Source: a virus. From it: a DNA stretch of 28,656 nucleotides. Every line of letters starts with the position of its first letter. Position 1 is the stretch's first letter. Of the stretch, positions 1-28,656 are shown piece after piece. The notes beneath the pieces were generated by a model. That model was not told where the DNA came from. It saw nothing but the letters and a program-made list of their open reading frames with translations, and did no database searches. The DNA lies in the IMG/VR virus record IMGVR_UViG_3300025872_000234, positions 1 to 28,656 of that record. One strand, 5' to 3'. The position numbers and the translations under genes were made by a program.

Positions 1-122
1 GGTTTTACCTTAACACCACAACATCCGTGTGTTGTTGTGCATGATGTCAGGAGCAGAGTGATTACCACCGATGCCACGAATAACACTGCAAAGATTGTTT
101 GCTTGATTTCAATTGTTTTCAT
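1..122 (-). CDS. Small lipoprotein, partial at window edge
   Basis: The reading frame starts at ATG 122-120 and stays open to base 1, giving 40 residues so far. Residues 1-8 carry lysines, residues 9-25 are hydrophobic, and a lipobox LLTSC puts the lipidated cysteine at residue 28. A Thr/Cys-rich segment (TTTHGCCG) follows. This is a typical type II signal peptide, so the product should be exported and anchored to a membrane as a lipoprotein; the function is unknown. It is the last of five minus-strand small genes in view, and its leader and MKT start resemble those of the upstream MKAT genes. In phages, small lipoproteins can act in superinfection exclusion or lysis (spanins), but nothing here decides between these. 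The C-terminus lies outside the window. Confidence 0.7.
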   Translation of the reverse strand, partial: MKTIEIKQTIFAVLFVASVVITLLLTSCTTTHGCCGVKVK

Positions 123-150
123 TGTGTATTTATTTATTGGTTAATACATG

Positions 151-175
151 GTGAGGGAGTGTTCGCTCCGCTCAC
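151..175 (-). other. Intergenic hairpin
   Basis: Arms GTGAGGGAG (151-159) and CTCC-G-CTCAC (166-175) pair with one bulged base and a six-base loop. The hairpin lies between the stop of the 68-residue gene and the start of the lipoprotein gene. There is no U-run on the minus-strand side, so it is not an obvious intrinsic terminator; it could limit read-through or stabilise an mRNA end. Confidence 0.4.
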
Positions 176-212
176 ACACATTTCGTCGAATTACGACTCA
201 TCAGTTAACCTT

Positions 213-419
213 TCAGATTATTCTTATGTAAATAGTTGATGCTACATCATCAATGTTATATTGATGCTGAAATCCTTTTAATGACCAAACATGACCTTGT
301 TCTTCCGCAATTTCAATAAATTGTTCATCGGTAAATGTTCCGTCTTGAAGATGAATAAGTTCAATTTCATCATAAAGTAAACTTGAATCTATTCCGTAAA
401 CTCTTGTTGTTGCTTTCAT
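213..419 (-). CDS. Hypothetical small acidic protein (68 aa)
   Basis: I place the start at the internal ATG 419-417 (MKATTRVYG), not at the longer frame that begins at 458, because the same A-rich leader plus MKAT start occurs in two neighbouring genes and the extension would overlap the upstream gene. The protein is acidic in the middle (LYDEIELIHLQDG, TDEQFIEIAEEQG) and ends in YIRII. No signal peptide, membrane segment or cysteine is seen. Its compact alpha/beta look resembles small orphan proteins common in phages of Bacteroidota, but I do not recognise a family. It follows the 47-residue gene after a 22-base gap and is probably co-transcribed with it. Confidence 0.6.
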   Translation of the reverse strand: MKATTRVYGIDSSLLYDEIELIHLQDGTFTDEQFIEIAEEQGHVWSLKGFQHQYNIDDVASTIYIRII

Positions 420-441
420 GTTATTTGTTTTTATTGGTTTA

Positions 442-585
442 TTACTTGTACACTTCATCTAATTCATATCCGAATTTATTTTTGATGTAGGCAATGAAAT
501 TATTCATGTGCGCCTCATCCCTGAACTCACGACTAACCACCCACTCCCGAGCGTTCCTCGTTCTGAAAACTAATACCACACTCAT
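442..585 (-). CDS. Hypothetical small protein (47 aa)
   Basis: The start is taken at ATG 585-583 (MSVVLVFRTRN). A longer frame reaches 633, but the chosen ATG overlaps the stop of the 54-residue gene in an ATGA and has a purine-rich GGGGAGGG stretch just upstream, one of the few Shine-Dalgarno-like sites in this window. The protein begins with a hydrophobic strand, has a central REFRDEAHMNNFIAYIK segment likely to be helical, and ends GYELDEVYK. No function can be assigned. The overlap implies translational coupling to the upstream gene. Confidence 0.55.
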   Translation of the reverse strand: MSVVLVFRTRNAREWVVSREFRDEAHMNNFIAYIKNKFGYELDEVYK

Positions 586-746
586 GCTACCCTCCCCTCT
601 GCTATGCGTACTTGCATAACGATTGAGTCCCACGCAGTGAAGCCGAGAGCAGTTCTCAGGGCTTTCAGTCGTAGCTCGATTGGTAGTGTGTGAATCGGTA
701 GCTTCTCAGCCTTGCTGATGCGCTTACGCTTTTTTGTTGCTTTCAT
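582..746 (-). CDS. Hypothetical small basic protein (54 aa)
   Basis: The frame starts at ATG 746-744 and ends with TGA 584-582, giving 54 residues that begin MKATKKRKRISKAEKLPIH. It uses the same leader and MKAT N-terminus as the genes at 419 and 1215, which is the main reason to accept it. The first 15 residues are strongly basic (KKRKR). The rest (IELRLKALRTALGFTAWDSIV) looks helical and could form a small DNA-binding or regulatory domain, but this is inference. Its stop overlaps the next start (ATGA). Confidence 0.55.
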   Translation of the reverse strand: MKATKKRKRISKAEKLPIHTLPIELRLKALRTALGFTAWDSIVMQVRIAEGRVA

Positions 747-765
747 GTTTATTTTATTTTATTTG

Positions 766-1215
766 TTAACTTGTTAATCCCTCTTTGGTGAAGATGCATC
801 CGAATTTTTTACTTCTATCAGTCATCCACCTACGAGCCTCTTCGCTTGTGTTTATCCACTTATTTCCGTCGAACTTGCGACCTACAATCTCTACCTCTCC
901 CTCTGCAAAAGGAGTGATTTTCAACTCTCCGTTAACAATCTCATAGTGAGTGTCAGTTATCATTGCCTCTTGGAAGCCTCCGTTGGTGATTGAGTATGAG
1001 TAACTGAATGTTTTCAGTAACCGAAGTCCATCAGGTAGTGTGTATACCACAAAGTAACGGCAGTACTCGTATCCGTTACCCTTATCCACCTTATAGAATT
1101 GAACATTCTCGTACTTGGATACATAGCGTTCAACATTGCTCTCCCATACTTGGGGGTTGTAATCTCTGCCCTCGTCTTGTTTAATCTGCTCTGCAGTCAT
1201 TTTTGTTGCTTTCAT
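766..1215 (-). CDS. Hypothetical protein (149 aa)
   Basis: The start is chosen at ATG 1215-1213 (MKATKMTAEQIKQDEG) rather than at the frame's upstream ATG at 1257, because MKAT repeats the start of the neighbours and the extension would run through the GAAA-loop hairpin at 1231-1244. It is the largest minus-strand gene here. It contains an aromatic-rich stretch (YEYCRYFVVYTL) and a strand-rich centre ending EVEIVGRKFDGNKW, suggesting a small beta-rich domain followed by a helix (SEEARRWMTDRSKK). No known family was recognised. It is the first gene downstream of the structured noncoding region, so that region may be its leader. Confidence 0.6.
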   Translation of the reverse strand: MKATKMTAEQIKQDEGRDYNPQVWESNVERYVSKYENVQFYKVDKGNGYEYCRYFVVYTLPDGLRLLKTFSYSYSITNGGFQEAMITDTHYEIVNGELKITPFAEGEVEIVGRKFDGNKWINTSEEARRWMTDRSKKFGCIFTKEGLTS

Positions 1216-1230
1216 GTTGCTTGGTTTTAT

Positions 1231-1306
1231 GAGCGTTTCCGCTCGGTTAGTTCCCATGCCGAGTGTCGAACTCGGTTATCTCACGATAAAGTGCATCACT
1301 CATGGG
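1231..1306 (-). ncRNA. Candidate structured RNA: four-way junction plus GAAA hairpin
   Basis: Read on the minus strand, this stretch folds with almost no unpaired bases. A closing helix CCCATG/CATGGG (1306-1301 with 1258-1253) encloses three hairpins that abut without spacers: AGTG/CACT (1300-1290, loop ATG), TTATC/GATAA (1289-1276, GTGA loop, a GNRA tetraloop) and CCGAG/CTCGG (1275-1259, loop TTCGACA, which matches the tRNA T-loop consensus). After eight bases comes GAGCG/CGCTC (1244-1231) with a GAAA tetraloop. GNRA loops appear only when the minus strand is read, so the minus strand is the likely RNA. It ends 15 bases before the MKAT gene at 1215. It could be a cis-acting leader, the 3' end of a larger RNA, or a tRNA-like element. 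It is not a standard tRNA, because the anticodon-position loop has only four bases. The pairing is seen directly; the role is inference. Confidence 0.5.
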
Positions 1307-1680
1307 CTTGCAACTCCGACCACCTGCGTATCGGTAACTCTCAGAGAGCCTCACTAATCATTCCCTCTCCGAGCCTCAGGATTACTACTTACAATCGCTA
1401 GTCAATTGCCGCCTAGTCAACTAGGGAGGAGCATCCACAACTTCGATTACTTTATTCATCATCCGAAACCAACTGCGAATTGGCGTCGTGTCCGTTGTAT
1501 CGGCTACCTTAACTATGTATTACGACGTCTGCCCATGCTTGGGACTTCGTATCCGTCAGGTGTGCATATCTGCCAACGACTTGTCTAAGCGTAACCACCG
1601 ACCGCCGTCGGCTTTTATGCTCCCCTGAGTATTGGATGATATCACATCATTCACTCAGGAAAGGAGGGCATCTCTTAAAC
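1307..1680 (-). other. Hairpin-rich noncoding region, possible large RNA
   Basis: No credible gene lies here. Short helices are dense: CCTAG/CTAGG (1412-1416 with 1421-1425), CAAT/ATTG (1392-1395 with 1405-1408), CCAA/TTGG (1469-1472 with 1480-1483, extended by a G-U pair only on the minus strand), CCCA/TGGG (1532-1535 with 1540-1543) inside TACGA/TCGTA (1521-1525 with 1547-1551), CCGAC/GTCGG (1598-1602 with 1607-1611) inside GCATA/TATGC (1564-1568 with 1616-1620), and CCTGAGT/ACTCAGG (1624-1630 with 1653-1659). TTGACTAG occurs twice on the minus strand. Together with the four-way junction this suggests an RNA of roughly 450 bases, in the size range of large phage RNAs such as GOLLD or ROOL, though I cannot match it to either. 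Confidence 0.35.
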
Positions 1681-1780
1681 AACTTCGGGGCAGACTTTCA
1701 AAGAACTTTCAGCAATATTACGGACTTTTTTGAACATAGATACACTACCCACCAATCTTTTAACATATTTTAACAAATGA

Positions 1781-1795
1781 CTAGCGGACCGCTAG
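1781..1795. promoter_or_regulatory. Perfect dyad CTAGCGG-A-CCGCTAG
   Basis: Seven-base arms at 1781-1787 and 1789-1795 are exact inverse complements around a single base. This odd-length geometry recurs at 1859-1879 and 2072-2086. As DNA it could bind a dimeric repressor; as RNA the hairpin would have to open some pairs to make a loop. No U-run follows, so a terminator role is unlikely. Confidence 0.4.
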
Positions 1796-1858
1796 GCACT
1801 TCCACCAATGAAAACGGCATCTTTCCACCGACATATACCATGCGCCCTGATAGTCAGC

Positions 1859-1879
1859 TATTTAGAATGATTCTAAATA
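1859..1879. promoter_or_regulatory. Perfect 21-bp dyad, operator candidate
   Basis: Arms TATTTAGAAT (1859-1868) and ATTCTAAATA (1870-1879) are perfect inverse complements around one G. Ten matched pairs with a one-base centre is unlikely by chance and typical of a binding site for a dimeric repressor. It lies in the intergenic region between the minus-strand small genes and the plus-strand genes. No regulator gene can be linked to it within the window. Confidence 0.45.
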
Positions 1880-2041
1880 AGGCGAGGAATTTTAACAATT
1901 GAAAAGAGGAGGGGATGCAAAAGGGAGCCTCCGCCTATCTCCCTATGCGTATACGTGCGTGTGCGTGCGTGCGGGATTCAATTACACGCAGATTTCTGTG
2001 TGTGCGCTCAGATGTTGGCAGAACCGAGCGAGTCGGTTAGT

Positions 2042-2158
2042 CGTTTGTTGTCGTTTGTTGTCGTTTGTTGTCGGATCTCAGATCCGTTTGTTGTCGTTTG
2101 TTGTCGTTTGTTAGCGGATAAATGTGACAAGGCGTAGCCGTTTGTTGTCGGATAAATG
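2042..2158. repeat. Iteron-like direct repeats with internal dyad
   Basis: The 10-bp unit CGTTTGTTGT occurs seven times: 2042, 2052, 2062, 2085, 2095, 2105 (ending AG instead of GT) and 2139. After each run comes CGGAT: CGGATCT at 2072, CGGATAAATG at 2115 and again at 2149. The first of these forms a perfect dyad, CGGATCT-C-AGATCCG (2072-2086), so the array reads three units, dyad, three units, CGGATAAATG, a 14-base gap, one unit, CGGATAAATG. Spacing of about one helical turn places all units on the same DNA face, as in iteron origins or multi-site protein-binding arrays. The unit contains TTTG, the -33 element of Bacteroidota promoters, but no TAnnTTTG box follows. It is a replication origin candidate; a regulatory array is the alternative. 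Confidence 0.5.
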
Positions 2159-2379
2159 CGTCAGCATCAAAGCTACCACATCTGCGCTCTGCCGTCCACA
2201 TCAACACGTGCGCCCGACCACGTGCGAGGGCTCTCAGGCAATCGCCAAAAAATCCCCATGCGCCGAGCAAAACCTCACCCCCCCCCCATCAAAAACAAAT
2301 CGACTTTCCTTTTGCGACCCAACTCGCAGATCCGCCCATATAACCCACCAACTCCTGATATCTCGTAACAATTATTTAC
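2159..2379. other. Noncoding stretch, GC-rich then AT-rich
   Basis: No gene is supported. CACGTGCG occurs twice (2205-2212 and 2219-2226) and a run of ten C lies at 2278-2287, a site prone to slippage or sequencing error. The right end turns AT-rich and carries the promoter for the gene at 2392. The overlapping short frames on both strands show no protein-like composition. Confidence 0.5.
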
Positions 2380-2387
2380 TATCTTTG
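2380..2387 (+). promoter_or_regulatory. Bacteroidota -7 box TATCTTTG, near-leaderless
   Basis: The sequence matches TAnnTTTG exactly and ends four bases before the ATG at 2392. Transcription would start at or within a few bases of the start codon, giving a leaderless or nearly leaderless mRNA. No TTG is present at the usual -33 spacing. Confidence 0.45.
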
Positions 2388-2391
2388 TTTC

Positions 2392-2613
2392 ATGAGAAAG
2401 CCATTGAACTTATCTAACAGTGTATACCAACAGCAGGGCTCCGGGATGGGGTTAACTGTAAAGGATGGTATGCTAATTAACAACAGGCCTGACGGTGTGA
2501 CGGGTATCAAGCAGGCTTGTGAGTTAAAGAAGATGATGAAGCGTGCAGAGAAGGTTAGTATGTACGCTGAGGCGATGACTATTTCCAACCCGATGGGTGG
2601 ATACTGTCACTAG
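2392..2613 (+). CDS. Hypothetical small protein (73 aa)
   Basis: The frame runs from ATG 2392 to TAG 2613. A TATCTTTG promoter box lies immediately upstream and an intrinsic terminator follows 20 bases after the stop, so this is a self-contained one-gene transcription unit. The N-terminal half is polar and Gly-rich (QQQGSGMGLTVKDG), followed by a basic helical stretch (ELKKMMKRAEKVSMYAEAM) and a short tail ending GGYCH. I do not recognise a family. Having its own promoter and terminator at the left end of the plus block suggests a separately controlled, perhaps early or regulatory, product. Confidence 0.6.
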   Translation: MRKPLNLSNSVYQQQGSGMGLTVKDGMLINNRPDGVTGIKQACELKKMMKRAEKVSMYAEAMTISNPMGGYCH

Positions 2614-2632
2614 TCCTTTCTAAATTTAGTAG

Positions 2633-2663
2633 GGGGTACTTTTATGAGTATCCCTTTTTTTTT
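2633..2663 (+). terminator. Intrinsic terminator
   Basis: Arms GGGGTAC (2633-2639) and GTATCCC (2648-2654) pair with one G-U, and a run of nine T follows (2655-2663). It ends the unit of the 73-residue gene. The stem sequence is similar to the terminators at 22226 and 23051. Confidence 0.8.
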
Positions 2664-2676
2664 GCTTATATTCTAG

Positions 2677-2918
2677 ATAATCGACATAACTATGTCTTTT
2701 TTATGTCATCTAACTTATTGATTATTAATATTATGTCGATTATGTCAATTTTAAAGAAGAAATATAACTATAAAAAATATATATAAAGGAGGAAATATAT
2801 ATATATATATAGGAGGGTAAAAAACCGACATTTCAGCATAGATATACACTTAAGTGATTGGCTATCAAATTATTGACCTAAAAAAAACCGACATTACCCA
2901 TCCGTCATAATCGACATA
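2677..2918. repeat. Repeated ATAATCGACATA sites upstream of groEL
   Basis: ATAATCGACATAA lies at 2677-2689, its exact inverse complement TTATGTCGATTAT at 2731-2743, and ATAATCGACATA again at 2907-2918. The partial forms AAAAAACCGACATT (2819-2832 and 2882-2895) and TATGTC (2691-2696 and 2741-2746) add further half-sites. Between them is an AT-dinucleotide tract (about 2767-2810) with two GGAGG motifs that lead to no start codon. The spread of one motif in both orientations over 240 bases in front of groEL looks like a multi-site regulator binding region. The cognate protein is unknown. Confidence 0.5.
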
Positions 2919-2919
2919 T

Positions 2920-2969
2920 GCCAACCCTTGTTGGCGTATATTGCAGCTTACGGCGTTATTTGCCAACAA
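2920..2969 (+). promoter_or_regulatory. Mutually exclusive hairpins ahead of groEL
   Basis: GTTGGC (2930-2935) pairs perfectly with GCCAAC (2920-2925) around a CCTT loop. The extended form TTGTTGGC (2928-2935) pairs equally well with GCCAACAA (2962-2969). The two helices share one strand, so they cannot form together. Such alternative pairing is typical of RNA switches, but the best promoter for groEL lies downstream at 2986-3015, so a transcript covering this region would have to start further upstream. Overlapping DNA binding sites are the other reading. Confidence 0.35.
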
Positions 2970-2985
2970 TATTTCACAATACCCC

Positions 2986-3015
2986 TTGGTGGTTTAGAAA
3001 AGATTATTACATTTG
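2986..3015 (+). promoter_or_regulatory. groEL promoter, TTG-N19-TACATTTG
   Basis: TTG at 2986-2988 and TACATTTG at 3008-3015 are separated by 19 bases, the best full match to the Bacteroidota sigma consensus in the window. Transcription would begin near 3020, about 15 bases before the chosen ATG at 3037. This also argues against a TTG start at 3013, which lies inside the -7 box. Confidence 0.7.
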
Positions 3016-3036
3016 CCATCAATCAATTTTAATTCA

Positions 3037-4656
3037 ATGGACTTCAACACAGGCACGGGCTACACGCCCAAGGACATGGCCTTCGATTCAGAGGGTCGTG
3101 TGAAACTAATCAGTGGAATAACCAAGATGGCTAATGCGGTCAAGAGCACGTTGGGGCCTAGCGGCAACACGGTTCTGATCGAGTCGCCCCACCACACTCA
3201 TGGGATCACGGTGACCAAGGACGGGGTGACGGTGGCGAGGGCTGTTGACCTGATCGACCCGGTGGAGAACTTGGCGGTTAGGATGATGAAGGAGGCGGCT
3301 GACAGGACGGCCACGAGTGCGGGCGACGGGACGACCACGGCTATTGTTCTGACCGAGGCCTTGGTCAAGGGTGGCTTGGAGATGATAGGTCCGGAGCACA
3401 ACAGGACAGAGGTGTTAAGGCAGATGGTGGACATGAGCAGTAAGGTGGTGGACAAGCTAAAGAAGAAGAGCAGGAAGCTAACGAGTTCGATGCTGTTGGA
3501 TGTGGCAACCATATCGGCCAACAACGACAGGGAGGTAGGCAAGATTATCGCTGAGGTGTACCGTGGGGTTGGCAAGAACGGTATAGTGACGGTGGAGAAG
3601 AGTCAGACCTCGGCCACATATTCTGAGACCACCAAGGGACTAAAGGTGGAGAGGGGTTACTCAAGTCCGCTGTTCATTAATGATCAGAAGCGTGACGAGT
3701 GTATACTTGAGGACGTGATGGTGCTAGTGGCCGACATCGAGATTAATAATATTTTACAGATAGAGCAGGTGCTAAAGCCTATTATTACCGAAGGTAAAAA
3801 ATTGTTAATCATTGCGCCATGTAACACCAACGTGATAAATACCTTTGCGGCTAATGTGATGAAGGGCAACCTTAAGGTGTGTGTGATACCACCGCCGGGC
3901 TTTGGGTACAAGCAGCACGAGCTGATGCAGGACATTGCGGTTAGCGTGGGTGCTACATACTTCAGCGAGAAGACAGGCGATGACCTGAGCCTGATAAACT
4001 TCGGTGACCTAGGCCACGCAGCTAAGGTGATCGTGGACAGGGACAAGTCGATCATACTCAAGTCCACTGCCCGCAGCAAGGCTGACGTGATAGAGGACAG
4101 GGTTAAGCAGTTGTGGGACGCCCATGCGATGGCGACCAAGAAGGGAGACAAGGACTTTATATTGGAGCGCATCGCTTCGCTGACGGGTGGTATCGGTGTG
4201 ATCTTCGTTGGTGGCAACACTGACCTAGAGCAGAAGGAGCTGTACGACAGGGTTGACGATGCGGTGTGTGCTGTACGGTCGGCATTGGAGGAGGGCATCC
4301 TTCCCGGTGCAGGCAAGGCACTGTATGACATAAATGTTTGGCACACGCTTCCTGACACTGTAAACGCCGATCAGGACGCAGCGGCAAGGATACTAGAGAG
4401 GGCACTCATTGCGCCGCTCACTCAGATACTAGAGAACGCAGGGATCAAGGTTGCTGACGTGTACAAGGGCGGAAGCGATGGCGATGGACTAGGGTACAAC
4501 TTAAAGACAGGTAAGTTTGGGGATTTGATAGAGATGGGTGTGGTTGACCCGCTGAAGGTGACAAGGTCTGCACTTGAGAACGCTGTGAGTGTTGCAACGA
4601 CAATACTTAGTACAAACGCAATAATTACAATGGCAAGGTCGTATGAGAAAGTTTAA
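3037..4656 (+). CDS. groEL: Phage-encoded GroEL-type chaperonin (539 aa)
   Basis: GroEL forms ATP-driven double rings that fold proteins with the GroES lid. The start is set at ATG 3037 (MDFNTGTGY) because a possible TTG at 3013 lies inside the promoter. The protein is full length: equatorial nucleotide motifs TLGPSG (38-43) and AGDGTTT (95-101, Asp97 at the position of E. coli Asp87), a complete apical domain with PPPGFG, and RVDDAVCAVRSALEEG, with Asp408 at the position of the hydrolysis residue Asp398. Two departures from bacterial forms are visible: Ser42 replaces the usual Lys of TLGPKG, and the Gly-Gly-Met tail is missing, the protein ending ARSYEKV. GC content of the gene is visibly higher than in its neighbours. 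groES lies about 320 bases downstream. It probably folds virion proteins. Confidence 0.95.
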   Translation: MDFNTGTGYTPKDMAFDSEGRVKLISGITKMANAVKSTLGPSGNTVLIESPHHTHGITVTKDGVTVARAVDLIDPVENLAVRMMKEAADRTATSAGDGTTTAIVLTEALVKGGLEMIGPEHNRTEVLRQMVDMSSKVVDKLKKKSRKLTSSMLLDVATISANNDREVGKIIAEVYRGVGKNGIVTVEKSQTSATYSETTKGLKVERGYSSPLFINDQKRDECILEDVMVLVADIEINNILQIEQVLKPIITEGKKLLIIAPCNTNVINTFAANVMKGNLKVCVIPPPGFGYKQHELMQDIAVSVGATYFSEKTGDDLSLINFGDLGHAAKVIVDRDKSIILKSTARSKADVIEDRVKQLWDAHAMATKKGDKDFILERIASLTGGIGVIFVGGNTDLEQKELYDRVDDAVCAVRSALEEGILPGAGKALYDINVWHTLPDTVNADQDAAARILERALIAPLTQILENAGIKVADVYKGGSDGDGLGYNLKTGKFGDLIEMGVVDPLKVTRSALENAVSVATTILSTNAIITMARSYEKV

Positions 4657-4671
4657 TAACTTTACCGGATC

Positions 4672-4749
4672 ATGTTTGGATTCGGTGTCATACTCGGAAT
4701 GTTATTTAGTTTATTAATCGCAATAATTTTATCCAATGACAAAACTTGA
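4672..4749 (+). CDS. Tiny single-span membrane peptide (25 aa)
   Basis: An ATG at 4672 opens a 25-codon frame ending TGA 4749. After MFGFG the sequence is a continuous hydrophobic span (VILGMLFSLLIAIIL) closed by SNDKT. It starts 15 bases after the groEL stop and overlaps the next start by 14 bases. Random frames of this length are common, but an uninterrupted membrane span with a polar C-terminal end placed in a tight operon is suggestive. It could be a phage membrane microprotein; the function is unknown. Confidence 0.4.
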   Translation: MFGFGVILGMLFSLLIAIILSNDKT

Positions 4750-4984
4750 AGAGATCCTTGAGAGCTACCCCGACGAGGAGTTCCTAAAGGCGGATGGTTT
4801 CGATGATGCCATCGTTGGCGTCGAGGTGTACTCCAACAGGCTAGTGTACTCGGCGCAGATAGCAATTCAGATTTTAATAAACGACGAGGGCATGATAGAG
4901 GAGGACGCCATCGAGCACCTGTACTACAACGTGATAGGATCCTATGTAGGACCTCAGACACCACTATGGATAGACACACTATGA
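4736..4984 (+). CDS. Conserved phage hypothetical protein (82 aa)
   Basis: The protein begins MTKLEEILESYPDEEFLKAD and ends with SYVGPQTPLWIDTL. The layout of a start helix, a FDDAIVGVE segment, a long helix and a C-terminal GSYVG.(K/Q)TP motif resembles a small protein I recall from many unrelated tailed phages, with no established function. It is acidic and has no cysteine or membrane span. Its stop overlaps the groES start (ATGA at 4981-4984), so its translation is probably coupled to that of the co-chaperonin. Confidence 0.75.
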   Translation: MTKLEEILESYPDEEFLKADGFDDAIVGVEVYSNRLVYSAQIAIQILINDEGMIEEDAIEHLYYNVIGSYVGPQTPLWIDTL

Positions 4985-5238
4985 GGGCAATAGGAAAATA
5001 TATTATCATCCAACCAATAGAGGAGGAGATCAAGACCAAGTCAGGACTTATCCTTTCGGGTGAGGACGCCAATCAGTTTCGCTACAAGAAGGGCACGGTT
5101 GTAGAGCCGGGCACGGACGTGCCGAACATAAAGGCGGGCGATATCATATACTATGACAAGGCACATGGATTCACGATGATAATTCAGGAGGTTCAGTACT
5201 CCGTGATTCAAGAGCGAGACGTCGTTGTTGTCGAATAA
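4981..5238 (+). CDS. groES: GroES-type co-chaperonin (85 aa)
   Basis: The start is placed at ATG 4981 (MRAIGKYIIIQPIEEE), which overlaps the preceding stop as ATGA; the longer frame from 4966 adds only MDRHT. The cpn10 fold is clear: an N-terminal strand, a mobile loop KTKSGLILSG whose hydrophobic LIL tripeptide is the GroEL contact, a KKGTVVEPGTD strand, a KAGDIIYYDK turn and the C-terminal ERDVVVVE strand. At 85 residues it is about ten shorter than typical bacterial GroES, mainly around the roof loop. It closes the chaperonin operon. Its last 68 bases overlap the convergent minus-strand gene. Confidence 0.85.
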   Translation: MRAIGKYIIIQPIEEEIKTKSGLILSGEDANQFRYKKGTVVEPGTDVPNIKAGDIIYYDKAHGFTMIIQEVQYSVIQERDVVVVE

Positions 5239-5650
5239 ACTTATTCATCTCTATAATCATGTTCCTGTATACCTTGTCCGAGTAGCTTACGTTGGCTAGG
5301 AACAGTGGGTTCTGCGACTTGCTCACGGGGAGTTCCTCTCCGTTAAGTTTCTTGTAGATAAGATTGACGAGCTGCACACCTTTGTATGAGAGCTCATACA
5401 ATGCCCTATGCTTACCGTGTCTTTTTCGAAACACTGATATCCATTCCCTTTGCTTTAGGCTCTCGAAGCGATCCACATTCCATCCGAAGATTTGGTTGAA
5501 CTCATGGAACTTGTCCTTGCTGAAGTATTTCTCTGAGTAGAGAAACAAAAGCATCTCAAGATCTTCCTGACTTATTTTGTATTTGGCTTTGACGAAGTAC
5601 CGGATGACTTTCCAATACTTCAAATAATCTTTTGGAATTTTTGGTTTCAT
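5171..5650 (-). CDS. Possible DNA-binding protein (159 aa)
   Basis: This minus-strand gene faces the chaperonin operon and overlaps the 3' end of groES by 68 bases. The protein begins MKPKIPKDYLKYWKVIRYFV and is rich in aromatic and basic residues. ISQEDLEMLLFLYSEKYFSKDKF followed by VDRFESLKQREWISVFRKRHGKHRALYELSYKG fits the helix and wing pattern of MarR-like winged-helix proteins: helix, recognition helix, basic wing, then TNLIYKKL-like dimer helix. That assignment is inference from pattern only. A TAACTTTG promoter box lies on its strand at 5672-5679, interleaved with the promoter for the small gene at 5693, so it may control or be controlled with that gene set. Confidence 0.75.
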   Translation of the reverse strand: MKPKIPKDYLKYWKVIRYFVKAKYKISQEDLEMLLFLYSEKYFSKDKFHEFNQIFGWNVDRFESLKQREWISVFRKRHGKHRALYELSYKGVQLVNLIYKKLNGEELPVSKSQNPLFLANVSYSDKVYRNMIIEMNKFIRQQRRLALESRSTEPPELSS

Positions 5651-5660
5651 TAAATTTTAT

Positions 5661-5668
5661 TACATTTG
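5661..5668 (+). promoter_or_regulatory. -7 box TACATTTG for small basic genes
   Basis: This exact TAnnTTTG match lies 24 bases before the ATG at 5693. A TTTG at 5640-5643, 17 bases upstream, may be the -33 element. It is interleaved with the minus-strand box at 5672-5679. Confidence 0.6.
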
Positions 5669-5671
5669 TTG

Positions 5672-5679
5672 CAAAGTTA
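5672..5679 (-). promoter_or_regulatory. -7 box TAACTTTG for the 159-aa gene
   Basis: Read on the minus strand, the sequence TAACTTTG matches TAnnTTTG and lies 21 bases before the ATG at 5650. No clear -33 element is seen at the normal spacing. It overlaps the start region of the plus-strand promoter, so polymerase could not occupy both at once. Confidence 0.45.
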
Positions 5680-5692
5680 AAAACAAATAATC

Positions 5693-5875
5693 ATGAAAGG
5701 AAAAAAATCTGTCCCAAGTTTACCGGGATCTTCAAGAATGCAGATGCCTTCAGGTGGAGGTTCTGTAAAGAAAATCACTCCTAAGGGAGGTGCCACAAAA
5801 AAAGTAATGTCTATGGGTAAGTCTAAGGGTGTCCTTGGATCTAAGAGTAGCGTTAAGCAAAAAGGTAAATACTAA
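5693..5875 (+). CDS. Small Lys/Gly/Ser-rich protein (60 aa)
   Basis: The protein begins MKGKKSVPSLPGSSRMQMP and is low in complexity: strongly basic, rich in Lys, Gly and Ser, almost without acidic residues, and probably disordered. It ends KQKGKY, the same KGKY end as the 96-residue protein encoded at 6330. It has its own promoter at 5661 and is the first gene of a run of tiny lysine-rich genes. Highly basic small phage proteins can be packaged with DNA or be minor virion components; neither role is shown here. Confidence 0.7.
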   Translation: MKGKKSVPSLPGSSRMQMPSGGGSVKKITPKGGATKKVMSMGKSKGVLGSKSSVKQKGKY

Positions 5876-5878
5876 ACT

Positions 5879-6025
5879 ATGGCAAAGAAGAAGATGACCT
5901 CCGAGTACGGAGGGAAAGAGAAGTACGCTTCTAAGAAGGCCATGATGGCTCATGAGAAAAAAGAATCAAAGTCTATGGAGGCTAAGGAGAAGAAGGCCTA
6001 CAAGATGATGAAGAAAAAGAAATAA
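5879..6025 (+). CDS. Tiny lysine-rich protein (48 aa)
   Basis: The ATG at 5879 lies four bases after the preceding stop, and the frame ends at TAA 6025. The sequence starts MAKKKMTSEYGGKEKYASK and ends in KKKK. It is rich in Lys, Met, Ala and Glu with a strong helical tendency (AHEKKESKSMEAKEKKAYK). No family is recognised. The tight packing with neighbours of the same style (MAK start, charged) supports it as a real gene. Confidence 0.65.
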   Translation: MAKKKMTSEYGGKEKYASKKAMMAHEKKESKSMEAKEKKAYKMMKKKK

Positions 6026-6031
6026 TAACCG

Positions 6032-6157
6032 ATGGCAAAGCAGGCTAAGTCTACTAACACTAAACTTACTTTCGGTAAGCGAAAGGTTGGCAAGGCTAAG
6101 AAGAGGCCGGGACCAAAAGACACGCCTGTTAAGCCATATAAAAAACAAGGAAGATAA
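6032..6157 (+). CDS. Tiny basic protein (41 aa)
   Basis: The frame starts at ATG 6032, six bases after the previous stop, and ends at TAA 6157, whose last base is the first base of the next ATG (TAATG). The sequence MAKQAKSTNTKLTFGKRKVG, a KAKKRPGPKDTPVKPY segment and the end KKQGR give a very basic, proline-containing and probably unfolded peptide. No function is recognised. The stop/start overlap implies translational coupling. Confidence 0.65.
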   Translation: MAKQAKSTNTKLTFGKRKVGKAKKRPGPKDTPVKPYKKQGR

Positions 6158-6330
6158 TGGCAAAGAAAGTAGTTAAAGAAGAAGAGCAGCCTAAGTCCGG
6201 GTTGGTGGAGAACACCAACGAGGCGGTTGCTTCCCCTGTTCAATCTAAAGAGATTAAGGTTGAAGAGGTAAAGGCTGAGGAAGTAAATCCTCATACTATT
6301 GGTTTAAGTACTAGAGCATACCGTCAGTAA
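6157..6330 (+). CDS. Small charged protein (57 aa)
   Basis: The ATG overlaps the preceding stop by one base, and its own TAA overlaps the next ATG in the same way. Unlike its neighbours it is mixed in charge: MAKKVVKEEEQPKSG, then KEIKVEEVKAEEVNPHTIGL and a terminal STRAYRQ. The middle may be a short helix. No family is recognised. Its place inside a tightly coupled set of tiny genes is the main support. Confidence 0.65.
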   Translation: MAKKVVKEEEQPKSGLVENTNEAVASPVQSKEIKVEEVKAEEVNPHTIGLSTRAYRQ

Positions 6331-6620
6331 TGGCTAAGAAGTCTTCTATGAAATGCAACCGACCTGTCTCATCGGATAGGCCGGGTAAGAAGATGATGGT
6401 CAAGGCTTGTGCCAACGGCAAGGAGAAGTTGATCCACTTCGGTGCTGAAGGTTATGGTCATAACTATTCTGCTGCCGCTAGAAAGAGTTTTCGTGCAAGG
6501 CACAAGTGTGACCAAGCAAAGGACAAGATGACTGCTCAGCATTGGGCCTGCAGTTATTTATGGGCGGGATCCGGTGGCTCGACAAAGTCTAGCCCAAAGA
6601 ATAGGAAAGGAAAATATTGA
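6330..6620 (+). CDS. Conserved phage protein with four cysteines (96 aa)
   Basis: The motifs SDRPGKKMMVKAC, KLIHFGAEGYGHNYS, KSFRARHKCD and AQHWACSYLWAG resemble a small domain I recall in virion gene clusters of many tailed phages; I cannot name the family with certainty. Cysteines occur in KCN, KAC, HKC and WAC contexts, so a small zinc-binding fold is possible. The tail is basic and ends NRKGKY, matching the KGKY end of the 60-residue protein at 5693. It is the last gene of the TAATG-coupled set; a new promoter follows. Confidence 0.75.
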   Translation: MAKKSSMKCNRPVSSDRPGKKMMVKACANGKEKLIHFGAEGYGHNYSAAARKSFRARHKCDQAKDKMTAQHWACSYLWAGSGGSTKSSPKNRKGKY

Positions 6621-6621
6621 T

Positions 6622-6629
6622 TATATTTG
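6622..6629 (+). promoter_or_regulatory. -7 box TATATTTG
   Basis: This exact TAnnTTTG match lies two bases after the stop of the 96-residue gene and 15 bases before the ATG at 6645, with the A-rich leader usual for this genome. No -33 TTG is obvious. Confidence 0.55.
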
Positions 6630-6644
6630 CATTAAATAAAAACC

Positions 6645-6866
6645 ATGAAAACAAACAGAGATTATCCACTGTCATCTACACCAAAGCCAAAGGCTAACGG
6701 TGAGCTAGATGCACTCATTAGTAAGACTAAGATGAAAAGAGATAAGGCGATAGCAATTGATAGGGCCACTCCCTTTAATGCTGCTGTTAAGAAAGAAAGG
6801 CAGGACACTGTAGAAAGACTCAGCGAGGATTACTATCAGTTGTTGCAGAAAAAAAAGAAGGGATGA
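6645..6866 (+). CDS. Hypothetical small protein (73 aa)
   Basis: The frame runs from ATG 6645 to TGA 6866, behind a TATATTTG promoter box. The N-terminal third is polar and unstructured (MKTNRDYPLSSTPKPKANG). The remainder is probably helical (DALISKTKMKRDKAIAIDRA and DTVERLSEDYYQLLQKKKK). It overlaps the next gene in an ATGA. The family was not recognised; it belongs to the group of small proteins ahead of the virion surface genes. Confidence 0.65.
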   Translation: MKTNRDYPLSSTPKPKANGELDALISKTKMKRDKAIAIDRATPFNAAVKKERQDTVERLSEDYYQLLQKKKKG

Positions 6867-7054
6867 GAATAATATTCGGCAAGCCTAGTAGGGGACTTGG
6901 CGACACGGTTGAGAAGATTACTACTGCAACAGGTGTAAAGAAAGTTGTAGATGCTGTGTCTAAGGTAACGGGAAAGGACTGCGGATGTAACAAAAGAAAA
7001 GATAAACTAAATAAATTATTTCCATATGGGGGTTCAGAAACTTCAAGCAAATAG
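6863..7054 (+). CDS. Conserved Bacteroidota-phage small protein (63 aa)
   Basis: The sequence GLGDTVEKITTATGVKKVVD followed by KDCGCNKRKDKLNKLFPYGG is a pattern I recall from many Bacteroidota phages and prophages, with the CGC.KR...LN.LFPY signature; no function is established. The CGC pair could bind a metal or form a disulfide. The gene starts inside the stop of the preceding gene (ATGA), and its last 29 bases overlap the next gene in another frame, so the operon is very compact. The conserved LFPYGG codons lie in the overlap. Confidence 0.75.
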   Translation: MRIIFGKPSRGLGDTVEKITTATGVKKVVDAVSKVTGKDCGCNKRKDKLNKLFPYGGSETSSK

Positions 7055-7511
7055 GGCGTTAAGGATCATTCCTTCTAACGATGCTTTAATACCATTTCCT
7101 GCTGTTGCTGCGTCGGGAACAAATACGTCTGCTGTTGTAAATCAGTTGGTAAACAACACCGCAACTTTCATTACTAATAATGTGAAGACGGGCGACATTG
7201 TTTATAATACAACTGATGGTACCGCTGCTACTGTTGTTTCTGTAACAAGCGAGACTGTGTTGGTTTTGAATGCTGACATCTTTTTAGCTGCGGCAAAAGC
7301 ATACGTTGTTTATCAGGCATCTCCTCAGACAACTATCGGTAACACGGGATGTGTGCTGTATGTTGGCGGTGCGGGTAATGTGAATGTTGTAACGATTGGT
7401 AACGACACGGTGTTGTTTAACGCTGTTCCTGCCGGATCGTTCTTACCTGTTCAGGTAAAGCAGGTGTTGTCTACAAGCACAACGGCTACATTAATTAACG
7501 CACTTTGGTAG
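7026..7511 (+). CDS. Virion structural/decoration-like protein (161 aa)
   Basis: The protein is Ala, Val, Thr and Asn rich, almost without charge, and beta in character, as virion surface proteins are. Two parts are visible: residues about 50-98 (VKTGDIVYNTTDGTAATV and TVLVLNADIFLAAAKAYVVY) and a C-terminal part with GCVLYVGGAGNVNVVTIGND, VPAGSFLPVQVKQV and ATLINALW. The C-terminal pattern recurs in predicted structural proteins of many phages. The first part resembles residues about 147-195 of the neck-like protein encoded at 23092. The gene starts inside the previous one and stops three bases before the fibre gene. A capsid decoration or fibre-base role is an inference. Confidence 0.7.
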   Translation: MGVQKLQANRALRIIPSNDALIPFPAVAASGTNTSAVVNQLVNNTATFITNNVKTGDIVYNTTDGTAATVVSVTSETVLVLNADIFLAAAKAYVVYQASPQTTIGNTGCVLYVGGAGNVNVVTIGNDTVLFNAVPAGSFLPVQVKQVLSTSTTATLINALW

Positions 7512-7514
7512 GGT

Positions 7515-9926
7515 ATGGCGGGACTGATGGTAGCCATAGCTAATTCGGTATCTTCGAATTATGTTGTATCAGCAGGGGGCGGTGGGTTTGATCCTAATGC
7601 CGAGGCTTTTATTACGGCAGCGGGTATAACTAATCCAACGGAGCAGAATGCTATCAATGAATTAGTTTTAGATTTGAAGGCTGCTAGTATATGGACAAAG
7701 TTCAATGCTTTGTATCCAATTGTTGGGGGTACTGCTACTACTCACAAATATAATCTTAAGAATCCATTAGACACTGATGCAGCATTTAGGTTATCCTTCA
7801 GCACAGGTTGGACACATTCAAGTACAGGAATGACACCAAATGGAACAAGTGCTTATGCAAATACTAATTTTAATGTAAATTTATTACAGCAAAATAGTTC
7901 TCACTTTAGTTATTATTCAAGAACAAATGCTCAATCAGGTCACGATGCTGGGGCAATCGAGATAGGTACTCCTTTTTACAAAAGGTTTGAATTTTTACTC
8001 CGTTACACAGATAATAATAGCTACAATAGTTTAATGATGCAATCTGCTCAAACAGCAGTTACAGTTACTGATAGTAGAGCATTTTGGTTAATGAGTAGAA
8101 CAAATAGCACACAAATAAAACAATATAAAAATAATACATTGTGGGCTACTAATAATCAAACAAGCGTTGCACCATTTAATGCTTTAATTTATTTAGGTCA
8201 ATCAAATGGTCAAACAGGTTTTTATTCCAATAAAGAAGTTGCATTTAGTTCAATAGGTGATGGTTTAACAGACACCGAGTCACAAGTATTTTATCAAATA
8301 GTAGAAAAGTATCAGTTAGCTTTAGGTCGTAACATTAATCCTACTCAGTCCTTTTATTACAATAGAAACTATAATAACGAAACTAACGCATTCTTATTTG
8401 CTACTCAGATAACTGACACCACTCAGCAGACTGCTGTGAACACATTGGTTAATGACTTCAAGAGTGCAGGTATATGGACTAAGATGAGAGCTGTATATCC
8501 AATAGTTGGTGGTACAGCAACAACGCACAAGTTTAATTTAGTTAACCCACAGGATACAGATGCTGCTTATAGATTATCATTCAGCACAGGGTGGACTCAT
8601 AGTTCAACAGGGATGTTACCCAATGGTACTAATGCTTACGCAGATACTTTTTTAATACCATCATCTACTTTTAGTTCTGTAAATTCACAAGGATTTTCTT
8701 TTTATTCAAGAACATCATTAACTTTTGTAAATAGTCCTAATCATGGTGCTATACCTGCTACCACAAATGATAGAATGTATTTTGCACCACAAGCAACTTA
8801 TTATCAAGTACAAGGTACAGAGAATGCTTCTTTTTGGGTTACATTCACAAATACAGATAGAAAGGGAATGTATACATCTGTAAGAACTTCAGCAACAAGC
8901 AGAAAGACTTACAAAAATGGTAATCTTGCAGGATCAAGTACAGGTAATGATACAGGTGGAGCATTAACATCTTTAAAGTTTTATATTGGTGCAGCAAATG
9001 GTCCATCATTAGGTTCAACATATACAAAGGATGAATTGGCATTTTCAGCTTTACATGATGGTCTTACTGATTTAGAATCACAGGTATTTAATCAAATAGT
9101 AGAAGGTTATCAGTTTACTTTGGGAAGAAATATTAATCCTTCTCAATCTTTCTATTACAACACAGCTTACAATAATGAGACTAATGCTTACCTTTATTCT
9201 ACTCAGATAACTGACACAACTATACAAACAGCAACCAATACATTGGTTAATGACTTAAAGACAGCAGGAGTGTGGACTAAGATGAGAGCTGTATATCCAA
9301 TAGTTGGTGGTACAGCAACAACGCACAAGTTTAATTTAGTTAACCCACAGGATACAGATGCTGCTTATAGATTATCATTCAGCACAGGGTGGACTCATAG
9401 TTCAACAGGGATGTTACCCAATGGTACAAGTGCTTTTGCAAATACTTTTTTAGCGACTTCAGTAATTGGATTAAATACGGGACATTTATCTTTTTATTCA
9501 AGAACAAATAGCTTGTCTGCTTCTTCTAAAGCATCAATGGGTAGTTTGAAATCAACTCCTAATAGTTATTCCGATTTAGGTTTTGGGTCTTTAAATCAGG
9601 ATTATTTTAGGTGGAATAATAGTGGGACTTATGATAATATAGCAGCAACAAATACACTTGGCTTTTACAATGGTAGTAGAACAGCCGGTGGAACTATTAA
9701 ACTATTCAAAAATGGAACAGCTATAATAAATGGTGTTGCTGCATCAAGTGCTACCTCTGCCATTAGTTTTTATATTTCCGCATCTAATAATAATGGAGTA
9801 ACACAATTTTACGATAACAAAGAATGTGCCTTTGCTTCAATAGGCGATGGATTAAATGACACAGAAGCAGCTAACTTTTACACAGCAGTTCAAAATTTTC
9901 AAACAACTTTAAATAGACAAGTATGA
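7515..9926 (+). CDS. Triple-repeat lectin-like fibre protein (803 aa)
   Basis: Three modules of about 266 residues follow one another (roughly 31-290, 291-556 and 557-803). Each begins with an ITDTT..TA.N.LV.DLK-type segment, then WTK...(L/V)YPIVGGTATTHK, PxDTDAA(F/Y)RLSFSTGWT and HSSTGM.PNGT, followed by a variable part with YSRTN, a KNG-type strand and GDGLTDTE...FYQIVE. This pattern fits concanavalin A/laminin G-like jelly rolls used by phage fibres to bind cell-surface glycans, though the fold is inferred. Modules two and three share an exact 155-bp segment (8475-8629 and 9273-9427) while their variable parts differ. The variable parts are more AT-rich than neighbouring genes. A receptor-binding role is likely. 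Confidence 0.8.
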   Translation: MAGLMVAIANSVSSNYVVSAGGGGFDPNAEAFITAAGITNPTEQNAINELVLDLKAASIWTKFNALYPIVGGTATTHKYNLKNPLDTDAAFRLSFSTGWTHSSTGMTPNGTSAYANTNFNVNLLQQNSSHFSYYSRTNAQSGHDAGAIEIGTPFYKRFEFLLRYTDNNSYNSLMMQSAQTAVTVTDSRAFWLMSRTNSTQIKQYKNNTLWATNNQTSVAPFNALIYLGQSNGQTGFYSNKEVAFSSIGDGLTDTESQVFYQIVEKYQLALGRNINPTQSFYYNRNYNNETNAFLFATQITDTTQQTAVNTLVNDFKSAGIWTKMRAVYPIVGGTATTHKFNLVNPQDTDAAYRLSFSTGWTHSSTGMLPNGTNAYADTFLIPSSTFSSVNSQGFSFYSRTSLTFVNSPNHGAIPATTNDRMYFAPQATYYQVQGTENASFWVTFTNTDRKGMYTSVRTSATSRKTYKNGNLAGSSTGNDTGGALTSLKFYIGAANGPSLGSTYTKDELAFSALHDGLTDLESQVFNQIVEGYQFTLGRNINPSQSFYYNTAYNNETNAYLYSTQITDTTIQTATNTLVNDLKTAGVWTKMRAVYPIVGGTATTHKFNLVNPQDTDAAYRLSFSTGWTHSSTGMLPNGTSAFANTFLATSVIGLNTGHLSFYSRTNSLSASSKASMGSLKSTPNSYSDLGFGSLNQDYFRWNNSGTYDNIAATNTLGFYNGSRTAGGTIKLFKNGTAIINGVAASSATSAISFYISASNNNGVTQFYDNKECAFASIGDGLNDTEAANFYTAVQNFQTTLNRQV
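8475..9427 (+). repeat. Exact 155-bp direct repeat inside the fibre gene
   Basis: Bases 8475-8629 and 9273-9427 appear identical over 155 positions at a distance of 798 bases, which is exactly 266 codons. The matching region of module one (around 7693-7850) is related but diverged. Identity at silent positions points to recent duplication or gene conversion between modules two and three, with the flanking variable parts left different. Confidence 0.9.
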
Positions 9927-10144
9927 CACAGGGAAGAGTAGTAACAGACGAACAAGCAGCAGACCTTCAAGGAGTATTCTTTGATGCTGACACGTTCTTT
10001 AATTTTGTTCAGGACATTAACGATAAGTGGTTCCTAATTCTTTCTGAGCAGGATGAGATTGATATAGCTCCAACGGAGTATGCATATCTACTTGAGTTAC
10101 CATTAGAACCATACGAACCTAAACCATCACCGCCAATACCATGA
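9923..10144 (+). CDS. Small conserved phage protein (73 aa)
   Basis: The start overlaps the fibre stop (ATGA), and the stop overlaps the next start in the same way. The protein is acidic: VVTDEQAADLQGVFFDADTF, then NDKWFLILSEQDE, and a proline-rich end (EPYEPKPSPPIP). It resembles small proteins that follow fibre genes in Bacteroidota phages, but no function is known to me. The coupling to the fibre suggests an accessory or assembly role such as a fibre chaperone; this is inference from position. Confidence 0.65.
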   Translation: MTQGRVVTDEQAADLQGVFFDADTFFNFVQDINDKWFLILSEQDEIDIAPTEYAYLLELPLEPYEPKPSPPIP

Positions 10145-10401
10145 ACTACATAATTGAAATAATTGGTGGGGTAATTATGGGGGTCATTGGTTTCTTCTTA
10201 AAAAGAACTATGGATCAGTTGGATAAAACAACTGTGCAGTGTTACAAGAACGAACACAACATTGATGTGTTGAGTAGGACATTTGAATTAAAGCACGATA
10301 ATTTGGGTCAGCAGATGGAAAAGCTGTCAAACTCATTAGATAAATTAGCCGATAAAATTGACACGCTTCATGAGGCGGTGAATGAAATTAAATATAGGTA
10401 A
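10141..10401 (+). CDS. Membrane-anchored coiled-coil protein (86 aa)
   Basis: An N-terminal hydrophobic span (residues about 3-20, IIEIIGGVIMGVIGFFLK) is followed by a long helical region with heptad spacing (LGQQMEKLSNSLDKLADKID and HEAVNEIK). The layout of one membrane anchor plus a coiled coil, directly before a cell-wall hydrolase-like gene, resembles small lysis proteins of the XhlA or spanin type. A specific assignment is not possible. It overlaps the previous gene (ATGA) and ends immediately before the start of the next. Confidence 0.7.
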   Translation: MNYIIEIIGGVIMGVIGFFLKRTMDQLDKTTVQCYKNEHNIDVLSRTFELKHDNLGQQMEKLSNSLDKLADKIDTLHEAVNEIKYR

Positions 10402-10833
10402 ATGGAATTAAAAGTAATCCGAAAGGAGTTTACTTCGAAGACCACAATAGGTGAACTATATATCAACGATGTATTCTTTTGTTATACATTAGAAGACGTT
10501 GATCGTGGCCTGACTCAGGACATGAGTAGGAAGGACATCGAAGCAAAAAAAGTTTATGGCAAGACAGCTATACCATACGGAAGGTACGAGGTTATTATGT
10601 CTTGGTCTAATAAGTTTAAGTGTATTATGCCGCTAGTGAATGGGGTTGTGGGATATATCGGAATTCGTATCCACAAAGGAAATACTGAAGTTGACACATT
10701 AGGTTGTCTGCTTGTTGGAATGAAGAAGGGTGTGGATAAAATAACTAACAGCACACAGGCATTTGACAGGCTGTATGCTATGCTTCAGGACGCTTGTTCT
10801 AAAGGCAAGGTTTGGATTACTTATGAAAAATGA
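10402..10833 (+). CDS. DUF5675-like protein, candidate endolysin (143 aa)
   Basis: The layout IGELYINDVFFCYTLED, then GKTAIPYGRYEVIMS, a KFKCIMPLVN strand and GIRIHKGN with GCLLVG matches the DUF5675 family as I remember it. The His91 and Cys102 pair in an RIHxGN...GC arrangement resembles the catalytic His/Cys of L,D-transpeptidase folds, so a peptidoglycan-processing role is plausible. It sits between a membrane/coiled-coil protein and, a little downstream, a two-span holin candidate, which fits a lysis group. No signal peptide is present, so export would need a holin. Function is inferred from family resemblance and context. Confidence 0.75.
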   Translation: MELKVIRKEFTSKTTIGELYINDVFFCYTLEDVDRGLTQDMSRKDIEAKKVYGKTAIPYGRYEVIMSWSNKFKCIMPLVNGVVGYIGIRIHKGNTEVDTLGCLLVGMKKGVDKITNSTQAFDRLYAMLQDACSKGKVWITYEK

Positions 10834-11824
10834 TAATAAAATAAAAAAAAAGATTGTAGAGGAATATTGCGAAAGACATCCATTGGTTGGTGACAGACCA
10901 TTGGCAAGGATGATATACAATGATAATAAGCAGCAATATAAAGATTTAGAACAGGTTTATGAAATGATAAGGTATAAAAGAGGTCATAAGGGTAATAGAA
11001 ATAGAAAGGATGTAAAGAATAAATCTTTCATTAAACCATTACAAACTGAATCTAAATATAAAACATTACCGAAAAGCTATACTGAATATCCGGAGAAATG
11101 GTATCTGCCAAAGGCATCAAAGAAGGTATTGGTATTATCTGACATTCACATTCCATATCACGATGTGGATGCTATTCACGCTGCATTGGAGTATGGTAAG
11201 CAGCAGGGCATTGATACAATATATCTGAATGGTGACATCGCTGATTTCTATATGATAAGTCAGCATCAAAAGGATGCAAGGTTCAGACCTACATTAAAGG
11301 AAGAACTTGAGATGTGCCAAGATTTCTTTGCTTATTTAAGGCAAGAGTTTCCAAAGGTTAATATCTATTTCAAGCCGGGCAACCATGAATATAGGTTAGA
11401 AAGATACTTAATACTCAAAGCACCTGAATTATTAGGATGTGAAGAATTTGAACTTGATATACTTCTCAAGTTAAGAGAATACGATATTTTATACCTGAAG
11501 CGCAGAACAAAAACTTATTTCGGACATCTGTTAGTTGAGCATGGGGACCGCATGAGGGGCATGGGTGGAATCAATCCTGCTCGAACCCTATTTACTAAAT
11601 ACAAGCGTCATGTATTGTGCGGACATTTTCACCGCAAATCAGAGCATTTAGAGAAGATATATGATGACAAGATTGTTAGCACATTTAGTACCGGATGCCT
11701 TTGCGAATTAGAACCTGAATACTTTGAAGTGAACAACCACGCACATGGTTTTTGTATTGTAGAAATGAGTGGCGATAACTTTAAGGTCAGAAACATTAGT
11801 ATCGAAAATGGTAAAATCTACTAG
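10823..11824 (+). CDS. Calcineurin-like metallophosphatase (333 aa)
   Basis: The start is placed at ATG 10823 (MKNDNKIKKK), overlapping the previous gene by 11 bases; the longer frame from 10763 only shadows that gene. Residues about 8-62 form a basic, helix-rich N-terminal part that could be a helix-turn-helix. The phosphoesterase domain shows all metal-binding motifs: DIH (Asp107, His109), NGDIAD (Asp138), PGNHE (Asn187, His188), VEHGD (His240) and CGHFH (His268, His270). Such enzymes hydrolyse phosphate mono- or diesters with two divalent metals. In phages they may act on nucleic acids, nucleotides or phosphoproteins; the substrate here is not indicated. The fused N-terminal domain hints at nucleic acid. 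Confidence 0.85.
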   Translation: MKNDNKIKKKIVEEYCERHPLVGDRPLARMIYNDNKQQYKDLEQVYEMIRYKRGHKGNRNRKDVKNKSFIKPLQTESKYKTLPKSYTEYPEKWYLPKASKKVLVLSDIHIPYHDVDAIHAALEYGKQQGIDTIYLNGDIADFYMISQHQKDARFRPTLKEELEMCQDFFAYLRQEFPKVNIYFKPGNHEYRLERYLILKAPELLGCEEFELDILLKLREYDILYLKRRTKTYFGHLLVEHGDRMRGMGGINPARTLFTKYKRHVLCGHFHRKSEHLEKIYDDKIVSTFSTGCLCELEPEYFEVNNHAHGFCIVEMSGDNFKVRNISIENGKIY

Positions 11825-11826
11825 TT

Positions 11827-12156
11827 TTGATAAATCCTTTCTATACACTTCGGTGCTACGGTAGGCATGAGATCCAAACCTATTACAAGGGCAAGGACAA
11901 GCTAGAGCTATTGCATGATGGTTGGAAGAGGTTCAACTATTGCTTTGATATTAACTACGCTGTTATTATTGATTACAGGGAGTATGTGTTGTTTGATGGC
12001 CCTGATGACACCGGGACTAGGTGTATAAAGGTTTCATTTCATGACTACAGCTATGTTTATGCTGCCTATTCCTTGGAGTCGTTTGAGAAGTGGTTAGAAG
12101 AAAATTACTTACCTTTGTATAATAATATAAATCAAAATGAAGAAAATAAATCCTGA
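11827..12156 (+). CDS. Hypothetical protein with TTG start (109 aa)
   Basis: No in-frame ATG exists near the beginning, so the likely start is TTG 11827, two bases after the preceding stop. The protein is rich in aromatic residues (FYTLRCYG, WKRFNYCFDINYAVIIDYRE, FHDYSYVYAAYS) and ends with an acidic and Asn-rich tail. The regular strand pattern suggests a small beta-rich domain. No family is recognised. Its 3' end overlaps the holin-like gene by 20 bases and contains that gene's promoter box. Confidence 0.6.
   Translation: MINPFYTLRCYGRHEIQTYYKGKDKLELLHDGWKRFNYCFDINYAVIIDYREYVLFDGPDDTGTRCIKVSFHDYSYVYAAYSLESFEKWLEENYLPLYNNINQNEENKS
12110..12117 (+). promoter_or_regulatory. -7 box TACCTTTG for holin candidate
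   Basis: This exact TAnnTTTG match lies inside the end of the 109-residue gene, 19 bases before the ATG at 12137. TTTG at 12082-12085 is 24 bases upstream, slightly long for a -33 element. The box would give the holin candidate its own timing. Confidence 0.45.
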
Positions 12157-12322
12157 CTTTGCAACAACTATTCTAGGACTACTTGTTGCTGTTGCTAACG
12201 CTTGGCTGACCATTGATTGGGACAACTTTGAATGGACACCAAATAACTGCATGAAAATCGGAATTTCAGCGATTATCGCTATGGGAGGTTACATGACAAC
12301 AATTAAAACAACTAAGAAATGA
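12137..12322 (+). CDS. Two-span membrane protein, holin candidate (61 aa)
   Basis: Two hydrophobic segments (TTILGLLVAVANAWL, about residues 10-24, and IGISAIIAMGGYM, about 41-53) are joined by a polar, tryptophan-containing loop (TIDWDNFEWTPNN), and the C-terminus is basic (TIKTTKK). The size, the hairpin topology and a charged tail are those of class II holins, which time lysis by piercing the inner membrane. The lysis context is a DUF5675-like protein and a membrane/coiled-coil protein within 2 kb. Its own promoter box lies 19 bases upstream. It overlaps the next gene in an ATGA. Confidence 0.65.
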   Translation: MKKINPDFATTILGLLVAVANAWLTIDWDNFEWTPNNCMKIGISAIIAMGGYMTTIKTTKK

Positions 12323-12558
12323 ATCTACTAAAACCTGAAAGTTTTGAGGATGTGTCCATAGACATGGACGCTCCTTCAACAATTGAGAGTCACAAGGGCG
12401 AGAAGGCTAAGGACTTCTTCTGCGACCATTGGGCGGACGGAAAGAAAGCCTTGTTGTTGGCGCACGACATGGTAAAGAACCCTATCGTTAAGTTAATTAT
12501 TAAGTGCTGCATCTTCTTGGGTGACGGTATAAGCGAGAGGATTTGTACTGAAAATTAA
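12319..12558 (+). CDS. Hypothetical small protein (79 aa)
   Basis: Translation is coupled to the holin candidate (ATGA). An acidic, polar N-terminus (KPESFEDVSIDMDAPST) precedes KAKDFFCDHWADGKKALLLA and an amphipathic or weakly hydrophobic helix (NPIVKLIIKCCIFLGD). The arrangement recalls small proteins found beside holins in Bacteroidota phages, but no function is known to me. Three cysteines are present. It may associate with membrane through the C-terminal helix. Confidence 0.6.
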   Translation: MNLLKPESFEDVSIDMDAPSTIESHKGEKAKDFFCDHWADGKKALLLAHDMVKNPIVKLIIKCCIFLGDGISERICTEN

Positions 12559-12560
12559 AC

Positions 12561-12568
12561 TATATTTG
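12561..12568 (+). promoter_or_regulatory. -7 box TATATTTG
   Basis: This exact TAnnTTTG match lies just after the stop of the 79-residue gene and 16 bases before the ATG at 12585. TTTG at 12542-12545 is 15 bases upstream, a shorter spacing than usual. Confidence 0.55.
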
Positions 12569-12584
12569 TAAAAAATTAAATCAA

Positions 12585-12815
12585 ATGGAAAAAGTAACAC
12601 AGGAAGAATTAAAAAAGATTCAGGACATGAACTCTGAATTTAATAAGGCTAAGATGGCCTTGGGAGACATCGAGCTTCAGAAGCAGGGTATCTTGGACAG
12701 CATCAATATGATGCGTGCTGAGTTCTCAAACCATGAGAGGACTCTCATTGAGAAGTACGGCAAGGATGCGGTTATTAATGTTCAGACGGGGGAGGTAACT
12801 AAAAAACAAAAATAA
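12585..12815 (+). CDS. Small coiled-coil protein (76 aa)
   Basis: After MEKVTQEELKKIQDMNSEFN the protein is a continuous helix with heptad spacing to about residue 55, then ends YGKDAVINVQTGEVTKKQK. The C-terminal GKDAVIN(V/I)QTGEV pattern is one I recall in small proteins of crAss-like and flavobacterial phages, whose role is unknown. It has its own promoter (12561) and precedes the 113-residue protein by one base, so it heads a separate operon. Confidence 0.7.
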   Translation: MEKVTQEELKKIQDMNSEFNKAKMALGDIELQKQGILDSINMMRAEFSNHERTLIEKYGKDAVINVQTGEVTKKQK

Positions 12816-12816
12816 A

Positions 12817-13158
12817 ATGACACCGGGCAAGTTCATTGGTATGCTATTTCAGTCTAGGGACATGATGCACATCGCTCATCTTCAGACCACATCATTTGCT
12901 GAACATAAGGCCTTGAATGGATACTATGACGGCATCTTGGACCTCACTGACAAGTTTAGTGAGGTTTACTTTGGTAGATTCAAAAGGGTTGAGATTGTTA
13001 TCCCTGAGGCTAAGATTATGTCTTCGGCTGAGCATTTGAAAGAGATGCAGCAAACCATTGACTCCGAGAGAAACAATTATCCATCCGAGATTCAGAACAT
13101 CATGGACGAGATGTTGGCATTGATTAACAAAACATTGTATTTATTAACATTAGTATAG
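12817..13158 (+). CDS. Helical bundle protein, DUF5856-like (113 aa)
   Basis: The pattern GMLFQSRDMMHIAHLQTTSF, AEHKALNGYYDGILDLTDKF and a following SEVYFGRF matches a phage family I recall as DUF5856. Histidines and acidic residues spaced along predicted helices (MMHIAH, AEHKAL) recall ferritin-like four-helix bundles, but metal binding is not shown. The rest is helical to the end (SERNNYPSEIQNIMDEMLAL). The gene lies one base after the previous stop. No operational role can be given. Confidence 0.65.
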   Translation: MTPGKFIGMLFQSRDMMHIAHLQTTSFAEHKALNGYYDGILDLTDKFSEVYFGRFKRVEIVIPEAKIMSSAEHLKEMQQTIDSERNNYPSEIQNIMDEMLALINKTLYLLTLV

Positions 13159-13159
13159 T

Positions 13160-13921
13160 ATGGCAAAGATTAGCACCTACCCATTTCCTGCAACTCCTTC
13201 GGCTAGTGACTATGTCATTGGCACGGACACAAATGATTCATCGGCTACCAAGAACTTTATGATATCTGATATCATAGCTCTTGCGGGCAGCACCTATGTT
13301 CCCTATACCGGAGCAACCCAAAATGTAGACTTGGGTAGTAATGCTTTATATACATACGGTATTGTTTTACAAGGGGGGACTATTGTAGATGGTAATGATA
13401 GCGAGGGAACAGCAGGTCAGGTACTGACTAGTCAGGGTCCGGGTAATATGCCTTTGTGGCAGGACATCCCTGAGAATGTATATGGATCATTTTATGATAC
13501 AACCACTCAAACCTGTGGGCTAGATGATATAGAGGCGATGACATACGACACAACAGTGGTGTCTAATGGCGTTTCTATTGTTGCAAACAGTCAGATTACA
13601 TTTGCATACAGTGGTGTATATAATATTCAGTTCTCTGCTCAGCTTTACAGGACAGCGGGTGGATCTTCAAAACAGGTAACCATTTGGCTTAGAAAGAATG
13701 GTGTTGATGTTGATTGGTCTGCAGGATACGTTACAATGCAGGCAAATGGAGACTTTTTAATTTCATCTTGGAATTATTTTGAAAGTGTTAATGCGGGAGA
13801 CTATGTTGAAATAATGTGGAGTCAGAACGATGCAATAGAAATTGCTGCTGCTCCTCCTAACATCGGTATACCTTATCCTGCTACTCCGTCAGTTATTTTA
13901 ACAGCTAGTAAGGTTTCTTAA
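13160..13921 (+). CDS. Tail fibre-like protein with jelly-roll end (253 aa)
   Basis: The N-terminal part (STYPFPATPSASDYVIGTD) and the segment VPYTGATQNVDLGSNALYTY are typical of short fibre or spike proteins of Bacteroidota phages and prophages, followed by a Gly-rich linker (GTAGQVLTSQGPGNMPLWQD). Residues about 105-253 alternate in strands: GVYNIQFSAQLYR, KQVTIWLRKNGVDVD, DYVEIMWSQND and SVILTASKV. This resembles C1q/TNF-type jelly rolls that trimerise and bind receptors. The fold is inferred from pattern. Together with the triple-repeat fibre it gives the phage two candidate receptor-binding proteins. Confidence 0.75.
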   Translation: MAKISTYPFPATPSASDYVIGTDTNDSSATKNFMISDIIALAGSTYVPYTGATQNVDLGSNALYTYGIVLQGGTIVDGNDSEGTAGQVLTSQGPGNMPLWQDIPENVYGSFYDTTTQTCGLDDIEAMTYDTTVVSNGVSIVANSQITFAYSGVYNIQFSAQLYRTAGGSSKQVTIWLRKNGVDVDWSAGYVTMQANGDFLISSWNYFESVNAGDYVEIMWSQNDAIEIAAAPPNIGIPYPATPSVILTASKVS

Positions 13922-14148
13922 TGGACATCAGGAAGATATCTGTAGGCCCTGATTATAAGGGTGGAGCGATGCACTATGTGGTCGGTCAGAAGGTTCTTAG
14001 TGAATCTAATGAAATCCACCTTATAAAGTTAGATCCTGAGAAGATGTCTGTCAAGATATATGTGATAAACGACAAGCAGGAGGTTTGTCTTTGGAAGGAG
14101 TTCAACTCAAATATGCCAACTTCAATTGAATATAATATAAGTTTTTAG
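13921..14148 (+). CDS. Conserved small phage protein (75 aa)
   Basis: The start overlaps the fibre stop by one base (TAATG). MDIRKISVGPDYKGGAMHYV, then VGQKVLS, and a strand-rich remainder (KMSVKIYVINDKQEVCLWKE) match a small protein type I recall from crAss-like and flavobacterial phages that lies next to packaging genes; no function is established. It ends immediately before the cpn10-like gene, so the two are likely co-translated. Confidence 0.7.
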   Translation: MDIRKISVGPDYKGGAMHYVVGQKVLSESNEIHLIKLDPEKMSVKIYVINDKQEVCLWKEFNSNMPTSIEYNISF

Positions 14149-14718
14149 ATGAAATCTCCATTCTATTTCATAGCATCGCCTGTGAATGGAAGAAGATACG
14201 ACAACACAAGAAAGATTGGTGGGATAGATTTAATAGTGAGCACATCGGAGGAGGACCATAAGTTCTCTAACAGATATGCTAAAGTCGTTGAAACTCCATT
14301 AGGATACACGGGTCCGATAGCTCCGGGTGACACACTTCTTGTTCACCACAACGCCTTTAAGTTTTACAACGACATGAAGGGTAGGCAGAAGAGCGGTAAA
14401 AGTTTTTTTAGAGATGATATATTTTTTATTGAGAACGATCAATTCTTCTTATATAAGAAGGGTGATAAATGGTATTCGCACGATAGGTTTTGTTTTGTTA
14501 AACCTATTGCGGCAACTGAATCTTATATAAAGAAGCCATTTTCAGAGGAACCACTGATGGGTGTAATGATGTACCCTAACGATTACCTTATTTCAAAGGG
14601 GGTAAATAGTGGGGACACGGTTTGCTTTTCTCCTGACAGTGAGTATGAGTTCACTGTGGATGGAGAGAAGTTGTATAGGATGTACGACCATCAGATAACA
14701 ATTAAATTAAATGACTAG
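14149..14718 (+). CDS. Possible double cpn10 (GroES-like) protein (189 aa)
   Basis: Two parts resemble GroES strands. Residues about 15-75 hold RYAKVVETPLGYTGPIAPGD and TLLVHHNAFKF, as in the GEVVAVG..VK.GD.V.F pattern of cpn10. Residues about 136-189 repeat it as MGVMMYPNDY, GVNSGDTVCFSPDSEYEFTV and the closing DGEKLYRMYDHQITI, similar to the GroES end strand. A tandem cpn10-like layout of this kind would be about twice the size of GroES. No clear mobile loop is seen, although STSEEDHKFSN lies where it would be. It sits between a small virion-associated gene and TerS, far from groES. The relation to cpn10 is inference from pattern; a structural protein is the alternative. Confidence 0.55.
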   Translation: MKSPFYFIASPVNGRRYDNTRKIGGIDLIVSTSEEDHKFSNRYAKVVETPLGYTGPIAPGDTLLVHHNAFKFYNDMKGRQKSGKSFFRDDIFFIENDQFFLYKKGDKWYSHDRFCFVKPIAATESYIKKPFSEEPLMGVMMYPNDYLISKGVNSGDTVCFSPDSEYEFTVDGEKLYRMYDHQITIKLND

Positions 14719-14992
14719 TAAAGAAATCAAATTAAGAATTATATCAGCAGGTCACAGGGCTGTAGAGCAACTCATAAAGGTTGCCGAGGAAGAAATCATA
14801 AAGCCCGACCCGGAGGATGAGCTTGCTGCTGACAGGCTAAAGAATGCTGCCGCTACAAAGAAGTTGGCTATATTCGATGCCTTTGAGATATTGAGCAGGA
14901 TAGAGTCCGAGAAAGAAAGTTTGGAGGCTATTGATAGGGGATCAACTAAGGTAGACACAAAACAAGGCTTTGCAGAAAGAAGATCAAAATAG
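14711..14992 (+). CDS. Small terminase subunit candidate (93 aa)
   Basis: The gene lies directly before TerL, overlaps it by 23 bases and overlaps the previous gene by eight. The protein is almost wholly helical: IKLRIISAGHRAVEQLIKVA, then DELAADRLKNAAATKKLAIF and FEILSRIESEKESLE, with a disordered end (KQGFAERRSK). Small terminases recognise phage DNA and form rings that stimulate TerL. No clear helix-turn-helix is seen, so the call rests mainly on position and size. Confidence 0.6.
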   Translation: MTSKEIKLRIISAGHRAVEQLIKVAEEEIIKPDPEDELAADRLKNAAATKKLAIFDAFEILSRIESEKESLEAIDRGSTKVDTKQGFAERRSK

Positions 14993-17219
14993 TTTACTGT
15001 ATAGGGTTGTAAAGGACCACATAGTACAGAGTGTTGTTGGAAACAAGAACAGGTCCAAGTCTTGGAGTTATGGCTACAACAAGCAGTATGATGTTGTTGT
15101 TATTTCAAAGACGGGTCAGATAGGTGACATCATAAATATATCAGGAGTAAACATTGCGCTACCTCCTACTCCAAGGGTTTGCTACAGCAGGAGTAATTCT
15201 AAGGTCGAGCAGTATTGGGAGAGAAGGGATTTGCCAAAGGAACTAGATAAGATTCAGTCTATCTTCCAATGGAACGAGAAGCCAACGGAGTTTAAGAGTA
15301 AGTGGGTTGATTATATCGAGCAGGAGTTTGATTACAGGGAGAATGGATTTTGGTTTTACAATAATGGTAAGCCCTGCTACATAACAGGGTCACACTATAT
15401 GTACCTGCAATGGGCGAGTATAGATATAGGTTATCCTGATTTTCGGGAAGCCAACAGAATATATTGGTTGTTTTGGGAGGCGTGTAAGGCTGACGATAGA
15501 TCCTTTGGTATGATATACCTAAAGATCAGGCGTTCGGGATTTTCGTTTATGTCTTCAACAGAGTGTGTAAACATTGGAACACTTGCTAAAAATGCAAGGG
15601 TTGGTATTCTATCAAAGACGGGTGCTGACGCTAAGAAGATGTTTACCGATAAGGTTGTTCCAATTAACAACAGGTTGCCATTCTTTTTCAAGCCTATTAT
15701 GGATGGTATGGATAAGCCAAAGACTGAGCTAGCGTTCAGAGTTCCTGCCTCCAAGATTACAAAGAAGAATATGTATGACAATAGCGAGGATTACATAGAG
15801 GGGTTGGATACTACAATAGATTGGAAGAACACAGAAGAGAACAGTTACGATGGTGAGAAGTTAGCTTTCCTAGCCCATGACGAGAGCGGTAAGTGGATCA
15901 AGCCAAATAATATATTAAACAATTGGCGGGTAACCAAGACCTGTCTCAGGTTGGGTAGTAAGATAATTGGTAAGTGTATGATGGGTTCAACATCCAATGC
16001 GTTGAGCAAGGGTGGTGATAACTTCAAGAAGCTGTACGAGGATTCAAGTGTTGCCACAAGGAATGCAAACGGTCAGACCAAGAGTGGACTGTATGCGCTA
16101 TTTATTCCAATGGAGTGGAACATGGAGGGGTTTATTGACAGGTACGGTATGCCCGTGTTCAGAAGACCTGAGCAGCCTGTCGTTGGCGTAGATGGCAACT
16201 ACATTACCAATGGTGCCATAGACTATTGGGAGGCTGAGGTTGACTCATTAAAGAATGATGCTGACGCATTGAATGAGTTCTATCGTCAGTTTCCAAGAAC
16301 TGAGAGCCATGCCTTTAGGGACGAGAGTAAGCAAGCTATATTTAATCTTACTAAAATTTATCAACAAATTGACTACAACGATTCAATGATAAAGGAGCAC
16401 TATGTAACAAGGGGATCGTTTCATTGGAAGGATGGTATAAAGGATACCAAGGTTGTGTTCACTCCTGACAACAGGGGCAGGTTCTTGATTAGTTGGACAC
16501 CGCCAAAGCATCTGCAAAATAATGTGCATGAGAGGGGAGGAATTAAGTATCCGGGTAACGAGCACATAGGATCGTTTGGCTGTGACTCGTATGATATATC
16601 CGCTGTTGTTGGAGGAAGAGGATCGAATGGTTCTCTGCATGGAATGACCAAGTTCCATATGGATGAGGCTCCTACGAATGAATTCTTTTTGGAATACATT
16701 GCAAGGCCTCAAACGGCTGAGATATTTTTTGAGGAGGTACTGATGGCTTGTGTATTCTACGGTATGCCGATACTCATAGAGAACAATAAGCCAAGGCTAC
16801 TATATCATTTTAAGAACAGGGGATATAGGGCGTTCTGTATGAATAGGCCCGACAAGCAATACAATAAACTATCAAAGACAGAGAGGGAGTTGGGTGGCAT
16901 ACCTAATACTTCTGAGGATGTGAGGCAGGCTCATGCTGCGGCAATAGAGAGCTACATTGAGAAGTATATAGGATTGGACTTGGCGGCCACATATAGAGAT
17001 CCTGAGCTTATGGGATCGATGCCGTTCACAAGAACATTGGAGGATTGGGCTAAGTTTGATATTAATGACAGGACTAGGTTCGATGCCTGTATCAGTTCAG
17101 GGCTAGCCATTATGGCCAACCAAAAGCACATTTATATGCCCGAAAAAAAAGAATCAAAAATAAGTATTACCTTTGCTAGGTATCGTAATGATGGTACATC
17201 AAGTCAATTGATTAAATGA
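14970..17219 (+). CDS. terL: Large terminase subunit, TerL (749 aa)
   Basis: TerL is the ATP-driven motor and nuclease that packages DNA into the capsid. No ATG lies near the beginning, so TTG 14970 is the likely start. The ATPase shows Walker B LAFLAHDESGKW (Asp304, Glu305). The P-loop region appears as YLKIRRSGFSFMSSTE (about 181-196), lacking the classic GKS/T, as in several divergent phage terminases. The RNase H-like nuclease has acidic candidates Asp539 or Asp542 (FGCDSYD), Glu604 (ILIENNK) and Asp705 (FDACISSG). The length of 749 residues suits the crAss-like and related group. It overlaps TerS and the portal start (ATGA). Confidence 0.85.
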   Translation: MQKEDQNSLLYRVVKDHIVQSVVGNKNRSKSWSYGYNKQYDVVVISKTGQIGDIINISGVNIALPPTPRVCYSRSNSKVEQYWERRDLPKELDKIQSIFQWNEKPTEFKSKWVDYIEQEFDYRENGFWFYNNGKPCYITGSHYMYLQWASIDIGYPDFREANRIYWLFWEACKADDRSFGMIYLKIRRSGFSFMSSTECVNIGTLAKNARVGILSKTGADAKKMFTDKVVPINNRLPFFFKPIMDGMDKPKTELAFRVPASKITKKNMYDNSEDYIEGLDTTIDWKNTEENSYDGEKLAFLAHDESGKWIKPNNILNNWRVTKTCLRLGSKIIGKCMMGSTSNALSKGGDNFKKLYEDSSVATRNANGQTKSGLYALFIPMEWNMEGFIDRYGMPVFRRPEQPVVGVDGNYITNGAIDYWEAEVDSLKNDADALNEFYRQFPRTESHAFRDESKQAIFNLTKIYQQIDYNDSMIKEHYVTRGSFHWKDGIKDTKVVFTPDNRGRFLISWTPPKHLQNNVHERGGIKYPGNEHIGSFGCDSYDISAVVGGRGSNGSLHGMTKFHMDEAPTNEFFLEYIARPQTAEIFFEEVLMACVFYGMPILIENNKPRLLYHFKNRGYRAFCMNRPDKQYNKLSKTERELGGIPNTSEDVRQAHAAAIESYIEKYIGLDLAATYRDPELMGSMPFTRTLEDWAKFDINDRTRFDACISSGLAIMANQKHIYMPEKKESKISITFARYRNDGTSSQLIK

Positions 17220-19651
17220 AGGACGTATTAATAGACATTACATCTACAACATTTCCAAGTCAGACAGCGTCTGACGCAGAGAAAGCATCAGAGCAATATG
17301 GCCTACAGGTTGGTCAAGCTATTCAATACGAATGGTTTCGAAAGGATGGTACATCCTGTCGTTACTACAGCAGATGGAGAGACTTCCATAGGCTAAGATT
17401 ATACGCAAGAGGAGAGCAGTCCATTCAGAAATATAAGAATGAGTTGGCTGTTGATGGAGACCTTTCTTATTTGAATTTAGATTGGACACCTGTTCCTATC
17501 CTTCCAAAGTTTGTTGACATTGTTGTTAACGGAATGTCTGATAGACTATTTAAGATTAAGGCATACGCTCAGGATGCCATGTCCCAAGCCAAGAGAAATA
17601 AATATCAGGACATGGTTGAGACTCAGATGGCGGGAAAAGAATTATTGTCTCAGATTCAGCAGCTAACAGGAGCCAATCCATTTGTTATCGAACCTGATAG
17701 GTTACCTGAGAACGATGAGGAGCTTTCTTTATTTATGCAGCTTAACTATAAGCCTGCTATTGAGATTGCTGAGGAGACTGCTATCAATACAATATTTGAC
17801 GAGAACCATTATCAGGATATAAGAAAGAGATTAGATTATGACATCACAACCATAGGGATTGGTATTGCAAAGCATGAGTTCCTGATGGGTGAGGGTGTTA
17901 GAATATCATATGTTGATCCGGCTAATGTGGTTTACAGCTACACTGAGGATCCGTACTTTAAGGATTGTTTCTATTGGGGCGAGATTAAGACACTGCCATT
18001 AACAGAGTTATTGAAGATTGATCCTAACCTTACTAAAGAGGATTTGGATGAGATATCTAAATACAGTCAGGGTTGGTATGATTATTATAATGTCGCAAGA
18101 TTTTATGAGAACAGCGTGTTCTTTAGGGACACCTGCACTCTAATGTATTTTAATTATAAGACCACAAAGAAGATGGTCTATAAAAAGAAAATACTAGAGA
18201 GTGGTGGAACACGGGTTATAGAGAAGGACGACACATTTAATCCTCCTGCCGAGATGATGGAGGAGGGTAACTTTGAGAAGATGGAGAAGACCATTGATGT
18301 TTGGTACGAGGGCATCATGGTTATGGGAACAAATATATTACTTAAGTGGGAACTCGCTGAGAACATGGTGAGACCAAAGTCATCATCTCAGCACGCAGTA
18401 TCTAACTATGTGGCTTGCGCTCCAAGGATGTACAAGGGTGTGATCGAGTCATTGGTTAGGAGGATGATACCATTCGCTGACCTTATTCAGATTACACATT
18501 TGAAATTGCAGCAGATTATTGCTAGGGTAGTACCCGATGGCGTATTCATTGATGCAGATGGTTTAAATGAGGTTGACTTGGGTACAGGTGCAGCCTACAA
18601 TCCGGAGGACGCCCTTCGTTTATATTTCCAAACGGGTAGCGTTATCGGTAGGAGCTACACTCAGGATGGTGAGTTTAATAACGCAAGGGTTCCTATTCAG
18701 CAGCTTACATCCAACTCAGGTGCTTCAAAGACACAGATGTTGATTGCTAACTACAATCACTACTTGGACATGATCCGGGCTGTGACAGGACTTAATGAGG
18801 CAAGGGACGGTTCAACTCCTGATCCAAACTCGTTAGTTGGATTACAGAAGCTAGCCGCATTGAATTCAAATACTGCAACAAGGCACATACTTGAGGCGGG
18901 TCTTTTTATATACAGGACACTATCTGAGGCTGTCACATACAGGATAGCTGACATATTAGAGTACGCTGACTTTAAGGATGACTTTGCCAATAGAATTGGA
19001 AAATATAATGTATCTATATTGGATGAGATATCTGATCTTTATATTTACGACTTTGGAATATTTATAGAGGTTGCCCCTGATGAAGAGCAGAAGGCTCAGC
19101 TTGAGGCTAACATACAGATGGCGTTGTCTAAGGGAGACATTAACTTGGAGGACGCTATTGATATTAGGGAACTAAGAAACCTTAAGTTGGCTAATCAGCT
19201 ACTTAAATTAAAGCGTGTTAAAAAGCAGGACCGTGAGGAGAAGATGGAGATGCAGAAGCAGGCCATGGTTTCTCAACAGAATATGCAGTCACAACAGTTT
19301 GCAGCTCAGGCAGCAATGCAGAAGATGCAGATGGAGACAGAGTCAAAGATTCGTATCAAGCAGGCTGAGGTAGCATTTGATATGGAGAAGATGAAGGCTG
19401 AGGCTGAACTCAAATCTAGACTTATGGCTGAAGAGTTTAGCTATACATTAAAGGTTAATCAGCTATCTACAATGAGTTTGTCTGAGAGAGAGAAACAAAG
19501 AGAGGACGCTAAATCAAAAAGAATCAGTCAACAGAACAGTGAGCAATCAAAGCTCATAGATCAAAGAAAGAATAATCTACCTCCTGTAGATTTTGAATCC
19601 AACGAGGACAGCTTGGATGGCTTTGATTTGGCTGAGTTTTCTCCACGATAA
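17216..19651 (+). CDS. Portal protein (811 aa)
   Basis: The portal forms the dodecameric ring at one capsid vertex through which DNA passes. Support is position directly after TerL (ATGA overlap), length, and the pattern RLRLYARGEQSIQKYKNEL, LSYLNLDWTPVPILPKFVDI and VVNGMSDRLFKI, which resembles portals of crAss-like phages. The central part includes IGIGIAKHEFL, VRISYVDPANVVYSYTEDP and RAVTGLNEARDGSTPDPNS. Residues about 640-770 are a Gln/Lys/Glu-rich coiled coil (MQKQAMVSQQNMQSQQFAAQ), longer than needed for a minimal portal. The C-terminal tail is polar. The scaffold gene follows with its own promoter. Confidence 0.85.
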   Translation: MKDVLIDITSTTFPSQTASDAEKASEQYGLQVGQAIQYEWFRKDGTSCRYYSRWRDFHRLRLYARGEQSIQKYKNELAVDGDLSYLNLDWTPVPILPKFVDIVVNGMSDRLFKIKAYAQDAMSQAKRNKYQDMVETQMAGKELLSQIQQLTGANPFVIEPDRLPENDEELSLFMQLNYKPAIEIAEETAINTIFDENHYQDIRKRLDYDITTIGIGIAKHEFLMGEGVRISYVDPANVVYSYTEDPYFKDCFYWGEIKTLPLTELLKIDPNLTKEDLDEISKYSQGWYDYYNVARFYENSVFFRDTCTLMYFNYKTTKKMVYKKKILESGGTRVIEKDDTFNPPAEMMEEGNFEKMEKTIDVWYEGIMVMGTNILLKWELAENMVRPKSSSQHAVSNYVACAPRMYKGVIESLVRRMIPFADLIQITHLKLQQIIARVVPDGVFIDADGLNEVDLGTGAAYNPEDALRLYFQTGSVIGRSYTQDGEFNNARVPIQQLTSNSGASKTQMLIANYNHYLDMIRAVTGLNEARDGSTPDPNSLVGLQKLAALNSNTATRHILEAGLFIYRTLSEAVTYRIADILEYADFKDDFANRIGKYNVSILDEISDLYIYDFGIFIEVAPDEEQKAQLEANIQMALSKGDINLEDAIDIRELRNLKLANQLLKLKRVKKQDREEKMEMQKQAMVSQQNMQSQQFAAQAAMQKMQMETESKIRIKQAEVAFDMEKMKAEAELKSRLMAEEFSYTLKVNQLSTMSLSEREKQREDAKSKRISQQNSEQSKLIDQRKNNLPPVDFESNEDSLDGFDLAEFSPR

Positions 19652-19670
19652 ATCGTATTAAAAAAAATCA

Positions 19671-19678
19671 TAACTTTG
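19671..19678 (+). promoter_or_regulatory. -7 box TAACTTTG for scaffold and capsid genes
   Basis: This exact TAnnTTTG match lies between the portal stop and the ATG at 19695. Together with the terminator at 22226 it would define a scaffold-capsid transcription unit. No -33 TTG is obvious. Confidence 0.55.
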
Positions 19679-19694
19679 TTGAAAATTAAATTAA

Positions 19695-20783
19695 ATGGAA
19701 ATTAAAGTAAGAGCATTGGACAGCGTTGAACCAAAGAGTGTTCAAGAAGTCGAAAAGGAACTTTTAGAAAAGCACGAACAGGAAGTTAATGGCGAGACCA
19801 AAACTCCCGACAGTGTTGAGAATAATACGGTTGTCACAGAAAATGAGACGCCTGAGTTAAAAGAAGAGGACGTTCTTTCATATATTGGTAAGAGATATAA
19901 TAAGCAAATCAATTCATTTGATGAGCTTATGACAGAGCGTAGTCAGGAACAATTACCTGAAGACGTGTCTGCTTTCTTAAAATACAAGAAGGAAACCGGA
20001 AGGGGATTTGAGGACTTCCTAAAACTTAAAAAGGATTATGACTCAATGGACTCTGACGAAATTCTTAAAGAATATCTTTCCGCAACCCAAGAGGGGCTTG
20101 ACGAGGAGGATATTAACTCATTGATGGATGACTATCGTTATGATGAGGACCTAGACGATGAGTCTAAAATTAAAAGAGTTAAGATAGCAAAAAAGAAAGC
20201 TGTTGCAGAAGCCAAGAAATTCTTCAGTTCGCAGAAGGAAAAATATAAACTGCCACTTGAGTCAAGTACGGCAGGCATTTCTGAAAGCGAAAGAAAGGAG
20301 ATCGAGGAATATAAGCAATATATAGCCAAGGCTAAAACTTTGGAAGAGGAAGGAACCCGTAAGCGTCAGTGGTTCGATAAGAAGACTGACGAGGTCTTTG
20401 GTAAGGAATTCAAAGGTTTTGAGTTCGGTATCAACGATAAAAAAATTACATTCAATCCCGGAGATGCGGCTGAATTGAAAAAGGCTCAATCGACTCCTGC
20501 AAACTTTATCAATAAGTTTTTGGATGAGAACGGTCTTATTAAGGACGCTGTTGGATACCATAAGTCTTTGGCAGTGGCAATGAATCCTGAGAAGTTTGCT
20601 AAGTTCTTTTATGAACAAGGACTTGCAGATGCAACCGACAATGTTATGCGTAAGACGAAAAATATTAATATGTCTGAGCGTAGAGCACCGGAGGTTACTA
20701 AGACTCAGGATGGCCTACAGGTGAGAGCGGTCAACCCTGATTCCGGAAGGAATCTAAAGATCCGTAGTGCAAAAAAATTATAA
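19695..20783 (+). CDS. Scaffold-like capsid assembly protein (362 aa)
   Basis: The gene lies between portal and major capsid, the standard place for the scaffold that guides procapsid assembly and is later lost. The protein is highly charged and probably mostly helical or disordered: an acidic N-terminus (EVEKELLEKHEQEV), SDEILKEYLSATQEGLDEED, a basic helix (KRVKIAKKKAVAEAKKFF) and a C-terminal region with NINMSERRAPEV and RNLKIRSAKKL, whose basic end could bind the capsid as scaffold ends do. No protease motif is evident. A promoter box precedes it and the start has an A-rich leader (AAATTAAATTAA). Confidence 0.75.
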   Translation: MEIKVRALDSVEPKSVQEVEKELLEKHEQEVNGETKTPDSVENNTVVTENETPELKEEDVLSYIGKRYNKQINSFDELMTERSQEQLPEDVSAFLKYKKETGRGFEDFLKLKKDYDSMDSDEILKEYLSATQEGLDEEDINSLMDDYRYDEDLDDESKIKRVKIAKKKAVAEAKKFFSSQKEKYKLPLESSTAGISESERKEIEEYKQYIAKAKTLEEEGTRKRQWFDKKTDEVFGKEFKGFEFGINDKKITFNPGDAAELKKAQSTPANFINKFLDENGLIKDAVGYHKSLAVAMNPEKFAKFFYEQGLADATDNVMRKTKNINMSERRAPEVTKTQDGLQVRAVNPDSGRNLKIRSAKKL

Positions 20784-20802
20784 AAAATAAAAACAAAAAA
20801 TT

Positions 20803-22212
20803 ATGCCAAGTGCTTTATTAAATTCGCCCACGTTTGCGTTGCAACCTGCGGCTGAACAAGTTGCGTTACAAACCAACTACATCACAAACTTCAACTTCTT
20901 GAATCAGTATCTTCCTGATACTTATGAGAAAGAATTTGAGCGTTACGGAAACCGTACCGTGTCCTCCTTCCTTCGTATGGTAGGAGCTGAGATGCCTTCT
21001 AATTCTGACCAAATTAAGTGGGCAGAACAAGGTCGTCTTCACATTAAGTATACTACTTGTACTGCTTCATTGCACGCAGGTGGTGTAGGAACATTTACTA
21101 TTTCTGATCCCGGAGCTGCTACTGCTGCTATTCGTATTGGTCAAACTATTTTTGTTCAGCGTAACTCTGATGGTGTATCCAACAAAGCTATCGTTACAGG
21201 TGTTACAGGCCTTGTTATAACTGTTGCGTATTACGAAGCTGTTGTTAACATTGTTAACACAAATGTTTGTACAATCTTCATCTACGGTTCTGAGTTCAAA
21301 AAAGGAACCAATGGAATGGTTGGATCGTTGGAAGCAGAAGATGATATCTTCTCTAACTCACCAATCATCTTGAAAGATAAGTACGCTGTTAACGGTTCTG
21401 ACATGGCTCAGATTGGATGGGTAGAGGTAACTACTGAGAACGGTGCTACAGGATATCTTTGGTATTTGAAGAGCGAGCACGAGACTCGCCTTCGTTTCGA
21501 AGATTATCTTGAGACTTCAATGATCGAAGCTGTTCCTGCTGCTGTAGGTTCAGGAGCTGTTACCGCAGGTTACAAAGGTTCAGAAGGTATCTTCTACGTT
21601 GTAAACAACCGTGGTAACGTATGGGGTGGCGGTACTCCAACTACTCTTGCTGATTGGGATACCATTGTATCTCGTTTGGACAAGCAGGGTGCTATCGAAG
21701 AGAACGTGGTTTTCGTAAACCGTGGTCTTTCTTTCGACATCGACAATATGCTTGCCACACTGAACGGTTACAATGGAACAGGTTCTGCTAATGGTGCATC
21801 TTACGGTCTGTTTGACAACGATGTAAACATGGCTTTGAACTTAGGTTTCACCGGATTCCGTCGTGGATATGACTTCTATAAGTCTGATTGGAAATACCTT
21901 AACGATCCTACAATGCGTGGTGGTCTTAGTACTGCTGCTGCTACTGCTGCGGGTACTGTTACAGGTCTCCTTGTTCCTGCCGGATCTACTTCAGTTTACG
22001 ATCAGATCATGGGTAAGAACGCCAAGCGTCCATTCCTCCACGTTCGTTACCGTGCTACTGAAGCTGAAGATCGTCGTTACAAGACTTGGATCACAGGTTC
22101 TGCGGGTGGTGCTTCTACAAGCGACCTCGATGCAATGGAAGTTAACTTCCTTTCTGAGCGTTGTGTTTGTACCTTGGGTGCTAACAACTTCGTGTTGTTC
22201 CGTCTTGGATAA
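20803..22212 (+). CDS. Major capsid protein (469 aa)
   Basis: The major capsid protein builds the icosahedral head. Evidence is its place after the scaffold, its length, the strong terminator behind it and the pattern FNFLNQYLPDTYEKEFERYG, NRTVSSFLRMVGAEMPSNSD and IKWAEQGRLHIKY, which resembles capsid proteins of crAss-like phages with the HK97 fold. Residues about 85-160 look like an inserted beta domain (TFTISDPGAATAAIRIGQ and an IVTGVTGLVITVAYYE strand). Codon use differs from neighbours: Arg is mostly CGT and Leu often CTT or TTG, whereas terminase and portal use AGG and AGA, consistent with selection for high expression. Only 19 bases separate it from the scaffold. Confidence 0.85.
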   Translation: MPSALLNSPTFALQPAAEQVALQTNYITNFNFLNQYLPDTYEKEFERYGNRTVSSFLRMVGAEMPSNSDQIKWAEQGRLHIKYTTCTASLHAGGVGTFTISDPGAATAAIRIGQTIFVQRNSDGVSNKAIVTGVTGLVITVAYYEAVVNIVNTNVCTIFIYGSEFKKGTNGMVGSLEAEDDIFSNSPIILKDKYAVNGSDMAQIGWVEVTTENGATGYLWYLKSEHETRLRFEDYLETSMIEAVPAAVGSGAVTAGYKGSEGIFYVVNNRGNVWGGGTPTTLADWDTIVSRLDKQGAIEENVVFVNRGLSFDIDNMLATLNGYNGTGSANGASYGLFDNDVNMALNLGFTGFRRGYDFYKSDWKYLNDPTMRGGLSTAAATAAGTVTGLLVPAGSTSVYDQIMGKNAKRPFLHVRYRATEAEDRRYKTWITGSAGGASTSDLDAMEVNFLSERCVCTLGANNFVLFRLG

Positions 22213-22225
22213 TAACTAATCAATA

Positions 22226-22256
22226 GGGGGTGCCTTAGTTGGCATCCCCTTATTTT
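22226..22256 (+). terminator. Intrinsic terminator after the capsid gene
   Basis: Arms GGGGGTGCC (22226-22234) and GGCATCCCC (22241-22249) form nine pairs with one G-U around a six-base loop, followed by TTATTTT. It closes the scaffold-capsid unit 13 bases after the capsid stop. Confidence 0.85.
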
Positions 22257-22280
22257 ACAAATTAAATTAAATCAAATAAA

Positions 22281-23024
22281 ATGTCACAAAAAACAGTTCC
22301 CGTAGACAAGGTCTACAAATTAAAGGTGGGTACCCCACTTTCTTACACACTAGCTTCTAGAAACCATCCTCGCTTTCCACTGATGTGGTTTGACGAAAAG
22401 AATAATGTTAACCGTGCGCTTAGGTATGCGGTTAATCAGAAGTCCCCATTTGAGGACGAGCAGGATGGAAACGCCATACTTGAACCGATTGTGTTTGAGG
22501 ATGGGTTCCTAAGAGTCCCAAGAACTAATCCGGTTCTTCAACAATTTCTTCATTATCATCCTTTCAATAATATTATATTTACTGAAGTTAATTATGAAAA
22601 GGAAGCCGCTGACGAGGTAAGTGAACTCAACTTGGAGGTTGATGCCTTGGTTGAGGCTCGTCAATTAAATATTGAGCAGGTTGAGACATTAACTCGTGTA
22701 TTGTTTGGTAAGGATCCGTCAATGATATCAACGGCTGAACTTAAGCGTGATTTGTTGATATATGCTAAGCAGGATCCCAAAGGATTCTTGAATACACTCA
22801 ACGATCCTGAGCTTAGATTCCAATCAAAGATTTATACTTTCTTTGAGAAAAAATTATTAATTTTGAAAAACAATGACAGGGAGATTTGGTTCAATACCAA
22901 CTCCAATAAGAAGAAGATGTGCTCCGTTCCTTTTGGGGTTAATCCGGCTGACATGGCCTATGATTTCCTAAAAAGCGACGAGGGTATAGATTCCTTAAAG
23001 ATGTTAGAAAGTAGTTTGCAATAG
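22281..23024 (+). CDS. Conserved phage protein behind the capsid gene (247 aa)
   Basis: The start at ATG 22281 follows an A-rich leader (AAATTAAATTAAATC). The protein begins VYKLKVGTPLSYTLASRN, continues FDEKNNVNRALRYAVNQKSP, FEDEQDGNAILEPIVFEDG and VLQQFLHYHPFNN, and ends with helices and VPFGVNPADMAYDFLKSDEG. I recall this pattern from freshwater and flavobacterial phages just behind the capsid gene, with no known function; a head-completion or capsid-associated role is possible from position. The gene stands between two terminators and no TAnnTTTG box was found in front of it, so it is probably expressed by read-through of the capsid terminator. Confidence 0.7.
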   Translation: MSQKTVPVDKVYKLKVGTPLSYTLASRNHPRFPLMWFDEKNNVNRALRYAVNQKSPFEDEQDGNAILEPIVFEDGFLRVPRTNPVLQQFLHYHPFNNIIFTEVNYEKEAADEVSELNLEVDALVEARQLNIEQVETLTRVLFGKDPSMISTAELKRDLLIYAKQDPKGFLNTLNDPELRFQSKIYTFFEKKLLILKNNDREIWFNTNSNKKKMCSVPFGVNPADMAYDFLKSDEGIDSLKMLESSLQ

Positions 23025-23050
23025 TGGTTTGTTTGTTGGTGGTTGAAAGA

Positions 23051-23078
23051 GGGGGTACTTAATGTACCCTCTTTTTTT
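23051..23078 (+). terminator. Intrinsic terminator
   Basis: Arms GGGGGTAC (23051-23058) and GTACCCTC (23064-23071) pair with one G-U around a five-base loop, followed by seven T. It closes the 247-residue gene and abuts the promoter for the neck gene. Confidence 0.85.
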
Positions 23079-23079
23079 G

Positions 23080-23087
23080 TATATTTG
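23080..23087 (+). promoter_or_regulatory. -7 box TATATTTG, short leader
   Basis: This exact TAnnTTTG match begins two bases after the T-run of the terminator and ends four bases before the ATG at 23092, so the transcript would be leaderless or nearly so. The -33 region falls inside the terminator stem. Confidence 0.55.
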
Positions 23088-23091
23088 TAAA

Positions 23092-24063
23092 ATGATAAAC
23101 TCAGTAAGGAACACAGTCTTGTCTGTTTTGAACAAGAACAACTACGGATATATATCACCATCAGATTTCAATCTGTATGCCAAGCAGGCACAGATGGAAT
23201 TATACGAGGAATACTTTACTAATTACAATAAGGATGTTAACATGGAAAATGCTCGTATGTCAGGGTCTGACTACGCAGATATTTCAAAGGCATTGAGGGA
23301 GGTTATAGAGGGGTTTCTAGTTTCTGAATTTTTAATACCATCACCAACGCCATCCGGTAACATAATAAACAGGTACTACTATCCATCGTTGATTACTACA
23401 GGCAATGATTGTTATATGGTTGAGAATATTATCTGCTACACTAGTATGGTTGCGATAGGTGCAACAACAGGTGTGGCGGCATTTAATCTTATTGATGCCA
23501 CAGCAAACTTTAGTACGTCAACAATAAAGCCCGGTGACATTGTTGTGAACATAGTAACCAACGTGAGCACAACAGTGGAGGCCGTTCAGACTCCCACTAC
23601 ATTGGCTTTGAATAACGATATATTTACTGCTCCGGGTGAGGACTACAGAATTTATTCTGCTTCCGTTTATGCTGAGGCAGAGAAGACATCTCCCGCTAAA
23701 ATTAATTTATTAAACAACTCGTTGTTGACTAGTCCTAGTCCATACTTCCCAATGTACGAACTTACGGGAACCAATGTTACATTCTATCCAACCACAATAA
23801 GTGGATATGGTAGAGTTAAGGCATCATACTTCAGGTACCCAAAGGATCCAAAGTGGACATACATATCATTGATAAATGGTGAGCCATCATTCGATCAGTC
23901 TCAGCTAGACTACCAAGACTTTGAGATGCCATTAGAGGACGAGTTTAAGTTAGCAATGAAGATACTTCAGTACTGTGGTATATCTATTCGTGAGGCAGAG
24001 GTTCAGGCATTTGCTTCGGGTCAGGAACAACACGAGCAACCATCATTCAGTCAACAAATATAA
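23092..24063 (+). CDS. Neck/ring-like virion protein (323 aa)
   Basis: The start is ATG 23092 (MINSVRNTVLSVLNKNNYGY), close behind a promoter box; the longer frame from 23062 would begin in the terminator. The N-terminal part (SDFNLYAKQAQMELYEEYFT) and the C-terminal part (MPLEDEFKLAMKILQYCGIS, IREAEVQAF) are helical, as in head-tail adaptors, and resemble ring proteins behind the capsid of crAss-like phages. A beta module is inserted at about 147-195 (IKPGDIVVNIVTNVSTTV and TLALNNDIFTAPGEDYRIY), which resembles a segment of the 161-residue protein encoded at 7026. The C-terminus is Gln-rich. It is probably part of the connector. Confidence 0.7.
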   Translation: MINSVRNTVLSVLNKNNYGYISPSDFNLYAKQAQMELYEEYFTNYNKDVNMENARMSGSDYADISKALREVIEGFLVSEFLIPSPTPSGNIINRYYYPSLITTGNDCYMVENIICYTSMVAIGATTGVAAFNLIDATANFSTSTIKPGDIVVNIVTNVSTTVEAVQTPTTLALNNDIFTAPGEDYRIYSASVYAEAEKTSPAKINLLNNSLLTSPSPYFPMYELTGTNVTFYPTTISGYGRVKASYFRYPKDPKWTYISLINGEPSFDQSQLDYQDFEMPLEDEFKLAMKILQYCGISIREAEVQAFASGQEQHEQPSFSQQI

Positions 24064-24069
24064 AAGACA

Positions 24070-24993
24070 ATGGCGTATATATCACAATATGAATACTACG
24101 AGAACAATGGCAACTCACCTACAAATGCCAATTGGGGATCGTATCAGTATGTTAGCCTGAAGGATATTGTAACAAATTTTCTTTTGATGTACTCAGGCAA
24201 CCACTCGTTGGTTAACAACGAGGAAAGGTTTAAGATTTTATTCCACGCAAAGCGTGCTATTCAGGAACTGAATTATGATGCGTTCAAAGAAATTAAGGTT
24301 TTAGAATTAAGCGTTTGTGATTCCTTAAGATATGTGCTACCATCAGACTATGTCAATTGGGTAAGGATATCACTCTATAAGGACGGATGGTTAAGGCCAT
24401 TAAGTGAGAACATTCAGACACTATCATCAAGGGCATACCTTCAGGATCAGGACTGCAATATTCTTTTCGATCAGAACGGAAATGTATTAGAGCCTCAGAA
24501 CTCTACAATAGATTATGATCGCCTTCACAATACAAAGAAGAGTTTATATCTAAACGACAATCATCAGTTCAATGGACAGTGGGGTTGGTACATAGATGGG
24601 CAGTGGTACTTTGATTATGGTATCGGTGGCGCATATGGACTGAACACCGAGACTGCTAACTTCAATCCAACATTTAATGTTGACAAGAAGGCGGGGGTTA
24701 TAAACTTTGATTCTTCGATGGCAGGAGAGCTTTGTATATTGGAGTATGTATCTGATGGTATGGAGAACGGAGACGACTCCTTGGTTAGTGTTAATAAGTT
24801 GTTTGAAAAATATGTGTATGCTTATATCACATACGAGATACTCAACGCTAAGTTAGGTGTTCAGGAATATATTGTTAGTCGTGCTAGAAAAGAAAAGACT
24901 GCCCTATTAAGAAACGCAAAGATTAGAATGAGTAACATCCACCCCGGCAGACTACTTATGAATCTAAGGGGTATGGATAAGATGATAAAATAA
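24070..24993 (+). CDS. Second neck/ring-like virion protein (307 aa)
   Basis: The pattern SLKDIVTNFLLMYSGNHSLV, RFKILFHAKRAIQELNYDAF and EIKVLELSV followed by YVLPSDYVNWVRISLYKDGW resembles the adaptor or ring proteins that follow the first neck protein in crAss-like and related podoviruses. The centre contains a WGWYIDGQWYFDYGIGGAYG aromatic stretch, and the C-terminal part is helical (LFEKYVYAYITYEILNAKLG, then a basic RKEKTALLRNAKIRMSN). It lies six bases behind the previous gene and ends one base before the tail gene, so the three should be co-expressed. Confidence 0.7.
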   Translation: MAYISQYEYYENNGNSPTNANWGSYQYVSLKDIVTNFLLMYSGNHSLVNNEERFKILFHAKRAIQELNYDAFKEIKVLELSVCDSLRYVLPSDYVNWVRISLYKDGWLRPLSENIQTLSSRAYLQDQDCNILFDQNGNVLEPQNSTIDYDRLHNTKKSLYLNDNHQFNGQWGWYIDGQWYFDYGIGGAYGLNTETANFNPTFNVDKKAGVINFDSSMAGELCILEYVSDGMENGDDSLVSVNKLFEKYVYAYITYEILNAKLGVQEYIVSRARKEKTALLRNAKIRMSNIHPGRLLMNLRGMDKMIK

Positions 24994-24994
24994 A

Positions 24995-27900
24995 ATGACA
25001 AACTTTAGTAGAAACTTTGTTAAGGGGAAGATGAACAAGGTCGTTGATGAACGCCTTGTGCCCAATGGAGAATATATTGATGCCATGAATGTTCGCATGG
25101 GATCTACAGAGCAGTCAGAGATTGGTGTTATTGAAAACTCTAAAGGTAACCTTGCCTTAACTACACTATCATTTAACGGTGATAATCTTAGTGCAGCAGC
25201 TAGATGTATTGGAGCAATAGAGGACAGCGCAAGAGAGACCATATATTGGTTTGTGCATGATAATAATTTTTTTCAATCTAATACAGGAAGAATAGACATG
25301 ATCGTGTCGTTTAATACATTAACAAATGTATTGACATATCATGTGATAAGCACGGATGATGGTACCAACTTTGCTACTACTCTTAATTTTAATCCTCAGT
25401 ATTTAATTACAGGGGTTGATATAATTGGTGACCTATTGTTCTTTACTGATGATTACAATCAGCCAAGGTTTATAAATATAAAAAGAAACTATCCTGCTCC
25501 AATTGGTTACATAGATCAGTTTAGTGCCGAGTCGATATTGGTTATTAAGAAGCCACCTGTCGAGTCTCCTACTGTTGTTCCAACTCAGACGACGGGACAG
25601 GAGAACTACATGGACACAAGGTTTATATCGTTTGCTTACAGATACAGGTACGCAGATGGTGAGTATAGTGCCACATCTCAGTGGTCTGACATATCATTTG
25701 TTCCCGGTCCATTTAACTTCAGCCCTGACAGCTATCTTAATTCAGGGATGGAGAACACCTGTAATTCCGCTCAGGTTACATATAACTCAGGAGGTCCATT
25801 GGTTGTTGGTATTGACTTGCTATTCAAGCAGGCTGATAACAACATTATAAAGATCATTGAGAAGTTAGATAAGACTAACCTAGGGTTGGTGGATAATACG
25901 AACTACACATATACATTTATAAATAGTAAAATATTTACAGTTCTTCCTGAGGCCGAACTGTTGAGGTTGTATGATAATGTACCAAGGTTAGCTAAGGCTC
26001 AGACAATAATGGGCAACAGGCTGATGTATGGTAACTATGTTGAGGGGTACGATCTTATTGATAAGGATGGTAGTCCATTGAAATTAGAGTACTACACTGA
26101 CCTGATATCTGAACCAATTGGTATTGAGTCTGTGTTTAAGTATTTCGCTGCATCTGATTATACCATAAATGGTTTAGTCAATGTTCCTGACTCTGTGTTG
26201 TTTTTCGATTTGACGGGTATCCCTTTGGTTCAGGGAAGCTCTCTTAATATCAGCTTTACTTTTGAGCATAATTCATTTTCAGGAACGGCACCATTTCCTA
26301 CACAAGTTACACAGGATGTAAGTGTTTTGTTTACTATAATTCTTCAAAACACATACGCTGATGGCTACGCTTTAGGTACAAGTACTGAGTTTCAAGATGT
26401 GATAGGAACCATTACAAATATAAAGCCTGTCTACTCTCCAATACCGGGAGCTGACACATCATGCGATGGCTTCAAATTAACTGACAGGGTAAACTGCCTT
26501 ATACCAAACGACCTGACTACTCCAAACATTCCGGGGCTTGTAACAAAATATGAGAGTGGTGTGAGTGCTGCTAATCAGCCTATAGCCATAGTCACCAATC
26601 CTTTATTCAATCAATTGATAGGACTTCAGTTGGTTGCTATGGAATTTGTGGACGATGTAACGACACCCACTCAGAATGTATTTGAATACTATAAGTTTAA
26701 GTCTTCTACTGTATCCTTTCAGAAGGTAGCAACTCCACGGAGCTTGCATAGTAATCGGGGATATGAGATTGGTATTGTTTACATGGACGAGTTTAACAGG
26801 GCAACCACTGCCTTGGTTAGTCCAAACAATACTGAGTACGTTCCATGTTCTTATTCAGGTAATCAGAACTCTATTCAGGTCACTATACCACCTACGCAGG
26901 TTGCTCCCGCTTGGGCTAAGAGATACAAGTTTGTTTGCAAGGCTGACCTAGCAGGATACGATACCATTTATAGTTCATTTAGTTTTAAGGATCCAAACAC
27001 TAACGACACATACTTCCTATTGGAAGGAGAGAATACTAGGAAAGTAAATCAGGGTGATACATTAATTGTAAAGGCTGATTCTACGGGTATTGCTACTGAT
27101 TGCGTGGATGTTGTTGTGTTGGAGAAGGAAGCAAAGATAGCAGGGTTTATTCCGGGTTCGGGCGCACCGCAGGGTGTATACATGAAGATTGCTGCTAACA
27201 ATTTTTCTACAGCCCAACCCGCTAACTCAATAATAAATCCGGGGCAGTATACGGAAAGTTCAGCAGATAATAATGGAGACTATTCATTAATATATTATCC
27301 AATGAATATAGCCGACCCATTAGTTCCGGGTAGCTATATTGATTACGATGTTCCAATAGGTAGCATAATTGAATTAGAATATAGTGTATCTAGAGAGGGA
27401 TTAAATCCCGTTATCGGGGCGGGTTGTGCAAAAAGAAAGTATACACTAACAAAAACATATACATCAACTGCTAACTATGCCAATATGTTTGATTGGTTTA
27501 TTGGCGATGGTATAGCCGCAACGATGTCTACGGGAACTACGGATAATGACACAGGAGAACCTGCGTGGAGCTTTTATTTTACTCAGGCATATTCAGGTGG
27601 TCAGCCCGCAGGGTTTTCAGGTAATGTTAGTTGGTGTACTGAGATACAGTTTGCTTTTAGAAGGAACACGACAAACAATCAGTTACTTTTTCAGATTGCA
27701 GGTGGGTGCTCTTGTTCAACAGGATACACAGGTAATGTTACTAACTCTATAGGAAAATTACAATTTAAGGTTTATAGAAGGGGACTGTATCCAATAATAT
27801 TTGAAACTGTTCCCACCGAAACATTGCCTGATGTTTTCTATGAGAACAACTTGTCATTTGAAATAGATGCCAATGGAAACCACATGGGCAACGTGCAGGA

Positions 27901-28656
27901 TCAGGACAGCGCAGCGAGCATACCTGCCATTGTAAATACAGGGTTCTTTAATTGCTTCACGTTTGGTAACGGAGCAGAGAGCTACAAAGTAAACGACTCA
28001 ATAGTTGGGAATACATTTAACCTAGGAGAGCGTGTTACATCAGTGTCCGCTCAGGACTATAAGGAAGCAAACAGGTTCTCGGATATAACATACAGCGGAG
28101 TATACAATCCTGAGTCAAACCTAAACAAATTAAATGAGTTCAACCTAGGGCTACTTAACTATAAGTACCTAGAGGTGTCGTTCGGAGAGATAATGATATT
28201 GGATGGAAGGGAGACTGATGTGTTGGTTTTGCAGGAGGATAAAATATCATATGTGCTCGAAGGAAAGAACTTGCTTTCTGATGCCGCAGCGGGGGGTGCT
28301 ATAACATCAGTCCCTGAGGTGTTGGGAACACAGATAGCAAGGGTTGAGAAGTATGGTATCAGTTTTAATCCTGAGAGTTATGTTCAGTGGGGATACGATA
28401 GGTTCTTTACCGATGCCAAGCGTGGTGCTGTTCTTCAACTAAAAGGCAACTCATATTCAAGCGATCAGCTTATTGTCATCTCTGAGATGAATATGAGGAC
28501 ATGGTTTAGGGATATGTTCAATGATTCATTTAATACTCAGAAGTTGGGTGGTTTTGATCCATATATGAATGAGTATGTGTTGTCTACAAACACTATTGAG
28601 TTACCATCAACGCCTGAATGTATTGAGTGTGGAACCATTAGAACAATGACACTAGT
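24995..28656 (+). CDS. Stabilization-like tail protein, partial (over 1220 aa)
   Basis: The frame opens at ATG 24995 (MTNFSRNFVKGKMNKVVDER) and stays open to the right edge, so at least 1220 residues are present and the end is missing. LVPNGEYIDAMNVRMGSTEQ, EIGVIENSKGN and the repeated strand patterns ITGVDIIGDLLFFTDDYNQP and AKAQTIMGNRLMYGNYVEGY recall the stabilization or tail-hub proteins annotated in crAss-like phages. Near the right edge, WFRDMFNDSF and LGGFDPYMNEYVLSTN fit the same type. The visible part is beta-rich with few charged helices, as in tail tube or nozzle proteins. It is the largest gene in view and follows the two neck proteins after one base. Confidence 0.75.
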   Translation, partial: MTNFSRNFVKGKMNKVVDERLVPNGEYIDAMNVRMGSTEQSEIGVIENSKGNLALTTLSFNGDNLSAAARCIGAIEDSARETIYWFVHDNNFFQSNTGRIDMIVSFNTLTNVLTYHVISTDDGTNFATTLNFNPQYLITGVDIIGDLLFFTDDYNQPRFINIKRNYPAPIGYIDQFSAESILVIKKPPVESPTVVPTQTTGQENYMDTRFISFAYRYRYADGEYSATSQWSDISFVPGPFNFSPDSYLNSGMENTCNSAQVTYNSGGPLVVGIDLLFKQADNNIIKIIEKLDKTNLGLVDNTNYTYTFINSKIFTVLPEAELLRLYDNVPRLAKAQTIMGNRLMYGNYVEGYDLIDKDGSPLKLEYYTDLISEPIGIESVFKYFAASDYTINGLVNVPDSVLFFDLTGIPLVQGSSLNISFTFEHNSFSGTAPFPTQVTQDVSVLFTIILQNTYADGYALGTSTEFQDVIGTITNIKPVYSPIPGADTSCDGFKLTDRVNCLIPNDLTTPNIPGLVTKYESGVSAANQPIAIVTNPLFNQLIGLQLVAMEFVDDVTTPTQNVFEYYKFKSSTVSFQKVATPRSLHSNRGYEIGIVYMDEFNRATTALVSPNNTEYVPCSYSGNQNSIQVTIPPTQVAPAWAKRYKFVCKADLAGYDTIYSSFSFKDPNTNDTYFLLEGENTRKVNQGDTLIVKADSTGIATDCVDVVVLEKEAKIAGFIPGSGAPQGVYMKIAANNFSTAQPANSIINPGQYTESSADNNGDYSLIYYPMNIADPLVPGSYIDYDVPIGSIIELEYSVSREGLNPVIGAGCAKRKYTLTKTYTSTANYANMFDWFIGDGIAATMSTGTTDNDTGEPAWSFYFTQAYSGGQPAGFSGNVSWCTEIQFAFRRNTTNNQLLFQIAGGCSCSTGYTGNVTNSIGKLQFKVYRRGLYPIIFETVPTETLPDVFYENNLSFEIDANGNHMGNVQDQDSAASIPAIVNTGFFNCFTFGNGAESYKVNDSIVGNTFNLGERVTSVSAQDYKEANRFSDITYSGVYNPESNLNKLNEFNLGLLNYKYLEVSFGEIMILDGRETDVLVLQEDKISYVLEGKNLLSDAAAGGAITSVPEVLGTQIARVEKYGISFNPESYVQWGYDRFFTDAKRGAVLQLKGNSYSSDQLIVISEMNMRTWFRDMFNDSFNTQKLGGFDPYMNEYVLSTNTIELPSTPECIECGTIRTMTL

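Follow-up and report, generated by a model that had tools for sequence, protein, structure and literature searches.

tRNA genes carried by phages are usually read as translation helpers. RNase P and RNase Z recognise a tRNA by its acceptor stem stacked on the T arm, and the same part, an acceptor plus T stem-loop, makes up the tRNA minihelices that act as minimal RNase P substrates. Among larger phage RNAs, GOLLD, ROOL and ARRPOF are multi-domain, several hundred nucleotides long and located in intergenic regions. crAss-like phages carry both ordinary and suppressor tRNAs (PMC7886860), and hammerhead ribozymes are known from phage intergenic regions (PMC3088659).

The window (the whole stretch of DNA analysed, 28,656 nt) is a 28.7-kb piece of a virus record, and its source is a Bacteroidota podovirus of ~60 kb. 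The terminase (TerL) displays 81% identity to that of MW202828, a 60.9-kb podovirus from Manatee Spring that is the nearest relative known by its complete genome, and 45% identity to terminases of the Flavobacterium elemo phages. Minus-strand genes from 1215 downward form the early arm and groEL at 3013 opens the late arm, "early" and "late" being labels derived from gene content and not from expression; the 1.8-kb gap between groEL and the first early gene is mostly non-coding. GroEL (phrog_5725, 3013-4656, plus strand) is followed by a GroES-like reading frame (4966-5238, plus strand), the latter recognised by eye. The first early gene, MKAT (766-1215, minus strand, 149 aa), is an open reading frame whose homologues in the Flavobacterium phages MaF61 and elemo are weak, and no homologue was found in viral contigs. 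Three early-arm genes (starting at 1215, 735 and 420, minus strand) open with an identical ATGAAAGCAACAA after an AACA-type leader, which suggests a common translation-start context.

Upstream of MKAT, the minus-strand segment 1306-1253 forms a four-way junction of 20 base pairs in four helices with zero unpaired junction bases, as a sequence-only reading had proposed and as both the letters and RNAfold confirm. An acceptor-like helix CCCATG/CATGGG (1306-1301 with 1258-1253) is joined by a mini-hairpin AGTG-ATG-CACT (1300-1290), a GNRA hairpin TTATC-GTGA-GATAA (1289-1276) at the position of a long variable arm, and a 5-bp T-arm-like hairpin CCGAG-TTCGACA-CTCGG with a G-C closing pair (1259-1275, minus strand). 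The hairpin loops measure 3, 4 and 7 nt, the 7-nt one being the T loop, and none of the hairpins is a 7-nt anticodon loop on a 5-bp stem. The claimed agreement of TTCGACA with the tRNA T-arm consensus (TTCRANY loop) holds for the 5-bp stem, the G-C closing pair and the rest of the loop but not for its last base, which is A where the consensus has a pyrimidine. The GTGA hairpin is present in both sequence and fold, and the GAAA-tetraloop hairpin GAGCG-GAAA-CGCTC, described by the same reading, lies between junction and gene (1231-1244, minus strand). Ahead of that hairpin, the stretch 3' of CATGGG (1258-1253) reads AACTAACC, with ACTAA (1247-1251) immediately 3' of the acceptor-like strand. The hairpin at 1244-1231 was rejected as an intrinsic terminator, having no U run behind it; the next letters are ATAAAACC. 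The junction does lie upstream of the MKAT start at 1215, as proposed, but with a gap of 37 nt rather than directly before it.

RNAfold returned the four-helix shape as both minimum free energy (MFE) and centroid structure (-20.5 kcal/mol, z -2.77), with one extra T-U pair within the T loop, and 3 of 200 shuffles folded as well; the junction with its flanks gave -30.5 (z -2.84). A fold scan of the whole window, comprising 1040 windows, placed the 110-nt minus-strand windows starting at 1211 (z -3.8) and 1541 (z -4.9) among the ten strongest. Another strongly folding stretch, 6161-6326 (plus strand), was dropped as coding. When the T loop was not required, perfect four-way junctions occurred nine times in 2.07 Mb-strand (window plus related phage loci), and this count, like the lack of a sequence homologue for the junction, would suit a chance fold or a tRNA remnant without function. 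Such an origin is nevertheless unlikely: a descriptor combining the junction with the T loop matched nothing else in 1.27 Mb of loci, which are almost entirely related phage DNA, the fold has a z-score of -2.8, and four of four helices are intact. The junction observation is real and beyond chance, mainly because of the T arm.

Searches for known families and homologues returned little. ARAGORN predicted no tRNA in the window and RF00005, the Rfam tRNA model, detected none. Of the covariance search that had been proposed earlier, the Rfam part was run over the window at gathering score and then at E 10; it yielded nothing relevant (group I intron, tmRNA, RNase P RNA and other Rfam families were unmatched), and no family matched the element even at the looser setting. 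The junction RNA gave nothing with blastn in phages, plasmids and E. coli genomes, isolated chance matches only for its exact 17- to 35-mers in viral contigs, and nothing for one pattern in genome contigs. DNA searches of the related phages' whole records, and searches with R1, a covariance model whose only input was the window element and its structure, revealed no second copy of the junction.

Applied to 395 Bacteroidia genomes, R1 produced five matches with E < 0.01 per genome, and all five overlap tRNA genes, four of them tRNA-Leu and one tRNA-Gly. The best tRNA-Leu shares an ACTAACC flank with the window element, and in two other tRNA-Leu genes the alignment places the GTGA hairpin on the long variable arm. 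These matches are a pointer, not proof, a per-genome E of 1e-4 being weak across 395 genomes, and tRNAs may top the list simply as the commonest RNAs with a T arm. The class II tRNA-Leu of Bacteroidota (RF00005) is like the junction in its acceptor-T-arm stack, its G-C-closed TTCGA T loop and its long variable arm where the junction has a hairpin, and the A-CTAA 3' flank of the junction is in register with one retrieved tRNA-Leu gene. In contrast to tRNA-Leu, the junction lacks a D arm, has a 3-nt loop in place of the 7-nt anticodon loop, a 6-bp acceptor and no single-stranded junction bases, and is missed by ARAGORN and RF00005.

The early arm probably has a structured leader, ~490 nt long and behind a plausible promoter, with the junction at its 3' end. 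The leader RNA, with inferred ends, probably spans 1216-1707 (minus strand) between the gene and a promoter-like site, a putative -7-like element TAATATTG (1713-1720, minus strand) identified by eye; similar elements precede early genes of relatives, TAATATTG in locus L115 and TAGTATTG in L113, again by eye. The stretch 1720-1225 folds beyond shuffles (z -2.3), and the leader has two strong domains, the junction and a 5' domain (1527-1695, minus strand; fold z -3.0, window scan z -4.9) closed by the 8-bp helix GTCTGCCC/GGGCAGAC (1695-1688 with 1534-1527). It had been suggested that the element could be a tRNA-like structure, a cis-regulatory leader or the end of a larger noncoding RNA; each of these is supported in part, through its position at the leader end and its best matches to tRNAs, and they are not mutually exclusive.

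A possible, if somewhat doubtful, alternative is an ornate phage RNA of larger size (~490 nt), noncoding and without kinship to tRNA, in which the junction would form the 3' domain, the T loop would be a common tertiary-contact module and the function would be like that of GOLLD, ROOL or ARRPOF. T loops are found in many RNAs, the second domain at 1695-1527 with its 8-bp closing helix is strong, the whole stretch folds with z -2.3, and no minus-strand ORF of at least 60 aa accounts for it; the leader also resembles the three named RNAs in length, domain number and intergenic position. However, the covariance models of GOLLD, ROOL and ARRPOF found no match in the window, no large-RNA family of Rfam was matched even at E 10, the leader, unlike those RNAs, gave no covariance-model match to any Rfam family, and both the tRNA likeness and the position parallel tRNA-like elements of other phages. 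Cis-regulatory control of MKAT translation by the junction, for example by holding ATG 1257 in the acceptor-like strand, appears unlikely. The junction does lie 37 nt before ATG 1215, and ATG 1257 is within a helix and in frame with MKAT; but ATG 1215 is probably the true start because its MKAT string recurs in two other early-arm genes, an open extension of 14 codons would arise by chance in about one case of two, and there is no sign of an alternative fold.

tRNA-like elements were found in related Bacteroidota podoviruses as well. RF00005 gave nine matches in 7 of 48 related records, two of which ARAGORN calls tRNAs, the rest being irregular. Gathering loci via two genes downstream of such elements provided 160 loci (L160-L319), in which ARAGORN found only six tRNA genes, whereas a descriptor of a 7-bp acceptor plus T arm identified 39 distinct elements, all 39 sense to the downstream gene, as against 0-2 in local shuffles. 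They lie mostly 17-80 nt, and up to 172 nt, upstream of the ORF, which in most cases is a small gene with the motif FADGFSFKRNE or one with DNLWxTxDVT, and in some phages they occur as tandem copies. Examples of the family are L241:1414-1479, L176:1351-1422 and L122:5592-5633 (minus strand). R2, a covariance model of this family, detected between one and three copies per record in 25 of the 37 phage records. Several of the elements share the terminal ACTAA of the window element. The set is apparently previously undescribed: in the library searched, titles and abstracts on phage tRNA-like elements and RNase P, on tRNA punctuation in phages and on degenerate phage tRNAs name no such family.

With the T-loop motif alone as selector, 51 candidates were obtained on the sense strand and 15 on the antisense strand. 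All five T-stem pairs are formed in 45 of the sense candidates, 42 of which also have an upstream 7-bp acceptor partner, and none of the 15 antisense candidates has a full T stem. After scrambling of the acceptor letters, a partner was found for a mean of 2.7 of 41, compared with 38 observed. In the alignment both sides vary in 7 of 7 acceptor pairs and 3 of 5 T-stem pairs; the acceptor count is partly circular because the elements were picked by complementarity, and the test that selects by the T-loop motif alone outweighs it. Between element pairs at least 78% identical, a comparison restricted to elements passing the descriptor, nearly all changes in the arms keep the pair (A-U to U-A, U-A to C-G), the only exception being A-U to G-U. 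The acceptor and T stems of the relatives' elements are under selection, and covariation is seen for these elements only.

The region between the arms behaves differently: close orthologues show it changing at ~2x the rate of the arms, and in distant ones it can no longer be aligned. When the acceptor and the T arm were fixed, folding yielded no regular 7-nt anticodon arm; in the middle region L241, for example, has CGAGG-CTG-CCTCG and L163 a 9-nt loop. A hypervariable middle might reflect an arms race or a cargo, the RNAs being decoys for host tRNA-attacking enzymes (anticodon nucleases, tRNA-sensing defences) or scaffolds for a variable small RNA, and the twofold faster, eventually unalignable middle and the tandem copies in some phages are consistent with this. 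The same fast drift is equally expected, however, if acceptor and T arm alone matter, no link to a defence system emerged, and we consider a decoy or scaffold the least probable of the explanations weighed here. In a separate locus, L125:2831-2961 (minus strand) holds an intergenic 131-nt tRNA-Leu-like RNA with a long insert at the anticodon-arm site, within the groEL-containing arm.

Whether the window element belongs to this family was assessed with R2, which scored it at 9.3 bits (E 3), third among nine noise-level matches, with the T arm and ACTAA in register. The ACTAA register of several relatives holds if base 1252 is taken as position 72, unpaired with G1307. The window acceptor has 6 continuous base pairs, and a seventh would be G-A, where the family has 7 bp; the lack of a D arm and the A as last T-loop base also count against membership. 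The placement, on the sense strand 37 nt before ATG 1215, matches that of the relatives. Like the window element, the relatives' elements (R2; nearest Rfam family RF00005, partly below cut-off) combine an acceptor with a T arm in sense orientation close before an ORF, several have the ACTAA flank and some have short-loop hairpins replacing the anticodon arm. Unlike it, they mostly have a Leu-type D arm and a 7-bp acceptor, and most stand before other early genes. The window element is best called a "divergent or convergent tRNA-like element", belonging to the family at best as an outlier.

Structures at the matching place in other phages were compared. In G032, a 42-nt minihelix of acceptor and T arm, the very minimum of an RNase P substrate, precedes the first large early gene by 36 nt; the 208-aa gene behind it was rejected as an anchor for a wider leader comparison, being present in only 2 of 46 records. 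The window element shares the acceptor-plus-T-arm architecture of the minimal substrates but differs from them in its natural position in a phage mRNA leader, and its cleavage is putative. The leader of MW202828 contains GCGCT / AAGGTC-ATA-GGCCTT / CGTGG-TTCGAGGT-CCATG / AGCGC followed by CCTAAC, spotted by eye, that is, an acceptor, a 3-nt-loop hairpin and a T-arm-like hairpin ~76 nt before the first early gene. Alone it folds weakly (z -0.4), and in the MFE structure of the full leader the acceptor 3' strand is paired elsewhere. Only this structural likeness is used here, because, at the sequence level, the MW202828 leader aligns with the window element no better than shuffles do. In elemo phages, as in Flavobacterium phage elemoA_15-9B (MT497069), a type III hammerhead (L134:2993-3049; RF00008 at 36.3 bits and E 7e-5, short of the gathering score) marks the leader end just before the first early gene. 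It occupies the same genomic place as the window junction but is self-cleaving and has an unrelated fold; covariance models of the hammerhead and other Rfam self-cleaving ribozymes found no match at the window leader.

What these observations would most simply have in common is a cut that parts the leader from the early mRNA: the kept arms suit RNase P and RNase Z, the elements stand in sense before genes, and the elemo hammerhead lies at an equivalent place, which fits a need to cut there. Our tentatively preferred reading sees in the junction a reduced tRNA-like element that lacks a decoding arm, closes the structured early-transcript leader on its 3' side and most likely is a processing signal for RNase P and RNase Z. 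Once these host enzymes had cut out or trimmed the junction, leader RNA and early mRNA would be two molecules, each with defined, protected ends. The window element would then be a divergent family member that is transcribed and processed. A bolder proposal, and one we hold to be rather unlikely, is that anticodon-less tRNA-like RNAs serve as mRNA punctuation in Bacteroidota podoviruses and are cleaved by the tRNA-processing enzymes of the host in the manner of mitochondrial tRNA punctuation; the window junction would be a maximally reduced form in the early leader, interchangeable with the hammerhead of other phages.

In the related phages, acceptor and T stems are selected without a normal decoding arm, always in sense and ahead of genes. 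As processing marks, these elements would mean that RNase P and RNase Z of the host are borrowed for organising phage transcripts; as decoys or cargo scaffolds, they would represent a new kind of phage small RNA. tRNA finders miss most of them, and cultured flavophage systems make testing easy.

Several repeats and palindromes accompany these regions. The short palindrome GTGTCTTCAAAGACAC, in places as a close variant, recurs near early promoters and just ahead of tRNA-like elements in L111, L113, L115, L116, L120, L163, L191 and L198. Upstream of the window leader lies a 21-nt palindrome TATTTAGAATCATTCTAAATA (1859-1879, minus strand), with a near-identical site in Polaribacter phages Freya and Danklef, which is perhaps a regulator site. 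Finally, the inter-arm region of the window contains seven imperfect tandem copies of GTCGTTTGTT at 2040-2112.
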